DNA of 64,000 bases from Desulfosarcina ovata subsp. ovata (lineage in GTDB: Bacteria > Desulfobacterota > Desulfobacteria > Desulfobacterales > Desulfosarcinaceae): NCBI RefSeq assembly GCF_009689005.1, contig NZ_AP021879.1, forward strand, positions 2,728,001-2,792,000. Direction: 5' to 3'. Under the pieces are notes generated by a model, which was not told the DNA's origin, did not search any database, and was given only the letters and a program-made list of their open reading frames with translations. A program made the translations under genes and the position numbers. Below are positions 1 through 64,000 of the stretch, piece after piece. The first letter of the stretch is position 1, and every line of letters starts with the position of its first letter.

Positions 1-278
1 AGGATGATAATCATATTCAAAAGCTCATTGACTATTTGGGCCGGAATATATCCTCCATTCCCAACTATGATATGCGCAAACGGCTAAATCTTCGGAACTC
101 GAGTAATGTGGGTGAAAAGATGAACGACCTCGTTGTTTCAAATCGCCAAAAGAAGAATGGAATGAGTTGGGCGAAGAAAGGATCCCTCAATCTGGCTATC
201 ATCACAACTTTGAAAATTAACGATGAATATCACAATTGGTTCAGAAATAAGGAAGTAAAATTTAGCTTAGCGGCTTGA
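1..278 (+). CDS. IS transposase, C-terminal end (cut by the window edge)
   Basis: The open frame enters from the left edge and ends with TGA at 276-278. Its last ~90 residues are almost identical to the end of the transposase at 54351-55849 (minus strand); I see only a few changes, such as R for S near the C terminus. It is therefore a second copy of the same IS. The shared motif is a basic 'SNVGEKMNDLVVSNRQ' block followed by a Trp, as found near the C terminus of ISLre2/ISKra4/ISH6-type DDE transposases. The family label is tentative; the identity between the two copies is direct. Confidence 0.8.
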   Translation, partial: DDNHIQKLIDYLGRNISSIPNYDMRKRLNLRNSSNVGEKMNDLVVSNRQKKNGMSWAKKGSLNLAIITTLKINDEYHNWFRNKEVKFSLAA

Positions 279-306
279 CCATTTAAGATATCGTCCGCAC
301 AGCTCG
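1..306 (+). mobile_element. Right end of an IS (same family as 54320-56003)
   Basis: The sequence after the transposase stop matches the end of the complete copy at 54320-56003 and finishes with the same terminal repeat, GTCCGCACAGCTCG, at 293-306. A 3-bp deletion just inside the end separates the two copies. Directly after position 306 an unrelated transposase gene continues in frame, so this IS appears to have inserted into that gene. The other end lies outside the window, so the target duplication cannot be checked here. Confidence 0.75.
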
Positions 307-1734
307 AAATTTTTTAACGATGATCGTCTTGCCAGGGCACTATCAGCATTATTTCATGCAGACCGCCATACGCTGATGACCGAGGCTTCTTGCAATGCCA
401 TATCGGTACACCAGTTACTTACGGAGGAAATACATAATGATAGCACATCCGTGACTTTCATCGGCAAATACAAAACTCCCGATCCGGAAGCGGTCAAGCT
501 TAAGCATGGGCACAACAAGGATTTTCGACCCGATTGCAAACAAGTTGTATTTGGTCTGAATATCACGGCGGACGGACATGTTCCACTCAGTTATCAGCTA
601 TTTGACGGGAATACGACCGATGATGTGACCCATATTCCCAACTGGAACGGCCTGCGCACATTGTTGGGAAAAGAGGATTTCATTTACATCGCCGACTGCA
701 AGTTGAAAACCGAAAAGAATCTAAAGCACATCGCTGGTGAAGGAGGGCTGTTTATCACCATCGTTCCGAAGAATCACAAGGAATACATCCAGTTCATCAA
801 ATATCTGAAAAAAAACGAAGTGCCTTGGGAAGACGCCGTTAGCGTTGAAAACTCACGGAAGAAAGGTGAGTTTACCGTTTACCGCACCTATGAGACCGAA
901 CTGACCGAAGAAGGCTTTCGGGTCATTTTTGTTCACAGCAGTTCCAAACAAAAAGAGGACGAAGCCAAAAGACAGAAAAAGATCGATAAGGCCATTGAAC
1001 AGTTAGAAAGCCTGTCACCTAAACTCAATGCGTATCATTTGAAAACCAAAAGGGAAATCAAGGCCGCTATCGATAAGATTGTCAAGGATGTTAAAGAGTT
1101 TGTAGAGGTCCGGATAGTAACCGATCGCAAACAGATCAAGGTGAAAGTATCTCCCGGCAGACCGTCTCCACAAAGCATCTACAAAAATAAATGGAAATAT
1201 ACCCACCGCATTGAGTGGCAGTTAAACGAACAATCTCTTACCGAAGCATCGCGAACTGATGGCGTTTTTCCCTTGATTACTAATACGCAGCTTGAAGCCA
1301 GTGAGGTATTAGGAAAATATAAAAACCAACCATTCCTTGAAAAACGGATGTATACCAAAAAATCGATTCTGGAAGTAGCGCCTGTTTTTTTAAAAAAGGA
1401 GCACCGTATTGAAGCCATGCTCTTTTTATATTTTATAGCCTTGATGATTGTGTCCCTTATCGAACGAAAGATACGGATGAATATGACAGCCGAGGAGATA
1501 GACAAGCTGCCCATATTACCCCAAGGGATGAATACAAAAAAGCCGACTTGGAATAACATCCGTTATTTCTATCGTAATGTCCACTTCTCGCAGATAATCC
1601 GGAATGGCGTATGTATACAATCAGTGGTGAAGGGAATCGGTGACATGCACAAACTTATCAACCGGTTGTTGGAGATACCCGAGGCGATCTACAATTATTT
1701 TCAAGATGGCTGGTGGCAATTTAAAGCTACCTGA
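307..1734 (+). pseudogene. IS1634-family transposase, 5' truncated
   Basis: The frame is open from the IS junction at 307 and includes residues before the first ATG (376) that read FFNDDRLARALSALF, which fits the upstream part of IS1634/DUF4277-type transposases. Downstream come the typical 'DSTSVTFIGKY' and 'KDFRPDCKQVVFGL' stretches, 'LFDGNTTDD', the catalytic-type 'IYIADCKL', and a C-terminal 'IERKIRMNM' region. IS1634 transposases usually have over 500 residues; about 475 remain here. The missing N terminus coincides exactly with the end of the neighbouring IS, so truncation by insertion is the simplest reading. It is probably inactive. Confidence 0.8.
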
Positions 1735-2228
1735 TTGATTTTAAAAAACAAAAACATAAGAAAATTAAAAAATTATTCGCCCGCCATGCGAAATGTAAGA
1801 TATATCTTGTCAATATTTTATTTTTTTATGATTATGATTCAGTTTTTAGGCTTTCAACGGTGACCTGATTTTCTCCCAAAAGGGCCATTTTAAAATACCC
1901 ATGGATCGGATGCATACGATGGCGATGGAAATTCCAAGAGGAATAAGCAAGGTACAGGTGCGACGTTCGAAATGACCATGGTGAAGCCGCAACTCAAATT
2001 TTTAAGGGCAATTTGAAATGCGGTGTGATATGGCGGTATGAAAACATTCTCTTAGAGCCTGTTTGACAAATCCGTCTAAGGCCCGCTAACGGCGTTGGAA
2101 AGTGTCTCAAAATGCTCACATATTACCTATATGCTCCGCTTTCGAGCCACGTTCCGCCTTGTTATCGGGCCTGATCCAGACTTCTCAAACAGGCTCTTAA
2201 AATCTATAGGCATTCGGAGCGACCGGTT
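1735..2228. other. Intergenic region without a gene
   Basis: The first ~150 bases are AT-rich and must hold the right end of the IS1634-type element, but I could not place the terminus because the left end is missing. The region 2054-2197 is a 144-bp palindromic repeat described separately. No open frame of interest is seen. Confidence 0.6.
2054..2197. repeat. 144-bp palindromic MITE-like element, copy 1
   Basis: Terminal inverted repeats AGAGCCTGTTTGA (2054-2066) and TCAAACAGGCTCT (2185-2197) bound a sequence that is itself a long imperfect palindrome: AAGGCCCGCTAACGGCG on one side faces a degenerate complement, CGCCTTGTTATCGGGCCT, on the other. A second copy of the same length and orientation lies at 34896-35039 and differs at only a handful of positions. 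Both copies sit next to TA dinucleotides, as expected for a non-autonomous element mobilised by an IS630/Tc1-type transposase. That link is an inference; no such transposase is in the window. Confidence 0.8.
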
Positions 2229-3614
2229 ATGACGGTATTGATGATTTATCTCATTTTTCTTTTGGGCGTTGGCATCATCGATTTTCGCAAAGTCCAGGAT
2301 TTCAATGATTATGTCCTGGCCGGACGCCGCCAGAAGCTGGCCATTGTCACGGTCTCGCTGATGGCATCCATGATCGGCAGCGGTTCCACCATCGGACTGG
2401 CCGACAAGGCATTTTCCAAGGGCTTTCCCGCGATCTGGTTTCTGGCCGTGGGGGGTATTGGCCTGATCCTTCAGGCCTGGCTGCTTTCCGAAAAGGTTCG
2501 TGCGTCACGGGCCGTCACCCTGCCGGATCTGGCCCAGCAGACCATGGGGCCGCAAACCCGGTTTCTGGTCGCACTGATCATTGTGGTGACCTGGATCGGC
2601 ATCATCGCGGCCCAGTTCATCGCCACGGGAAAAATTCTCGCCGCCCTGACCGGCGTCGATTCACGCGGAATCCTCGCTCTTGCCGCCGTGATCATCGTGG
2701 TCTATTCGTTTCTCGGCGGGCAGGCCTCGATCCTGAAAACCGACTTTCTTCAGTTCGCCACCCTAGCCGCGGCAGTACTTTTCACCGCCCTTTTTCTTTA
2801 CACGGCCAAACCCGTCGATGTACGGGCGATCTCTTTCCAGCTGACCAACGATGTTTATACTGCCCGGGATCTTTTCTACTATCTGACCATCGTGATGGGC
2901 TCCTACTTTATCTGCCCGATGATGTTCAGCCGGCTGCTCACCGCAAAAACCCCGCAAACCGCCCGCAGGTCCAGCCTGATTGCCGGATTCGGTGTACTGG
3001 TCTTTGCATTTCTCATCGTTTTGATCGGCCTGTGGGCCCAAAACAGGGGCGTCGATCCGGGGAAAAGCGGTGTCCTGGGATATATTTTTCTCAACGAACT
3101 GCCCAGGGCCGGCGGCCTGATACTGATTCTGGGCGTTCTGTCGGCGGTCATTTCAACCACCGACACCTGCCTGGTGATGACGGCATCAATCATCGAGCAC
3201 GATCTGCTGAGCCGCCAATCCACCGCGTTCGAAAGCGATATGAACCGGACCCGGGCCCTGGTGCTGCTCCTCGGCAGCCTGGGCTATCTCACCGCCCTGT
3301 GGGGGAACTGGGACATCATCGGACTGCTACTGGAGGCTTTTGAGTTCTATACGGCAGGAATCGTTCCGGCGCTTTTCGTGGCGCTCATGGTGATCCGGAA
3401 AAAACGACTGGCCCCCAAATGGTCCTTTGCGGCCGTCCTCACCGGCGGCCTCTTCGGTCTGCTGCCCAAAATCGCCCCCGTCGTCGATGGTCTGGGCCAA
3501 CTCATCCCCGGGTTCTGGGCAAAAAGCCTGCCCATGGTCGGAATGGGTCTATCCCTGGTGCTGGCGATAATCGCCGTCCGGCATGGTATTCCCGTGAAGC
3601 AATCCGCAGCCTGA
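2229..3614 (+). CDS. Sodium/solute symporter (SSS family)
   Basis: A 461-residue integral membrane protein with about 12-13 hydrophobic segments. The N-terminal stretch contains 'FNDYVLAGRRQ' followed by 'SLMASMIGSGSTIGLADKAF', the hallmark of SSS (PutP/PanF/SLC5) transporters, where the first unwound helix binds sodium and substrate. Segment 'FLGGQASILKTDFLQF' (around residues 160-175) is another family signature. Length is normal for the family. The substrate cannot be read from sequence; it may be an amino acid, carboxylate or polyol. The gene stands alone, convergent with the gamma-glutamyltransferase gene and only 49 bp from it; a link to gamma-glutamyl peptide or amino-acid use is possible but unproven. 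A GGAG-like ribosome site precedes the ATG. Confidence 0.85.
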   Translation: MTVLMIYLIFLLGVGIIDFRKVQDFNDYVLAGRRQKLAIVTVSLMASMIGSGSTIGLADKAFSKGFPAIWFLAVGGIGLILQAWLLSEKVRASRAVTLPDLAQQTMGPQTRFLVALIIVVTWIGIIAAQFIATGKILAALTGVDSRGILALAAVIIVVYSFLGGQASILKTDFLQFATLAAAVLFTALFLYTAKPVDVRAISFQLTNDVYTARDLFYYLTIVMGSYFICPMMFSRLLTAKTPQTARRSSLIAGFGVLVFAFLIVLIGLWAQNRGVDPGKSGVLGYIFLNELPRAGGLILILGVLSAVISTTDTCLVMTASIIEHDLLSRQSTAFESDMNRTRALVLLLGSLGYLTALWGNWDIIGLLLEAFEFYTAGIVPALFVALMVIRKKRLAPKWSFAAVLTGGLFGLLPKIAPVVDGLGQLIPGFWAKSLPMVGMGLSLVLAIIAVRHGIPVKQSAA

Positions 3615-3663
3615 TTTCAGGAACGCATCCTTGGCGGTTAACGTCGCGTAACCGATCACTATC

Positions 3664-5292
3664 TTACCATCCGAGCGCGCAGCCATCCTTGCGCCGGTCG
3701 GAGGCACCCAGCCAGACACCCTGGGCGTGGTCCCGCCAGATGGCCTGCCCGCCGCCGACCTTGTTGACCGGTGTGGGGGAACGGTCGAGTTGGTGGCCCC
3801 ATTTGGTCAGGCGGTCACGGGCAGCCGCCGGGATCCCCGCTTCGAGATAGATCGACCGGTCCGGCATCAACCGCAGACGAGGCGCGTCAATGGACTCCTG
3901 CAGGTTCATGCCATGGACCAGAAGGTTTAAAAGCAACTGGGCGTGGCCCTGGGGCTGCATGTCGCCCCCCATCACGCCGAAGGCCATCTGAACCTGCCCG
4001 CCGTTCATCAGCATTCCCGGAATGATCGTATGCATGGGACGCTTTCCCGGAAGCAAACAATTGGGATGCCCGGAATCCAGGGAAAAGGAGCTGCCCCGGT
4101 TGTGCAGGGCAAAGCCGGCGCCCGGCACCACCATCCCCGAGCCGAAGGGCATAAAAATGCTGCTGATCAGCGAGGCCACATTGCCGTCTGCGTCGGCGGC
4201 GGCAATGTAAACCGTGTCCGATCCGTTCAAGGCGGCACCGGGCGGCGGGAAAGCCATGGCCCGCCGGGGATGGATCAGCCGGCGGGCCCGCCGTCCGTAT
4301 GCCGCTGAGCACACTTCGTCCAGGGGAAGCCGGCAATGGTCCGCATCGGTGAGAAAATGATCCCGGTTGGCAAAGGCGATCTTGATCGCTTCGGCCAGCA
4401 GGTGCAGGTACTCGGCTCCGTCAGGGCGCAATTGGTCGAGCGCATACCCGGAGAGGATATTGAGAATTTCCAGGGCGGAAACACCCTGGCCGTTGGGCGG
4501 CAGTTCGCAGACCGTCATGCCCCTGAAACCCATGGTCAGCGGTTCCACCCAGGTCGTCCGATGCCGGGCCAGGTCGTCTTCGTTCAACAGACCGCCTTCG
4601 GCTGCCGAGAATGCGGCGATGCGGGATGCCAGCCGTCCGCGATAGAACGTCTCCGGCCCTGCATCACAGATATGCCGGTAGGTGGCCGCCAGGTCGGGAT
4701 TGGTGAACACCTGGCCCGGTTCCGGCGCGCGGCCGGCAATCAGGTAGGTTCCGGCGGAAGCAGGGTGGCCGGCAAGCATGTTCTCCTCCTGGGCCCATTC
4801 ACCGGCAATCACCTCGCTTACCGGAAACCCGTTTTCCGCATACCGGATGGCGTCCTGCAGGGCGTCGGCCAGGTTCAGGCGCCCGAATCGGGCCACCGCA
4901 TCGGCCCATCCCGCCAGGGCCCCCGGCGTGGTCACCGACAGGATACCATGGGCCGGCATGCCGGCATGTCCCAACCCGCGCAGCACATCCACGTCGGCGC
5001 GCATGGGCGCCCGGCCGCTGGCGTTCATGCCGAACAGCCGATCCTGATCCTTCCGGTAAAACAGCCCGAAGCAATCACCGCCAATGCCTACCGAATAGGG
5101 TTCCACCACACTCAAGGTGGCGGCCATGGCCACGGCCGCATCCACCGCGTTTCCACCGCCGAGCATGGCCCGGTACCCGGAAATGCAGGCCAGCGGCTGG
5201 CTGGTGGCGACCATCCCGGCACATCCCATGACGACGGAGCGCTGGGCCGCGGCGTGCCACTCTCTCTTCGAATGATAACGGAATCGATCCAA
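3664..5292 (-). CDS. ggt: Gamma-glutamyltransferase family protein
   Basis: Member of the Ntn-hydrolase gamma-glutamyltranspeptidase family, which cleaves or transfers gamma-glutamyl groups after self-cleavage into two subunits. I place the start at a TTG (5292-5290) because AGGAAG lies 7 bases upstream and the protein then begins MDRFRYHSK, giving 542 residues, a normal family length. Visible features: 'GGGNAVDAAVAMA' near the N terminus, 'PNGQGVSALEILNIL' before the cleavage site, and 'SDTVYIAAADADGNVAS', where Thr ~360 is the expected nucleophile freed by autoprocessing; then the oxyanion-region 'GSGMVVPGAGFALHNRG'. No clear signal peptide is seen, so a cytoplasmic or acylase-like role is possible. 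An in-frame extension upstream to 5457 exists but overlaps the divergent frame and lacks a ribosome site. Confidence 0.85.
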   Translation of the reverse strand: MDRFRYHSKREWHAAAQRSVVMGCAGMVATSQPLACISGYRAMLGGGNAVDAAVAMAATLSVVEPYSVGIGGDCFGLFYRKDQDRLFGMNASGRAPMRADVDVLRGLGHAGMPAHGILSVTTPGALAGWADAVARFGRLNLADALQDAIRYAENGFPVSEVIAGEWAQEENMLAGHPASAGTYLIAGRAPEPGQVFTNPDLAATYRHICDAGPETFYRGRLASRIAAFSAAEGGLLNEDDLARHRTTWVEPLTMGFRGMTVCELPPNGQGVSALEILNILSGYALDQLRPDGAEYLHLLAEAIKIAFANRDHFLTDADHCRLPLDEVCSAAYGRRARRLIHPRRAMAFPPPGAALNGSDTVYIAAADADGNVASLISSIFMPFGSGMVVPGAGFALHNRGSSFSLDSGHPNCLLPGKRPMHTIIPGMLMNGGQVQMAFGVMGGDMQPQGHAQLLLNLLVHGMNLQESIDAPRLRLMPDRSIYLEAGIPAAARDRLTKWGHQLDRSPTPVNKVGGGQAIWRDHAQGVWLGASDRRKDGCALGW

Positions 5293-5380
5293 GGCAATAC
5301 TTCCTGTCTGATGGTTCGGTGTTGTTGTGAATCGGTAGTATATGTCCGTTGAAACCTGTCGGGTATTGTATCCCGAATAA

Positions 5381-5956
5381 TGGATAAAGGGAAGATCGAC
5401 ATCTGAAAAGAAACAGCTGGACCATTTCGTGGAGCGGATCGTCAATCCACCGGTCAACCTCGAGGCTCTTGGCGATCACCTGCCGGCCGTTCGCGAAGCC
5501 CTGGCGGGACTTGACCGCGACGAGCTGATCCTGCGGGTCATGGCTGCCGGCGTCGGCCGGCTGCTGGAAGATTACCGCCAGACGGACAGCATCGACGCCG
5601 AATCCAAACCATCGGCCAGGAAACGACCGCCGATCGCAAAACCATCGGCGGGCAAACCGGCAGCCCATCGGCCGCGGGTGGCGGAAGCCCGTCGCTTTTT
5701 CATCAATGTGGGCCGCCTGGACAAAATCAATGCCGGTGCCATCGTGCGTCTGGTATGCGATCACGCCGGCATCCGCTCGAACCAGATCGGTCGCATCGAA
5801 CTCAAGCGCGAATTCTCTTTTTTTGAAGTGGCCCGTGGCGCCGCCAACAACATCCCACAACGCCTGAAAAACGCCCGCCTCGACGGCCGGCAGGTTCAAG
5901 TAAAGGATGCGGGCGGGAAAAAACAGGAGGCCCGAAAGACCGGTCAGGCAATCTGA
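5381..5956 (+). pseudogene. Orphan DbpA-type RNA-binding domain (DEAD-box helicase C-terminal remnant)
   Basis: The frame is open from 5381 (after a TAA) and its first usable start is GTG 5429. The C-terminal part, 'RFFINVGRLDKINAGAIVR' to 'QRLKNARLDGRQVQVK', matches the DbpA/CsdA RNA-binding domain normally fused behind two helicase domains. The preceding segment resembles the linker that follows the helicase core (acidic/alanine-rich, 'LDRDELILRVMAAGV'). No helicase motif (DEAD, SAT, HRxGRxxR) is present upstream, where the gamma-glutamyltransferase starts on the other strand. It is most simply a leftover of a deadD-like gene; a stand-alone expressed RNA-binding protein of ~175 residues cannot be excluded. 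Confidence 0.6.
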
Positions 5957-6165
5957 TCCGTAACGGCAAAACCATCATCGAACGCAGCAACTGCACAATT
6001 TTCCGGCACATTCACGCTCGCTCCCCGCACCAGAATAAAAAAATATGGGCCGCCCACCAAAGCGCTTTAGGACCCAAGCGCTTGACCGATAATAGGTTTT
6101 GACACCCCATCGGTCCATTTAAAAGGGTATGGCAACAAAGCAAAAACGACCAGAAAGGCGGGCAT

Positions 6166-8049
6166 GTGAGCACTGGCAGCCCATCGCAAACCGGTTACGG
6201 CAAAATCGTTGATCTGTTGATTGAGATCGGTATGCTGACCGAAGAACAGGTTCGGTATGGCTTGCGGGTCCAATCCAAAATAAAAACACAGAAATCCCTG
6301 CTCGAGGTCATCCGGGAACTGGATTACATCACCGATGAGCAGGTTCGCCAGGCGCTCCAGAAGCACACCCCCAGCTTACGGATCGGCGACTTCCTTGTGG
6401 AACTGGGCATTATCGCTCCGCGGGATCTGGAAATGGCCCTCCAACTGCAAAAGGAGGAGGGACATATCCGCAAGTTGGGCGAAGTCCTGGTGGCGCACAA
6501 TCTCATTGAGGAACGCGCCCTGATCCGGGTGCTTTCCCTGCAACTGGGGTTCCCCTTCATTGAACCCGATTCTCTCAAGATCGATCCGGAACTGTTCAAG
6601 CGCGGCTCCGTTAAGTTATATGAAAGGCACTTTTTCATTCCGGTACGCCACGAGGATGACCACATCCTCGTGGCCTTTGCCGATCCATTGGACAAACGGG
6701 ATCTGGACGCCGCCGCACAGGCCCTGCGTCTTCCGGTCACGCCGGCCATCGCCACCAAACCCTCCATCCGCGCCGCCATCGAGCAGCTGAACCCCCAGCA
6801 GGTGGTTACCGAATACATCCTGGCGGAAACCGGCGAATCGGTGGTGGACATCGTCAACGCCATCATCGTCGAGGCCATTGAGGCGGCCGATGTGAGTGAC
6901 ATCCACATCGACCCCCTTTCGGACCGGCTGCGCGTCCGCTTTCGCCTGGACGGGGTGCTGGTCCATCACCGGGACTATCCCATGAGCATCGCCGCAGCCC
7001 TTAGCAGCCGCATCAAGGTCCTCTGCAAGGCCGACATCGCCGAACGAAGACGCCATCAGGGCGGCCGGATTCTGTTCGACCACCAGGGCCACCAGATGGA
7101 TATCCGGGTCTCCTTCTACGCCACGGTCAAAGGTGAAAAAATCGTTTTCCGGCTGCTGAACCGCCAGACCGAACTGCTCGACATCGGCCAGATCGGCATG
7201 TCCAAACGGGTGATGCACCGATTTCGCGAAGATGCCCTGGACCGGCCCAGCGGGGTAATCCTGATCACCGGCCCCACCGGATCGGGCAAGACGACCACGG
7301 TATACAGCTGCATCAACCACCTCAACACCATGGAAACCAGCATCATCACCGCCGAAGACCCCGTGGAGTATGTCATCGACGGTATCGGCCAATGCTCCAT
7401 CGACCCGAAAATCAACCTCACCTACGAAGACTCCCTGCGCCATATCGTCCGCCAGGACCCGGACATCATCGTCATCGGCGAAATCCGGGATTCCTTCTCG
7501 GCCGAGGTGGCCGTGCAGGCGGCCCTGACCGGCCACAAAGTGCTCACCACCTTCCATACCGAGGACAGCATCGGTGGTCTGTTGCGCCTGCTCAACATGG
7601 ACATCGACGCCTTTCTGATCTCGTCCACGGTGGTCTGCGTGGTCGCCCAGCGTCTGTTGCGGCGCGTGTGCCCCCATTGCGCTCAGCCGTATGAGCTCTC
7701 TCCCATGGATCTCTTGCGCATCGGCTGCGAGATGTCCCAGCTGAAGGGAGCCACCTTCCGCAAGGGACGCGGCTGCAACCACTGTCGCTACACCGGGTAT
7801 CGCAAACGCGTGGCCGCCTTCGAGGTGCTGGTCCTCAACGAAGCGGTGCGCGACGGGCTGATTCAGCGCAAAACCAGTCACCAGATCCGGCACATCTGTA
7901 CGGAAACCACGGGGCTGGTCACCCTGTTTGAAGATGGACTCTACAAGGCGGCCCGGGGAATCACCACCATCGAGGAAATCATGCGCTGCCTGCCCCGCTT
8001 CCAGAAACCCCGCCCGCTCGGTGAATTGGAGCGGCTGCTCGGAAAGTAA
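6166..8049 (+). CDS. GspE/PilB-type secretion ATPase
   Basis: A 627-residue cytoplasmic hexameric ATPase of the type II secretion/type IV pilus assembly class. GTG start, preceded by AAAGGCGG. The N-terminal ~210 residues contain two stacked MshEN-type segments ('LGEVLVAHNLIEERALIRVLS', and an earlier 'IGDFLVELGIIAPRDLEMAL'), known in this family to bind cyclic di-GMP. The core shows Walker A GPTGSGKTTT (~367-376), the Asp box and 'DPDIIVIGEIRD' (Walker B, ~433), and 'LTTFHTEDS' (His box). Two CxxC pairs, CPHC and CNHC (~502 and ~538), form the zinc knuckle typical of GspE/PilB. No other pilus or secretion gene lies nearby, so it is an orphan; an HDOD protein follows 6 bases later. Confidence 0.85.
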   Translation: MSTGSPSQTGYGKIVDLLIEIGMLTEEQVRYGLRVQSKIKTQKSLLEVIRELDYITDEQVRQALQKHTPSLRIGDFLVELGIIAPRDLEMALQLQKEEGHIRKLGEVLVAHNLIEERALIRVLSLQLGFPFIEPDSLKIDPELFKRGSVKLYERHFFIPVRHEDDHILVAFADPLDKRDLDAAAQALRLPVTPAIATKPSIRAAIEQLNPQQVVTEYILAETGESVVDIVNAIIVEAIEAADVSDIHIDPLSDRLRVRFRLDGVLVHHRDYPMSIAAALSSRIKVLCKADIAERRRHQGGRILFDHQGHQMDIRVSFYATVKGEKIVFRLLNRQTELLDIGQIGMSKRVMHRFREDALDRPSGVILITGPTGSGKTTTVYSCINHLNTMETSIITAEDPVEYVIDGIGQCSIDPKINLTYEDSLRHIVRQDPDIIVIGEIRDSFSAEVAVQAALTGHKVLTTFHTEDSIGGLLRLLNMDIDAFLISSTVVCVVAQRLLRRVCPHCAQPYELSPMDLLRIGCEMSQLKGATFRKGRGCNHCRYTGYRKRVAAFEVLVLNEAVRDGLIQRKTSHQIRHICTETTGLVTLFEDGLYKAARGITTIEEIMRCLPRFQKPRPLGELERLLGK

Positions 8050-8055
8050 TCGCCC

Positions 8056-8898
8056 ATGCAACCACAGGAACCCTCTTTTCTTGAAATCATCAAGGCCTAT
8101 CTGGGCAGCAGCAAGGCCGTGCTGCCCGTTTTCAGCGCCACCGGCATGAAAATTCAGCGTGAGGCCGCCAAAGCGGAACCGGATACCGGTGTCATCGAAC
8201 GGATGATCACCTGTGATCCGTCTCTGACCAGCCAGATTCTGCGCATCAGCAATTCGGCCTTTTACAAGGGCCTGCAGAAAGTGGCCACCGTCCGCACCGC
8301 CATCGTCCGCCTGGGCAACCAGGAAATCGCCAATATTGCCATCCTGGTATCCCAAAAAAAACAGTTCAAGGCCAAGGAACCGTTCATCAACGCGTTAATG
8401 CAGAATCTCTGGCGCCACTCCGTCGGCACGGCCATCAGCGCCCAATGGATCGCCAACCGCTGCGGTCTCAAAGCCAAGGCCCAGGAAGCCTTTACGGCCG
8501 GTCTGTTGCACGACATGGGCAAACTGCTCATCCTCACCGTTACCGACGCGGTAAAACGCAACGGCATGCTCAAACAGATGCCGGCGGAACGGTTGCTCAG
8601 CGAGGTGATGGACAATTTCCATGCGCTCTACGGGTACGCCCTGCTGCGCCACTGGAACCTGCCCGACGCCTATTGCCGGATTGCCCGGGACCATCACAAA
8701 TCCGGACCGGAGAAGGGAAACGGCCTGATGATGATGGTCCGCCTGGCCGATAAAACCACCAATTGCCTGGGCATCGGCCTTCACCCCCCAGATGCGTGCG
8801 TCCTTGCCGCCACCCCCGAAGCCGATTACTTCGGCCTGAGCGAAGTCACCCTCGCCGAGCTGGAGATCAAACTGGAAGATTCGAAGGTGTTCTGGTAA
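8056..8898 (+). CDS. HDOD domain signalling protein
   Basis: A 280-residue protein with an HDOD domain (an HD-related output domain without metal-dependent phosphohydrolase residues in most members) from about residue 20 to 215. Visible blocks: 'CDPSLTSQILRISNSAFY', 'TVRTAIVRLGNQEIANIAIL', and 'AGLLHDMGKLLIL' (~148-160), which keeps an HD pair. The ATG is 6 bases after the GspE/PilB-like stop, and the ribosome site (GGAAAG) lies in the end of that gene, so the two are very likely translated from one message. In related bacteria HDOD proteins connect c-di-GMP, motility and surface behaviour; a regulatory role for the ATPase is an inference from the operon. Confidence 0.85.
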   Translation: MQPQEPSFLEIIKAYLGSSKAVLPVFSATGMKIQREAAKAEPDTGVIERMITCDPSLTSQILRISNSAFYKGLQKVATVRTAIVRLGNQEIANIAILVSQKKQFKAKEPFINALMQNLWRHSVGTAISAQWIANRCGLKAKAQEAFTAGLLHDMGKLLILTVTDAVKRNGMLKQMPAERLLSEVMDNFHALYGYALLRHWNLPDAYCRIARDHHKSGPEKGNGLMMMVRLADKTTNCLGIGLHPPDACVLAATPEADYFGLSEVTLAELEIKLEDSKVFW

Positions 8899-8921
8899 AC
8901 GGGCGGGCGTTCAGGTAAAAT

Positions 8922-9149
8922 GCAGGGCAATCGCATGTAGATTTCCGGGTTGCTTTTCTTCCCAAAATTAAAGCGACCATGAATGTCAAAGACCAAATGA
9001 AAAATGCCAAATGGTGGTATTCTATCTATTTTAAAATCGATTTCATCCTTCATTTGACATTTGGGCTTTGGCATTTGGCCTTTTCCCACTTTCGGGAATG
9101 GTGCGTGTTCAGGAACGGCCGGTTTTTAATTTTACTTGCGATTGCCCTG
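8922..9149. repeat. Non-autonomous element with CAGGGCAATCGCA ends and 9-bp target duplication (element A)
   Basis: Inverted ends CAGGGCAATCGCATGTA (8923-8939) and TACTTGCGATTGCCCTG (9133-9149) are flanked by perfect 9-bp direct repeats AGGTAAAAT (8913-8921 and 9150-9158). The interior holds a ~100-bp hairpin (about 8981-9080) built from ATGTCAAA and CAAATG.. words facing CATTTGACAT and TTGGCATTTGG. The same core recurs inverted at 15587-15684 within element B. The flanking duplication is direct evidence of a transposition event; the responsible enzyme is unknown. The stretch 8899-9250 contains no gene. Confidence 0.75.
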
Positions 9150-9250
9150 AGGTAAAATACCGGTTTGGTTGACGGTCCCGCACGGAATGCGGTATAGCGG
9201 GGCACCGGGTTTGAGGCGTACCAACAACCAGTGCGGGGCTTCCTTATTCC

Positions 9251-9961
9251 ATGAAAATCAAAGACACCCTCAAAGATGTGGCCTACCGGCAGGTCTTTCC
9301 GCGGGGCGGACTGCTGCTGGTAAAGCTGATTTCGAAAACCTACCGCCGCCGGTTGGTGGATCAGCATCACGAACAGGCCGCGCTCGATCGTTACGGCAGT
9401 GTGGTTTACGCTTCCTGGCACCAGCGTTTCTTTCCCGGTATCACCTTTTTTGCCACCCGCAAACCCATCGCCATCATGATCAGCCAGAGCCGAGACGGGG
9501 AGATGATCGCCCGGGTCGTGGATATCCTCGGCTGGCGCTCCGTGCGCGGATCGTCATCACGAGGCGGTACGCGCGCCCTCAAGGAAATCCGCCGGCTGAC
9601 CGGTCAGGGCTACCGCATCGGCCACATTGTGGACGGTCCCCAGGGTCCCTTCGGCGTGGTCAAACCCGGCCTCGTCACCATCGCCCAGTTCGCCGGTGCG
9701 CCCATCGTTCCGGTGATTACATCCGCCCAGCGGTGCTGGACCTTTAACAGCTGGGACCGCTTTATGGTGCCCAAGCCCTTTTCAAAGGTGATCATCCGGT
9801 TCGGGAAGCCGATCGAAGTGCCCCGGCGACTTGATGCCGACGCCTTCGAAACCTTGCGGATGGATGTGCAACACCGGATGCAGGCCATGTACGCCGATAC
9901 GGACCGGATCTGGCGGAAGCCCCGATCCATTTCGTCCTGTTTCGGCTCGTCCTCGCAATAG
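9251..9961 (+). CDS. DUF374 lysophospholipid acyltransferase-like protein
   Basis: A 236-residue protein of the DUF374 family, related to lysophospholipid and lipid A-type acyltransferases. It has 'YASWHQRFFPG' (His ~57 in the position of the family catalytic His), 'ISQSRDGEMIARV', 'GSSSRGGTRALKEI' and 'HIVDGPQGPFGVVKPG', the standard order of motifs. 'PIVPVITSAQRCWTFNSWDRF' follows. Proteins of this family often accompany Kdo transferase or lipid A genes in Gram-negative bacteria; no such genes are here. Substrate is unknown, but acylation of an envelope lipid at the inner membrane is the likely role. Its start is ATG 9251; the upstream intergenic region carries element A. Confidence 0.8.
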   Translation: MKIKDTLKDVAYRQVFPRGGLLLVKLISKTYRRRLVDQHHEQAALDRYGSVVYASWHQRFFPGITFFATRKPIAIMISQSRDGEMIARVVDILGWRSVRGSSSRGGTRALKEIRRLTGQGYRIGHIVDGPQGPFGVVKPGLVTIAQFAGAPIVPVITSAQRCWTFNSWDRFMVPKPFSKVIIRFGKPIEVPRRLDADAFETLRMDVQHRMQAMYADTDRIWRKPRSISSCFGSSSQ

Positions 9962-10120
9962 CCCCCCTGGTCGACCGTTTCCATCCGCCCCATGGTGTCG
10001 GTCCCGGTTTGTCACTTTTTATCTATTCGCTTGTTTCCACTTATCCGGCAAATATGCTAATTAAAGGGGGCGACACGCCATCACGCTTGTAAAAGAGTTC
10101 AGCCATCGGAGGGAGAAAAG

Positions 10121-10696
10121 ATGAAAAGAGGATGGTTCGCCATCGCCGTAGCCGTACTGACCACCCTGGGATGCGCAGGCGTCCAGGTCAGCCAGGACTA
10201 TGACCCGGCGACAGACTTCGTTTCGCTTTCAACGTTCGCCTGGGCCACTCCCACCCAGGAAAAAACCGGTGATCCGCGCATCGACAATCCACTTCAGGAT
10301 ACCCGTATCCGCCGGTCCGTGGAACGGACGCTCAGCGGAAAGGGCTACCGCTTGGTAACCCTGAGCAAACCGACGTTTCGGGTGCGTTATCAATACGTGC
10401 TGCGCCAGCGAATCAACACCAGTGGCAGCAGCGGCGGCGTCGGATTCGGTGTCGGTGTCGGCAGTTTCGGCCGCCGTGGCGGTATCGCCATCGGCACGGG
10501 CACGGGCAGCGCGGTGGACACATACGATGAGGCGTCCTTGGTGATCGACGTGATCGCCGATGGATCCGACAGGATGCTCTGGCGGGGTACCGGCACCCAC
10601 CGCTACAAGGCCTATGACGATCCGGCCACGGCCACGGCGGACATCGACCGCCTGGTGGAAAACATATTGGCCCAGTTTCCGCCTGAAACGAAATAG
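10121..10696 (+). CDS. DUF4136 lipoprotein
   Basis: A 191-residue predicted lipoprotein: positively charged start (MKRG), hydrophobic core and lipobox LTTLGCAG with Cys at about residue 18. After it comes 'DYDPATDFVSLSTFAW', the usual opening of DUF4136 (a beta-rich outer-membrane lipoprotein domain of unknown role), a Gly/Ser-rich middle (about residues 103-125, 'SSGGVGFGVGVGSFG') and 'LVIDVIADGSDRMLWRGTG', which is the other family hallmark. A strong GGAGG ribosome site lies before the ATG. The gene precedes the large unknown membrane protein by 144 bp. Confidence 0.8.
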   Translation: MKRGWFAIAVAVLTTLGCAGVQVSQDYDPATDFVSLSTFAWATPTQEKTGDPRIDNPLQDTRIRRSVERTLSGKGYRLVTLSKPTFRVRYQYVLRQRINTSGSSGGVGFGVGVGSFGRRGGIAIGTGTGSAVDTYDEASLVIDVIADGSDRMLWRGTGTHRYKAYDDPATATADIDRLVENILAQFPPETK

Positions 10697-10840
10697 CCAA
10701 CCGTTTATCGGGCATTATAAGGAAACGGCCCCAGCCCGGATCATTTTTTCGTCGGCGCGGCCTCCCGTTTCCCTACCCAATATGTTGTGCCTGGCCTGGG
10801 ACCGGTTTTTCCGGATCGGTCAATTTCCCACGGAGATCCA

Positions 10841-13800
10841 TTGAGCATTCTCTTCGACAAACGCGACCGCGACCTGCTGAACATCGTCAATGGTGTGCTG
10901 AGCCAGTCCACACCGGACACCATTGGCAAAAAGGGCCTGTTTCCCTGGTTTCACCCCCACGGCATCAAGGAACTGGCCGAAACGCGGGGGCTGCGCATCG
11001 CCTACGCCGTCATCCACCTGCTCAAATCCCTGGATGCCGGCGACATCGAGGACCGCCTCAGCGCCCTGCGCAGCCTGCGCGACGAAGTGCTGCACGCGTC
11101 GGCCGGCAGCATGCCCAAAAATGCCGCCCGGGTGCTGCTCTCGATCATGAAGGACCTGGTCCGCGCCCATGGGGACGAAACCGAACAGCTTCGCCTGGCC
11201 CATGATTTCAGGCGCGTGGCCAGCGGAATGCCCCGCATTGTCCGGGCCATGTTGCGCCGCTACCACCTTTTGGAAATGCCCGAAACCTGGAATCAGCTTG
11301 GCTTCGACGATCACGTGCACGACATCAACACCAAGGGTCGCAAGTCGGCCTCGCACCTGATCATGGATGCCTGGATCAAGGGCATCCGCAGGCTGCGGGT
11401 CATCTACTACAACTTCATCGACCCGCCGTCGGCCGCCGAGTTGCTCGAAGCCGCCCAGATCATGGGCGTACAGATGCGGATCGGAATCGAGTTCTCGGCC
11501 CGTTTCCGGGACAAGTACATCCAGCTGATCTGGGTTCCGCGAGGATTCCATGACGCCCAGTCGTTCCTCTGCTTCCTGGCCGAAGAAGCGGTGCGCAGAC
11601 TCATGGACCAGGGCCGGGAGGTCACCCGCTACCGCCAGCGGTATGTGCTTGACATTCTGGAGGCCTTCAACCGGACGCACCGGCGCTCGATCAATGCCGA
11701 CCTCGGGATCGACCTGCCGCCGTTGGATGCCGGCGCATTCCTGAATTTCGTGCGGCCCGGCCAGCCCTCCATTCTGCACCTGGCCAAGTACATTCATCTC
11801 CGGCTCATGCCGTTGATGCAACGGCGGGTGGCGGATCTGCGCGAAGCCTATACCCAGGGCGATGAGCGCCGCCGTCAAGCCATTGCCACGCAGGTCGACC
11901 GGATGAACGACCTCGATTCGGAAATCATTGTACGGCGGTTTTTGCGGGCCTCGGCCAACCCCGAGATCCCCGACCCCAACCAAGTGCGCAATGACCCGGA
12001 TACACCGGCGCTGCTGTGCCTCTCTCCGCGCCAGCTCCTGGAGCGGGTCACGGATCTGCACACCGGATACCGGGTGACCCTGAACCTGACCGATCTGTTG
12101 CCCGAAGACGTGGTCGAGATCCTCTACGACTGTGACGGGCTGATCACCCGTCTCGAAATTTTCAATCTCAAGGACTACACCAGCGGCAAAGCCGGCCATA
12201 TCGAGGAAATCAGCGAACTTCAGCTGGCCATCAACCAAGGCAACGCCATCAACCTGAAGCGGGTGATCCGGCACATGGTCAAGCGACTGGCCACCGCGCC
12301 ACCGGCCGAGGGAAAAACGGACCGGATAGAAAAACTGGGGATGATCCTTCACGATATCTCCGCCTTCTCGGCCATGTATGCGCCCATGCATCTCGAACCG
12401 CGTCTCGGCAGCGACTCCACCGGCCACTCGGCACGCATGTATGGCATGGGGCTGGCGATCCTGGAGAGCCTGCCGTCAACGGCCCGCCGGCTCTGCCGCA
12501 AAAAAGGACAGGCGGTGACGGGAACGGACCCGATTATCGCCCCCCTTTCCCGCGCTTCGGATGAACGTTCCAGGCGACGATTGATTCCGTTTCAGATCCC
12601 GGTTTACAAACGCATCACCTATGTCCCCTACGAAAGTCCCAAGGGATCCCAGGGTATTTACCAGCGGCTGCAGCAGCGGCTGCCGATGCTCAAACTGCTG
12701 GGCAAGACCCGTCAGCTGGACTGGCTGGTCCAACCCCATATGACCCGCATGGTTCCTAAGGGCAACGTGGTCACCCTGGGCGGCATCGCCAACCGGTCGG
12801 ACAACGGCCTGCGTCTTCTCCCTGAGCAAAGCGAAAAATCCAAAGGCAGGTGTTTCCCCGCCTATTTGAACAGCAAGGTCAGCAACGGCCTTAAAATTCT
12901 CCTGGGGTTCATTCCGGCCTTTCTCTCTTTTTACCTGACCAACGACTGGTGGGTTCTGGCCTATCTGGGGGCCTTTATCTGGTTCGGCATTACCGGCGTC
13001 CGCAACATCGTCCAGTCGGTACTGGGCGGTGGTGGCATCGGGCGTTCCCCCCTATTGCACTGGAATGAGTACGTCAGCTGGGTACGCATCTCCGACTCGC
13101 TGCTGTTTACCGGATTTTCCGTGCCGCTTCTGGACTTTCTGGTCAAAACCGTCCTGCTGGACCGGCTCATGGGGGTGACCACGGCCACCAACCCCATACT
13201 GCTGTATACGGTCATGGCCGTGGCCAACGGCATCTATCTCTCCAGCCACAACCTCTTCCGCGGCTTTCCCCGGGGAGCGGTTTACGCCAATTTTTTTCGC
13301 AGTGTGCTCTCGATTCCGATCGCCATCCTCTTCAATATGCTCATCGGTGCGGTCATGGGGGTGCTCGGTGTGGTGGGCATCGAAAGCCACCTACAAAAGT
13401 GGGCCGCGGTCATCTCGAAGGCTGCATCGGACACGGTGGCCGGCATCATCGAAGGCACGGTGGACCGCTTCAGCAACATCGAAATCCGTTTTCAGGATTA
13501 TGCGGACACCCTGTCCCAGCTGTTTGCCACCTATGGTCAGCTGGAGACGCAGCTGCCGGAACTCAATGTGTGGGAAACCCTGGACGCCATCGAGCAGAAC
13601 CGCATCGACGCCAACACCGACACCAAGGGGCTGGAAAAACTGATCGTCATCGGCGCTCTGGACCTGCTTTACTTTTGGATGTACCAACCCCGGGCGCGGA
13701 CGGCATTCAAATACCTGTTCAAAACTCTTTCCGATGAAGAAAAGCGAATTCTGGCGGGCTGTCAGGCAATTCTCAAACGCGAGCGGGAAATCAGCCAGAT

Positions 13801-13966
13801 GTTTATCGACGGCGTGGTGGGAATGAATTTTTCCAAAGGACTTTCATTCTATCTGCAGTGCGCACCGGGATATCTCAAGGCCATGCGGCGGCTGTTGGCT
13901 CAAAGTGCGGCCGAGAGCGGGCCCGGGGGCGACACCACCGGCGCATCTGACCCCACAGACAAGTAA
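10841..13966 (+). CDS. Large membrane protein of unknown function
   Basis: I do not recognise this 1041-residue protein. The start is taken as TTG 10841 because GGAG sits 5-6 bases upstream; an open frame extends back to 10787 without a ribosome site. The first ~680 residues are soluble-looking, helix-rich and charged, with a block 'AAELLEAAQIMGVQMRIGIE' that resembles a PHP/TIM-barrel strand-helix pair, though the metal-binding His pattern is not obvious. From about residue 685 to 870 there are several hydrophobic segments ('LLGFIPAFLSFYLTNDWWVLAYLGAFIWFGI', split here by residues of each helix; 'IPIAILFNMLIGAVMGVLGVV'), then a soluble C-terminal ~170 residues. It ends 3 bases from the convergent small lipoprotein. 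GC content and codon use look native. Confidence 0.7.
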   Translation: MSILFDKRDRDLLNIVNGVLSQSTPDTIGKKGLFPWFHPHGIKELAETRGLRIAYAVIHLLKSLDAGDIEDRLSALRSLRDEVLHASAGSMPKNAARVLLSIMKDLVRAHGDETEQLRLAHDFRRVASGMPRIVRAMLRRYHLLEMPETWNQLGFDDHVHDINTKGRKSASHLIMDAWIKGIRRLRVIYYNFIDPPSAAELLEAAQIMGVQMRIGIEFSARFRDKYIQLIWVPRGFHDAQSFLCFLAEEAVRRLMDQGREVTRYRQRYVLDILEAFNRTHRRSINADLGIDLPPLDAGAFLNFVRPGQPSILHLAKYIHLRLMPLMQRRVADLREAYTQGDERRRQAIATQVDRMNDLDSEIIVRRFLRASANPEIPDPNQVRNDPDTPALLCLSPRQLLERVTDLHTGYRVTLNLTDLLPEDVVEILYDCDGLITRLEIFNLKDYTSGKAGHIEEISELQLAINQGNAINLKRVIRHMVKRLATAPPAEGKTDRIEKLGMILHDISAFSAMYAPMHLEPRLGSDSTGHSARMYGMGLAILESLPSTARRLCRKKGQAVTGTDPIIAPLSRASDERSRRRLIPFQIPVYKRITYVPYESPKGSQGIYQRLQQRLPMLKLLGKTRQLDWLVQPHMTRMVPKGNVVTLGGIANRSDNGLRLLPEQSEKSKGRCFPAYLNSKVSNGLKILLGFIPAFLSFYLTNDWWVLAYLGAFIWFGITGVRNIVQSVLGGGGIGRSPLLHWNEYVSWVRISDSLLFTGFSVPLLDFLVKTVLLDRLMGVTTATNPILLYTVMAVANGIYLSSHNLFRGFPRGAVYANFFRSVLSIPIAILFNMLIGAVMGVLGVVGIESHLQKWAAVISKAASDTVAGIIEGTVDRFSNIEIRFQDYADTLSQLFATYGQLETQLPELNVWETLDAIEQNRIDANTDTKGLEKLIVIGALDLLYFWMYQPRARTAFKYLFKTLSDEEKRILAGCQAILKREREISQMFIDGVVGMNFSKGLSFYLQCAPGYLKAMRRLLAQSAAESGPGGDTTGASDPTDK

Positions 13967-13969
13967 GAA

Positions 13970-14248
13970 TTACTCATCCGACGCTTTCCTGGGTTTGAAC
14001 CAACTGGCCCGCTCCCAGCGCCATCCCTTGGCCTTCATGCACGCCTTGATCAGTTTCATCTCATCGTAAGCGTCGTAGGTGGTCGGTGGCTCGTCCCGGA
14101 TCTCGGCACGCACCGACATCTCGCAGTCGGCGTGATCGGACGCCCACATACGATCGGGTTTGGTGGGATGATAGGGCTTGTGGGTACAGGCCGCCATACC
14201 CATGATGGCGCCTGCCGTCACGACCAATAAAAAGGGGGATGTTTTCAT
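13970..14248 (-). CDS. Small lipoprotein, unknown function
   Basis: A 92-residue protein with a lipoprotein signal: MKTS, hydrophobic stretch, and GMAAC (Cys at about residue 21). The mature part is short, with two further Cys (one in 'DCEMSV', one in 'KACMKAKGWRW') that may form a disulfide, and a basic C terminus. A good ribosome site (AAAAGAGG, 5 bases from ATG) supports it. It is followed on the same strand by the upstream DsbA-like gene, 43 bp away, so the two may be co-transcribed and the DsbA-like protein could oxidise it; that is an inference. No family recognised. Confidence 0.65.
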   Translation of the reverse strand: MKTSPFLLVVTAGAIMGMAACTHKPYHPTKPDRMWASDHADCEMSVRAEIRDEPPTTYDAYDEMKLIKACMKAKGWRWERASWFKPRKASDE

Positions 14249-14291
14249 TAAAGCCTCTTTTCCCGTAAGGTACCTTTGGCAGCCAAACGGA

Positions 14292-15125
14292 TCAGCGGTC
14301 CAACTCGCGAATGATCAATTCGGGCAGACGGCCCAGGTCGCGGTTGGAAATCCGTTTGCCATTGAGAAAAACCGACGGTGTGCCGGTCACCCCGATGGCC
14401 TCTCCGTTGGCCACGTCCTCGTTGATCACCTTGCGGATCGCCTCCGACTGGCGGTCTTTCCCGAACTGTTCCATGTCCAGTTCCAGCTCGCCGGCGATCT
14501 CCATGATCTTGGCTTCGCTGACCTGATTGTGGTTTTCCAGCAGCCTGCTGTGAAACTCCCAGAACTTCCCCTGCTTGCCGGCCGCCAGGGCGGCCATGGC
14601 CCCCTGCCGGGCAAACCGGTGGCTGCCAAGGGGAAAATGTTTGATGGCATAACGGACATCTTCGGAAAACTGGAGCAGGATCTGCTCCTCGACAAACTTC
14701 TCCAGGCGGGCGCAGTAGGGGCACTGGTAATCGTCGAAAACCACCACGGTAACCCGGGCATCGGCTGGCCCCTTGACGATGCGGTCGGTCAGGTCGATGT
14801 CGTAAATCCGGTTGAAACGGATCACCGTCAGCGCAGCGGATTTGGAGCGGGTCAGCACCAGCCGCTCGTTGTCCAGGATGGCGATGCGATCGAAATCGGC
14901 GTCAATGGCGATGCGGTCAACGGTTTTCTGGTCGTCAATGGCGTATATCAGCACCGCTTTGGGGGTGAGTAGAAAGGCCAGTCCATTTTCCGGGCTGGTG
15001 GCCACGTCAAGAATGGGAGCACCAACGTCAGCACGGAAAAGGGTTTCGACTTCCACGGCTGCAAAAACAGTGGGCGCCATGAGAAAAACCGCCACCATGA
15101 TGGTCCACTTCAGATGTCGATACAT
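14292..15125 (-). CDS. DsbA/DsbC-like thioredoxin-fold protein, exported
   Basis: A 277-residue protein with an N-terminal signal peptide (hydrophobic residues ~8-22, cleavage likely after VFA). Residues ~25-125 form an unassigned domain; the rest is a thioredoxin-4/DsbA-type domain with 'DDYQCPYCARLEKF' (active-site CPYC, ~151-154) and the cis-proline loop 'VTGTPSVFLNG'. It probably oxidises or isomerises disulfides in the periplasm. A ribosome site AAAGGA lies 5 bases before the ATG. The CPYC dipeptide is intermediate between DsbA (CPHC) and isomerase types, so direction of catalysis cannot be told. Confidence 0.85.
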   Translation of the reverse strand: MYRHLKWTIMVAVFLMAPTVFAAVEVETLFRADVGAPILDVATSPENGLAFLLTPKAVLIYAIDDQKTVDRIAIDADFDRIAILDNERLVLTRSKSAALTVIRFNRIYDIDLTDRIVKGPADARVTVVVFDDYQCPYCARLEKFVEEQILLQFSEDVRYAIKHFPLGSHRFARQGAMAALAAGKQGKFWEFHSRLLENHNQVSEAKIMEIAGELELDMEQFGKDRQSEAIRKVINEDVANGEAIGVTGTPSVFLNGKRISNRDLGRLPELIIRELDR

Positions 15126-15279
15126 AAAATTCCTTTTACTAAAAAATGGTAAAACCGCCCGTGAGAAAAATACCGGAACCGCTGCCCGGCCATGGTCTCT
15201 GGATGGAATCGGTCAGACAGGAATGAGAAGGACAATACAACAAAACGTCGGTCGTGTGCAAGGGGCGTGACCGGGACTG

Positions 15280-15699
15280 CCAGGGCAATCGCATGTAACC
15301 TTGGTATATGATGGGCCTTACAGGGCGATCGCGTAAGGATCGTTACTATGATCCAAATCGAAATCGGGATCGCTATCGAAATCGAAAAGAAATGGGACGG
15401 AGACATGCAGGCGGGATGTTTGGCGACTTGCGGTCAATGGTTATCGGCGCCATGGGAAACTGGAAAACCGGGAACCCTTTATCGCCCTTTTATCAACCAG
15501 CGATTCCAATATACATCGTCGATTCCGATTTCGATTTCGATAAACCTGAGTTACATGCGGTTACCCTGCCGAGACAACCGACGAACGCCAAATGCCAACA
15601 TCCAAATATCAATTGAAGGATCCGGCCGATTATAAAAGGGCAGAATACCACCAATTGACATTTGTCATTTCGCATTTGACATTCAAGGGGGTTGCCCTG
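15280..15699. repeat. Compound repeat with CAGGGCAATCGCATGTAAC ends and 9-bp flanking repeats (element B)
   Basis: The left end CAGGGCAATCGCATGTAAC (15281-15299) faces an inverted end GTTACATGCGGTTACCCTG at 15550-15568 and a second, weaker end TTGCCCTG at 15692-15699. The outer flanks are CCGGGACTG (15271-15279) and CCGAGACTG (15700-15708), an 8 of 9 match at the same spacing as in element A. The left part carries ATCGAAATCG-type words (15350-15390) facing CGATTTCGATTTCG (15528-15543); the right part (15587-15684) is an inverted relative of the element A hairpin core. The right flank ends 4 bases before the stop of the MBL-fold gene. The stretch 15126-15712 has no gene. Confidence 0.65.
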
Positions 15700-15712
15700 C
15701 CGAGACTGAACG

Positions 15713-16672
15713 TCAGGCGCTGAAAGCCAACCGGGTACCGGCCATGTTGAGGATGAACCGCTCCGGCATGGCTGCCTCGATCCGCTGCACGGCCCGCCGG
15801 CCCGTGCAATGCGTGGGAACGACGTAGGTCGGGTTGAACGCATTGAGGGCATCGATGGTCGGCTGAACCACTCGATCCACGTCCGCATTGGCCAGGTGAA
15901 AGCCGCCCATGATGGCCATCACCGTATCGATACCGGTCACCTGGCGGGCATGGATCACCGTATTGACGATCCCCGAATGGGCACAGCCGGAAAGCACCAC
16001 CAGGCCCTTGCCGCGCACGTTGAAAATCATGGCCGAATCATCGTCAAATGGATCCTGCTGCGCCTTGCCGTCGATTTCACAGAACAGGTTGGGCGCTCCC
16101 TGTTCAAACTCCGTGGACCGGGGAATCCGGCCAAGGAATACCGCCATGTGGTCCAGCATGGGCGTTGGCGTTTCGCTGTCAATCACCGCCAAACCGGCGG
16201 CGGCGGCCTTTTCACGGCTTAATCCGGGCAGGTTGATGCGGACCCCGGTGGGCGTCTTCATAAAACGTGGCCCCCGGAACGCCGCTGGATGGACAACCAG
16301 CGGGAGATCCCGTTTGCCGGTCTTCTCAACCAGGGCCTCCATCCCGCCGATATGATCCAGGTGCCCGTGGGAGAGTGCCGCCGCCTCCACCCGGCCCAGG
16401 TCCACCCCCAGGGCATCGACATTAAAGGCCGCGCCGTGGGCCGAGTAGCCGAAATCGAAAAGCATGCTGCGGGACGTGTCTCCACGGCTGACGGTAACCA
16501 TGGAGGCAAAGCCGTGCTCGGCCAGGATGCTGTTTTTCATCTCTCCATCCACCACCGGCATGGCGCGCTGGATCACCTGGCTGTTGTCCTGCTGGAGCAC
16601 GTCGATGGTGTTATCCTGCAAGGTCAGGATCTCAACTCGGTCCACGGCCTTGATGTCCAGTGTCTCCCCCAT
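15713..16672 (-). CDS. MBL-fold metallo-hydrolase (COG1237-like)
   Basis: A 319-residue protein of the metallo-beta-lactamase fold. Start at ATG 16672, with AAGGAG just upstream; a longer frame to 16717 has no ribosome site. Zinc-ligand motif 'ALSHGHLDHIGGMEAL' is intact (HxHxDH), and 'VLSGCAHSGIVNTVIHAR' and 'GGFHLANADVDRVVQPTI' match the COG1237 group, named for the methanogen 7,8-dihydropterin-6-methyl-ribofuranosylaminobenzene-phosphate synthase homologues. Real substrate in bacteria is unknown. The C terminus 'YVVPTHCTGRRAVQRIEAAMP' supplies a further His ligand. It stands divergently from the polyamine cluster. Confidence 0.8.
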   Translation of the reverse strand: MGETLDIKAVDRVEILTLQDNTIDVLQQDNSQVIQRAMPVVDGEMKNSILAEHGFASMVTVSRGDTSRSMLFDFGYSAHGAAFNVDALGVDLGRVEAAALSHGHLDHIGGMEALVEKTGKRDLPLVVHPAAFRGPRFMKTPTGVRINLPGLSREKAAAAGLAVIDSETPTPMLDHMAVFLGRIPRSTEFEQGAPNLFCEIDGKAQQDPFDDDSAMIFNVRGKGLVVLSGCAHSGIVNTVIHARQVTGIDTVMAIMGGFHLANADVDRVVQPTIDALNAFNPTYVVPTHCTGRRAVQRIEAAMPERFILNMAGTRLAFSA

Positions 16673-16785
16673 GGCAGTCTCCTTTTTTATCTGAATTGTT
16701 TGTGAGTAAATGAGCAAAATTCATAACATGGATCGGTATGGGTGTCAATTGAAGGAGACATTTTTAATCTCCCTGCATTTTCGAT

Positions 16786-16812
16786 TTGTAATTAACGCAT
16801 GTTTGATATAAT
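16786..16812 (+). promoter_or_regulatory. Probable sigma-70 promoter of the polyamine cluster
   Basis: A perfect -10 box TATAAT lies at 16807-16812, preceded by TTGTAA (16786-16791) at a short 15-bp spacing, in an AT-rich stretch otherwise unusual for this GC-rich segment. The first gene begins at 16865. The -35 assignment is weak. Confidence 0.45.
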
Positions 16813-16864
16813 GCGGCGGCGATTTCTTGGTATTTTCATCCTCATCAGGAGAAAGGATCGGAAG

Positions 16865-17422
16865 ATGGAAAAGCTCATTCCCAAACGCATGTTCTTCACC
16901 AAGGGCGTCGGTTATCACCGCAACAAACTGCAGAGTTTCGAGCTGGCCCTTCGCGACGCCGGCGTGGAGATCTGCAACCTAGTGACCATCTCCAGCATCT
17001 ACCCGCCCCAGTGCAAAATCATCTCCCGCCAGGAGGGGGTGCAGAACCTGGTCCCCGGACAGATCACCTTCGTGGTCATGGCCAGGCAGGAGACCAACGA
17101 GCCCTCACGCCTCGTCCACGCGGCCGTGGGTCTGGCCCGTCCGATGAACAAGGATCAGTACGGCTATATTTCCGAGCACCACGGCTTTGGCCAGAACAGC
17201 CAGCAATCCGGCGACTTCGCCGAGGATCTGGCCGCCACCATGCTGGCCTCCACCCTGGGTTTCGAACTCGATGCGGACAAGGCCTGGGACGAGCGCAAAC
17301 AGCTCTACATCGCCGGCAAGGACCGTCAGTTCGTCAGCCGCAGCGTCGCCAAATCGGCCCACGGCCACAAGGACGGGCTGTGGACCACGGTAGTGGCGCT
17401 GGCCGTCATGCTGCTGGTGTAG
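16865..17422 (+). CDS. pdaD: Pyruvoyl-dependent arginine decarboxylase
   Basis: A 185-residue PvlArgDC, converting arginine to agmatine and CO2. Self-cleavage at 'TISSIYPP' between Ser43 and Ser44 is expected to turn Ser44 into the pyruvoyl cofactor of the alpha chain; 'LVTISSIYPPQCKII' matches the family consensus exactly. 'YISEHHGFGQ' further on is the conserved acidic/His substrate-binding region. Start is ATG 16865 with GGATCGGAAG upstream; the frame is open to 16799 without a ribosome site. It is first of three polyamine genes (DHS-like enzyme, agmatinase), which together give a route from arginine to putrescine and probably homospermidine. Length matches archaeal and chlamydial homologues. 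Confidence 0.9.
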   Translation: MEKLIPKRMFFTKGVGYHRNKLQSFELALRDAGVEICNLVTISSIYPPQCKIISRQEGVQNLVPGQITFVVMARQETNEPSRLVHAAVGLARPMNKDQYGYISEHHGFGQNSQQSGDFAEDLAATMLASTLGFELDADKAWDERKQLYIAGKDRQFVSRSVAKSAHGHKDGLWTTVVALAVMLLV

Positions 17423-17493
17423 ATGTAAATCGCATTGCCACCAAAGCAGGTCGCTTTCGAGCGGTCTGCCCGGATCCATTAAAGGAACATCCC

Positions 17494-18561
17494 ATGAGTA
17501 AAGAATCGCTGTTCAGACACGCCCCGGATATCGTGCCCGAAAAACTGGCCAAAGGCCTGAGCGTCCCCGATCTGGTGGATCTGATGGGCCGGACCTGTTT
17601 CGAGGCCCGCAATGTGCGCCGGGCGGCCACGCTTTTCCGGCGCATGATCGATCAGGGGGACACCATCTGGCTGGGAATTGCCGGGGCCGGCATCGCCGGT
17701 GGCATGGGCGGCATGGTCATCTCGCTGATCGAGGCCGGTTTCGTCAATGTCATCTGCTCCACCGGCGCCCAGGTCTATCACGACCTGCATTTCGCTTTTG
17801 ACCTGCCGGTCAAGTCGATCCATCCCAACTGGGACGACGACCAGCTGCGTCGTCACGGCGACACGCGCATCTACGATATCGGGATCCGGGAGAAGGAGAC
17901 CCTGGAAGCTCAGGACGCCATTGTGCGGCGATTCGTCAAGGAACGCTACGAGCAGCTCTCCCAAGGCCCCCTCTCCTCATGGGAATTCAACCACCAGCTG
18001 GGACTTTGGGTGGCCGAAACCGCGCCCCATCCCGAGCTCAGTTTCACCGCTGCCGCGGCCCGCTGCGGAGTACCGCTCTTCTGGGATTCGTTGGCCAACC
18101 ACTCCATCGCCATGAACCTGGCACGCACCGATCGCGAAGGGTTGCCGGTCCAGCTTTCGGCCCAGAAGGATATCGTTCACTCGGCGGCCATCGCCTTTGG
18201 TGCCGAGCAGACCGGTTTCGTCGAACTGGGTGGCGGCGGCCCCAAAAACTTCATCCAGCAGACCGGCCCCACCATCAGCCAGATCCTGGGCATCGACTTC
18301 GAAGGCGCTGACCGCGGAATCCAGATCGGCACGGCCGTGGAACGGGAGGGCAGCCTCTCCAGCTGCACCTTCGGCGAAGCGGTCACCTGGGGCAAGTACC
18401 AGCAGGCCGACGAGGCCAACCTGGTGCAGGTGTGGGGCGAGTACAGCATCATCTTTCCCCTTCTGGCCGCCTATGTGACCGACCTGTGCCCGCCCCGGCC
18501 ACCGGCCGGTCTGTGCGGCCGCATGGGCGATTGGGTCAGGAAACTGGAGGTGGCCCGATGA
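17494..18561 (+). CDS. Deoxyhypusine synthase-like (homospermidine synthase-type) enzyme
   Basis: A 355-residue member of the deoxyhypusine synthase family (COG1899), NAD-dependent aminobutyl transferases. ATG 17494 follows AAAGGA. The Rossmann part shows 'GIAGAGIAGGMGGMVISL' and 'STGAQVYHDLHF'; the active-site lysine motif is 'EAVTWGKYQ' (Lys301), equivalent to the human SWGK lysine. Bacteria lack eIF5A, so known bacterial homologues instead make homospermidine from putrescine or act on other amines. Its position between arginine decarboxylase and agmatinase genes supports a polyamine substrate (putrescine or agmatine). The stop codon overlaps the agmatinase start (ATGA), so the two are translationally coupled. 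Confidence 0.85.
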   Translation: MSKESLFRHAPDIVPEKLAKGLSVPDLVDLMGRTCFEARNVRRAATLFRRMIDQGDTIWLGIAGAGIAGGMGGMVISLIEAGFVNVICSTGAQVYHDLHFAFDLPVKSIHPNWDDDQLRRHGDTRIYDIGIREKETLEAQDAIVRRFVKERYEQLSQGPLSSWEFNHQLGLWVAETAPHPELSFTAAAARCGVPLFWDSLANHSIAMNLARTDREGLPVQLSAQKDIVHSAAIAFGAEQTGFVELGGGGPKNFIQQTGPTISQILGIDFEGADRGIQIGTAVEREGSLSSCTFGEAVTWGKYQQADEANLVQVWGEYSIIFPLLAAYVTDLCPPRPPAGLCGRMGDWVRKLEVAR

Positions 18562-19436
18562 CCCCCCACCCGACCCCGTTTCTGGGGCTGCCCGAGGGTC
18601 AGAGCGATCTGGCCGCTGCCAGGGTGGTGGTGGTGCCCTACGGCTACGAAGGCGGTGTCTCCTACGGCAAAGGCACCGCCGGCGCACCGGCTGCCGTGAT
18701 CGAGGCGTCCCAGTACCTGGAACTCTACGACGAGGTGCTCGACGAGGAGCCTTGCCGGGTGGGCATCGCCACCCTGGCCCAGCCGGAAATCCCCGACGAT
18801 CCGCAGGCCATGCTGGATACCCTGGAGCAGACCGTGGCGCCCCTGCTGGACCGGGAGAAGTTCGTCGTCGTCGTCGGCGGCGACCACTCCATCACCACCG
18901 GCTATGTGCGGGCCCTGGCCAGGCATAACGCGGACTTCGGCATCCTCCAGCTGGATGCCCACGCGGACCTTCGCGACAGTTACGAGGGCAGCCCCTTCAG
19001 TCATGCCTGCAGCATGGCGCGCATCCGCGAGATGACCGACCGGACCCTGCAAATCGGTATCCGCAGCATGTCGGTCGAAGAGGCTCAGCGGATCAAGGAT
19101 GAGGATCTGGCGCTATGCACGATGCATCGTTACCGCAAGGGCAATTTCGATCTGGAAGCCGAACTGGCCCAATTGCCGGAAAAACTGTTCATTACCGTGG
19201 ACGTGGATGTGTTCGACTGGAGCGTGATCACCAGCACCGGAACGCCGGAGCCGGGCGGCATGCTCTGGGACGAGGCCATGGACATCCTGGAAACGGTGTT
19301 CCACACCAAGACGGTCATCGGCTTTGACGTTGTCGAACTGGCCCACCGCGACCACGATCCCAACTCGGCCTTTGCCACGGCCAAACTGATCTACAAAATG
19401 ATCGGCATGCGTTTCGCCGGCAAAGAAGGCGCATAA
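18558..19436 (+). CDS. speB: Agmatinase (arginase/ureohydrolase family)
   Basis: A 292-residue manganese ureohydrolase that should split agmatine into putrescine and urea. Metal ligands are visible: 'VGGDHSITTG' (~107-116), 'QLDAHADLRD' (~131-140) and 'TVDVDVFDWS' (~212-221). Near the N terminus 'VSYGKGTAGAPAAVIEASQ' fits the agmatinase substrate loop. The ATG overlaps the DHS-like stop by 4 bases and a GGAGG lies upstream. Agmatinase rather than arginase is preferred because an arginine decarboxylase gene heads the cluster. A GC-rich hairpin follows at 19465-19531. Confidence 0.88.
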   Translation: MTPHPTPFLGLPEGQSDLAAARVVVVPYGYEGGVSYGKGTAGAPAAVIEASQYLELYDEVLDEEPCRVGIATLAQPEIPDDPQAMLDTLEQTVAPLLDREKFVVVVGGDHSITTGYVRALARHNADFGILQLDAHADLRDSYEGSPFSHACSMARIREMTDRTLQIGIRSMSVEEAQRIKDEDLALCTMHRYRKGNFDLEAELAQLPEKLFITVDVDVFDWSVITSTGTPEPGGMLWDEAMDILETVFHTKTVIGFDVVELAHRDHDPNSAFATAKLIYKMIGMRFAGKEGA

Positions 19437-19464
19437 ACGCGAATCCTCAGGAACCGACGAACCC

Positions 19465-19531
19465 AAACCAACCCTCACGAACCCAAATCCATCCGCGCCG
19501 CCGGCCTTACCGCCTGCGGCGCGGTTGGTTT
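19465..19531. terminator. GC-rich hairpin after the polyamine cluster
   Basis: CGCGCCGC (19494-19501) faces GCGGCGCG (19516-19523), and the stem is extended outside by AACCAAC/GTTGGTT after a bulge. The downstream tail GGTTGGTTTTGG is only partly T-rich, so termination may be weak. It lies between the agmatinase stop and the transporter genes. Confidence 0.5.
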
Positions 19532-19620
19532 TGGAAAAACCATTGAACCGGGGCCGGCTTTGGGAGTAGAAAGGGAGCCTGGCAAAATGTGAGGACAAGC
19601 CCTCCGGAAGGAAAGATCGC

Positions 19621-19692
19621 ATGGAGATTTACCAGGTTCTCGGCACCCACGGGATTCAATACGAACGCTTCGATCGTTCATTCCGGACATAG
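19621..19692 (+). CDS. Short open frame (23 codons) before the transporter operon
   Basis: ATG 19621 to TAG 19692, with AAGGAAAG placed 5 bases upstream, encodes MEIYQVLGTHGIQYERFDR plus four residues. The sequence resembles the first residues of YbaK/ProX tRNA-editing proteins, which typically open with 'IY..L...I.YER.DHP', and then ends. It could be a decayed fragment of such a gene or a leader peptide; the ribosome site favours translation. It ends 26 bases before the binding-protein start. Confidence 0.4.
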   Translation: MEIYQVLGTHGIQYERFDRSFRT

Positions 19693-19718
19693 CGGCCCGA
19701 AACTGAAAAGGAGAGTTG

Positions 19719-20738
19719 ATGAAACGACCGATCGGACCGATTGCCGGCCTTTGCCTGCTTCTTTTTTTCGCTGCCCATGCCCACGCCGGCCCGGCCGCAC
19801 GCCAGGTGACCGACATGGTCGGCCGCAGCGTGACCGTACCGGCCAAGGCCCGGCGGCTGGTGACCACCTTCAAGCCCGCATCGCTGTGCGTCACCGCACT
19901 GGGCCTTCAGGACAACCTGGTGGCGATTGACACGGATTCCAAACGCGACCGGCTCCAGCTGGCCGTCAACCCGGCGATTGCCGACCTGCCGGCCGTGGGA
20001 CAGAAATCCACGGGGATCAACTTCGAGGCCATTCTGGCGGTCAATCCGGACCTGGTGGTGCTCTTCGCCCAGAAAGACGGAATTGCCATCGCCGACCGGC
20101 TGCGGGACCACGGGGTGGCCGCCATCGTGATTCTGCCCGAGAAAATCGAATCCCTTTACGCCACCCTGGACCTGATTGCCGGAGCGGCCGGCCAGCCGGG
20201 AAAAGCCGACCGGGCCGTGGCCGCCTGCCGGCGCATGGTCGAGCTGGCCGGCCAGCGCGTGGCATCCGTTTTGCCGGCGCAGCGCAAAACCGTCTATTTC
20301 GCCTCGGCCCTGGGGGTTTTCTCCACCGCCACCGGCGATCTCCTCCAGGATGAGATGATCACCCTGGCCGGCGGCATCCATGCCGGTCATGGGCTGAGCG
20401 GCTACTTCCGTGAAATCTCACCCGAACAGTTCATCGCCTGGAACCCGGATCTGGTGGTCATTTCCGGGCCCACGGCCCAGCGCGCCCGCCGCGTCCTGCA
20501 GCAACCGCAGTTTGCCGGTGTGTCGGCCGTGGCCGCAGGCCGGATTTTCGACTTCCCCTCGAATATCGCGCCCTGGGATTTTCCGTCACCGCTTTCGGTG
20601 GCCGGGATCCTCTGGCTGGCGGAGAAATGCTACCCCGAGCAGTTTGGCGACATTGACGTTGAGGCTGAAATCGACCGGCTCCACCGGACCCTGTTCGGCA
20701 AGGGTTTTCACGAACTGGGCGGGACACTGGGCGATTGA
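19719..20738 (+). CDS. ABC transporter substrate-binding protein (BtuF/FepB type)
   Basis: A 339-residue periplasmic binding protein of the class III fold used for corrinoids, haem, siderophores and metal chelates. Signal peptide: MKRP, hydrophobic core to about residue 22, cut after AHAG or nearby. Mature start 'RQVTDMVGRSVTVPAKARRL' is the standard opening ('tDmlGR.v.vP...kRvv'). 'INFEAILAVNPDLVVLF' and 'SPEQFIAWNPDLVVISG' are the paired lobe motifs, and 'LLQDEMITLAGGIHAG' follows. I choose ATG 19719 because GGAG is 5 bases upstream. It heads a four-gene operon with permease, ATPase and a DUF364 protein. Confidence 0.87.
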   Translation: MKRPIGPIAGLCLLLFFAAHAHAGPAARQVTDMVGRSVTVPAKARRLVTTFKPASLCVTALGLQDNLVAIDTDSKRDRLQLAVNPAIADLPAVGQKSTGINFEAILAVNPDLVVLFAQKDGIAIADRLRDHGVAAIVILPEKIESLYATLDLIAGAAGQPGKADRAVAACRRMVELAGQRVASVLPAQRKTVYFASALGVFSTATGDLLQDEMITLAGGIHAGHGLSGYFREISPEQFIAWNPDLVVISGPTAQRARRVLQQPQFAGVSAVAAGRIFDFPSNIAPWDFPSPLSVAGILWLAEKCYPEQFGDIDVEAEIDRLHRTLFGKGFHELGGTLGD

Positions 20739-20745
20739 GACGGGC

Positions 20746-21801
20746 ATGCAACCGGAAACCAATACGTCCGTCACCGCCATCCCAACAGCGCCCGGCAGCA
20801 CCGGCCTGCAGACCGGTCTGTCCGTGAGCCTGATCCTCCTGCTGCTGCTCTCCCTGTGGATCGGCTGGGTCCCCATCGCCCCGGACGAGCTGGGCCCCAT
20901 TGTGCGGGCCTGGATCGGCAACGATACCGGCCAGACCATCGCCAGCAAGGCCCTGGTCCTCGGGCTGGTGAGGATTCCCCGGTCACTGGCCACGGTGCTG
21001 GTGGGCATGGGACTGTCGGCGGCCGGTGCCGTCTACCAGGGGCTGTTCCGCAACCCCCTGGTGTCGCCGGACATCCTCGGCGTATCGGCCGGCGCCACGT
21101 TCGGCGCGGCCCTGGGCCTGCTCATGGCCGGCAGCAGCTGGCTGACCATTCAGGCCCTGGCGTTTGGCTGCGGATTGGTTGCCGTGGGATCGGCCCTGCT
21201 CATCGCCCGCATCGTGGCGGTACGCCCCATGCTGGTCCTGGTTCTGGCCGGGCTGGTGGTCATGTCGGTGTTCAACGCCGCCATCACCCTGCTCAAATAC
21301 CTCTCGGACCCGTACAACGAACTGCCGGCCATCGTGTTCTGGATCATGGGCAGCATGAGCCGGGTGCAATGGGGAGACCTCAAGCTGGCGGCACCGGTGA
21401 TCGGCGGCAGCCTCGTGCTGATCCATGTCATGCGCTACAAGCTCAATGTCCTCTCCCTGGGCGACCTCCAGGCCAGCAGCCTGGGCCTCAACCCCAGGCG
21501 CGACCGGCTGATTTTCATCTTCCTCAGCTCCATCACCGTCTCGGTGTCCGTTGCCGTCTGCGGCCAGGTTCTGTGGGTCGGGCTGGTCATGCCCCATATC
21601 GCCCGCACCCTGGTGGGTCCCAATCACGAGCAGATGCTGCCGGTGGCCGTGCTCAGCGGCGGAATTTTTCTGCTCCTGGCCGACACGGCGGCCCGCTGCC
21701 TGACCATGGCCGAACTTCCCATCAGCGTGGTCACCGCCTTTACCGGGGCTCCCCTTTTCGCCTATCTGCTCTACCGCAACCGGGGAAGCGGGTGGTCATG
21801 A
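20746..21801 (+). CDS. FecCD-type ABC transporter permease
   Basis: A 351-residue inner-membrane permease with about ten hydrophobic segments. 'RIPRSLATVLVGMGLSAAGAVYQGLFRNPLVSPDILGVSAGA' spans the family signature (residues ~78-118), and 'LWVGLVMPHIARTLVGPNH' is the coupling region that touches the ATPase. The ATG is 7 bases after the binding-protein stop, and the stop overlaps the ATPase start as ATGA. It should move an iron-, corrinoid- or metal-chelate across the inner membrane; the cargo cannot be read. Confidence 0.88.
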   Translation: MQPETNTSVTAIPTAPGSTGLQTGLSVSLILLLLLSLWIGWVPIAPDELGPIVRAWIGNDTGQTIASKALVLGLVRIPRSLATVLVGMGLSAAGAVYQGLFRNPLVSPDILGVSAGATFGAALGLLMAGSSWLTIQALAFGCGLVAVGSALLIARIVAVRPMLVLVLAGLVVMSVFNAAITLLKYLSDPYNELPAIVFWIMGSMSRVQWGDLKLAAPVIGGSLVLIHVMRYKLNVLSLGDLQASSLGLNPRRDRLIFIFLSSITVSVSVAVCGQVLWVGLVMPHIARTLVGPNHEQMLPVAVLSGGIFLLLADTAARCLTMAELPISVVTAFTGAPLFAYLLYRNRGSGWS

Positions 21802-22625
21802 GCCTGGTCTGCCAAGATCTGCATTTCGCTTATGGCGGCAACGCCGTTTTATCGGCCGTGGATCTTACGGTTGAAAAAGGCGCCTTCTGCGTGCTGCTGG
21901 GTCGCAACGGTTCGGGCAAGACCACGCTGATCTACTGCCTGGCCGGGCTGCTGCATCCCCAGCGGGGATCGGTAACCATCGACGGCCTCGATCTGGCCGG
22001 CGCCTCCCGGACCCGGATCGCCCGGCGGGTGAGCCTGGTTCCCCAGGAGCACGCCGACATCTTCCCCTTCCGCGTGATAGACGTGGTGGTCATGGGACGC
22101 ACGGCCACCTTCCGGTTCGCCCAGCGGCCCGGTCCGGAAGATTACGCGGCGGCCCGGCAGGTACTGGTCGATCTGGACGCCGAATCCCTGGCCGAGCGCA
22201 ATTTCAACCGCATCTCCGGGGGGGAGCGGCGCATCGCCCTGTTGGCCCGGGCCATCCTCCAGGCAGACGGCACCCTGCTCCTGGACGAGCCGACCAATCA
22301 TCTCGATTTCAACAACAAGTACCGCCTGCTTGAAAAAATCAAAGGTCTGTGCCGCGAAAAAGGGACCCGGGTGGTAGCCTCGCTGCACGATCCGAACCTG
22401 GCCGCCCGGTTTGCCGATCAGGTGGTGATGCTCTCGGGCGGCCGGATCCTGACCAGCGGCGATAGCGGTACGGTGATGACCGAAACCTGGGTCAGCCGGC
22501 TCTACCAGACCCCCACCCGCCGGGTGGAAACCGACGACGGCGCGTCTCTGTTCGTGCCCTGCCCGTCCGGGGAAGAAAAAATTGGCCCTCAACCCGAAGG
22601 TCTGCAAGGTCCGCGCTGGAGTTGA
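21798..22625 (+). CDS. ABC transporter ATP-binding protein (BtuD/FepC type)
   Basis: A 275-residue ATPase. Walker A 'GRNGSGKTTL' (~36-45), Q-loop in 'SLVPQEHADIFPF', signature 'RISGGERRIALLAR' (C-loop reads SGGER), Walker B 'TLLLDEPTNHLDF' and the switch His in 'VASLHDPNLAARF' are all intact. It is translationally coupled with the permease (ATGA) and followed 53 bases later by the DUF364 gene. Together with the two upstream genes it forms a complete importer. Confidence 0.9.
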   Translation: MSLVCQDLHFAYGGNAVLSAVDLTVEKGAFCVLLGRNGSGKTTLIYCLAGLLHPQRGSVTIDGLDLAGASRTRIARRVSLVPQEHADIFPFRVIDVVVMGRTATFRFAQRPGPEDYAAARQVLVDLDAESLAERNFNRISGGERRIALLARAILQADGTLLLDEPTNHLDFNNKYRLLEKIKGLCREKGTRVVASLHDPNLAARFADQVVMLSGGRILTSGDSGTVMTETWVSRLYQTPTRRVETDDGASLFVPCPSGEEKIGPQPEGLQGPRWS

Positions 22626-22678
22626 CGGCCCATTGATAACGAATTCAATCAAATCCATGCATGGCGGAAAGGAACCCC

Positions 22679-23488
22679 ATGACACACCAATGCAGTCACC
22701 ACGACGGCCCTGCCCTGCCCTTGGACCGACCGGCCCAAGGCAGCGAACGCCAACTGGCCAATGAGCTGATCGACGCCCTGGACCGACCGGCGGCGACCAT
22801 CGCCGAAATTGCCGTGGGCGCCCATTTCATCGGCATCCGCGCCGATGCGGACGGCAGCGTCTGTGCGGGCCTGGCGTCAACCCTGGGCGCCGGACCGTCG
22901 GCAGACGAGCGTCAACTGGTGGACCAGCTGGTCGGCAAATCCCTGAAGGAGGCCGCCGGCCTGCTGAAAACCAGCAGCGCCTTTTCCATCAGTCTCGGGG
23001 CAGCGGCCCTGAATGCCGGCATCGTGCCTCCCGAAAGCCAGCCGGGCCTGGAAGCGTCAACGATCATGGCCGAAAAGGGTCAGGAAGGGGAAACCGTACT
23101 GGTGGGGGAATTCCCATTCGTCAACCAGTTGCGCCAGCAGGTCAAAACCCTTCATCTTTTCGAATTGCGGGACGTGCCCGGAGCGACCTCACCGGCCGAG
23201 TGGGACGCGATCCTCGGCCGCTGCCAGGTGCTCGGCCTCACCGGAACCACCCTGCTCACCCGGGCCATGACCGCCTACCTGGGAAAAGCGCCCCAGGCCT
23301 ACACGATTGTCATCGGTCCCACGACACCGCTGTCGCCGGTGCTTTTTTCCCATGGCGCCGATGTTCTGGCCGGTTGCCGGATCGTCTCCATAGGGCCGGT
23401 GTTCGAGGGCATCCGCAAGGGCTTGTCGTTCCGGGCGTTCAAGAAACTGGGCGTTGAATTCGTGGCGTGGTCCAAAAACGGCGCATAG
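22679..23488 (+). CDS. DUF364 putative heavy-metal chelation protein
   Basis: A 269-residue protein of the DUF364/DUF4213 class, proposed from structure to chelate metals through an enolase-like N-terminal domain and a Rossmann-like C-terminal one. It opens with a His/Cys-rich run (MTHQCSHHDG) before 'ANELIDALD'. Typical blocks are 'KSLKEAAGLLKTSSAFSIS', 'GAAALNAGI', 'LHLFELRD', and the closing 'SIGPVFEGIRKGLSFRAFKK'. ATG 22679 is preceded by GAAAGGA. Such proteins are repeatedly found next to FecCD-type importers, so a role in handling the imported metal complex inside the cell is likely but unproven. Confidence 0.8.
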   Translation: MTHQCSHHDGPALPLDRPAQGSERQLANELIDALDRPAATIAEIAVGAHFIGIRADADGSVCAGLASTLGAGPSADERQLVDQLVGKSLKEAAGLLKTSSAFSISLGAAALNAGIVPPESQPGLEASTIMAEKGQEGETVLVGEFPFVNQLRQQVKTLHLFELRDVPGATSPAEWDAILGRCQVLGLTGTTLLTRAMTAYLGKAPQAYTIVIGPTTPLSPVLFSHGADVLAGCRIVSIGPVFEGIRKGLSFRAFKKLGVEFVAWSKNGA

Positions 23489-24547
23489 TCAGCCGCGGAA
23501 CCGGCCAATGGCGTTCTTGCCGGTGGCCTTGACAGCAAAAAGCGCATGATCGGCGGCGGCAATCAGGCCGTTCAGGTCGCTGGCGTGCTGCGGATAGGTG
23601 GCAACCCCGAAACTGGCCTGCAGCCGCACCTCGACCCCCTGGCCCAGCGCATAAACCGTATCGGCCATGCGCGAACGGATCTGGGCGGCTTTTTCCAGTG
23701 CCTGCGGGAGGTTCGACTCCGGCATGACCACCACAAACTCGTCTCCGGCGTAGGCCACGGCAAAGGCCGGCGGGGCCAGGCAGCCGTTGATGGTCTGCGC
23801 CACCTTTTGGATGACCCGGCTGCCATTGAGATGGCCATGGGTATCGACGACGGTCTTGAAGCGGTCCAGGTCCATGAAAATCAGGGAAAGCGGCATATCG
23901 CCGGCGCTGGCCCGCTCGATCCATGTGGCCAGCGAGCGGTAAAGGTAGCGCTGATTATACAGGCCGGTCAGTCCGTCCCGGAACGCCTGTTCACGGAAGC
24001 GCCGTTCGCTTTCGCGCAGGGCCGCTTCCGCTTTCTTGCGCTTTGAGATGTCCACCAGGGCGATGGCCACCCGGGACAATGTCTCCTCATGACCGGAGAC
24101 CACCATCGACTTTCCGATAACGGTTTTACGTTCGCCGATGGTGGTCACGAGCGTCTCCTCCCGTTCGACGGCCGTCTTCCCCTCGGCGGCCATCAGAATC
24201 ACTTCCCGGGCCATGCGCATAAAATCATCTGCGTCTGTCGGCAAAAACGCGTCCACCGGCTTGTTGCGACCGGCGATGCCCATCAGTTCCAGAAAGGCCT
24301 GATTGTAATCCACCGTTCGAATCAGCGACCAGCAGTGCCGCACCTGCCCGGGGTGTTGCGTCAGGTAGGCAGCCAGGTCGTCGATGCCGGAAGCATGCAG
24401 GGTTTCTATGTACGCCTTCAGCATCGAGACATCCCACTCGATCAAGGCGATGGGCGCGGACTGGAAAAGCTGTCGATAGCGCTTTTCGCTGTCCCGCAGC
24501 ATGGCTTCGGTCCGTTCCAGATCGGTGGCGTCCTCAACCATCGCCAT
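23489..24547 (-). CDS. Diguanylate cyclase with PAS domain (front end frameshifted)
   Basis: The readable 352 residues carry a PAS-type domain (~20-165) and a C-terminal GGDEF domain (~190-352) that would make cyclic di-GMP from GTP. The metal/GTP motif reads YAGDEFVVV: the first Gly of GGDEF is Ala, a substitution that can retain activity. 'FRDGLTGLYNQRYL' and 'FMDLDRFKTVVDTHGHLNG' are otherwise standard, with the usual 'N/D' Asp changed in context. No RxxD inhibitory site is obvious. Just upstream, 24548-24689 encodes the end of another PAS/PAC domain ('EYRMIHPDGRDIHLRCPLS') in a different frame, so the true gene was longer and is broken, or the sequence has an indel. The gene ends at the DUF364 stop (convergent, no gap). 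Confidence 0.75.
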   Translation of the reverse strand: MAMVEDATDLERTEAMLRDSEKRYRQLFQSAPIALIEWDVSMLKAYIETLHASGIDDLAAYLTQHPGQVRHCWSLIRTVDYNQAFLELMGIAGRNKPVDAFLPTDADDFMRMAREVILMAAEGKTAVEREETLVTTIGERKTVIGKSMVVSGHEETLSRVAIALVDISKRKKAEAALRESERRFREQAFRDGLTGLYNQRYLYRSLATWIERASAGDMPLSLIFMDLDRFKTVVDTHGHLNGSRVIQKVAQTINGCLAPPAFAVAYAGDEFVVVMPESNLPQALEKAAQIRSRMADTVYALGQGVEVRLQASFGVATYPQHASDLNGLIAAADHALFAVKATGKNAIGRFRG

Positions 24548-24689
24548 TGCTCCGCCGGCACCACCGGTTTTCGTCGGAATGGAGGCTGAGAGGGCAGCGC
24601 AGATGAATATCGCGGCCGTCAGGATGAATCATCCGGTATTCAGCGCTATCGGATTCTTCCGGCATAAGCGGGTCCTTGGGCGAACTCAT
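24548..24689 (-). pseudogene. Out-of-frame PAC segment of the diguanylate cyclase
   Basis: On the minus strand from ATG 24689 the frame reads SSPKDPLMPEESDSAEYRM and then IHPDGRDIHLRCPLS, a classical PAC end ('E.R...pDG....'). The frame carrying the GGDEF domain reads continuously only from a TGA near 24631. A one-base shift between about 24580 and 24605 would join the two into one protein. No ribosome site convincingly marks the 24547 start. The stretch 24690-25051 beyond holds no gene I can support. Confidence 0.55.
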
Positions 24690-25051
24690 GGTACGGCGGT
24701 GCCCATTTCATCGGGCAGGCCAGAGACCGCAGCGTCGCATCCGGCAGCCAAACACACGCCGCCACGGGGGTTCAACGGCATCGATTCCAGCCAACACAAT
24801 TTTTCTCCGAAAATCAAGGTCATTTGCCGGCAACCATCAGCATCCCCGGAAAAAACACAACAACGCACAATTTTTCCACAAATTGAAGGCGCAGACGACA
24901 CAGACAACGCTCAAGTCGGCCCGGCCATCGCCGATAAAACAGGCATACGATACCGGTGTACATCCGGTGACAGACCATTCAAGGGGCAGGCGCTGCATAA
25001 AGAACGGCCCGGCGCGTAGCCTTGTCTCATCAGCCGAAGAGGATATCAGAT

Positions 25052-25549
25052 ATGGATTATCGCAGGGCATTCATTTCACTGGTCAAACGGATGCTTCCCG
25101 TCGTCTGCGCACTACTGTCCGGTTGCATGCTGCTGGTTCACGGCAATTTCGTCGACCGCCCCATGGTCCTGATCCTGCCCACCGAGGCCGAGTTGCCCGG
25201 TCTGCCGGTGGAAAAACTGCTTGGATTTCGCAGCCAGCAGCAGGGACCGCGTATTCTGGTAAACAGCCCCCAGGCCGGAGGGATGTATGCACCGCCGGTA
25301 CCCATTGATATCCGATTCGAACCCCGCGAGAACACCCGCGTGGATACGGATTCCCTCAAGGTCGTTTACGTTAAGCTTTTCAAGGTCGACATCACCAAGC
25401 GGGTGGCGCCCTACCTCACCCCCGGCGGAATCCGGATCCCCCAGGCCGATCTGCCGGAAGGGGAGCACACCTTGATTCTTTCTATTGCCGACGATACCGG
25501 GAACATCTCTTCCCAAATCATCAACGTAACGATCAAAGCCGGAAGCTGA
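25052..25549 (+). CDS. Small predicted lipoprotein
   Basis: A 165-residue exported protein of unknown function. ATG 25052 has GAAGAGG about 8 bases upstream. The N terminus has a signal with lipobox-like 'ALLSGCMLL' (Cys ~23). The rest, from 'GPRILVNSPQAGGMYAPPVPIDIRFEP' to 'DDTGNISSQIINVTI', has the alternating pattern of an Ig/FN3-like beta sandwich as in periplasmic or surface lipoproteins. It ends 11 bases before the TPR-CHAT gene and is likely in the same operon; it might anchor or present that protein. Confidence 0.65.
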   Translation: MDYRRAFISLVKRMLPVVCALLSGCMLLVHGNFVDRPMVLILPTEAELPGLPVEKLLGFRSQQQGPRILVNSPQAGGMYAPPVPIDIRFEPRENTRVDTDSLKVVYVKLFKVDITKRVAPYLTPGGIRIPQADLPEGEHTLILSIADDTGNISSQIINVTIKAGS

Positions 25550-25560
25550 CCGGCCGTAGC

Positions 25561-28500
25561 ATGAACCGCTGGCTCGACGTCGCTGTCCTCCTGCTGGCCG
25601 GCTGGATCATGGGGGCGATCCCCGGCCATTCCGCGGGTCCCATGGCCCGGATGGCCGAAGAGGCGGGGATCCGAACCCTCTCAAGGCCGGCAGGGGAAAC
25701 CGTTAATGACCCCAGCCAGGCGGTCTTTGCGCACTTCCGGATGGCCCGCCAACTGGCGGCGGCCGGTAACGACCGCCAGGCCCTGGCACATGCCCGGAAA
25801 GCGCTGGCCATGGGTGTCGCGGCACTGGGAGACGCCGATCCGCGTCTGGCCCCGCTGCACAATGAAACCGCCGTACTGCTGCACCGGCTCGGCCGCCATG
25901 CCGAAGCCGCAGCCCATTTCGAGACCGCCCTGCAGTTGAAAACCGAGAACTATCCCCCTGACGATCCGCAACTGGCCCTGGCCATGAACAACCTCGCATC
26001 GGTTTACACGGACCTGGGCCGCCTGCCGGCGGCGGAGGCGCTGCAGCGCAAGGCACTGGCCATCGACCAACAGCGCTTCGGATCGGACAGCCTTGCGGCA
26101 GCCGACGATCTGAACAATCTTGCCGCCATCCTGCAGGCGCGGGAAGACGTTGTGCAGGCCAGGACGCTGCTGCATCGGGCCATCACCATTTACGAGGCCG
26201 CCCAAAGCGACAATCACCGCCACCTGGCCGGTCTCCATAACAACATCGCCCTGCTGGAAAAGCTGCAGGGACGGTTCGTCCCGGCCATGGATCACTACAC
26301 GCGGGCCCTTGGCCACATGGTTGCCGTCGGTGGCGATGACCACCTGGATGTGGCCTGCATCCGGGGCAACCTGGCCATGCTTGAGCGGGACAGCGGCAAC
26401 GCCGAGGCCGCCGAAACCCTGTTCCGCCAGGCTATTTCCGCCTATCGGCAGCAACCGCAGGCCCGGCCCGCCGAGATGGCCGGGGTGCTGAACGGCTTCG
26501 CATCGCTCCTGCGGGACCAGAACCGGTTTTCCGAGGCCCGCACCCTCTACCGCGAGGCCCTGGCCATACAGGACCGGACCACCGGGCCGGATCACCGCAA
26601 CAGGGCCGCCTTATCCAACAACCTCGGCGAACTGGAACTGGCCATGGGCAATCTGGCCGACGCCGAATCCCATTTTTCCCAGGCCCTGAAAATATGGCAG
26701 GCACAGGAGGATCCCCCGGAACTGTGGATCGCCGCGGTACACAACAACCTGGGGCTACTGACCGCGCGCCGTGGAAATGGACGCAAGGCGGAAACCCACC
26801 TGCGCGGGGCCCTGCGTCTGACCGCCCGGCTGGGCGACGATCACTACCAGTTGATCGATATTCTGGCCAACCTGTCGGCCGTGCGCCGGGATCAGGGAGA
26901 TGCTGCTGAATCCGCCAGGCTGCTTGACAGGGCCCTTGCCATCGCGACCCGGGTGTTGCCCCCGCCCCACCCCCGGCGGATCGAACTGCTCAATTCGCTG
27001 GCGGCCCTTCACGTGACCCAAAAGGATCTCTCCGCTGCCGACCGTTACAGCCGGCAGGCGGCGACCCTGGTCCGGGAGCGTCTTCAATACGGGCCCGCGG
27101 ATCCGCGTGCCCGGCGCCTGCTGCGGCATGTGCTGGTCAACCGCATCGACCTGTTGCAGCGCCTTGCCGATCAGCAGCCCAAACAGGCCCAGGCGTTTGC
27201 CCGCGAGGCGTTTGCAGTGGCGCAATGGGCCATGGCCAGCCGGGCCGGAGAGGCGTTCAGCCAGCTGGCAACGCGCTTTGCCGCCGGATCCGGAGAACTG
27301 GCCGATGGGGTTCGCCAACGCCAGGACCTCCTCATCCGGCAGGGCCATCTGGAACGGATGTTGACGCAGATGCTGATGACGCCTGACGAAACGGCCGCCG
27401 CCGGCCAGCCGGGGGTGGTTCAGCGCCAGCTTGACCGTATCGCTGTGGAATTGACCGGGATCACCGATACCCTCACGCGTGCCTTTCCCGACTATATGGC
27501 CCTTGAAAGGCCAACCGTACAAACGGCCGAAACGGTGCAGGGGTTACTGGGCCCCCATGAGGGGGTGCTGCTGGTGCTTACCGGTGAGCGCGACAGTTAT
27601 GTCTGGCTGCTGCGAGGCAAAGGCATTGCCATGGCACGGATTCCAGCCGGACGCGTACTGCTGACCGAGACGGTGGCGCGTCTGAAACAGGGGCTGAACC
27701 AGGCCGATGTGCTGTTTGCCGATGACCTGCGCCCCTTTGACATCAAACTGTCCAACCAGTTATACTGTTAGTTTTTTTCCTCCGTAGAGGCATCCCTTTT
27801 CGACCTCACCCGTCTTGTTACGGTGGTGGACGGCCCCCTGACCACCCTGCCGCTGAGCGTCCTTGTGCGCAGCGTTGAGGCGTCGACGGACGACGGCTCC
27901 CCGGATTACGCGCAGGTGAACTGGCTGATCAACCATTTCAGCATCAGCCGCCTGCCCACCGTAGGGGCATTGGGGATGTTGCGGCGCACGGTGGCTCCGT
28001 CGGCGGCAGACTCGGTTTTCGTTGGCTTCGGCGATCCCGTGCTGACGGACGTCTGGGGCAGGCACCGCAGCGCTGCCACCCGGGGAAAAAACGCGGTGCG
28101 GATCGCCGATGTCAGGCGTCTGTTACGACTTCCGGAGACCGCCGGCGAACTGCGTGCCGTGGCCCGTATGGTTAATGCCGGTCCGGAAAGCCTTTTTCTG
28201 GGCGACGCGGCCACCGAAGGGCGGGTCCGGTCCATGGCCATGAACCACTTTCGCATTCTCGCCTTTGCCACCCATGCTCTGTCGGCCGGGGACCTGCCCG
28301 GGCTTCACGAGCCGGCGCTGGTGCTGACGCCGCCCCGCGTGGCCAGCGGGAACGACGACGGCCTGCTGACGGTCAGCGAGATCGCCGGGCTTCACCTGGA
28401 TGCGGACCTGGTCATCCTTTCGGCCTGCAATTCCGCCGCACCCGATGGCAGTGCCGATGGGGAAGGCCTTTCCGGGCTGGCCCGGGCATTCATCTATGCC

Positions 28501-28737
28501 GGCGGCCGCAGCCTGCTGGTGTCATACTGGCCGGTGAGCAGCCGGGCCACCCAAACCCTGATGACCCGTTTTTTCGAGCAGTGGCAGACCCGGCAGCGCG
28601 GGGACCGGTCACAGGCCCTGGCCGGGGCCATGCGGTCCATGATGGCCGGGTCGCCGTCAGCCTACCGCCACCCCATGTTCTGGGCGCCGTTTTCGGTTGT
28701 GGGGATTTCTCGAGGCATGGTACCGGCGAAGCCGTAA
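25561..28737 (+). pseudogene. TPR-CHAT (caspase-like) protein, with one in-frame amber codon
   Basis: A gene of 1059 codons split by a single in-frame TAG at 27769-27771; the frame before and after is the same. Part 1 (25561-27768) has a signal-like N terminus (MNRWLDVAVLLLAGWIMG) and about ten TPR units ('LHNNIALLEKLQGRF', 'LAMNNLASVYTDLGRL'), then a linker. Part 2 (from 27772, first GTG 27823) holds the CHAT peptidase: 'RILAFATHALSAGD' (catalytic His, ~904) and 'LVILSACNSAAPDG' (catalytic Cys, ~954), with the closing 'MFWAPFSVVG'. CHAT-TPR proteins are caspase relatives (separase fold) found in bacterial immune and signalling systems. A substitution, sequencing error or readthrough could explain TAG. 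Confidence 0.75.
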
Positions 28738-28770
28738 ACAGGGGTTTCCAGCAACAAAGTCACATTTCCG

Positions 28771-28912
28771 ACGGATTCGTAAGAAGCCTGAGATCAAGGC
28801 TTGCGAATCCTGAGAATACCGCTATCGCGGGTGCCGTAGGCAGTGTACTGAGCGTACTCCGCAGTGACGAAGGATACGCGTAACGCCGATATCGGGCTTC
28901 TTACGAATCCGT
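28771..28912. repeat. 142-bp palindromic element at the nudC 3' end (element C)
   Basis: ACGGATTCGTAAGAAGCC (28771-28788) faces GGCTTCTTACGAATCCGT (28895-28912), an 18-bp perfect inverted repeat. Inside it, GCGAATCCT and AGGATACGC make a second, weaker arm pair around GCAGTGTACTGAGCGTACTCCGCAGTG-type self-complementary sequence (split for length). The outer end overlaps the stop codon of nudC. It may act as a bidirectional terminator between the CHAT gene and nudC, or be another mobile palindromic repeat; only one copy is in the window. Confidence 0.65.
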
Positions 28913-29727
28913 TACGATTGCTTCTCCACAAACCACTCAATAAGCTGGCGGGCAATGCTGATCCGCGGGGGAATTTTGGGAAGGGTGTGCGCCGAAAACC
29001 AGTGCGCCTCCATCAGTTCGGCATTGTCCACCTGGACCTGGCCAGCGGCGTAGTCGGCCACAAACCCCACCATCAGGGAGTTGGGAAAGGGCCATGGCTG
29101 GCTGCCGAAATATCGGATGTTTTTGACTTCGATACTGACCTCTTCACGGATCTCCCGATGGACGCACTGCTCCAGGGTCTCACCCGGCTCGACGAACCCG
29201 GCCAGCACGCTGTAAAACGGTCCCCGGAAGCGTTTGTTGCGCGCCAGCAAAATCTGATCGTCCTTGAGTATCGCAACGATCACCGCCGGGCTCAGGCGGG
29301 GGTAGTTGACCAGGCCGCATGACGGGCACACCTTGGCCCGTTCATCGGGTTTGTCCTCGGTGGGCTGGCTGCAGCGCCCGCAAAAACGGTGGGACCGGTC
29401 CCAGTCCATGAGATGATTGGCCCGGCCGGCAATCCAGAACAGCTCGTCACCGATCGTACTCATCAGGGCGTGCAGGTTCACCCAGGCATACGGCTCGGCA
29501 ACCGTCGCGTCCGCGTCCAATTCAGCGGCATAGCAGGCCTTCTCTTCCAGAAAACCAAGAAAGATCCTGCGGATGGGGGTGATCCCCCGGGCGGCAAGAT
29601 CTTCGGCGTCGGGAATGGCACAGGTGCCGTTATCACGGATGACCAGCAGTTTGTTCTTCTCGAAAATAAACCATAGGATCGGTCGATCCTCACCGACCGG
29701 GGCGGAAAATGCGGGAACGAAATCCAT
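28912..29727 (-). CDS. nudC: NADH pyrophosphatase (NUDIX)
   Basis: A 271-residue NudC-type enzyme, hydrolysing NAD(H) and, in known homologues, removing NAD caps from RNA. I set the start at ATG 29727 because AGGA lies ~7 bases upstream and the protein opens MDFVPAFSAPVG, like other NudC proteins; upstream ATGs have poor spacing. Zinc finger cysteines appear as CGRC and CPSC. The NUDIX box is 'GFVEPGETLEQCVHREIREEVSIE', with residues given in two pieces of the REUXEE core 'REIREEV'. 'GSQPWPFPNSLM' is the NudC-specific SQPWPFPxS motif. All key residues are present. Confidence 0.92.
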   Translation of the reverse strand: MDFVPAFSAPVGEDRPILWFIFEKNKLLVIRDNGTCAIPDAEDLAARGITPIRRIFLGFLEEKACYAAELDADATVAEPYAWVNLHALMSTIGDELFWIAGRANHLMDWDRSHRFCGRCSQPTEDKPDERAKVCPSCGLVNYPRLSPAVIVAILKDDQILLARNKRFRGPFYSVLAGFVEPGETLEQCVHREIREEVSIEVKNIRYFGSQPWPFPNSLMVGFVADYAAGQVQVDNAELMEAHWFSAHTLPKIPPRISIARQLIEWFVEKQS

Positions 29728-29839
29728 AACACCATCCTGGACAATTAATTGTTTCGGGTCGGATGATCGTTCACGATCCATCCTCCGGTTGTGGTAGCAC
29801 ACTGAAAGCCAATCCCCAAGCCCAATATGATTCTTGGCC

Positions 29840-32800
29840 CTAAGATGCCACCAGGGCATCCAGTGCCCGTTTGAGATCGTGCATGCCCTCGCGGATCGCG
29901 GCGCGCTGGGGTGCCCTGGCCAGAAGCCAGGCCTTCAGCGGCTTTTTCTCTGGCGTACCGCCGGCCTTGACCAGTTTGCGCACGATGATGCGGCGCCGGC
30001 CGCTGTATATGCTGATCGATGGAATGGCCGGGAAAAACCGTGCGGCCTTGACCGCCGTGATGGCGTTTTTCTCGATGAAAAACCGGTCGGCCGGGGTGCC
30101 GATGAAAACGCCCTGGGGCGTGATGTCCACATAATAGCCTTCGCGGCTGCGTTTGGCCATCACATAGACCAGCCCCACCCAGGTGGGCAGCAGCAGCACC
30201 GCCAGGAGGCCGGCGGCCTTGAGCAGCATTTCCAGCCCGAAAACGATAATTTCGATGACCAGCTTCAACATGCTGGGGGCCTGGAAGGGGGTGTTCGCAA
30301 TCGTTGCGATCATGGACGGCGCAACAGCGGCGATACCGGCGACCAGCACGGCCAGTTGCCCGGTCATGAGAAAAACGAACACCAGGCGGGCATAGCGGCG
30401 CCGGGAGAAGAAGTAGCTTTCTCCCCGGGGCGCCTCGGTCCAGCGCGGGCCGCGGAAAGCGGAAACAATGGAATAGCGCGCGCCTTCAAAAAGCGAATAC
30501 ATGACCGGCACCACCACCAGGGTCAGTACCGTGGCAAAGCAGATGCCGAAAATGATCACGACCCCGAGTCCTTCCCAGAGTTCGTCCGTGATGGTCAGGG
30601 TGAGAATACCGCCGACGGTGGAGACGGTGGTGGAGATGATCGGGCGCAGGCGCTGCTGTCCGCCGGCCACAATCGCCTCGAACAGGTCGAGGCTTTTCAT
30701 TCGCATGCGGTTGATGCAGTCCACCAAAACGATGGAGTCGTTGACCACGATACCGGAAAGGCCCACCAGGCCGATGAAACTCATGATCGAGAAGTTGTTG
30801 CCCGTGACGTAAAGCCCCACCATGGCGCCGACAATGGACAGGGGCAGCGAGGTGAGGATGGCGAAGGGCTGGGCCAGCGAATCGAACTGCGAGACCAGCA
30901 GGGTGAAAATCAGGATCGCCGCCACGATGTAGGCCAGGCCGAGACTTTCGAAGGATTCGGCCGTCTCTTCATATTCTCCCGAGTAATCGAAACGGTAGCC
31001 GGCGGGAAGATCCAGCCGGTCGAGTTTTTCGATCAGTTCCTGGGTGATCTCCACCGCGGAGCGGCCGCGATTGTTGGCCGAAAGTCTCACGATACGGCGC
31101 CGGTCGGAGTGCCGGATGCCATTCAGTCCGCTGCCCTGACTGAATTCGGCAATCGTGGACAGGGGCACCAGTTCACCGGTATCGGCACGCACCTTGACAT
31201 CGTCGAGCATGGATGGGCGGGTCCTGGATTCCTGTGAGAAACGCACCTTGAGATCGTATTTTTTGGAGACATCGCGCTCGTCGCGAAATTCGCGGATCTC
31301 TAGCCCGGCCGTGGCCCCGCGCAGGGTGTAGGCCAGGGCTTCGAGAGAAATGCCCATGGCCGCCGCCCTGGCGCGATCCACGGATACGCGCAGTTCGGGC
31401 GCCGCATCCGAGAAGTCATCCTTGATGTCCACGACGCCGGCAACATCTTCCATGATGCGGCGGGTCCGGGCGGTAAGACGACGCAGCTCCGGAATTTCCG
31501 GGCCGATAATCTTGATCAGTACCGGTGCGGCGGTGGGCGGCCCCCACTGGATGGCCCGGAAGCGGATATCGGCGCCGGGGATTTTTTGAAGATAGGGCCG
31601 CAGGCGCTCCTGGATCTGCCGATGGGATGCACGGGCCACCTCCTTGCCGTCCTGCAGCTCCACCGTGATCTCGGCAAAATGGCTGTCGATGCCCGTACCC
31701 ACGGAGAATTCATAGGCACTCTGGCCCTGCTGGCCGACGGTGGCCACGGTCTGGACCGCTTCGGGAACGTGCGCCGCGACCAGTTGCTCCACCTGCCGGG
31801 CCACGGCATCGGTTACATCCACATCGGTGCCGCGGGGAGTCTCCACGGTGATGTAGATGTAGTCAAAATCAGCATCCGGAAACATCTCGACCTTGACCAG
31901 CTTCAATGCCACCAGGCCCACCGCCATGGTCAGGCTCAGCACGATCAGGCAGACCACCCGAAAGCGGTGGTTCAGCGACCATGAAACAACACGCACATAG
32001 AGCCTTTTGAGCTGTTTGAGATCTTCCTCGGGCTTGACGATCTGCCCGGCCTTGACCGTCTGTTTCATGAAGCGGCTCAGGATCAGCGGATTGGCGATCA
32101 GGGCAATCACCAGGGATGCGGAAAGGGCGATGGTCACGGTTTTGGGCAGAAAGCCCATGTACTCGCCGGTGACCCCGGTCATGAGCAGCATGGGCAGAAA
32201 GGCGGCCATGGTGGTCAGGGTGGCGGATATCACCGGCATGGCGATTTCGGAAGTTCCGTCGATTACCGCCGTGATGCGGTCCTTGCCCAGCTGGAAGTGA
32301 TGGTAGACATTCTCAACGACGATAATGGCATTGTCCACCAGCATGCCGATGCACAGCACCAGGGCGAACCGGACCATGTCGTTGTTGGACAGCCCGAAGA
32401 CCTTCAGGAAGACAAAAGTGAGCAGCAGTGACAGGGGAATGGAGAGCGAGGTGATCACCGAATTTCTCAGCCCCATGGCAAAATAGAGCACCACAACAAC
32501 AATGATCAGACCCACCACGGCGGAGTTGTTCATCTGGTCGAAACCCTGCTTGATAAACTTAGCCTTCTCGGCGGTAATCGTGGTGGTGACGCCGGCAGGA
32601 AAGGAGGCTTCCAGCTCCTTGAGCTTGTCACGGACCTTGTACGTGGTTTCGAGAATATTGGCGCCGCTGCGCTTCTTGACGGCAATGGATGCCGAGTTTA
32701 CCCCGCCCACCCGTGAGTAGCTGACATCTTCCGAGTGGCCGTCGACGACCGTTCCCACATCGCCCAGGAACACCACCCGGTCCCCTTGACGGACCAGGGG

Positions 32801-33526
32801 CACCTTGGCGTAATCGGGCACATGCTTGATTTCCGTCAGGGTCCGCAGCAGCAACCGGCGGCCCTCAAGGTTGACCTGCCCGCCGGGAATGTTGATATCC
32901 GACTGCTTGACGGCATCAAAGACGTCCAGAATGGTCAGCCCGTACTGGTTGATCCGCTGGGGATCGAGGTAGATCTGAATCTCGCGCACCAGACCGCCGG
33001 CCACGTCGGCGGCCAGGATTTCGGGCATCAGCTCGATTTCGTCAGCTACCCGTTCGGTGAGCCGCCTGAGCTTCACCGGATCGATATCGCCCACCACCGA
33101 AGCGATCATGATGGGAATATCCGAGAAACTGACCTCGTTGACTTCCGGGTCCTCGGCCTGGTCGGGAAGCTCTTTCCTGGCGTCGCTGACCTTTTCGCGG
33201 ACTTTCTGCAAGGAGCGTTCGAGATCCGCTTCGGCCTCGAAATCGATCACCACCACCGATACCCCCTCGGCCGAATTGGAGCGCATCTCCTCGACATCCT
33301 TGAGATCGCTGAGTTCTTCCTCGATGGGGTTCGTGACCAGACTCTCCACCTCGCTGGGGGAAGCGCCGGGAAAGAGGGTCACCACGATGGCCACGGGCGC
33401 CGAGATTTCGGGCTCGCCCTCCTTGGGAAGGGTCTGGTAGGCGACCGTCCCGGCCACGATGGGCAGGGCGATCACCAGCAGTGCAAAAATCAGCCAGCGT
33501 CGGATCACCAGGGAGATAAACGTCAT
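29840..33526 (-). CDS. RND-family efflux pump with an extra C-terminal membrane/PH-like domain
   Basis: A 1228-residue inner-membrane RND transporter. The first ~1030 residues form the usual double repeat: 'IRRWLIFALLVIALPIVAG' TM1, two large periplasmic loops, TM4 'LCIGMLVDNAIIVVENVYHHF' with the proton-relay Asp, and TM10 'FIGLVGLSGIVVNDSIVLVD'. Beyond residue ~1030, where RND pumps normally stop, there are ~200 more residues: two hydrophobic helices ('YARLVFVFLMTGQLAVLVAG', 'AAGLLAVLLLPTWVGLVYVM') and a soluble end with 'DITPQGVFIGTPADRFFIEK' and 'SISIYSGRRRIIVRKL', resembling a PH-like domain. Substrate unknown. The start overlaps the adaptor stop (ATGA). Confidence 0.88.
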   Translation of the reverse strand: MTFISLVIRRWLIFALLVIALPIVAGTVAYQTLPKEGEPEISAPVAIVVTLFPGASPSEVESLVTNPIEEELSDLKDVEEMRSNSAEGVSVVVIDFEAEADLERSLQKVREKVSDARKELPDQAEDPEVNEVSFSDIPIMIASVVGDIDPVKLRRLTERVADEIELMPEILAADVAGGLVREIQIYLDPQRINQYGLTILDVFDAVKQSDINIPGGQVNLEGRRLLLRTLTEIKHVPDYAKVPLVRQGDRVVFLGDVGTVVDGHSEDVSYSRVGGVNSASIAVKKRSGANILETTYKVRDKLKELEASFPAGVTTTITAEKAKFIKQGFDQMNNSAVVGLIIVVVVLYFAMGLRNSVITSLSIPLSLLLTFVFLKVFGLSNNDMVRFALVLCIGMLVDNAIIVVENVYHHFQLGKDRITAVIDGTSEIAMPVISATLTTMAAFLPMLLMTGVTGEYMGFLPKTVTIALSASLVIALIANPLILSRFMKQTVKAGQIVKPEEDLKQLKRLYVRVVSWSLNHRFRVVCLIVLSLTMAVGLVALKLVKVEMFPDADFDYIYITVETPRGTDVDVTDAVARQVEQLVAAHVPEAVQTVATVGQQGQSAYEFSVGTGIDSHFAEITVELQDGKEVARASHRQIQERLRPYLQKIPGADIRFRAIQWGPPTAAPVLIKIIGPEIPELRRLTARTRRIMEDVAGVVDIKDDFSDAAPELRVSVDRARAAAMGISLEALAYTLRGATAGLEIREFRDERDVSKKYDLKVRFSQESRTRPSMLDDVKVRADTGELVPLSTIAEFSQGSGLNGIRHSDRRRIVRLSANNRGRSAVEITQELIEKLDRLDLPAGYRFDYSGEYEETAESFESLGLAYIVAAILIFTLLVSQFDSLAQPFAILTSLPLSIVGAMVGLYVTGNNFSIMSFIGLVGLSGIVVNDSIVLVDCINRMRMKSLDLFEAIVAGGQQRLRPIISTTVSTVGGILTLTITDELWEGLGVVIIFGICFATVLTLVVVPVMYSLFEGARYSIVSAFRGPRWTEAPRGESYFFSRRRYARLVFVFLMTGQLAVLVAGIAAVAPSMIATIANTPFQAPSMLKLVIEIIVFGLEMLLKAAGLLAVLLLPTWVGLVYVMAKRSREGYYVDITPQGVFIGTPADRFFIEKNAITAVKAARFFPAIPSISIYSGRRRIIVRKLVKAGGTPEKKPLKAWLLARAPQRAAIREGMHDLKRALDALVAS

Positions 33527-34599
33527 GGCGCGACCCTCACCGTGTCGCCCGGTTTGAGATACTGGGCACCGGCGATGACCAGCCGGTCTCCGTCAGCCAG
33601 CCCCTCCAGAATGCGCACATCGGAGCCATCCATGCGTCCCAGCTTGACTTCCCGCGCCACCGCCGTGAGGTTGGCATCGACAATGAAGACCTCTTTTCTG
33701 TCTTCCCGGAACAGGACGCTGTCCTGGCCGATCATGATCGCATCGGGGATCACATCGGTCTCGATGGCCACGCGCGCCGTCAGTCCGGCCTTCAGCAGCA
33801 GATCCGGGTTGTCCACCAGGATTTCGATTTCAAAAGTATTGGTACGGGCGTCGGCCTGGATGCCGATCTTGTCCACCCGGCCGGGCAGGCTGCGCCCGGC
33901 GAAGGCCTCCACGGTGACCCGCACCGGGTCGTTGGCATCCACATGCACGTAGTCCAGCTCGTTAATGCTGATTTTAACCCGCATGGTCTGCATGTCGGCC
34001 ACCTGCATGGCCGGATCGCCGATGGCCACCCGCTGGCCGGTTTCAACGAACCGCTGGGTGACGTGTCCGCCGAACGGGGTCGTAATGGCGGTTTTCTCCA
34101 GGCGCCGCCGGGCCTGGGCCACCAGGGTTTCCAGTTGGGTCACCAGGGCGCCGGCAGACTTGAACCCCGCCTCGGCCTGGTCGTACAATTCCGGGGTAAT
34201 CACCTTTTCCGGCAGCAGGCGCCTGGCCCGCGCAAAGGATTTTTGTTTTACCGGCAGCTGGATCCGGGCGGAGAGCAGATTGGCCTCGGCCTCTTTTAAT
34301 GCCAGGACGTAGTCCGTGGGGTCGAGTTTGGCCAGCAGCGCACCCCGGGCGACCTTGGCGCCCACATCGGCATGATACCGCAAAAGAATTCCGGAGACTT
34401 CCGCCGAGAGAATCACCTCCCGGTTGGGAATCAGTCTTCCGACGGCATTGACCATGATCGGCAGATCACGGCTGGCAATGGTTTGGACGCTTACGGAACG
34501 AGGAATGGCCTCAGCGCCCGGATTTTCCTCATGTGTGCCACACCCCGAAAGCCAAATCGACACGAACAAACAGACGCCCGCAACAACATATGTTTTCAT
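33523..34599 (-). CDS. RND periplasmic adaptor (membrane fusion) lipoprotein
   Basis: A 358-residue HlyD-like adaptor, first gene of the efflux pair. Start at the second of two adjacent ATGs (34599) because GGGAG lies just upstream; lipobox 'SIWLSGCGTH' gives a lipid-anchored Cys. Domains follow the usual order: beta-barrel/lipoyl part 'ILSAEVSGILLRYHADVGAKVARGALLAKLDP', a coiled coil (~115-195, 'EAEANLLSARIQLPV'), second lipoyl half 'TAITTPFGGHVTQRFVETGQ', and membrane-proximal barrel 'DVRILEGLADGDRLVIAGA'. The TolC-like outer-membrane partner is not in the window. The stop overlaps the pump start, so expression is coupled. Confidence 0.88.
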   Translation of the reverse strand: MKTYVVAGVCLFVSIWLSGCGTHEENPGAEAIPRSVSVQTIASRDLPIMVNAVGRLIPNREVILSAEVSGILLRYHADVGAKVARGALLAKLDPTDYVLALKEAEANLLSARIQLPVKQKSFARARRLLPEKVITPELYDQAEAGFKSAGALVTQLETLVAQARRRLEKTAITTPFGGHVTQRFVETGQRVAIGDPAMQVADMQTMRVKISINELDYVHVDANDPVRVTVEAFAGRSLPGRVDKIGIQADARTNTFEIEILVDNPDLLLKAGLTARVAIETDVIPDAIMIGQDSVLFREDRKEVFIVDANLTAVAREVKLGRMDGSDVRILEGLADGDRLVIAGAQYLKPGDTVRVAP

Positions 34600-34895
34600 C
34601 ATCTCCCATAACCTTGCCCGATGGCGTTGCCGGTGAAAGTAAAGCCTTTGAGAATAAACCCCACTGTTGCAACATTGGGGCAAACCCTTATTACGATTCC
34701 CTATACCCCCAGGAGAACTGCCAAAAAACGGATCAGGTGCAAGTGGATTGAGTTTCGAGGTCTCGGGCGATTTCTGTCAATCGCCTCACCGGTGAGTGGC
34801 ATCGCGTGATTTTGAATTCCGCGTCAGTCTTGAATGGATGCCCCTATATCAGGATCAGCAAATGGTGTCCATTCAGAAGTGATGAATTTATTCTA

Positions 34896-35039
34896 AGAGC
34901 CTGTTTGATAAATCCGTCTAAGGCCCGCTAACGGCGTTGGAAACTGTCTCAAAATGCTCACATATTACCTATATGCTCCGCTTTCGTGCCACTTTCCGCC
35001 TTGTTATCGAGCCTGATCCAGACTTCTCAAACAGGCTCT
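34896..35039. repeat. 144-bp palindromic MITE-like element, copy 2
   Basis: Same length, orientation and terminal repeats (AGAGCCTGTTTGA / TCAAACAGGCTCT) as 2054-2197, with about six differences. It is placed 18 bases after the stop of the hybrid kinase gene, between that gene and the efflux genes. The rest of 34600-35057 shows no gene. Confidence 0.8.
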
Positions 35040-35057
35040 AAACAAAAAACTATGTAA

Positions 35058-37328
35058 TCACTTGTTCAACTCCTGTTTTACGGCCAGTCCAATTTTTTCT
35101 ATAGTAAAAGGTTTTTTAACAAAATTTCCAGCACCTAAATTCTGGGTCTTTTTTACCGCCTCGGTTTCCGCATATCCACTTACAATCACAGCCTTCTGAT
35201 TTGGATGGATCTCAATGATCCTTTTGTAAGTTTCACGACCATCGATTCCGGGATCCATAATCATATCCAACAACAGTAAGTCGACGGAGTGATTTTTCAT
35301 ATATTCCACCGCGTCCTCACCGCTACTTACGCTTACGGTGTGATATCCGATTTTATTGAGCATGTCACTTGATATCTCCCGTTGGCTTTCCACATCGTCA
35401 ATAATGAGAATGGTTTCGCCGTTTCCAAAATAGTCGTCGATGGATAGCGAGAGATTTTTTCCGGTAATCGCTTCTCTCGTAATGGGAAAATAGAGTTCAA
35501 ATACAGTGCCGTCATTGGGGCCGCTTTTCACATCAATGTACCCGTCATGATCCAGAAGCACATTCCAGACAATGGCCAGGCCAAGACCGGTCCCGCTTCG
35601 CCCCATAATTTTTTTAGTGTAAAAAGGCTCGAAAATCCGTTCAAGGTCCTTGTGTGAAATTCCCTTTCCGTCATCTGAAACAGATATAACGGCGTATTCG
35701 CCGATGTTGACATCATCATATTTTTTTAACGGACGATCAATATATCGATTGGTTGTCGACAGATTTACGACTCCCTGGATATCAATTGCCTCCATGGCGT
35801 TTAAAATCAAATTCATGAGCACTTTTTTAATGTGAATATGAGAGCCGGCGATATCCAATAATTCAGGGTCCAGTTCGGTTTTGATGGAAACGTTCGGGTA
35901 TGACGTTTTAAGTTGCCTGAACTCCGGTGATTTCAAAAAGTCATCGATGAGATGATTCAGATCGATCGGTTCTTTAGCGATGGCCACTCCCCTTGCAACG
36001 GTCAGCAAATCCTGAACAATGGCTACGGCCCGATTGCCTGCCTCTTGAATCATGAGAACGGATTTTCTGATTTGGCTGTCTGTGGGAAGATCAAACAGGA
36101 GCAGATCCGGAATGCCGACAATTCCTGAAAGAACATTATTGAGATCGTGCGCTACGCCTCCTGCCAAAAGCCCCAGGGATTCCATTTTCTGAGCCCTTTG
36201 AAGTCGGGCGGTCAACCGTTGGCTTTCTAACTCCTGCTCTGAAATTTCATCAATTTTCTTCTCAAGTTCTTGTTGATAGTCGATTAGTTTTCTGCTGTTG
36301 GATTCGAGACTGTTCAGCATATTGTTAAAGGAAAAACCCAATTGAACAATCTCATCACTATACCCTGCCATATTTTGAAATCGCATACCGATACTTCCGG
36401 CTTCTACCTTCTGCATCAAGGAAGCCATTGATCGGATGGGAGAAATGATGTTTTTATCCAAAAACCAAATAATGACCATAAGGGTCGTGATGCCGAACAC
36501 CGCCGCAATGAGCAAAATGCCCTGCAGTTCTTTTTTTATGGCGGTTGTTTCTTCAAATTTGGCACTCAACAATGCCTTCGAACTAGTTTTAATGATGGCG
36601 AAATGGTCGTTTAATTGGACGCTTAAATTTTCGACCGCCTCGTTGATGGTTATAATTTCGCCTTCCAATCCATGATCTTCATCGAGTATCTCCTTGAAAC
36701 TCTGCAAGTACCCTTTCATACGAACATCGGATGCTTCGGTTGCAAGAAACTTTCTCTCAAATGAATTGATTACCAGTTTAAGCGCCTGATACCTGGACAC
36801 CCCTCGACTGGATCGGTAGGCAATTAGAAAATGGGTAAGGTTGAATAATGGTTTTAAAAGTTCAGCGTCGTTACTGTTCAGAATGATGGAAACCATTGAA
36901 CGATAGTTCATTTCCATCCGTGTAATCAGTAGACTTTGTTTCGTCTTGAGTTGGATCAGGCGGTTGAAATTGTTTTCGTATTGATCAATGCCGACCTTAA
37001 TCCGTTTCAAGGTATGGTTGGTATTAGCATCCAGAACACGTTCGCTTAACGTGTCCAAGATGTTCCTGATTTGTTCGATTATTGATCCAAACTGCATTTC
37101 TGCATCAGGATTTTTTTGTGAGAAGATGACCCTCTCCCAGAAGCGCACCTCGTGAAAAAGGGTGTTCAGTTCGCTGAAACGCCTTTCAAGGGAAATAGTG
37201 TCTCTGGCAAGGGTGACACTCTGTGTTTGCTGATGTAAAAAATAGATCAGGATGCCATAACCAATGGCAAATGAAACAGCCAACAACAACGTTACAGCGT
37301 AAAATTTACTGTTGATGGATCGAAGCAA
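35058..37328 (-). CDS. Hybrid sensor histidine kinase with receiver domain
   Basis: A 756-residue membrane kinase. TTG start (37328) with AGGAG 8 bases upstream, 11 bases after the binding-protein gene. Two hydrophobic helices (~10-32 and ~274-292) frame a periplasmic helical sensor region of ~240 residues; a HAMP domain follows ('ISPIRSMASLMQKVEAG'), then a coiled coil, the H box 'GGVAHDLNNVLSGI' (phospho-His ~394), N and G boxes ('NLILNAMEAI', 'SDDGKGI', 'GRSGTGLGLAIV'), and a C-terminal receiver with the phospho-acceptor Asp in 'LLLLDMIMDPGIDG' (~686) and Lys in 'FVKKPF'. The fused receiver has no output domain, so the partner regulator must lie elsewhere. Confidence 0.88.
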   Translation of the reverse strand: MLRSINSKFYAVTLLLAVSFAIGYGILIYFLHQQTQSVTLARDTISLERRFSELNTLFHEVRFWERVIFSQKNPDAEMQFGSIIEQIRNILDTLSERVLDANTNHTLKRIKVGIDQYENNFNRLIQLKTKQSLLITRMEMNYRSMVSIILNSNDAELLKPLFNLTHFLIAYRSSRGVSRYQALKLVINSFERKFLATEASDVRMKGYLQSFKEILDEDHGLEGEIITINEAVENLSVQLNDHFAIIKTSSKALLSAKFEETTAIKKELQGILLIAAVFGITTLMVIIWFLDKNIISPIRSMASLMQKVEAGSIGMRFQNMAGYSDEIVQLGFSFNNMLNSLESNSRKLIDYQQELEKKIDEISEQELESQRLTARLQRAQKMESLGLLAGGVAHDLNNVLSGIVGIPDLLLFDLPTDSQIRKSVLMIQEAGNRAVAIVQDLLTVARGVAIAKEPIDLNHLIDDFLKSPEFRQLKTSYPNVSIKTELDPELLDIAGSHIHIKKVLMNLILNAMEAIDIQGVVNLSTTNRYIDRPLKKYDDVNIGEYAVISVSDDGKGISHKDLERIFEPFYTKKIMGRSGTGLGLAIVWNVLLDHDGYIDVKSGPNDGTVFELYFPITREAITGKNLSLSIDDYFGNGETILIIDDVESQREISSDMLNKIGYHTVSVSSGEDAVEYMKNHSVDLLLLDMIMDPGIDGRETYKRIIEIHPNQKAVIVSGYAETEAVKKTQNLGAGNFVKKPFTIEKIGLAVKQELNK

Positions 37329-37339
37329 AGGGGTGGCTC

Positions 37340-39094
37340 CTAATTTTTGACCAATGAAATACCCACCAAAATTAAGGGTTTGATTTTTTCCCTCCGGAAA
37401 TAGCGAGCAGCCGTCTCAATGGCCAAGGTTCCCATGGTCTGGGGTTTTTGGGCGATGGTGGCCGTCAGTTTGCCCTGCCGAATTGATCGTAGTGCTTCAG
37501 GAATTGCGTCAAACCCGATCATGGCTTTCGGCAGTTTTATTCCCAATTCCTCATAAGCATCGATTACACCAAGGATCATGTTGTCATTGTGGGCAAAGAC
37601 CCCATCAACTTTCTGATCTTTTTTTAAAATCTGAAGTGTTATGGCTTTTGCCGTTTGTCGGTCGAAATGGGCGTTTTCGCGGTGGACAATTTTGATTTCA
37701 GCGCATTGCTTGAGAGCTTCATTAAATCCTGCTCCCCGCTCATGGGCTGCCGAAGTTCCTGGGATTCCTTCCATCTCTATAACCCTGCCTTTGCCCCCTA
37801 ACTTTTGTGCCAGAAAATGAGCTGCTTTTTTACCGCCCTGGGAATTGTCGGACTCGATATGGCATAGTACGGTTCCGCCGGCAGCTTTTCGATCCACGGT
37901 AATTACCGGTGTATCTTCATTATTCGCATATTCAATACCAGGAGTGATGCACGATGTGTTTGTGGGATTAACGATAAGGAGATCAACTTTTTGATTAAGG
38001 GTTTCTGCCATATCAGTTAGTTGCTGGGCATCCTGATTTTCAGCGTCCAAAACGATCAGCTCCATCCCGAAGAGATCCGCAGATTCTTTTGCCCCTTGTA
38101 TCATGATGGAGAAAAAAGGATTCCGGAGCGTTGAGATCGAAAACGCCACTTTTTTGCCAAAATGCTCGTAGGTGACCAAATCCAGCGGGGTGGAACGATT
38201 GTCGGGAATGCTTAACCCATTGAGCCGTTGCCACGCCATATGGACACCATACTCACCCATTAGCTCAGGGTGCTGTTCAATGGTGGCATGGATACGGCCA
38301 TTTCTGATTTCCGTACGCACCGAATCGATATTGTCGTATCCGGCAACGACTATTTTTTTAAGTGATCCCATAAGGTCAATGGCCTGAATGGCGCCCAGAG
38401 CCATGGAATCATTTGCACAGAATATGGCATCGATATTGGGATGTTTGGCGAGTAAGTCGGCGGTGAGGGACAGGGATTCGTCAGTGTGCCAGTTGGCACT
38501 TTCCGACGCGACAATTTCAATTGAACTTCCTGCGGTAACAGCCTCAATGAATCCTTTTTTGCGCAAATCGGCGTTTTCCACCCCCCTGATCCCCTCTATG
38601 ACGATAGCCCGCCCCATGCCATCGAGTTTTGCTTTTACATATTCCCCAATCATATATGCGCCGGCAAAGTTGTCCGAACCAACAAAGGGAATGGAGATAC
38701 CTTGCTGGTCCAGGGTCGGTTTATGCAGGGGATTATCTATATTGATGACAATGATTCCCCTGTCTATTGCCTTTTTACATATGGAAACCAGCTTTTTTGA
38801 ATCAGCAGGTGCAATAACAATGGCACCGTAGCCTCTGGAGATGAGATTATTCACGATCCCGATCTGCCGCTCGATATCTGTCTCCCGATCAACACCAAAC
38901 ACTTCAAGCTGAATGGCATTTTCCTGGGCAAAGATTCTTGCCCCTTTTTCCATTTTCGAAAAAAAAGGGTTGGACAGCGCTTTCATGACAAGGGCAACTG
39001 TTTTTTCATTTCCGGCGCTCGAATATCCTGGAAGGGAAAAAAACAGAGACATAACCACAATAAACACCAGGGAAGGCATATTCCAACAGCTCAT
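37340..39094 (-). CDS. Tandem-duplicated periplasmic sugar-binding protein
   Basis: A 584-residue exported protein made of two complete ribose/galactose-type (Peripla_BP_4) domains in tandem, residues ~30-310 and ~312-584. Both begin alike: 'VALVMKALSNPFFSKMEKGA' and 'VAFSISTLRNPFFSIMIQGA', and both carry the lobe-2 motifs 'IFCANDSMALGAIQAI' and 'VFAHNDNMILGVIDAY'. ATG 39094 has GAGAGGA upstream; a signal peptide ends near YSSAGN. Such binding proteins normally occur singly and with ABC permease genes; here no permease or ATPase exists and the only partner is the sensor kinase 11 bases downstream. It likely senses one or two carbohydrate-like ligands for the kinase. Confidence 0.85.
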   Translation of the reverse strand: MSCWNMPSLVFIVVMSLFFSLPGYSSAGNEKTVALVMKALSNPFFSKMEKGARIFAQENAIQLEVFGVDRETDIERQIGIVNNLISRGYGAIVIAPADSKKLVSICKKAIDRGIIVINIDNPLHKPTLDQQGISIPFVGSDNFAGAYMIGEYVKAKLDGMGRAIVIEGIRGVENADLRKKGFIEAVTAGSSIEIVASESANWHTDESLSLTADLLAKHPNIDAIFCANDSMALGAIQAIDLMGSLKKIVVAGYDNIDSVRTEIRNGRIHATIEQHPELMGEYGVHMAWQRLNGLSIPDNRSTPLDLVTYEHFGKKVAFSISTLRNPFFSIMIQGAKESADLFGMELIVLDAENQDAQQLTDMAETLNQKVDLLIVNPTNTSCITPGIEYANNEDTPVITVDRKAAGGTVLCHIESDNSQGGKKAAHFLAQKLGGKGRVIEMEGIPGTSAAHERGAGFNEALKQCAEIKIVHRENAHFDRQTAKAITLQILKKDQKVDGVFAHNDNMILGVIDAYEELGIKLPKAMIGFDAIPEALRSIRQGKLTATIAQKPQTMGTLAIETAARYFRREKIKPLILVGISLVKN

Positions 39095-39334
39095 ATTCTT
39101 TTTCCTCTCAATTTTAATCAACAATACAGCATTCACTGGTTATCTGGCAACTGGTTACAAAAAAGTCCTTGACCAACGGCCCGGCATCGATAGAATTTTT
39201 TATTGCAGGGTCGAGCTTTGTTCTGCAATTTCTCGCTGGCTGAATGGGCTCTGGCATACCGATTCATAACTTGCTACGGTATTAGCAATTATCTTCCTTT
39301 ACCAGCTCTCTCATTCGAATACCGAGGTTCATCC

Positions 39335-41305
39335 ATGCAAAATCATAAAAAATGGTATGACGCCCATCTTGCGGGATTCAGGCAAGACGCCCAAATAAAG
39401 AGTTTCAAGCAATACGAAGCGCTTTATCGGCGCTCCTTGGATACCCCCGAGATATTCTGGGCGGAGCAGGCCCACAACTACCTGGACTGGGATAAAAAAT
39501 GGGATTTTGTGTTTCGCCAAGACGTCGATGAAGCCAGATTCCAGTGGTTCGGTGGTGGAAAACTGAATGCGTCCTTCAACTGCCTGGACCGGCACCTTCT
39601 GCATGGTAGCAAGGGTGACAAGATCGCTTATTTCTGGGAAGGCGAAAACCCCGCTGAAACAAAAACGGTCACGTATGGCGAACTGTACAATGACGTGAAT
39701 CGGTTGGCGTTGTGGCTGAAGGCGGAGGGCGCCCAAAAAGGGGATTGCGTTGTCATTTACATGCCCATGGTGGTGGAACAGGCGGTCGCCATGCTGGCCT
39801 GTGCAAGGATCGGCGCCATCCACTGTGTCGTTTTTACCGGATTTTCTGCAAAACCGCTGACCAATTGCATCCAGGATTGTCAGGCAAAAATCATTATCAC
39901 GGCCGATCAAGGGTATCGCAACGGTAAGGTCGTTCCAATCAAAAAGCATGTGGACGACGCATTGCTGTCGTGTCCGGACGTTCGGTCAGTTCTGGTATTG
40001 CAGCGTGGGCGAAAGGAAACCCCGCTTATCCGCGGACGGGATACCTGGTGGCATCAGGGGATGGAAAGATTTTCAGCAAACCAGTCGGTGGATCCTGAGC
40101 CCATGGATGCCGAGGATCCTCTGTTTGTTTTCTACTACAGCGGCTTTTCCGATTATCCCAAAGGTCTGGTTCATACCCACGGCGGATATCTGCTCTATAG
40201 CGCCATGACCACGCGATTGGTTTTCGATTTGAAAGATGACGATATCTTCTGGTGCACGACCGATATCGGACGGATCGCCGGGCACAGTTACACCGTTTAT
40301 GGTTCCCTGTTAAACGGTGCAACAGGCGTATTATACGAAGGGGGGCCCGCTTACCCGGACTATGACCGGTATTGGCAGATGGTGGAAAAATACCGCGTTA
40401 CCAAATTTTACACGACACCGACACTGGTGCGTCTTCTGGCCCGTCAAGGCGATGATTTTGTACATGCCCACGATCTTTCATCGTTAAAGCTTCTCGGCAG
40501 CGGTTGTGAAGCCATCGGTTACGAGGCCTGGAAATGGTATTACGACGTGGTGGGAGGCGGCAAATGCCCTATCGTTGATACTTACTGGCAGACTGAAACC
40601 GGCGGTCATGTGCTGACACCGCTTCCGGGTGTGGCGCCGTTGAAACCCGGCTCCTGTGGCCTGCCTTTTTTCGGCATCGATCCGGTGATTTTGGATGATA
40701 CGGGTGAACAGACAAAATTTCCCGACCAGGAGGGGGTGCTTTGTATCCGTAAACCCTGGCCAGGGATGGCCAGGACGGTTTACGGCGACCACGAACGCTA
40801 TGTTTATCCCTATTTCAGCCGTGCCCTCGACATGTATTTTACCGGTGATGCGGCCAGGCAGGATGAAGACGGCTATTACTGGATCATGGGGCGGGTCGAT
40901 GATGTGATCAATATTACCGGGTTCGGACTGAATGCCGAGGAATTGGAAGCCGTTCTGTACGGGCATCCCAAAATTTCGGAAGCCGCAGTGGTGAAATTTC
41001 CGCACCCCGTGAAAGGAATCGGTATCTATGCCTTTGTTACGCTTCACCGCCGCTTGGATAAATCCGATGCCTTGAGAGGAGAGCTGATCAGAAAAGTACG
41101 AACGGATATTGGTCCGATCGCTGAAATCGATGTGATTCAATGGGCCGATGCCCTGCCGAAAACCCGCAGCGGAAAACTTTTGAGAACGGTCCTGGATAAG
41201 ATAGCGGCAAACCGGGTCGATGATCTGGGAGATACATCCGTTATCGCCGATCCGGTCGTGATCAAAGGTCTGATCGAAGAACGTAAAAAAATTCAGGGTA
41301 TATAA
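39335..41305 (+). CDS. Acetyl-CoA synthetase-like enzyme with altered P-loop
   Basis: A 656-residue adenylate-forming enzyme, close in length and layout to acetyl-CoA synthetase (Acs). Start ATG 39335 after GAGG. Acs-like blocks: 'IYMPMVVEQAVAMLACARIGA', 'CTTDIGRIAGHSYTVYG', 'DTYWQTETGGH', 'FTGDAARQDEDGYYWIMGRVDDV' and the acetylatable lysine in 'PKTRSGKLLR' (~612). The nucleotide loop, normally YTSGSTGKPKG, reads YYSGFSDYPKG (~267-277), losing Ser/Thr positions, and the CoA-site Arg region reads 'TGFGLNAEELE' instead of SGHRLGTAEIE. Activity or acyl preference may differ from Acs. First of four genes with a GNAT, an HDAC and a second synthetase. Confidence 0.85.
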   Translation: MQNHKKWYDAHLAGFRQDAQIKSFKQYEALYRRSLDTPEIFWAEQAHNYLDWDKKWDFVFRQDVDEARFQWFGGGKLNASFNCLDRHLLHGSKGDKIAYFWEGENPAETKTVTYGELYNDVNRLALWLKAEGAQKGDCVVIYMPMVVEQAVAMLACARIGAIHCVVFTGFSAKPLTNCIQDCQAKIIITADQGYRNGKVVPIKKHVDDALLSCPDVRSVLVLQRGRKETPLIRGRDTWWHQGMERFSANQSVDPEPMDAEDPLFVFYYSGFSDYPKGLVHTHGGYLLYSAMTTRLVFDLKDDDIFWCTTDIGRIAGHSYTVYGSLLNGATGVLYEGGPAYPDYDRYWQMVEKYRVTKFYTTPTLVRLLARQGDDFVHAHDLSSLKLLGSGCEAIGYEAWKWYYDVVGGGKCPIVDTYWQTETGGHVLTPLPGVAPLKPGSCGLPFFGIDPVILDDTGEQTKFPDQEGVLCIRKPWPGMARTVYGDHERYVYPYFSRALDMYFTGDAARQDEDGYYWIMGRVDDVINITGFGLNAEELEAVLYGHPKISEAAVVKFPHPVKGIGIYAFVTLHRRLDKSDALRGELIRKVRTDIGPIAEIDVIQWADALPKTRSGKLLRTVLDKIAANRVDDLGDTSVIADPVVIKGLIEERKKIQGI

Positions 41306-41353
41306 AACGCCATACCTTCCTTTGACCAAACCCAACCCGTCGGAGTGGGCGCA

Positions 41354-41830
41354 ATGAACGCAGGCAACCCTATTAAAACGCCGTGTGAGGTGAAAATTTA
41401 CCGGCCCGAGCATTATGAAGGCCTGGTAAAAATGTACGACGCGTTCAGACCCAAAGGAGAGTTCCAGGGTATGCCCCCGCGGAACAGAGCCACCCGAATC
41501 CAATGGATCGACAACCTGGTCGCAGGTGGTGAAAACGCCCTCGCATGGTTGGAAGACCGTGTCATCGGCCATGTGGCGATAATCCCTGATTTCTCCAAAC
41601 TGGACGCCGAATACCTGATATTTGTCAGCCAGGACAACCGTGGCATGGGAGTGGGCAAAAAACTCACCAGCAAAATCCTTCAAAGAGCCGGGCAATTGGC
41701 CTTAACGAAGATCTGGCTAACGGTGGATGCCTATAATTTCAGGGGGATAAAGCTATACAAAAGATTTGGGTTTCAATTTTCACAAGAACACTGCTCGGCC
41801 TCCGAGCGAACCATGATCCTTTCATTGTGA
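41354..41830 (+). CDS. GNAT-family N-acetyltransferase
   Basis: A 158-residue GCN5-related acetyltransferase. I start at ATG 41354 because GGAG lies upstream; GTG 41345 is an alternative. The acetyl-CoA loop is 'VSQDNRGMGVGKKLTSKIL' (Q/RxxGxG/A form), preceded by 'VIGHVAIIP' and followed by 'WLTVDAYNFRGIKLYKRFGF', the conserved last strands and Tyr-Phe pair. It lies between an acetyl-CoA synthetase-like gene and an HDAC gene, the arrangement of Bacillus AcuA, which acetylates the catalytic lysine of AcsA. A similar role here is inferred from context, not from the sequence alone. Confidence 0.8.
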   Translation: MNAGNPIKTPCEVKIYRPEHYEGLVKMYDAFRPKGEFQGMPPRNRATRIQWIDNLVAGGENALAWLEDRVIGHVAIIPDFSKLDAEYLIFVSQDNRGMGVGKKLTSKILQRAGQLALTKIWLTVDAYNFRGIKLYKRFGFQFSQEHCSASERTMILSL

Positions 41831-41872
41831 TGATACCGGATTCAAATTACGATTTTTTTTATCGAAGGCGCA

Positions 41873-42919
41873 ATGACCATGGCCATTAAAACAGGAATCG
41901 TTCGGGACGATCGGTTTCTGGCGCATAATACGGGACAGATTCATCCTGAGCACCCCACGCGCCTCAAATCCGTCTATAAGATGTTGGATGCGGAGTTTGC
42001 CCATGGCCTGATTCGGATTGAACCCCAACTCGCGCCGTTGGAATACCTGGAGTATGTCCACACGCCGATGTACATCGAAAAAGTGTTGAAAACAGCCAAT
42101 CACCAGTTTACCAGCCTGGCGCCCGATACACCGGCTTCGGAAAATACCTGGCATGCCGCCAGTCTTGCCGTAGGCGGTTGTATTTCCGGTCTGGACGCAC
42201 TGGTGAATAAAACATGCAAGGTTTGTTTTTCACTGGTTCGCCCTCCCGGACACCATGCACTGGCGGATCGCGCCGCCGGTTTTTGCGTTTTTAACAATCT
42301 TGGTATCACTGCGCGATATGCGGCCCAGCGGCATCATATTAATCGGATTCTAATTATCGATTGGGATATTCACCACGGCAACGGCCTGCAGGAGATGTTT
42401 TACGATTCAAGCGCGGTGCTTTACTTTTCAACCCATGACACCCGGCTTTATCCTTACAGCGGTGACTGGGCCGAAACCGGCACAGGCAACGGCCAGGGCT
42501 ACACCGTCAATGTGCCGATTCCCCGAAACCTGACCGATGCGGATTTTTTTCACCTATACCGGATTCTGTTAGCGGACATGATCGCCCATTACCGCCCGGA
42601 ACTAATTTTCGTGGCGGCCGGTTTTGACGCCCATCGTCTCGATCCCATCGGAAGATCCGCATTGACGGAATACGCATTTTCAGGGCTGATGCACCTGATC
42701 CTCGACTTGAAAAAGGCATCGGGGGATCCGCCCGTTCTGATGGCCCTGGAGGGCGGGTATCATCCCAAAGCCCTGACGGAGTGCGTTCGCGCCGTTTTAA
42801 CGGTGTTGACCACCAAACAGAACCAGTCCGTTCATATCCCTGAAACGAGTCAGCGAGTCGACACCATCGTAAAAAAGACCCGGACGATTCACGCCCCCTA
42901 TCGAATCTGGACCCATTGA
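41873..42919 (+). CDS. Histone-deacetylase-family protein (AcuC-like)
   Basis: A 348-residue zinc (or iron) amidohydrolase of the arginase-deacetylase fold. Family features: 'VHTPMYIEKV', 'SLVRPPGHHALADRAAGFCVFNN' (His pair, ~123-135), 'RILIIDWDIHHGNG' (~159-172; Asp and His metal ligands), 'FVAAGFDAHRLDP' (third ligand Asp) and 'ALEGGYHPKAL' with the catalytic Tyr. It should remove acyl groups from lysine or from small amines such as acetylpolyamines. Its neighbours suggest deacylation of the two adjacent synthetases, as AcuC does for AcsA. Polyamine deacetylation is the main alternative, since polyamine genes occur elsewhere in the window. Confidence 0.85.
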   Translation: MTMAIKTGIVRDDRFLAHNTGQIHPEHPTRLKSVYKMLDAEFAHGLIRIEPQLAPLEYLEYVHTPMYIEKVLKTANHQFTSLAPDTPASENTWHAASLAVGGCISGLDALVNKTCKVCFSLVRPPGHHALADRAAGFCVFNNLGITARYAAQRHHINRILIIDWDIHHGNGLQEMFYDSSAVLYFSTHDTRLYPYSGDWAETGTGNGQGYTVNVPIPRNLTDADFFHLYRILLADMIAHYRPELIFVAAGFDAHRLDPIGRSALTEYAFSGLMHLILDLKKASGDPPVLMALEGGYHPKALTECVRAVLTVLTTKQNQSVHIPETSQRVDTIVKKTRTIHAPYRIWTH

Positions 42920-42953
42920 TGGACAGGGAGTCGTCAAAAGGGAGTCACCATTC

Positions 42954-44678
42954 ATGATCAAAGCAAAAATAGCGCCCCAGAATCCGGAAGCCAACCTTGG
43001 CTCCTACGATGAAATCTGCAGCCGTTTCTCCTGGGGCGATGTCGAGAAACAATTCACCTGGTATCACACGCATCAGCTCAATATTGCTCACGAAGCCATC
43101 GACCGATGGGCAGACAATCCGAATACGGCAAACCATAACGCGCTGATCTTTGAAAAAAGCGGTGAGATAAAGACCTACACGTACCGGGATCTTAAAATAA
43201 TTTCCAATAAATGGGCCAATCTGCTCAAACAATACGGTTTTAAAATCGGTGACCGACTCTTTATTTTTTTAGATCCCTGCCCGGAAATCTATTTTGCCAT
43301 GCTGGCCGCCGCCAAACTGGGGGTGCTTTTTTGTCCGCTTTTTGCTTCTCTGGGATACGATGAGCTCGAAGAACGCATCGAAAACGGAAAACCCCGGGGC
43401 ATTTTGACCAACCCGGATATGGATGAATGGCTGCCCCATGACGACATGCAAGCGGTCCAGCATGTGCTGTTGACCCATGGCCCGGCCCCCGGGCTTTCAG
43501 CCAAGGAAACGGTGGTGGAGGGGCTTGCCGATTCCATGACGGATCAATTTTCCACACGATGGGTGGACGCCCAAACCCCCCTTTACCTGCTCTATACCTC
43601 CGGTTCAACCGGTCCGCCCAAGGGGGTCGTCCACGCGCATCGGGACATGATCGGACAACTGATTAGCGCAAGATATGTTCTGAACCTGACACCCAACAGT
43701 GTCCTCTGGGCCGATTGCGATCCGGCCTGGGTAACCGGCACTGTTTACGGTGCCTTTGCCCCATGGCTCTGCGGTGCCACATCAGTGATCCAGGCCGACC
43801 CGTTTTTAACCTCCACCTGGTACCGAACCCTGGAACGGCACAACATCACCGTCTGGTATAAAACGCCCAGAGCGATGAGGCGGCTGATGGAAGCCGGTGA
43901 AGACCTGGTGGGCCGATACGATTTTTCATCCCTGAAACACATTGCCGTGGTGGGGGAAGCACTGGCACCCGAAATCATCTACTGGTTCAAAAAAAATTTT
44001 AAGATCACCCCGCATGATACATGGTGGATGACAGAGACCGGGATGATCTGTATCGCCAATTTCCCATCCATGGAAATCAAACCCGGTTCGATGGGAAAAC
44101 CCTTGCCCGGCATCGAAGCCGCCATCATCGATGAAAAAGGTCGGCGACTTCCGGACCTGACCATGGGAGAACTGGCCTTGAAACCCGGATGGCCTGCCAT
44201 GATGACCGGCATCTGGGAAGATGAGAGACGCTATAAGGATTATTTCAGGCTTCCGGAATGGTTTCTCACCGGCGATATGGCCATCCGTGAACCGGATGGC
44301 TACTACTACCACCAGGGACGCACCGACGATTTGATTAAAATTGGCGTCAAACTTATCGGGCCCTATGAAATCGAGCGCGCCCTGTGTCAACATCCGGCGG
44401 TTCGCGAGGCGGCCGTCATATCCAAACCGGCACACCCCGGTGAACCTCGAATCAAGGCCTTTATTTCCATCAATAAAAACGTTACTCCTTCCGCCCGCCT
44501 CAATCAGGAGATCAAAGCCTTTGTCAAGGCAAAGCTATCGTCGGAAGTTGTTTTAAAAGAGATCGTTTTTATGGAAGAAATTCCGAAAACAAGATCCGGC
44601 AAAATTCTCCGACGCGCGCTTCGCGCCCAGGATATGGGCCTGCCCATTGGAGATCACATGAAAATAAAGGATTTCTGA
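42954..44678 (+). CDS. acsA: AcsA-like acyl-CoA synthetase
   Basis: A 574-residue adenylate-forming enzyme of the same length as the Bacillus AcsA type. The nucleotide loop is intact, 'LYTSGSTGPPKGVVHAH' (~213-229); 'DTWWMTETGMI', 'FLTGDMAIREPDGYYYHQGRTDDLIK' and 'EEIPKTRSGKILRRAL' (Lys ~548, the known acetylation target in AcsA) follow. It activates acetate or a short fatty acid to acyl-AMP then acyl-CoA. GGAG lies 9 bases before the ATG. It closes the cluster of synthetase, GNAT and HDAC genes. The symbol is tentative. Confidence 0.85.
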   Translation: MIKAKIAPQNPEANLGSYDEICSRFSWGDVEKQFTWYHTHQLNIAHEAIDRWADNPNTANHNALIFEKSGEIKTYTYRDLKIISNKWANLLKQYGFKIGDRLFIFLDPCPEIYFAMLAAAKLGVLFCPLFASLGYDELEERIENGKPRGILTNPDMDEWLPHDDMQAVQHVLLTHGPAPGLSAKETVVEGLADSMTDQFSTRWVDAQTPLYLLYTSGSTGPPKGVVHAHRDMIGQLISARYVLNLTPNSVLWADCDPAWVTGTVYGAFAPWLCGATSVIQADPFLTSTWYRTLERHNITVWYKTPRAMRRLMEAGEDLVGRYDFSSLKHIAVVGEALAPEIIYWFKKNFKITPHDTWWMTETGMICIANFPSMEIKPGSMGKPLPGIEAAIIDEKGRRLPDLTMGELALKPGWPAMMTGIWEDERRYKDYFRLPEWFLTGDMAIREPDGYYYHQGRTDDLIKIGVKLIGPYEIERALCQHPAVREAAVISKPAHPGEPRIKAFISINKNVTPSARLNQEIKAFVKAKLSSEVVLKEIVFMEEIPKTRSGKILRRALRAQDMGLPIGDHMKIKDF

Positions 44679-44685
44679 AAAGCGA

Positions 44686-45489
44686 TTACCTGCTGATTTC
44701 AACGCTTTTGATCGCACACATTAATGATTTCATGTCCGGGTATCCCAGGATGGGCTCCCTGCATTTGGCGTCTGTTAACAGATTGGCATTGGCCTGCCCG
44801 GACCAGCCATGGGGGACAAACACGATGCCGTCGGCCACGCAGTCCACCACACTGGCTTTCATGAACACGGTTCCCCTGTCCGTGGAAACGCTGACATCAT
44901 CGCCTTGTTTGATTCCGAAATCTTTGGCGGTGTTGCGGCTCAGTTCCGCCATGGGATGCGGGTCTTGCCCATTTAGCGCATCAATATTGCGGTGCTGGGA
45001 ATGGGTGTAATAATAGCTGCGGTTGCCGGTTCCCAGGATCAGGGGATATTTTTTTAGATCTCTGTATTTTTTTGACTGGGGGCTCTTGAGCGGCTCCAGG
45101 TATGTGGGCAAGGGATCGAATCCTGCCTGCTGCATGGCATCACTGTAAATTTCAATCTTTTTGGACGGCGTTTTAAACGTGCCGTCCGGGATCGTGTAGG
45201 ATTTTTGCTGGTAGTAATCGCCTTCGGGTTTCTCATTTAACAGGTAGTCAAAGGAAAACCCGGTCTGGCCCAGTTCAAAGGCAACCAGTTCCTCTTCCGA
45301 TGCCCAGGGGAAATATTCTTCCAGCCCCAGACGTTTTGCCAGCTCCGTGAAAAGTTTCAACTCAGACCAGCTTTCTTCGTAAGGTTCAATACACTTTTTG
45401 CGCAGCATCAGATAGGGGATGCAGTGGCACACATTGTAATTATAAGCCACGCCGTATTTTTCCAGGTTGGAGCACGCTGGCAGGACATA
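44686..45489 (-). pseudogene. Molybdopterin oxidoreductase, C-terminal fragment
   Basis: The minus-strand frame is open from the junction near 45489 through 'YVLPACSNLEKYGVAYNYN' to the stop at 44686. 'VLPAC' is the usual end of the molybdopterin domain, and 'ILGTGNRSYYYTHSQHRN' with 'MAELSRNTAKDFGIKQGDDV' and 'GIVFVPHGWSGQANANLL' belong to the C-terminal cap (molydop-binding) domain of formate dehydrogenase/DMSO reductase-type enzymes. The first ~450 residues, including the Fe-S cysteines and molybdenum ligand, are missing. It stops abruptly where an aldehyde dehydrogenase fragment starts on the other strand. Confidence 0.8.
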
Positions 45490-46016
45490 TTGTGAACGGG
45501 GTCAAACAATTAAAAGTGGGCAATCCGGCAGAACCGGACACCGTCATCGGCCCGATCATCAATCAATCCCAGTTGGACGGGCTGATCCAAAAAATAGAAT
45601 CCTCTCAGGACGGCAATGTCAAATTACTGTATGGCGGCAAGGCAGACGGCCTTTTGCTCCCTCCGCACGTTTTCAGCCCGGTCGACGGGAGCCATCAACT
45701 GTGCCAGGAGGAGACCTTCGGACCGTTGGTTCCGGTCACCGTCGCCGAAAATGAGGACCATGCCCTGCAATTGGCCAACGATACCCATCACGGATTGTCC
45801 AGTGCGGTGTTTACCGAAAATATGGCGCGGGGCTTGAATTTCGCGAGGGGTATCTACGCCGGGATGACCCACATTAACGATATTACCGTCGACGACCAGC
45901 CGTTAGCGCCCTTCGGTGGCGAGAAAAATTCCGGCATCGGCCGATTCAACGGGGATTATATCATGGAAGAATTCACCCGGGCCCATTGGATTACCTGGCA
46001 GGGCACGGGGCAATAA
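45490..46016 (+). pseudogene. Aldehyde dehydrogenase, C-terminal fragment
   Basis: From about 45490 the plus frame reads 'LKVGNPAEPDTVIGPIINQ', then 'QEETFGPLVPVTVAEN', 'LSSAVFTENMARGLNFA' and 'PFGGEKNSGIGRFNGDYIMEEFT', the C-terminal third of an NAD(P)-dependent aldehyde dehydrogenase. The catalytic Cys and Glu (N-terminal two thirds) are absent. No own promoter or ribosome site is seen. A palindrome GGCTCAGC...GCTGAGCC (46032-46076) follows and may be the original terminator. Confidence 0.8.
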
Positions 46017-46031
46017 AAAATGGGTCGAAAA

Positions 46032-46076
46032 GGCTCAGCATTAGGCCCGCAGGAATATGATAAGGCCAGCTGAGCC
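46032..46076. terminator. Hairpin after the aldehyde dehydrogenase fragment
   Basis: GGCTCAGC (46032-46039) and GCTGAGCC (46069-46076) are perfect inverted 8-mers, with inner GGCC/GGCC words. No T-run follows. It could be a stop signal or simply a palindrome; 46077-46221 shows nothing else I can name. Confidence 0.35.
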
Positions 46077-46221
46077 CTTGGAAATCGACGCGGCGACATC
46101 TGCCCTCACCCCGGCAGCGGCCTTTGGACATATTTTTTATCGGTAATTCTGATTTGCCCCATCAAGCAACGCAGTCCCTGCAGCTCAACAGTCTTCACAA
46201 GCGCGGGATGAACTGGTCGCC

Positions 46222-47094
46222 TTAAAAGCCGTCACTTGCCAAAACTCGATACTTGTTGTTATTTAAGATTGTTTTGATCTTTTGGGATTGATCTTGAGGG
46301 TGAGGACTCTCAGGGAATGCTTTTAATAGAATTGCCACTTTGCTCAATTCATCCAATTCCCTCAGACAGTCCTTGAGCATTTCGTTGGTTTGTGTCTGGT
46401 ATCCGTTTTTCATGAAAACCGGCTTGTCGGGTACTGTCCATCCATTTTGCAGATGGTTGGCCAGTACACCCGATCAAGAACATCGATTGACGCTCTCGAA
46501 GAGGCTACAGTGTTGTTTTAAGAATGTTCTCAAGTGTCCACGCGCCCTGGAAATTCTTTTTCTGAATGCCTCAGGGCTGATTTCCAATATATACGCCCCT
46601 TCCTGGCTGGATACATCCATGATAACGCCTAAAATGAAGGCCAACCGATGCGGTCGATTCATGGCCGTCAATAACGCCTGGGTGCATCTAAGACGTGTTT
46701 CAATTTCGAGCATTTTAGATGGGACGGCGGGGGGATCGGCCAACCAACCGTTGGCCTCTGCTTGGTCAACTAGCTGAACGGCTTTTTCCCAACTAACCTC
46801 AAACCGCTCCATCCTGCTTTTCCTTACGGTGTTCAAATGGTTTGCAGCAATTCGAAATACCCACGCCTTAAAAGCGCCTTCAAACCGAAAAGATTCCAGA
46901 TTTCTAATTACTTTTATCAAAATCTCTTGGGTTGCGTCCTTTGCATCTTCCGGATGAGAAAGCATGCGTAGGGATAAAGCATAGATACTATCCTGAAAAC
47001 GCTGGACGATTTCCTCAAAAGCATCGTTCGATCCTCCTAAAGCCTCATGGATCACTTCTTCTATGGTCGGTCGATGGTTTTTTTTATTGCCCAT
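46222..47094 (-). CDS. ECF RNA polymerase sigma factor, interrupted by in-frame UGA
   Basis: One frame of 291 codons broken only by TGA at 46476-46474 (codon 207). The first part has sigma regions 2 ('LRMLSHPEDAKDATQEILIKV', 'WVFRIAANHLNTVRKSRM') and 4 ('RLAFILGVIMDVSSQEGAYIL', 'SPEAFRKRISRARGHLRTFL'). Then comes HCSLFESVNRCS followed by UGA; as I recall the family, homologues have 'CGLVNP.NPCRC', so UGA falls on the second Cys of a CxC zinc-type motif. The frame resumes with 'GVLANHLQNGWTVPDKPV' and a C-terminal domain 'NEMLKDCLRELDELSKVAILL', as in full-length (~290 aa) members. A hairpin starts one base after UGA. Selenocysteine or nonsense mutation are both possible. Confidence 0.7.
46428..46472 (-). 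promoter_or_regulatory. Hairpin immediately downstream of the in-frame UGA
   Basis: On the minus strand, one base after UGA, CGGGT(GT)ACTG pairs perfectly with CAGTACCCG (9 bp, two-base bulge), enclosing a second stem CCATC/GATGG with a 9-base loop. The position suits a bacterial SECIS, but the loop does not show the usual GGUC-type apex and lies a little further from UGA than in fdhF. It may be fortuitous. Confidence 0.35.
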
Positions 47095-47456
47095 TGTTTC
47101 TTAAAAATCCATTGATCGAAATTGGTAGGAAACGGTTTTTTATTATGCAATTCATAACAATATTTGTGACTTGCAATTTCGATGCAAGCCTAATCGACAA
47201 ACGGATTACCATTGATACACGTGCATGGATTAATAGCCATACTAGATATTGACTTGAAAAAGCAATCCTTGTGACCGGGTGAACGCTAAATTCTTGTGGA
47301 TGCTTTTTTTCAGTCACAACCGGTAAGATATATTGTCATTAATTAAAGGCAGTGGTCAGGTAGTTGACGAACTCGTAAAAATTCCGATATCGGGCAAATT
47401 GGACATTTCTGGATGGGCATTAGTTGGCGCTCACAGAAAAATGGGAGGATAAGACA
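47095..47456. other. Divergent intergenic region
   Basis: Between the sigma gene (left) and the hydratase gene (right). It must carry both promoters; AT-rich stretches are present around 47230-47345, but I cannot assign boxes with confidence. No small gene is evident. Confidence 0.4.
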
Positions 47457-48233
47457 ATGGATAAAGTCTTGTACAAAAAAATTGGTAGGATAGCCTATAT
47501 AACCTTAAATCGTCCTGAAACCCTTAACGCAGTGGATGATGAACTGGATCAAAATTTATGGAACGTATGGTCTGAATTTAAAGCTGACGATGCTGTGGAT
47601 GTCGCTATCGTTACAGGAGCGGGAAAAGCATTTTGTTCTGGAGCTGACCTTAATACTTGGCTCCCCAAATGGGAAGGCGCAAACATGCTCGACATTCGCA
47701 AGAACATGGGACGCGGCTTTGGAGGTGGAATTACACGCGGACAACACAGAATCTACAAACCGATCATCGCAGCGGTGAACGGAGTTGCTGTAGGCGGAGG
47801 GCTGGAAATCGCACTTGCTTGCGATTTCAGGATTGCCGGTGAGAGCGCTCGGTTTGCTTCGTTTGAGACGCGTCGCGGTCTGCATCAGGGTGACGGAGGT
47901 ATCGTACGGATCGTCGCTATTGCCGGTTTAGCCGTGGCATTGGACTTAGCCCTGACCGGTCGCATGATCAACGCGGACGAAGCATATCGATTGGGCCTGG
48001 TCAACCGGGTCGTACCGGATGGACAACTGATGGCCGCTGCCGAGGAATTGGCGAACCAAATTTTACAAAATAGTCAGCAGGCGATACGCTCTGCCAAGGA
48101 AACGATCCTGGAGATAATCGGCAGAACGATCGACGATGCGCTGAGGGTTGAAACGCTTAACGCTTACTCCAGTGTTGGAGATTTTTCGGAAGTGAACAAA
48201 AGATTGCAGCAGTTTTATGAAAGGGAAAAGTAG
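47457..48233 (+). CDS. Enoyl-CoA hydratase/isomerase family protein
   Basis: A 258-residue crotonase-fold protein. ATG 47457 with GGGAGG 8 bases upstream; the longer frame from 47424 lacks a site. 'LNRPETLNAVDDEL' (N-terminal), oxyanion-hole 'GAGKAFCSGADLNTW' and 'AAVNGVAVGGGLEIALACDF' are standard, and 'FASFETRRGLHQGDGG' corresponds to the catalytic Glu region, where the usual PE..G..P pattern becomes FETRRGLHQGDGG; the second catalytic Glu position is occupied differently from classical hydratases. It may therefore act as isomerase or hydrolase rather than hydratase. It is a single gene, followed by the IS3 remnant. Confidence 0.82.
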   Translation: MDKVLYKKIGRIAYITLNRPETLNAVDDELDQNLWNVWSEFKADDAVDVAIVTGAGKAFCSGADLNTWLPKWEGANMLDIRKNMGRGFGGGITRGQHRIYKPIIAAVNGVAVGGGLEIALACDFRIAGESARFASFETRRGLHQGDGGIVRIVAIAGLAVALDLALTGRMINADEAYRLGLVNRVVPDGQLMAAAEELANQILQNSQQAIRSAKETILEIIGRTIDDALRVETLNAYSSVGDFSEVNKRLQQFYEREK

Positions 48234-48369
48234 AGATACAATCCCACATAAACCACAAATCATCGGTGCAAGATATGGCTGTGATTACTGGTTTCCATCG
48301 GAGCGATTCATTTCGAAAGGTTTCGAACGCATCAGGGCCCCAAAAGCTCGCATTGCCTCGCAATTGAAA

Positions 48370-48515
48370 TCCAGCTGTTTTCGCCATTGAGTAATTTGGT
48401 TTGGGTGAACCCCGAATTCACTGGACAGCTGGGCAATCGTTTTTTCTTTTTTGATCGCTTCCAAGGCGACCTTCGCTTTAAATGCAGCGCTCTGGTTCCT
48501 CCGAATTTTTCCCAC
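48370..48515 (-). pseudogene. IS3-family OrfA remnant
   Basis: From ATG 48515 the minus strand encodes MGKIRRNQSAAFKAKVA and 'LSSEFGVHPNQITQWRKQL', the helix-turn-helix start of IS3-family OrfA (HTH_38/HTH_Tnp_1). After about residue 48 the similarity stops and the frame continues into unrelated sequence to 48285. Only the front of the element remains; OrfB with the DDE domain is absent. The rest of 48234-48603 contains no gene. Confidence 0.7.
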
Positions 48516-48603
48516 TGATGAGCCTCCTTTGGACCGGTCAGGATACGCTCACTTTCCACCTTCAGAACACCTTACCTCCGTGAAAATTAAAACGACACCA
48601 GCG

Positions 48604-50900
48604 CAGCCTCAAATATCACTATTTACTAGCTCATAAGTGAGACGAAAATTACTTCCGGGATACTCTATATCAGCCTTGTTGAGTTCGTCTAAAAGTGAGG
48701 CGATCGATCGATTGTCCGCCGGCGTCGAGGCATTGTGAATTCGTACGCGTAAGCGATTGTTTTCCATATCGGGTATTAGGTCGGCATCGGTGACGAACAG
48801 GCCCTGCAGCAGTTGCCTGGCATCGGGCATATCCACCGTTGGGCCGAGCAACATTGCCGCCATGGCCGTTTCGGCTCGATAGGCGATCATGCGCACGGTG
48901 TCCATCAATCGCTTGCGACCTGGAAGCAGCCGATTGAACTTGTCCTTGTCCTCCAGTTCCCCCCAGGTGATGTGTTTTGGTGTCTGCTTCAATTGTGCTT
49001 TCAACGTTACCAACTGATGTTCATGCTGGTCGATTTCTTCCAGCAGTTCGCTTTTTCGCTTCAGCCATTTTTGGTATTTCTCCGGATTGGTTTCGCTTTC
49101 CGGGTGCATGGTCATTTCGGTAAAGCGTGCCCGGCGGTAGCGCATCCGGCTTTGCACCTGATTACGGCTGCGGTTCAATTCCCGCCAGCTGGGGTTGACC
49201 ACTTTTTCGGTGTCAGGAATCTCCACGACGCCATATTCACAAAGCATATCGATTTCAAAGTGTTGCTTCATATAGCGAAAGAAATTTTCCTGACACCACC
49301 GGCTAAACATGCGTACCGCCAGTTGGGTATGCGGCAGATCGTAGGCGGTGCTGATCAGACTGGTTTGATGGCCCGAATCGGTCAGCTTGCGAACCTCACG
49401 CACCCAAAACGCGTTCTTGCCCGAGCCCAGCAAACTGCCCATCTCGGCCAAACGCATAGTGACTGTCTCGCCGTTGGGCATGATCACGGTTTTTTCCTCA
49501 AACCAACTCTCCGGCCACGGTTCGGCGGGGTGCTTGTGATAGGTGATGCAGGCAATCCGATGCATGCGCCACATCCGGGCAAAAAAGGCCGGGCTGTAGC
49601 CCTCCCGGTCGAAAACCAAAACGAAACGACAAAGATGGGCATTAGCCGCCAACGCCTTTTCATCGGGCTGATTGGGAACCTCGTCGAGCAGCCGTGGCAC
49701 GATGTCGTGCTCGACTACTTGGATAAGTCCGGGATCGATCGGCTTTTCGATCAGGAAAAAAGGCCGGCCGATGGAATCGTTGACCCAATAGTCGGTCGTG
49801 CCTCGCAAACACAGCCGCTGTCGGGTGACATAGCGCCGCGGTAGTTTGGTCAGCTTGCCGTGATAAACGCGAACATGGCCATCGACGTAAAGGGTACCGG
49901 CCGCATCGGGCTCGGCCTGCATCCAGTGATTGCTAAGATGCGCGGCCCATATCTCGGCCGCATTGGCTTCGCTCAAAGTATCCATCTTTTTCCGCAGGCA
50001 CCGTGCTTCCGGAACGCGATCCAAACCCAAAAGCTTGCCGAATTCACCCGGCGGATTCTCGCGCAAGCGTTCAACCGTCTTGATCCGGCAAAGCGTCATG
50101 AAGGCCAGCACCAGCAAGATTTGGAAGATGGTGTAATATCCTCGGATCTTGCCCAAAAGCTTTTCGGCGCCTTCCAAAATGCCGTTGGCCAAAAGTGCCG
50201 GCACGGCACACAAAACCCCTGCCTTGGGAACATCCAGGCAAGGCTCGAATCGCACCTGCGCTTCGCCTTGACCGATTGAGGCTAAAGCCCGATCCATAAC
50301 CCGAGTGCAGGCCGTACCCATGCCCTTGGCCGCGGCCGCATCCACCGCGCTGCGCGATGATTTATCCGTGCCTGCCCTCGCCTTGGATGCTTCGACATAT
50401 GGGCGCTCGTGCAAGCGCCCGTCGTTGATGGCCTTGCGGAAGGTGTCGAGCTTAACGCCTAACTGCTGAGCGGCATCGTGACGCGTGAAGCCATGATCCA
50501 AAAGGGACTGGGCTTGTTCGAGCACCTGCGGCTTCAGGATATGGCCTTTACGACCACCTGGTTTTCTTTGGAAAAAAGCCTCCGGGCCTCTTTCCCGCAA
50601 CTTTTTCAAAGCCCGGTTGACGTTGCTTTTGGAAATACCGAAGGTCTCAATAATATCCTTGTGACGGCACGTGCCAGCGTGGATCATCATCGATGTAATC
50701 AGCCTGAACAGCCGGTGGTCATCGGCAGCATGCGTGTAAATCGGGGTTAACCCCATATAATAAGTCCATCGATCTTCGCTTCGATAGACGGTCACCAGAT
50801 CGCTGATTTGTGTAGCTCCTTCTGGTATCAGCGGAAGAATTAATTGGGGCATGACACCTTCCTTATTGCTTTAACTACAGTGCAGTGAAATTTAAGGCTC
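48604..50900 (-). mobile_element. IS element of ~2.3 kb with 747-residue transposase
   Basis: Imperfect inverted ends CAGCCTCAAATATCACT (48604-48620) and AGTGAAATTTAAGGCTC (50884-50900; 14 of 17 match when inverted) bracket a single large transposase gene. The IS family was not identified; ends are proposed by eye and no target duplication was confirmed. Confidence 0.55.
48609..50852 (-). CDS. Large putative transposase (747 aa)
   Basis: It has an N-terminal helix-turn-helix pair (~50-150: 'ETFGISKSNVNRALKKLRERG', 'GFTRHDAAQQLGVKLDTFRKAI'), and a DDE-like core: 'LYVDGHVRVYHG' (first Asp), 'FVLVFDREGYSPAFF' (second Asp, ~400) and a distal 'CQENFFRYMKQHFEIDMLCEYG' with Glu, followed by a helical region ('SELLEEIDQHEHQLVTLKAQL'). 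Such proteins are annotated in Desulfobacterota and related phyla as putative transposases. It fills the element and its gene ends close to the left inverted repeat. It has no visible breaks and may be active. Confidence 0.7.
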   Translation of the reverse strand: MPQLILPLIPEGATQISDLVTVYRSEDRWTYYMGLTPIYTHAADDHRLFRLITSMMIHAGTCRHKDIIETFGISKSNVNRALKKLRERGPEAFFQRKPGGRKGHILKPQVLEQAQSLLDHGFTRHDAAQQLGVKLDTFRKAINDGRLHERPYVEASKARAGTDKSSRSAVDAAAAKGMGTACTRVMDRALASIGQGEAQVRFEPCLDVPKAGVLCAVPALLANGILEGAEKLLGKIRGYYTIFQILLVLAFMTLCRIKTVERLRENPPGEFGKLLGLDRVPEARCLRKKMDTLSEANAAEIWAAHLSNHWMQAEPDAAGTLYVDGHVRVYHGKLTKLPRRYVTRQRLCLRGTTDYWVNDSIGRPFFLIEKPIDPGLIQVVEHDIVPRLLDEVPNQPDEKALAANAHLCRFVLVFDREGYSPAFFARMWRMHRIACITYHKHPAEPWPESWFEEKTVIMPNGETVTMRLAEMGSLLGSGKNAFWVREVRKLTDSGHQTSLISTAYDLPHTQLAVRMFSRWCQENFFRYMKQHFEIDMLCEYGVVEIPDTEKVVNPSWRELNRSRNQVQSRMRYRRARFTEMTMHPESETNPEKYQKWLKRKSELLEEIDQHEHQLVTLKAQLKQTPKHITWGELEDKDKFNRLLPGRKRLMDTVRMIAYRAETAMAAMLLGPTVDMPDARQLLQGLFVTDADLIPDMENNRLRVRIHNASTPADNRSIASLLDELNKADIEYPGSNFRLTYELVNSDI

Positions 50901-51001
50901 AAATTATCGGTAAGGTATCATTATTATTTTCCTGAAGAAAAATGAACAATTTTTTGAAGCAGAATGCTAAACATTTGAAACGCTGATTGTAAATTGTATT
51001 T

Positions 51002-51453
51002 TTACTCGTAAATGCTTTTGTAGGAAATCAAGTTCTCTGACCTTAAACAACTGTCCAGTTTTTGGGGAGTATTATACTCGATTTCAACATCCACCCCGTC
51101 TATTAATCCTTCATAGTGGATCAGCGAAGAATTGCTGATGCTCTTGAACACGGTCTTAAAGCCAGCTTCCGAAAGTGCACTGTCGATGGTTTTATGTCCG
51201 TTCACCGGGACCTTTGGCCTGACCATCAGATCGATGTCCCTGGTAAAAAATTGTAAAAAACCGAATTGCTGTAATAGGGCCTCATGATGCCCAGATTAGC
51301 CCCCTGCGATACCGGTTTGAGATTCAATCTTTTTTCTAACAACCCGACGTCTTTCGCTTCTTTTGAATAAACGTGAACTTCCTTGAAATTTGAATATGGG
51401 GCCACCAGGCCGTTGAGGCAGGAAAACTTTTTCAGGTATTTATCGAAAGCCAT
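51002..51453 (-). pseudogene. Decayed AbiE-like type IV toxin-antitoxin remnant
   Basis: Two abutting frames on the minus strand. The first (51453-51226) includes 'EVHVYSKEAKDVGLLEKRLNL' and 'MRPYYSNSVFYNF', like the C-terminal part of AbiEi-family antitoxins. The second, if read from the frame change, gives 'RDIDLMVRPKVPVNGHKTIDSAL' and 'IDGVDVEIEY', like AbiEii-type nucleotidyltransferases. The shift falls in a run of six T (minus strand; + strand A at 51245-51250). Both parts are short of full length, so this looks like fused leftovers of an antitoxin-toxin pair. Confidence 0.5.
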
Positions 51454-51509
51454 ATTTTCAGCGTTCGCCTGATCGCAAATGTTAAATGGGCAATCAAAGC
51501 GTGACAGAT

Positions 51510-51848
51510 CTATTTTCGCAGGATTTTTTCAAGTTGAGAAATCAGGGGTGGAAGATCGAGTTCGATCGTATCCCATAAGACTGCCAAGTCGACGCTGTCA
51601 TAGCCATGAATAAGCCGGTTCCGCATGCCGATCACTTCTCGCCAGGGGATTTCAGTGTATTTCTCCTGTCCTGCCTGGCTCACCCTTCCTGCAGCCTCAC
51701 CGATGATTTCCACCAACCTGATCAAGGCCAGTTCAAGCATCCTTTCTTTAGGGAGCGATTCTGGGTCTTTCCCAGCTATCATGTCAACGGCTTCCCGCGC
51801 ATGGCTAAGCATGTGTAAAAGAGGGATGGCGTCATTATGCCTCGGCAT
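51510..51848 (-). CDS. hepT: HepT-like toxin (DUF86 RNase)
   Basis: A 112-residue HEPN-family protein. The catalytic motif RxxxxHxY is intact as 'MRNRLIHGYDSVD', after helices 'LHMLSHAREAVDMIAGK' and 'ALIRLVEIIGEAAGRVS'. HepT toxins cut RNA and are neutralised when their partner MntA adds AMP to the HepT Tyr. The gene overlaps the end of the upstream mntA by 14 bases, the normal order and arrangement of this pair. Length fits. Confidence 0.87.
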   Translation of the reverse strand: MPRHNDAIPLLHMLSHAREAVDMIAGKDPESLPKERMLELALIRLVEIIGEAAGRVSQAGQEKYTEIPWREVIGMRNRLIHGYDSVDLAVLWDTIELDLPPLISQLEKILRK

Positions 51849-52140
51849 ACTGAACTTCCCTTTCTGCCATGACTTCGGACCGAAAATAGCGGCTTATGAA
51901 GCCTGGCGTATTCAGGTCGACTTTTCTACCGATAATTTCACCGAGCTCGAATTCAAGGCTCGTTAGCCGGATCAAACCGACTCTGGTCCCGGCTTTGAAT
52001 TCAACCAGAACGTCTACATCGCTGTCTGGCCCAAAATCATCACGTAAAACAGAACCGAACAAGGACAGATTTTGGATTTCGTTCTTGCGGCAAAATTCAG
52101 CAAGTCGTTCTTTTGGGATGTCGATCTTGGCCATTGTCAT
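51835..52140 (-). CDS. mntA: MntA-type antitoxin nucleotidyltransferase
   Basis: A 101-residue minimal nucleotidyltransferase. The active-site motif GS-x10-DxD is complete: 'SLFGSVLRDDFGPDSDVDVLVEF'-like (GSV...DVD), shown here in pieces GSVLRDDFG and DSDVDVLV. It is the first gene of the pair with hepT and overlaps it by 14 bases. Two starts (52140 and 52134) are possible; neither has a strong ribosome site. In known systems it AMPylates HepT. Confidence 0.85.
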   Translation of the reverse strand: MTMAKIDIPKERLAEFCRKNEIQNLSLFGSVLRDDFGPDSDVDVLVEFKAGTRVGLIRLTSLEFELGEIIGRKVDLNTPGFISRYFRSEVMAEREVQYAEA

Positions 52141-52364
52141 CTGATTTTACCCTAATAAGATTTAAGGGATCGGTTTCTTTGTGGTCCCAAAATATCGCTA
52201 TTCCATGTATGGCTGAAAATTACCTGCGATTGCCTATTTTGTCAAGAAAACGAGTGTTTTCTGATGATTGCTCGTCCTAAAAACACTGTTCAATAGATAA
52301 TGTTTCTGCCCTTTAACTATTTTTTGTATATCTTAGCGTTCTTCGCGGCTTTGCGTGAAGCCTG

Positions 52365-53279
52365 TCAATTCCGCCCTCCCAAGCCTTTTACCGTCTTGGA
52401 CTCTATATTTCTGCAGTGTTGATCGATCTGGTGGACGATGCTTTTGATCCGACGATCGTCCAACAACTTTCCGTTGACTGGTTTGGCGATACTCATAAAC
52501 TGTTTGGGATTGATGACCGGGATGCCGTCTGACGCGGTCCGCGTGACAAACCACCCGGGAAGCGTCAGGACCGCTCGGACTTGCGTTTGCTCACCCGTGG
52601 CCGAGGACAACCATCGCGCCAACCACTCCGCCTGGATCTTGGCCTGCTCCAATGGTTTGATTTCCTTCCAAGTCGGGAAACGAATGCATCCGCCGTCATA
52701 GATAACCTGGGCATCTTCTTTTCGGTTGTTGGACGTCGGCTTGGCCCTGGCTTTGGTTTCAACGGCAAACACGCCAGCCGGTCCAACGACGATATGATCG
52801 ATATTGAATTTGTCAGCCACGAAATCATGATAGACATGGTATCCATTGAGCATCAATCTATTCAGCTCCTGGCCGGTGGCCACCTCACCGTCGTAGCCGA
52901 GACGCATTTTGCGTCGAAGATTGAACCGCTTGACCATCTTGAAAGTCAGCCCTCCAACAAACAGAATCCCAATAACGATGTAGACCAGGGCCGAGTTAAG
53001 CGATAAGGGCCGCCGTTGAAAATAGAGATCCGAGATATAGAGCGCATAAAAGAGGATGGGCATGGCGATCAGCATTGCCATGAAAGCGACCAAATCGTCA
53101 TTGATGTCGTCTAATTTTTCGATCAATGATTGACCTGGTGCCCTCAGAAATTTGGAGGTAAAGGGAGACCGGCGTTTCTTAAGCCCATGATAAGCCTTCA
53201 GTATCTTTATTATTGAGAAGGCGATTCCCAAACTGATAAAAACCAAAATGCCTGGAATGAAAGAAGATAAATAACGCAT
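52365..53279 (-). CDS. NERD domain membrane protein
   Basis: A 304-residue protein with three N-terminal hydrophobic helices (~8-30, ~66-85, ~97-115) and a NERD (nuclease-related) domain from ~128: 'LRRKMRLGYDGEVATGQEL', 'HDFVADKFNIDHIVVGPAG' and 'VFAVETKARAKPT', which carry the Asp and the E-x-K expected in a restriction-like (PD-(D/E)XK) fold. 'AVLTLPGWFV' lies further on. ATG 53279 has a GGAG 11 bases upstream. Function is not known for most NERD proteins; a DNA-processing or defence role is inferred from the fold and the mobile context. Confidence 0.8.
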   Translation of the reverse strand: MRYLSSFIPGILVFISLGIAFSIIKILKAYHGLKKRRSPFTSKFLRAPGQSLIEKLDDINDDLVAFMAMLIAMPILFYALYISDLYFQRRPLSLNSALVYIVIGILFVGGLTFKMVKRFNLRRKMRLGYDGEVATGQELNRLMLNGYHVYHDFVADKFNIDHIVVGPAGVFAVETKARAKPTSNNRKEDAQVIYDGGCIRFPTWKEIKPLEQAKIQAEWLARWLSSATGEQTQVRAVLTLPGWFVTRTASDGIPVINPKQFMSIAKPVNGKLLDDRRIKSIVHQIDQHCRNIESKTVKGLGGRN

Positions 53280-53430
53280 TACAGTTTACAACTCCCTTTC
53301 GACAAGAACAAGTATCGACTATTGCTAAGCGCCTGCGGTTAAAGTTGTTCCGTCCTCGATTACGATTGTTGTGATCCAATGGATTGTCATTCCGGATTTT
53401 TAGGAAGATCGGCATTTCATTGAAAAAACG

Positions 53431-54261
53431 TTAGCCAAACAAATGCCGACGCATCTCCATCCCCTTGTCGGTCAGACGGTATTTCTGCAAAGGGCTGTTG
53501 GGTTTGTCCGGGAGCGTCATTTCGATCAACCCTTCTTTCAGAGCCGGCCTGATGTAACGTTCCCGAAACGATTTTCGGTCCTTGAGGCCAACTGCACGTT
53601 GCAACTGTGAACGGGGCATCTCGCCGTCAAATGCACGCAATACTTGCTGAACTTGGGGGGTAACCTGAGGGGCTACTTGGGGGGGTACCGACGACATCGC
53701 GTCGGAGATCATCTCCAGCATGAATTGGACAAAAAGCGCCGAATCGGTACCGTCGGTGCTGTCTTGCAGGGCTTGATAGTAGTTGGCCTGGTGCTCGTGG
53801 ACCAGTCTTTCGACCGGGATGTGAGCAAACAGCGGATTCCAGCGGGTCAAGATGAGCGTCTGCCACAATCGCCCCATACGGCCATTGCCATCGGCGAACG
53901 GATTGATAAACTCGAATTCGTAATGAAACACCGAGCTGGTAATCAGTGGGTGATCATCAGAGCCATTCAGCCAGGAGAAAAGGTCGTGCATCAGCTTCGG
54001 GACACAATTTGCGGGAGGCGCCATATGAAGGACCTGTCCATCCCCCATTACCTCCACTCCACTACGGCGATATGCACCGGCGTCGTCAATAAGGCCACTT
54101 ATGAAAACACGCTGCGCTTCGATCAAATCCGCTTCCACCGTTGGACGCCACCGTTCAGGTAGTGTGGTTGGTATTGGGATTTTGCGTTCACATGAGAAAT
54201 ACCCTGTCGAAGCCCAGGACTGTTGCCGCATCTGCAACCACCTGCGGCCGTTCGACCTCAA
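53431..54261 (-). pseudogene. Fic-family protein, 5' truncated, catalytic His replaced
   Basis: The C-terminal part shows the Fic core: 'RSGVEVMGDGQVLHMAPP', 'VFHYEFEFINPFADGNGRMGRLWQTLIL' (quoted in pieces EFINPFADGNGR and MGRLWQTLIL) and a winged-helix end 'PQVTPQVQQVLRAF' and 'LKDRKSFRERYIRPAL'. The motif should be HPFxDGNGR; here Asn takes the place of the catalytic His, so AMP transfer is unlikely. Residues before ~40 do not match Fic proteins, and the frame's front touches the IS91-like end at ~54265, so the 5' portion was probably replaced. Confidence 0.7.
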
Positions 54262-54311
54262 GTGATAGTGATAGGAACTTGCTTTTTGGAGTCAAGTATA
54301 TGGCAATCTCA

Positions 54312-54319
54312 CAATAGTT
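54312..54319. repeat. 8-bp target duplication, left copy (CAATAGTT)
   Basis: CAATAGTT precedes the IS at 54320 and recurs at 56004-56011 after it. The unoccupied copy at 60200-60215 has the word only once, so the duplication came from the insertion. Confidence 0.85.
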
Positions 54320-54350
54320 CGATCTGTGCGGACGAAGATATCTTAAATGG

Positions 54351-55631
54351 TCAAGCAGCTAAGCTAAATTTTACTTCCTTATTGCTGAACCAATTGTGAT
54401 ACTCATCGTTGATTTTCAAAGTTGTGATGATAGCCAGATTGAGAGAGCCTTTCTTCGCCCAACTCATTCCATTCTTCTTTTGGCGATTTGAAACGACGAG
54501 GTCGTTCATCTTTTCACCCACATTACTCGAGTTCCGAAGATTTAACCGTTTGCGCATATCATAGTTGGGAATCGAGGATTTATTCCGACCCAAATAGTCA
54601 ATGAGCTTTTGAATATGATTCTCATCCTTGATTTCGGATGCCGGGATGTTTTCAAGATATGATATGGCCTTGTTTGTAAGGCCGTGCCACAACAACGGCA
54701 TAACCGCGCGAAGCGTTTCATTTCTCAACTTTCTGCCTTTCATCCCCATGCTCAATTCTTCTTTGAACTTCTTGCATAGATGAAACCAATCAAGAACAAT
54801 CTGCATATTATTGTACCAACCAAATTGCTTGACGATGGCAGCATTTAGCGCCTTATGGCCGTCGGTAAAAATCTGAAGACGTTTGCCGAATAGAAAATTT
54901 GACAAAAGAAACGCGATTAGCAACCACAAGCATGATTTGGTGCCATCAGCTGCCAATACGTATTTTGGGCCTCCATGTTCAATGTGGCATACGGTATCAT
55001 GTACATATTTTCGCGTATGCTCAGTGATTTTTGGGCTTTCTCGTGTACCCTTCTGCCTTTTGGGGGTTACGTCGTCTATGCTTATGTTGACCGTTTGACT
55101 GGGTTCTTCGTAAATGACGGGATTATTCAACAGTTCAATCGGATTATAGTCGAAAGATCCTTTAGAAAGGGCCTTGTGAACTTCATCCATGGGAATTGAT
55201 ATCGGTTCTCCGCCCCTGGGAATATCTGGGTTGATACAACATCCGTCAGCGCTGAAGTTGCCATGATTCAAATCATCGGCCTTTTGCTTTAAATGGTCGA
55301 TCAATTCCCGACCTTCTTTCTGGGTCTGATCATGCAATGTGCGATGTGGCGTACCGCCTTCTATTTGGTGCCGTATGAAGTTGAGCCATTTTGATGTTTT
55401 CCGGAAGGATCCTTCCGTATTACCCATAATCATGGCCCGTTCCTTAAAGCCCGTGGTCAAATAAAACTGATTCGTTCCTAATGGGGCAAATATCGATTGA
55501 CTACTGTCAAACCGAACGCCATTTTCATCAAATGCGAAGTGGGTTTCAAACGCAAAACGCCCCACGGCGCCATCCACCAGATATGGGCTTTCATTTACCT
55601 CAATTTGATTAGCCCCACTGAAAGTCAGGAC
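54351..55631 (-). CDS. IS transposase, main frame (read by -1 frameshift)
   Basis: The main frame is open from the A-run at 55632-55639 down to 54351 and its first start is GTG 55577 (408 residues from there). Residues before that, 'LTFSGANQIEVNESPYL', join smoothly to the upstream small frame if ribosomes slip back by one on eight A. Core motifs: 'YVLAADGTKSCLWLLIAF' (Asp), 'IFTDGHKALNAAI', 'IVLDWFHLCKKFKEEL' (Asp, H-x-x-K) and C-terminal 'NVGEKMNDLVVSNRQKKNGMSW' (Glu), in DDE order. Identical in its last ~90 residues to the gene at 1-278. Confidence 0.75.
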   Translation of the reverse strand, partial: VLTFSGANQIEVNESPYLVDGAVGRFAFETHFAFDENGVRFDSSQSIFAPLGTNQFYLTTGFKERAMIMGNTEGSFRKTSKWLNFIRHQIEGGTPHRTLHDQTQKEGRELIDHLKQKADDLNHGNFSADGCCINPDIPRGGEPISIPMDEVHKALSKGSFDYNPIELLNNPVIYEEPSQTVNISIDDVTPKRQKGTRESPKITEHTRKYVHDTVCHIEHGGPKYVLAADGTKSCLWLLIAFLLSNFLFGKRLQIFTDGHKALNAAIVKQFGWYNNMQIVLDWFHLCKKFKEELSMGMKGRKLRNETLRAVMPLLWHGLTNKAISYLENIPASEIKDENHIQKLIDYLGRNKSSIPNYDMRKRLNLRNSSNVGEKMNDLVVSNRQKKNGMSWAKKGSLNLAIITTLKINDEYHNWFSNKEVKFSLAA

Positions 55632-55849
55632 TTTTTTTTAGACACCTTTTCCATGTGTCGTGCTATGGCGGCTCTTATTGCAGGGTATGCCGTATTTAAA
55701 ATTGCTATTTCGCAGTCGTCTATATTTTCACCGGCATCAGCGTTTACAGTGTATTGATAACATCCATCTTCCAGTTCAATGGGCTTATCGTCCGTTTCCT
55801 CATCACATTCAACCAGGTTCACCATGACTTCGATTTTGTATTTGCTCAT
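55625..55849 (-). CDS. IS small upstream frame (OrfA)
   Basis: 74 residues from ATG 55849, with GGAGG 6 bases upstream: MSKYKIEVMVNLVECDE to 'RHMEKVSKKKS' and stop at 55625. The last codons are TCT AAA AAA AAG TCC TGA: A_AAA_AAG is a classic -1 slippery heptamer, and the -1 frame continues directly into the transposase. It is therefore probably the N-terminal part of the transposase rather than a separate protein. Confidence 0.65.
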   Translation of the reverse strand: MSKYKIEVMVNLVECDEETDDKPIELEDGCYQYTVNADAGENIDDCEIAILNTAYPAIRAAIARHMEKVSKKKS

Positions 55850-56003
55850 TGGTAGCCTCCGTCTCGGGGTTTGAGATAGTGATCTACCAAAACATCGCAT
55901 TTATCTTTAATGATGTCCAGTCAATTCCGAACCTATTTTCATATCTTAATTTTTGGTTAGCCCTTTGTGCAATATCCATCCTGGGCATGGTCCGCACAGC
56001 TCG

Positions 56004-56011
56004 CAATAGTT
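56004..56011. repeat. 8-bp target duplication, right copy (CAATAGTT)
   Basis: Partner of 54312-54319; see the IS entry. Confidence 0.85.
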
Positions 56012-56191
56012 TGTCAATGCAAAAGGGCCACAATATATTGTACCTGCCATGAAAGGGGACGGAGGGCTTTTGGGAGACTTCCGACAACGGAGTGTCAAAA
56101 CCTTATTTTCAACGTCGAGGTTGTGAAAAAATGGGGTTTTTCACGAAATTTGAATGAGCGCCACCGCCCGGGATTCGATTGTTGTTTTAAA

Positions 56192-56845
56192 TTATTGAAT
56201 CCAGTAATCGACGGTGGGTATCTGGGAATAGTCGTCATCGTAGGTCAGTTCGGGGATATGTGTGGGGTCTCGATCGGGCGGACCATGGTTGCGTATTTCC
56301 CACAGATCCAGATGTTTCAATATTTTTTTGATGAGCTGCTCGTCCTCGATGAAGGCGATAATCCTCATTTTTCCCTGACACTTCGGGCATATCAGTGGAT
56401 CGACCTCGTAGACCTTCTGGATCAATCTTGCCCAATTTTGTCGCCACTTTTTGGATGAAATGTCATTCTTCAGGATAACGGGAATGGCGTCATCGGTTTC
56501 CGCCTTTTTTCGCATACCCCTGGATTTATTGCTGTAATAGCCATAATACCTCACCGTTTGTTCATACCTGCCGGGAACATGCGTAACTAAATGAGCGAGC
56601 CAGTCCAATGCATCGAAGGTTTTCCGAGTTTTTCCGTCCTTGGAGGTATAGATAACCTTGGCCACGCCGTCTGTGGCTTCCGTAACCGGGATATAAACCA
56701 TCCGCTCCTGTGAGAAACAGGCCCGGATGATGTATCTGGCCAGATTTTCCAATCCCTTTTCATCCTCCGGCCAGATCCTTTCGCCGATATGAACGTGAAA
56801 TCCGCTGTGATGCCAGGACATTACTTTTGCCCAAGCTGTACACAA
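56192..56845 (-). pseudogene. IS91-family (Y2) transposase, C-terminal part
   Basis: 217 readable residues from ATG 56845. 'ENLARYIIRACFSQERMVY', 'DALDWLAHLVTHVPGRYEQTVRYYGYYSNKSRG' (in pieces DALDWLAHLVTHVPGRY and RYYGYYSNKSRG) and the zinc-like 'DPLICPKCQGKMRIIAFIED' are characteristic of the C-terminal half of IS91/IS1294 rolling-circle transposases. The catalytic two-Tyr region is absent. Identical to 60387-60749 over the shared length. Confidence 0.78.
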
Positions 56846-56897
56846 GAGGGTTGACTTGCATGCGCCAATCCTCTATTTAGCGACGACAAATCCGAAA

Positions 56898-56973
56898 GCG
56901 CCCGTAGCTCAGTGGATAGAGCACTATCCTCCGGAGCTAGGTGTCGCAGGTTTGATCCCTGCCGGGCGCGCCA
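56898..56973 (+). tRNA. tRNA-Arg (anticodon CCG), divergent
   Basis: Cloverleaf from GCGCCCG to CGGGCGC followed by GCCA-type 3' end with encoded CCA; D arm GCTC..GAGC, anticodon loop CTCCGGA (CCG, reads CGG), T arm GCAGG/CCTGC. Two oddities: the anticodon stem CTATC/GCTAG has a U-C mismatch at 30:40, and the T loop reads TTTGATC, replacing the near-universal C56. It may be a decaying extra copy. It lies between an IS91 remnant and an AT-rich island and could have served as an integration site. Confidence 0.85.
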
Positions 56974-56982
56974 TATAAGTTC

Positions 56983-57014
56983 AAGCACTTACAAGAAATT
57001 GTGGGTGCTTTTTT
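56983..57014 (+). terminator. Rho-independent terminator after tRNA-Arg
   Basis: AAGCAC-TT-ACAA pairs with TTGT-GG-GTGCTT (12 bp with U-G wobbles) around a GAAA tetraloop, followed by six T. A textbook terminator, 9 bases after the tRNA. Confidence 0.85.
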
Positions 57015-57058
57015 GATTGGTAAAATTTCCGTTTCCGCCCCTTCCCCTACTACAGGTA

Positions 57059-57706
57059 TCAATTATCGGGCATGTTATTATAACATTCCAACAATAAATC
57101 ATTGATAGATTGCATTCCTTGCCTAAAGAAATCTGGGTCTAATCCACGAAGACCTGTTTCTTTTTTTATGTGTTTCTCAATTATGGACAAACAGAGTATT
57201 TTCCCGGTATCAACATCAATCATTTTTATCTCATGCATCGTCTTTGCATAGGCACCAATAGTTGTCGTACCAAATTGAGAAGATGCAGTCCCTCCAGGGT
57301 TTATAATGTCAAACTTTAAATTGCACAACAAAATTGCATCTGCGCCAGCAAGCTTTGCAATCTCTCGATATTTGGGGTTGTTTGCCAATCCTGACGCTAC
57401 TATTCCTTTCTCTTCCAGAAGATAATCAATATTTTTCCTATCTACTAAATCAAACAATCTGCTTTTGAAACAAGCCAATCTAATAATTGAACACAATTTA
57501 TCGTTTAAAGCGGCAGTTTGCCTAACCGCTTCATCGTGTTTCTCCTTAGGTGGAAGTTTGCCATTACCAGTCAATTCAGTATCACATATAATTACTATAT
57601 TATGTCGATTGTTATCTGTTTTATCAGTTTCTTCAGCCGGTAAAACATTTACAGCTAAAAACAAAAAAAAACTAATCCTTAGAACATTTAGCAATAAGTT
57701 AATCAT
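57059..57706 (-). CDS. CsgG/LpoB-like exported protein
   Basis: A 215-residue protein with an N-terminal signal (hydrophobic ~4-22, cut near LPAEE). The body, 'RLFDLVDRKNIDYLLEEKGIVASGL' (in pieces RLFDLVDRKNIDYLLEE and GIVASGL) then 'EIAKLAGADAILLCNLKF' and 'IKMIDVDTGKILCLSIIE', follows the CsgG-type alpha/beta fold seen in curli secretion lipoprotein and penicillin-binding-protein activators. There is no lipobox. ATG 57706 has GGAGATG upstream. It is strongly AT-rich compared with the rest of the window, a sign of transfer together with its neighbour. Confidence 0.65.
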   Translation of the reverse strand: MINLLLNVLRISFFLFLAVNVLPAEETDKTDNNRHNIVIICDTELTGNGKLPPKEKHDEAVRQTAALNDKLCSIIRLACFKSRLFDLVDRKNIDYLLEEKGIVASGLANNPKYREIAKLAGADAILLCNLKFDIINPGGTASSQFGTTTIGAYAKTMHEIKMIDVDTGKILCLSIIEKHIKKETGLRGLDPDFFRQGMQSINDLLLECYNNMPDN

Positions 57707-57978
57707 GCTTCATCTCCATTGAATAATTGAATTGTTTTCATACTGATATGTAGTTTATTATTAAAACAATAAACGGTTGATTTATATAATATCAGCGATT
57801 TATAACCGTTCTCTTCCCGCTATTTCGGGGCTTACTCGACTAGGCGCTTATCCACCTTTTGTCCTTTATAGGCTTTTGCATTACAGCAACGATCCTTTCT
57901 ATTCCATTACCATCTGAATTCCGGCCAATCCTGCCCATTGGTAAGTGATGGGGCCATGATTGATCATATCAGAATAGC

Positions 57979-59652
57979 TCAGTCGTTTTGGAAATAAAGA
58001 ACATCATATATTCCTTCCCAATAACCTTGTTCTTCAGCCGATAAGTCATTACCATACATGCACATGAGATCATTTATTCCATTCGCAATTACCTTTTTGA
58101 CAATATCTGGAAGGACGCCGATAGAATTTGCTTGTTGTTCGAGAGGATAACCGCGTTTTGCACCAGTCACCAATACTGGGCTAGCGAAGAATTCTACTAG
58201 TGGAGCCCATATAAGCGATTTTTCTAAACCTCCGATAAATCGAAGACGTTCATTAATGTTCTCCAACGCTTCTCGGGAATGAGGCCCGAGAAAATCCGGC
58301 CCTGTAATTTTTTTATCAGAATATATTTTGGGCCACAAAGGCCGATCTGAACGCACTGCATCGTCCATAAATTCTGCTAAGTCATGGAGAACTGCCAAAT
58401 TCTGCTGGTATCGTCTTTCTCTTCTTTTAAAAGAGTCAACATACTGTTTTTGTAATAAAAATTTTCTTATGAGTTCAGCTCTTTCAATTAAAGGGGGGTG
58501 AGATCGATTTTTTCCTTCGGCTTTCCAAACCGCCTGTTTGTCAACTAATTGTGCTAATCTATTAAGTAAATCAGCATATGCATATGGTTGATAACCTGCT
58601 TGAAGACATAGCGCTATAGCATAGATATCAGCTTCTTTCTCTTTATCTTGCCACGTTCCTCCTTCCCATAAATGATTTAACTCGGCATGTCCTATTTCAT
58701 GACTAATAAAGCATGCTAACTCGTCTTCATTGAAAATTGTGTGAAGCATTCCTCTTGTAATAGTTATTAAATTAGAAGATTGAGACCATCCGTTAACATA
58801 TGTTGATTTAGATATTCTAATTTTATAATCTGATTGGCTTTTTGTAAAAGGTGTTAATTTATTTTTTACGCTATTTATATAGCTATTTATATCTGGATTG
58901 TTTAGAATATCATTAAAAATTCTGTTATACTTTTCTCGTTCTTCCTTAGTTTTAGGTTCGTAAGGTGAGTTTCTTTGAGTACTTTTGCTATTATTTGAGT
59001 GCGAAAATGAATCTTCGTTTTTTTTGGTAATTTCATCTAATTCAACAGGTTCTTTTAACTTGTTATACTTATCATAAGAATTTTTAAACCTTTCATAGGT
59101 AATTTCATTTTTCTTGTTTTCTAAAAAATCAACTACATCATAATTTTCATGTTTCTCGGCCAAAAATAAAGGTGTATGGCCTTCGCTATTTTTAGAATTA
59201 AGATTGGCTCCATTAGATAAAAGTAATTTGACAATCAGAATATTTCCATGGATGCAGGCATTGTGAAGTGGTGAATTGCCATTGTTTAATGATTTATTTA
59301 CATTGGCATTTTTCACAATCAGAAGTTTGATCAAGTCTATATATTCATTATTAACAGCTATAAACAGAGGTGTTCTGTTGGTATTGTCCGTCGAATTTAC
59401 GTTCGCTCCAGCAGTGATCAATGCGATGGCAATGTTGAGATTTCCTCTTTCTGCGGCAATATGTAAAGGGGTTTCACCATTTTCGTTCATTTGACTTATA
59501 TTGACATGATCATCAATCAATTTTTTCAAAGATTGTAAGTCATCTGATAAAACAGCCTTAAACACATTTAATTCTTCATCTGCGATGGGAGATTCGATAT
59601 TGTAGCACGTCAAAATTAAAATAATAATGATTAATAATCTTATGTGTTTCAT
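57979..59652 (-). CDS. Ankyrin-repeat M48-type metallopeptidase, exported
   Basis: A 557-residue exported protein from ATG 59652 (AAGG 8 bases upstream; GTG 59661 is the alternative). Signal helix first (~4-17), then four ankyrin repeats (~28-175: 'GETPLHIAAERGNLNIAIAL', 'NGNSPLHNACIHGNILIVKLL'), a low-complexity linker (~190-235) and an M48 zinc-peptidase domain with 'ELACFISHEIGHAELNHL' (HExxH, ~316) and 'KEKEADIYAIALCLQAGY' (third ligand Glu). 'RSHPPLIERAELIR' matches the M48 end. AT-rich and foreign-looking. The fusion suggests a protease directed by protein-protein contact; target unknown. Confidence 0.8.
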   Translation of the reverse strand: MKHIRLLIIIILILTCYNIESPIADEELNVFKAVLSDDLQSLKKLIDDHVNISQMNENGETPLHIAAERGNLNIAIALITAGANVNSTDNTNRTPLFIAVNNEYIDLIKLLIVKNANVNKSLNNGNSPLHNACIHGNILIVKLLLSNGANLNSKNSEGHTPLFLAEKHENYDVVDFLENKKNEITYERFKNSYDKYNKLKEPVELDEITKKNEDSFSHSNNSKSTQRNSPYEPKTKEEREKYNRIFNDILNNPDINSYINSVKNKLTPFTKSQSDYKIRISKSTYVNGWSQSSNLITITRGMLHTIFNEDELACFISHEIGHAELNHLWEGGTWQDKEKEADIYAIALCLQAGYQPYAYADLLNRLAQLVDKQAVWKAEGKNRSHPPLIERAELIRKFLLQKQYVDSFKRRERRYQQNLAVLHDLAEFMDDAVRSDRPLWPKIYSDKKITGPDFLGPHSREALENINERLRFIGGLEKSLIWAPLVEFFASPVLVTGAKRGYPLEQQANSIGVLPDIVKKVIANGINDLMCMYGNDLSAEEQGYWEGIYDVLYFQND

Positions 59653-60152
59653 GACTTTCACCTTAACTTGAAGATAGGGAAGATAGGAACATCCATTAAG
59701 CCCCCCCCTACGTTTACATCTAAGCCCCGCCCCATATACCGGTCAATAAGAACGGACTGCAGCGAGCAAGTTGCGCTCCAATTGTTGCATGTCGGCATCT
59801 TCGCAAGCCAAATCCTTGCATCGCCCTGCGCAACCCCCGTAAATTGTCAATCAAGGTCGCCTGGGGTTCACGCAGGTATTACCATTACTGAGGACAAACC
59901 AATCACCGCCATATCTTACGGGTTTCAGAAGGAAGCTCATTAAACTGTTTTTGATAATATTGCGCAAAATGGCTAAGGTGCTAGATGCCCCAATTCGCAA
60001 CAATATCCCCAATCGACTTTTGGGCATTATCGGGCGATAAAAAGGCCCGACGAATTTCGTTGAATTTTATTGAACGTAAATATGCAGCAGGCGATTGGTC
60101 GATGCTGTAGCGAAAACTGTACTCAAGAGTCCGTCTACTAACACCAAGTTGG
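59653..60152. other. Non-coding stretch between peptidase gene and IS91 copy 2
   Basis: No convincing gene. It contains a run of eight or nine C (59700-59709) and otherwise unremarkable sequence; it presumably carries the peptidase promoter and the scar of the event that brought in the IS91 copy. Confidence 0.5.
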
Positions 60153-60767
60153 CAGTGATAGGAACTTGCTTTTTGGAGTCAAGTATATGGCAATCTCACA
60201 ATAGTTTGTCAATGCAAAAGGGCCACAATATATTGTACCTGCCATGAAAGGGGACGGAGGGCTTTTGGGAGACTTCCGACAACGGAGTGTCAAAACCTTA
60301 TTTTCAACGTCGAGGTTGTGAAAAAATGGGGTTTTTCACGAAATTTGAATGAGCGCCACCGCCCGGGATTCGATTGTTGTTTTAAATTATTGAATCCAGT
60401 AATCGACGGTGGGTATCTGGGAATAGTCGTCATCGTAGGTCAGTTCGGGGATATGTGTGGGGTCTCGATCGGGCGGACCATGGTTGCGTATTTCCCACAG
60501 ATCCAGATGTTTCAATATTTTTTTGATGAGCTGCTCGTCCTCGATGAAGGCGATAATCCTCATTTTTCCCTGACACTTCGGGCATATCAGTGGATCGACC
60601 TCGTAGACCTTCTGGATCAATCTTGCCCAATTTTGTCGCCACTTTTTGGATGAAATGTCATTCTTCAGGATAACGGGAATGGCGTCATCGGTTTCCGCCT
60701 TTTTTCGCATACCCCTGGATTTATTGCTGTAATAGCCATAATACCTCACCGTTTGTTCATACCTGCT
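60153..60767 (-). mobile_element. IS91-family remnant, copy 2 (unoccupied target)
   Basis: Begins with the same end as copy 1 (GTGATAGGAACTTGC on the plus strand) and runs uninterrupted through CAATCTCACAATAGTTTGTC, then into the transposase. It ends at ~60767, where copy 1 continues for another ~100 bases, so it is truncated further. It is the empty-site reference for the IS at 54320-56003. Confidence 0.75.
60387..60749 (-). pseudogene. IS91-family transposase, shorter C-terminal fragment
   Basis: 120 readable residues, identical to the end of 56192-56845 ('RYYGYYSNKSRG', 'CPKCQGKMRIIAFIED'). Even more of the catalytic half is lost. Confidence 0.78.
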
Positions 60768-60981
60768 AAATCTTCGAATAATTGGAGTGAAGAGTCTTAG
60801 AATAAGCGACCCAGCAACCCCGCCCTACAGCTATCCCGCAAGGTCCTGATACCCCGCCAGTTCAGTTCGGTTTTATGATTTGGGACGACAGTCCAGACTA
60901 CCCCGCCAATTGAAATGGGGTATCCTCCCTGGTAAATGGGAAGGTCACCACAACCCCCAACCACCAAAAAAGGATACCCCC

Positions 60982-61650
60982 ATGCCGCCGACAGCGACAC
61001 ATGAGGACATTACAACATATCTGAAGCGCGTCGAAAAGGACCAAATCAAACCCCATTGTTTGCCCGACTGTACCCAATGCGGTCTTGCGGCATGCTACTT
61101 TAAGATTCACGCCTATCGGGAACGCCGTTTCCTGATTATCGTCGACATGACCGTACAACCCGAATATGCGCCGTTGGTCCGTTTCCGTTGCCCGGTCTGC
61201 AAGAAGACGGTGTCCTATTATCCCGATTTTGCCCTCCCGCACAAACACTATACCCGTCAATCGATCATGGGATTTACCGAAAACTATTTCGCGTCCGATA
61301 CAACCACCTATCAGCAGGCCATCATGGACATGGAGCAGCTTGGCGTGCCGGGATATCCCGGTGGAGAAAAAAGCCTTGCACCATCAACGGTTCACCGATG
61401 GGTGACGGCGCTGTCGGGGCTGGCCCATACCACGCAGACAGCATTGAACCTGATCGGCCAGGAAAACCCGGCCACGAGGGCATACCGCGATTTGGCCCAA
61501 TTGACGATTGCGACCGGCAAATTCAAATGTCCATCCCGTAAAAAGCAACTGCTCGATTGCTTGCGATTGATCGTCGTCGAGGCTTTTTTCAAGGCCACCT
61601 TCAACCTGTCAATTTTCACCAACCTGGCAATACGCTGCGCGTTCACCTGA
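60982..61650 (+). pseudogene. DUF6431-like zinc-ribbon protein, 3' end replaced by transposon
   Basis: From ATG 60982 (AAGGATA upstream) the protein shows 'CLPDCTQCGLAACYFKIH' and 'FRCPVCKKTVSYYPDF', two Cys pairs like the zinc ribbons of DUF6431 proteins, often linked to transposition. Similarity continues to about residue 208 ('DCLRLIVVEAFFKATF'). From ~61607 the sequence TGTCAATTTTCACC begins what looks like a transposon end, and the last residues to 61650 are encoded by it. The native C terminus is lost. Family assignment is moderate. Confidence 0.5.
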
Positions 61651-61688
61651 GGTAGGGTCGCCTCCAAGACATCAAAGGAGGTGATCCG

Positions 61689-63245
61689 ATGGATAAAGAA
61701 CAAGAAAAGTGGGCCATCTTTTGGTGCGATCTCTTAAGCCCGGTGATTTTCGGAGAGATCGACGAGAAAGCGACGAACCGGTTTCTCAAGGAGTTGGCCC
61801 AAGAGCCGCTTCGTTTCCCTGACGGAGAGATCAAAACACCCTCGCTATCCACGCTGAGACGAAAGCTGAACCGTTATCGACAAAGCGGATTCGACGGCCT
61901 TGAACGACAAACGCGTAGCGATCAGGGAAAGCCCCGCAGCGTGAGCCCCGAGGTCCTCGCAACGGCCATTGAACTGAAAAAAGAGCAGCCCTACCGCAGC
62001 CCCAAGGCCATCAACCGCTTTTTGCAAACCACGTATGCGACCTGTGTGCCCCGCTCCACGCTTTACCGTCACCTGAAAGCCGCCGGCGCCACCCGGATCA
62101 AGCTGGGCGTTACCAAGCTGAAGGTCCGCAAACGCTGGACCCGGGAGCACACCAATGATCTGTGGGTCGGCGACTTCGAGGAAGGACCCTACGTCATCGA
62201 GAAAAACGATGTCGTACCTACCTGTCTGTCCGCCTTCATCGACTGCCACAGCCGCTTTGTTGTCGAGGCGCGCTATTACTTCAGGCAAAACCTGGATGTA
62301 CTCATCGATTCGCTGATCCGGGCATGGTCAAACCATGGCGCATCGCTCGAACTGTACCTGGACAATGCCAAGGTGTACCATGCCAACGGGCTCAAGGCCG
62401 CCTGTTATCGTCTGAACACCCGGCTGCTCCACCGACCGCCCCGGGACCCGGCGCCCGGTGGCCTGATTGAGAGATTCTTTCAGACCGCCCAACAGCAGTT
62501 CGAGGCCGAGGTCCGCGCCGGAGATTTGCTCACCCTGGAACAACTCAATCGCGCGCTGTCTGCCTGGCTGTCCGTCGCTTACCACAAAGACATCCACAGC
62601 CAGACTGGAGAACGTCCTGAAGATCGATATCACAACGGTCTGACCATCATCCGCCAGGTCGATATGAGCCGTGTGATCGAATCATTCATGCAAGCCATCC
62701 CCCGTACCGTCAACCGGACTTTTTCCGATGTCCAAATCAATAAACGCTTCTACCGGGTGGATCCCAAACTGCGCGGAGACCGGGTAGAGGTCCGCTTCGA
62801 TCCGTTTTCAACCTGGGACAAGGTCCAGATCCACTCCCTGGACGGGCAGTATCTGGGCACCGGAGTGCTGCATCAACGCCAAACCGGTCTGCCGCTCGCA
62901 CCAGGCCAAGACCGGGGTAAACCCAAGCACAGCTATACTGACCTGTTAATCCAACAGCACAAAAAGGAACTGGCCGAAAAAACCGCCGGCATCGATTATC
63001 GCAAAATCGTCGAACACCGCCGGTGGCCTTTTCACCAATTCGCCAACACCGTGGCCCAGCTTCTCGGGTTTAAAGCCGGCTTGACCGGGCTTTGCTCCGG
63101 CGATCTGGAAATGCTCAAGAAGGTCTATAATCAACGTTCAGCCATCGACCGGCAGACGGTCAAGCAAGCCTTTGAAAACGCAAGGCAGCCAAGTGTGCCC
63201 TACATCGTCGCCGAACTCAAACAACTCATCAAAGGAGACCGATAA
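61689..63245 (+). CDS. DDE-type integrase/transposase (TniA/Mu-like)
   Basis: A 518-residue retroviral-integrase-fold transposase. ATG 61689 with AAAGGAGG upstream. N-terminal helix-turn-helix ('TLRRKLNRYRQSGFDGL', 'RSPKAINRFLQ'); catalytic core with 'DLWVGDFEEG' (D, ~160), 'ELYLDNAKVYHANG' (D, ~224) and 'GGLIERFFQTAQQ' (E, ~260); C-terminal Mu-type beta barrel 'NKRFYRVDPKLRGDRVEVRF'. It overlaps the start region of the AAA ATPase, which is the usual partner in IS21/Tn7-like systems. All three acidic residues are present. Confidence 0.85.
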   Translation: MDKEQEKWAIFWCDLLSPVIFGEIDEKATNRFLKELAQEPLRFPDGEIKTPSLSTLRRKLNRYRQSGFDGLERQTRSDQGKPRSVSPEVLATAIELKKEQPYRSPKAINRFLQTTYATCVPRSTLYRHLKAAGATRIKLGVTKLKVRKRWTREHTNDLWVGDFEEGPYVIEKNDVVPTCLSAFIDCHSRFVVEARYYFRQNLDVLIDSLIRAWSNHGASLELYLDNAKVYHANGLKAACYRLNTRLLHRPPRDPAPGGLIERFFQTAQQQFEAEVRAGDLLTLEQLNRALSAWLSVAYHKDIHSQTGERPEDRYHNGLTIIRQVDMSRVIESFMQAIPRTVNRTFSDVQINKRFYRVDPKLRGDRVEVRFDPFSTWDKVQIHSLDGQYLGTGVLHQRQTGLPLAPGQDRGKPKHSYTDLLIQQHKKELAEKTAGIDYRKIVEHRRWPFHQFANTVAQLLGFKAGLTGLCSGDLEMLKKVYNQRSAIDRQTVKQAFENARQPSVPYIVAELKQLIKGDR

Positions 63246-64000
63246 TGTTTTTAGCCCATTTTTCTTTAACTGCCCACCCGTTTGCCGAAAAACCGCCCAT
63301 CGAATGGCTGCAACGCGATCCCCGGATCGAACAGGCGCTGGCAAGGCTTAAATTCTTCGAACAACAAGGCGCCCTAGCCTTGATCCTCGGCCAGACTGGA
63401 CTCGGCAAATCTTCACTGCTCAGGCTCTTCATCCACGAGTTGCCACACAACCGGTATCATCCCCTTTACCTTCATCTCACTCCCCTCCAGGCCAACGCCT
63501 TTCTACGGCTCATGGTCACCAAACTCGGCGAAAAACCCAGGATGGGAAAGGACCGTATGCTGCTGCAGATCCTCGAACGGATCAAACAAAACGAAAAGTG
63601 CACCCTTTTAATCGTCGACGAGGCCCATCTGATCGATCCTAACACCCTTACCGATCTGCGCCTGTTGATATCCTCCATCGATGAAGAGGTATCGTTGAAA
63701 ATTGTCTTGTGTGGTCAGGAGAACCTGAAAGATGTCCTCAAACGTGCCTCGCATGCCGATCTGGTTCAGCGGATCACCCTGCGGTTTGCCTTGCATGCGC
63801 TCTCAAAAGAGCAATCCGGCGCCTATATCGATAACCGTATGACCTTGGCCGGTGGAACAGCCAAAACCTTCGAAAGCGAGGCCAAAAACCTGATTCATGA
63901 CTACACCGGCGGCGTCCCTCGCCAAATCAACAATGTCGCCACGGCTTGCCTGATTAATGCCGCCTCGCGCAACCTGAAAAAAATCGATGACGCCCTGGTT
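63245..64000 (+). CDS. AAA ATPase of the transposon (TniB/ExeA-like), 3' end outside window
   Basis: 252 codons are visible from ATG 63245 (AAAGGAG upstream; the base is shared with the integrase stop). 'GLTxNPF'-like opening 'LTAHPFAEKPPIEW', Walker A 'LILGQTGLGKSSLLRLF' (~48-64), Walker B 'CTLLIVDEAHLID' (~120-132), sensor-like 'IVLCGQENLKDVL' and 'GGVPRQINNVATACL'. Such ATPases choose the target site and stimulate the integrase. It should continue a little beyond 64000. Confidence 0.85.
   Translation, partial: MFLAHFSLTAHPFAEKPPIEWLQRDPRIEQALARLKFFEQQGALALILGQTGLGKSSLLRLFIHELPHNRYHPLYLHLTPLQANAFLRLMVTKLGEKPRMGKDRMLLQILERIKQNEKCTLLIVDEAHLIDPNTLTDLRLLISSIDEEVSLKIVLCGQENLKDVLKRASHADLVQRITLRFALHALSKEQSGAYIDNRMTLAGGTAKTFESEAKNLIHDYTGGVPRQINNVATACLINAASRNLKKIDDALV

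Follow-up and report, generated by a model that had tools for sequence, protein, structure and literature searches.

Does the in-frame UGA of an ECF sigma factor gene encode selenocysteine (Sec), or does it end the protein? The gene lies in the window, i.e. the whole stretch of 64,000 nucleotides that was analysed, and a sequence-only reading had proposed a Sec-containing sigma factor with a plain nonsense mutation as the alternative. Translation of the minus strand gave, as proposed, one frame broken only by this codon: 290 codons and a stop, starting with the ATG at 47094 and ending with the TAA at 46224-46222, UGA at codon 207 (46476-46474) being the sole internal stop (Table 1). The peptide that had been quoted, CSLFESVNRCS followed by UGA, matches the translation exactly. 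The assignment to the ECF sigma factors is in agreement with the profile searches, in which Pfam Sigma70_r2 and Sigma70_r4_2 both scored above their cut-offs and NCBIfam placed the frame in the sigma70-ECF superfamily (TIGR02937, over cut-off); regions 2 and 4 are present and region 3 is absent, as expected for an ECF factor. The structure predicted for the protein (mean pLDDT 78.8) has SigW as its best fold match. Both sigma domains are finished when the UGA is reached, and what lies beyond is the last cysteine of the C196-x8-C205-x-C207 motif and an extension of 83 residues, in which Cys243 is the only cysteine.

Table 1. Features of the sigma factor gene and of its downstream neighbours (positions in the window).
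Feature	Position	Strand	Basis
ECF sigma factor frame, 290 codons + TAA, one in-frame UGA	46222..47094	-	translation; Pfam
Sigma-70 region 2, residues 29-86	46837..47010	-	PF04542, E 4.4e-12
Sigma-70 region 4, residues 136-188, complete 5' of UGA	46531..46689	-	PF08281, E 9.6e-07
Cys196 codon, invariant in the family	46507..46509	-	alignments
Cys205 codon, first Cys of CxC, invariant	46480..46482	-	alignments
In-frame UGA, codon 207; Cys (TGC/TGT) in homologues	46474..46476	-	translation; alignment
Predicted hairpin from UGA, -21.4 kcal/mol, loop CUGCAAA 21 nt past UGA	46425..46476	-	folding
C-terminal extension, residues 208-290, purifying selection continues	46225..46473	-	tblastn, dN/dS
Aldehyde dehydrogenase C-terminal fragment, profile 293-461 of 461	45492..46016	+	PF00171
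Molybdopterin oxidoreductase C-terminal fragment	44686..45450	-	PF01568 only; matches Fdh-alpha 429-669 only

The read-through protein was compared by tblastn with its relatives (32-72% identity), and the alignment crosses the UGA and continues to the end of the frame. The closest relative, the copy of genome G006 (71-75% identity), has TGC in the UGA column. This column is occupied by cysteine (TGC or TGT) in 101 of the 103 alignment rows that cover the three cysteine columns, the other two rows being the sigma gene itself; overlapping loci make some genes appear in more than one row, and the distinct genes are fewer. Residues 196 and 205 are cysteine in all 103 rows, and C137, C196, C205 and C207 are all invariant among 18 proteins aligned from across the phylum, suggesting, on the basis of the sequences, that the four cysteines may form a metal or redox site. 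The proposal that the UGA sits on a conserved cysteine of a CxC is thus upheld, the C-x8-C-x-C motif being invariant in all examined homologues that cover this position, and a single change from TGT or TGC to TGA suffices, as indicated by the TGC of the closest relative and the cysteine of the homologues. The C-terminal domain also continues in frame as claimed, with 83 codons that are aligned to relatives and constrained.

The searches covered 60 relatives and samples at the level of the family (30 genomes), order (389), class (389) and phylum (395), which overlap and take in part of the phylum's genomes; no second gene with UGA at the site of codon 207 was found in them. Internal stops in G434, G469 and G299 were considered as UGA, UAG or UAA homologues and rejected, these being normal terminal stops, and no relatives were found in viral contigs. 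The G006 orthologue carries a frameshift, one base being missing near codon 139. Decay of this orthologue was not retained as the explanation, since an assembly error is equally likely, the neighbouring ATP-sulfurylase gene being split too. Both genes are frameshift-split on contig C48 of G006 (locus L250, 9658-10928 and 11056-12053), which suggests indel errors at the two sites in this assembly. An intact paralogue of the sigma gene is present elsewhere in the host genome (5300743-5301570), followed by a small protein with an HKCGEFCG motif and without Pfam match (L254:6646-6927).

The nearest likeness is with uncharacterised ECF factors such as those of L054, L058, L061, G001, G003, G005 and G006, which have the same sigma2-sigma4 layout, the same extension and the same four invariant cysteines (137, 196, 205 and 207). 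Cys207 is present in all those examined, and the near ones adjoin a DUF3795 gene whereas the sigma gene studied here does not. In CorE and CorE2 of Myxococcus xanthus (former ECF44 and ECF238), a cysteine motif and a C-terminal extension sense metal or redox state (PMC8999054). The CxC of CorE is located in the sigma2-sigma4 linker and its tail is rich in cysteines, whereas here the CxC (205-207) follows region 4 (136-188) and the tail has one cysteine; membership of the CorE-like group (former ECF44) was rejected on the position of the CxC. In OrbS of Burkholderia cenocepacia, C-terminal cysteines of an ECF sigma factor are an on-board metal sensor (PMC9023288); OrbS is of the iron-starvation type and resembles the present protein in its general sigma fold and in the concept of C-terminal cysteines.

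The host is well equipped for Sec decoding. Its genome (7.63 Mb, one contig, 99.5% completeness) was searched for selA, selB, selC and selD, a check that the sequence-only reading had called for, and all four were found: selA is present, selB scored 374.8 bits in the profile search, above the cut-off, tRNA-Sec (selC) scored 75.4 bits (gathering score 47), and selD itself carries an in-frame TGA. Two fdhA and three flpD genes each contain an in-frame TGA as well, and the genuine Sec-UGA genes of the host number at least six.

As in SelD, FdhA and FlpD of the host, the in-frame UGA of the sigma gene is followed by a hairpin. The hairpin that had been proposed is indeed predicted, and is stable; its start is the UGA itself and not the base one further on, the UG of the UGA being paired at its base. 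A fraction of 0.0008 of dinucleotide shuffles and 3% of synonymous recodings fold as stably as the 54 nt from the UGA, and among 368 coding windows drawn at random with a comparable GC content not one did so. In the Cys relative, the corresponding 54 nt have an unremarkable folding energy (z -0.2) and lack the hairpin, and Thr220, where near relatives have an otherwise invariant Ile, forms two of the hairpin pairs when read from the sequence. A second hairpin of similar rarity occurs in the same gene at codons ~190-196. The published bSECIS model requires a G in the first two positions of the loop (PMC13188914). Against this model, the spacing of 21 nt (range 16-37 nt), the stem and the energy of the sigma hairpin conform, whereas the loop of the minimum free energy (MFE) fold, CUGCAAA, has no such G; the alternative loop GCAA, which passes, belongs to a suboptimal fold less stable by 1.2 kcal/mol. 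The loops of the six host Sec genes (GGA, GGA, GUU, GUU, GGGCU and GGGCU) all begin with G followed by G or U, and five of the six pass in the MFE fold, the sixth passing within 1.5 kcal/mol. Random coding windows pass at 26% in the MFE test and at 43% in the relaxed test, so that the pass of the sigma hairpin in the relaxed test alone is no evidence for Sec. In its MFE fold the sigma hairpin fails the published rule, and its loop differs from those of all six host Sec genes checked. An Rfam SECIS scan gave no relevant match at the sigma hairpin, nor did it match the genuine SECIS of selD.

The age of the UGA was approached by comparing the two sides of it with G006. Upstream of the UGA, the two genes share 77% of their amino acids, with a dN of 0.13 and a dN/dS of ~0.08; downstream, the values are 64%, 0.24 and ~0.07, dS being at or near saturation. 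Judged against outgroups, at sites invariant in near relatives, the sigma gene shows 1 change where the Cys relative shows 4 before the UGA, and 3 against 4 after it. In the relaxed-selection test, conserved sites have not changed in excess on the host branch on either side of the UGA, which rules out an old pseudogene and is compatible with a recent mutation. No second lesion was found in the sigma frame. The undecayed frame past the UGA means that this codon is either recent or decoded, and, together with the lack of a second lesion, that a mutation, if such it is, must be recent.

Ordinary nonsense interruptions were surveyed in 1.26 Mb of the host genome (60 stretches of 20 kb and the window) by a coding-potential scan followed by Pfam. 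Two genes with a single stop inside a domain were confirmed, both at non-Cys sites. One encodes a molybdopterin oxidoreductase with a single in-frame TAG inside PF00384 (L291 position 6314; ~4546314 on the host contig, G000:C1). The other encodes a rhodanese-domain protein with a single in-frame TGA (L307 position 4895; G000:C1 ~6464895), five residues past the cysteine of a CxxG, at a site that looks like the usual Arg. Two confirmed cases in 1.26 Mb indicate that such lesions are not rare in this host, and extrapolation to the whole genome gives of the order of ten nonsense-interrupted genes. A random single-base nonsense change falls on a Cys codon by 5 of 117 routes, or by 5 of the 31 routes that give TGA.

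The surroundings of the gene were also examined. A DUF3795 gene adjoins the orthologues in ~10 genomes (G001, G003, G005, G006, G283, G097, G212, G770, G434 and G183), and none was found in the 64-kb window, nor in 1.2 Mb sampled from the host genome. Downstream of the sigma gene, the two truncated genes of Table 1 stand head to head and meet at ~45450-45492, likely marking a rearrangement or deletion junction (44686-46016); upstream, beyond an enoyl-CoA hydratase, lies a transposase gene (48609-50852). At the DNA level, the G006 locus resembles this one in the sigma gene alone. The missing DUF3795 gene, the gene fragments and the similarity limited to the gene indicate that this copy was moved or that its partner was deleted, and such a place is a setting in which function is easily lost.

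Taken as a whole, these data are better accounted for by the plain nonsense mutation than by Sec, since the loop is wrong, the UGA has no counterpart in the relatives searched, a conserved neighbour has been lost and nonsense-interrupted genes occur elsewhere in the genome. We therefore regard it as probable that a recent Cys-to-stop mutation has left a complete sigma2-sigma4 factor, 206 residues long, that lacks the C-terminal extension; this weight, like those given below to the other explanations, is a matter of judgement and was not computed. A point mutation would have turned the Cys207 codon (TGC or TGT) of a solitary ECF gene into UGA. UGA207 would then terminate translation after residue 206, with regions 2 and 4 complete and with loss of the last CxC cysteine and of the 83-residue extension. 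The product would be an ECF sigma factor of normal size, either freed from or deprived of its on-board cysteine-based regulation: it should be constitutive if the extension inhibits, and inactive if the extension activates as in CorE. The rarity with which chance hits a Cys codon, the unusually stable hairpin and the lack of a second lesion speak against a nonsense mutation.

The Cys-codon odds, the stability of the hairpin and the intact downstream frame favour decoding as Sec, which we consider unlikely. The hairpin would serve as SECIS for the decoding of UGA207 by SelB and tRNA-Sec, the motif would become C-x8-C-x-U, and selenium supply could switch the product between 206 and 290 residues. 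The site on an invariant cysteine, the Sec machinery and in-frame-UGA selD, fdhA and flpD genes of the host, the hairpin with its spacing in range and its absence from the Cys relative, the two pairs supplied by the Thr220 deviation and the purifying selection 3' of the UGA are all compatible with this explanation. It is weakened by the loop, which qualifies only under a relaxed test that 43% of random coding windows also pass, by the relatives, among which no UGA homologue was found in the samples searched and the closest of which has TGC and no hairpin, and by the loss of the conserved DUF3795 neighbour in fragment-rich surroundings. Moreover, no sigma factor appears among the 119 families and subfamilies of prokaryotic selenoproteins in a review of 2026, one entry of which is a putative FmdB-family regulatory protein (PMC13188914). 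In a literature search for selenocysteine and ECF sigma factor together, neither term stood in the title or abstract of any paper returned. If Sec were nevertheless inserted, this would be the first sigma factor whose sensing site contains Sec, a feature of very few transcription regulators. The bare 206-residue sigma factor or the full-length sensor form would be made according to the selenium available, which would couple transcription initiation directly to the selenium supply and extend selenoproteins beyond redox enzymes and carriers.

A sequencing or assembly error that hides a TGC or TGT codon is quite improbable: the gene is otherwise intact and selectively constrained, as it should be if a single base alone were wrong, but the genome is a single contig of 99.5% completeness, and single-base substitution errors are less usual than indels in such assemblies. 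Low-level read-through of the UGA by a near-cognate tRNA (Trp or Cys), which would yield mostly short and some long sigma factor from the open and conserved frame, is very improbable, no specific signal having been identified and no relative having a leaky stop here.

Whatever the nature of UGA207, the family with its four invariant cysteines and linked cysteine-rich DUF3795 gene appears to be a so far unstudied regulator of the Desulfobacterota that responds to metal or redox state. The cysteine-rich DUF3795 gene lies beside members of this ECF family in, for example, L251:6426-6980, L250:12362-12853 and L252:4460-5041, all from Desulfobacterota, and is a candidate partner or target of the sigma factor.
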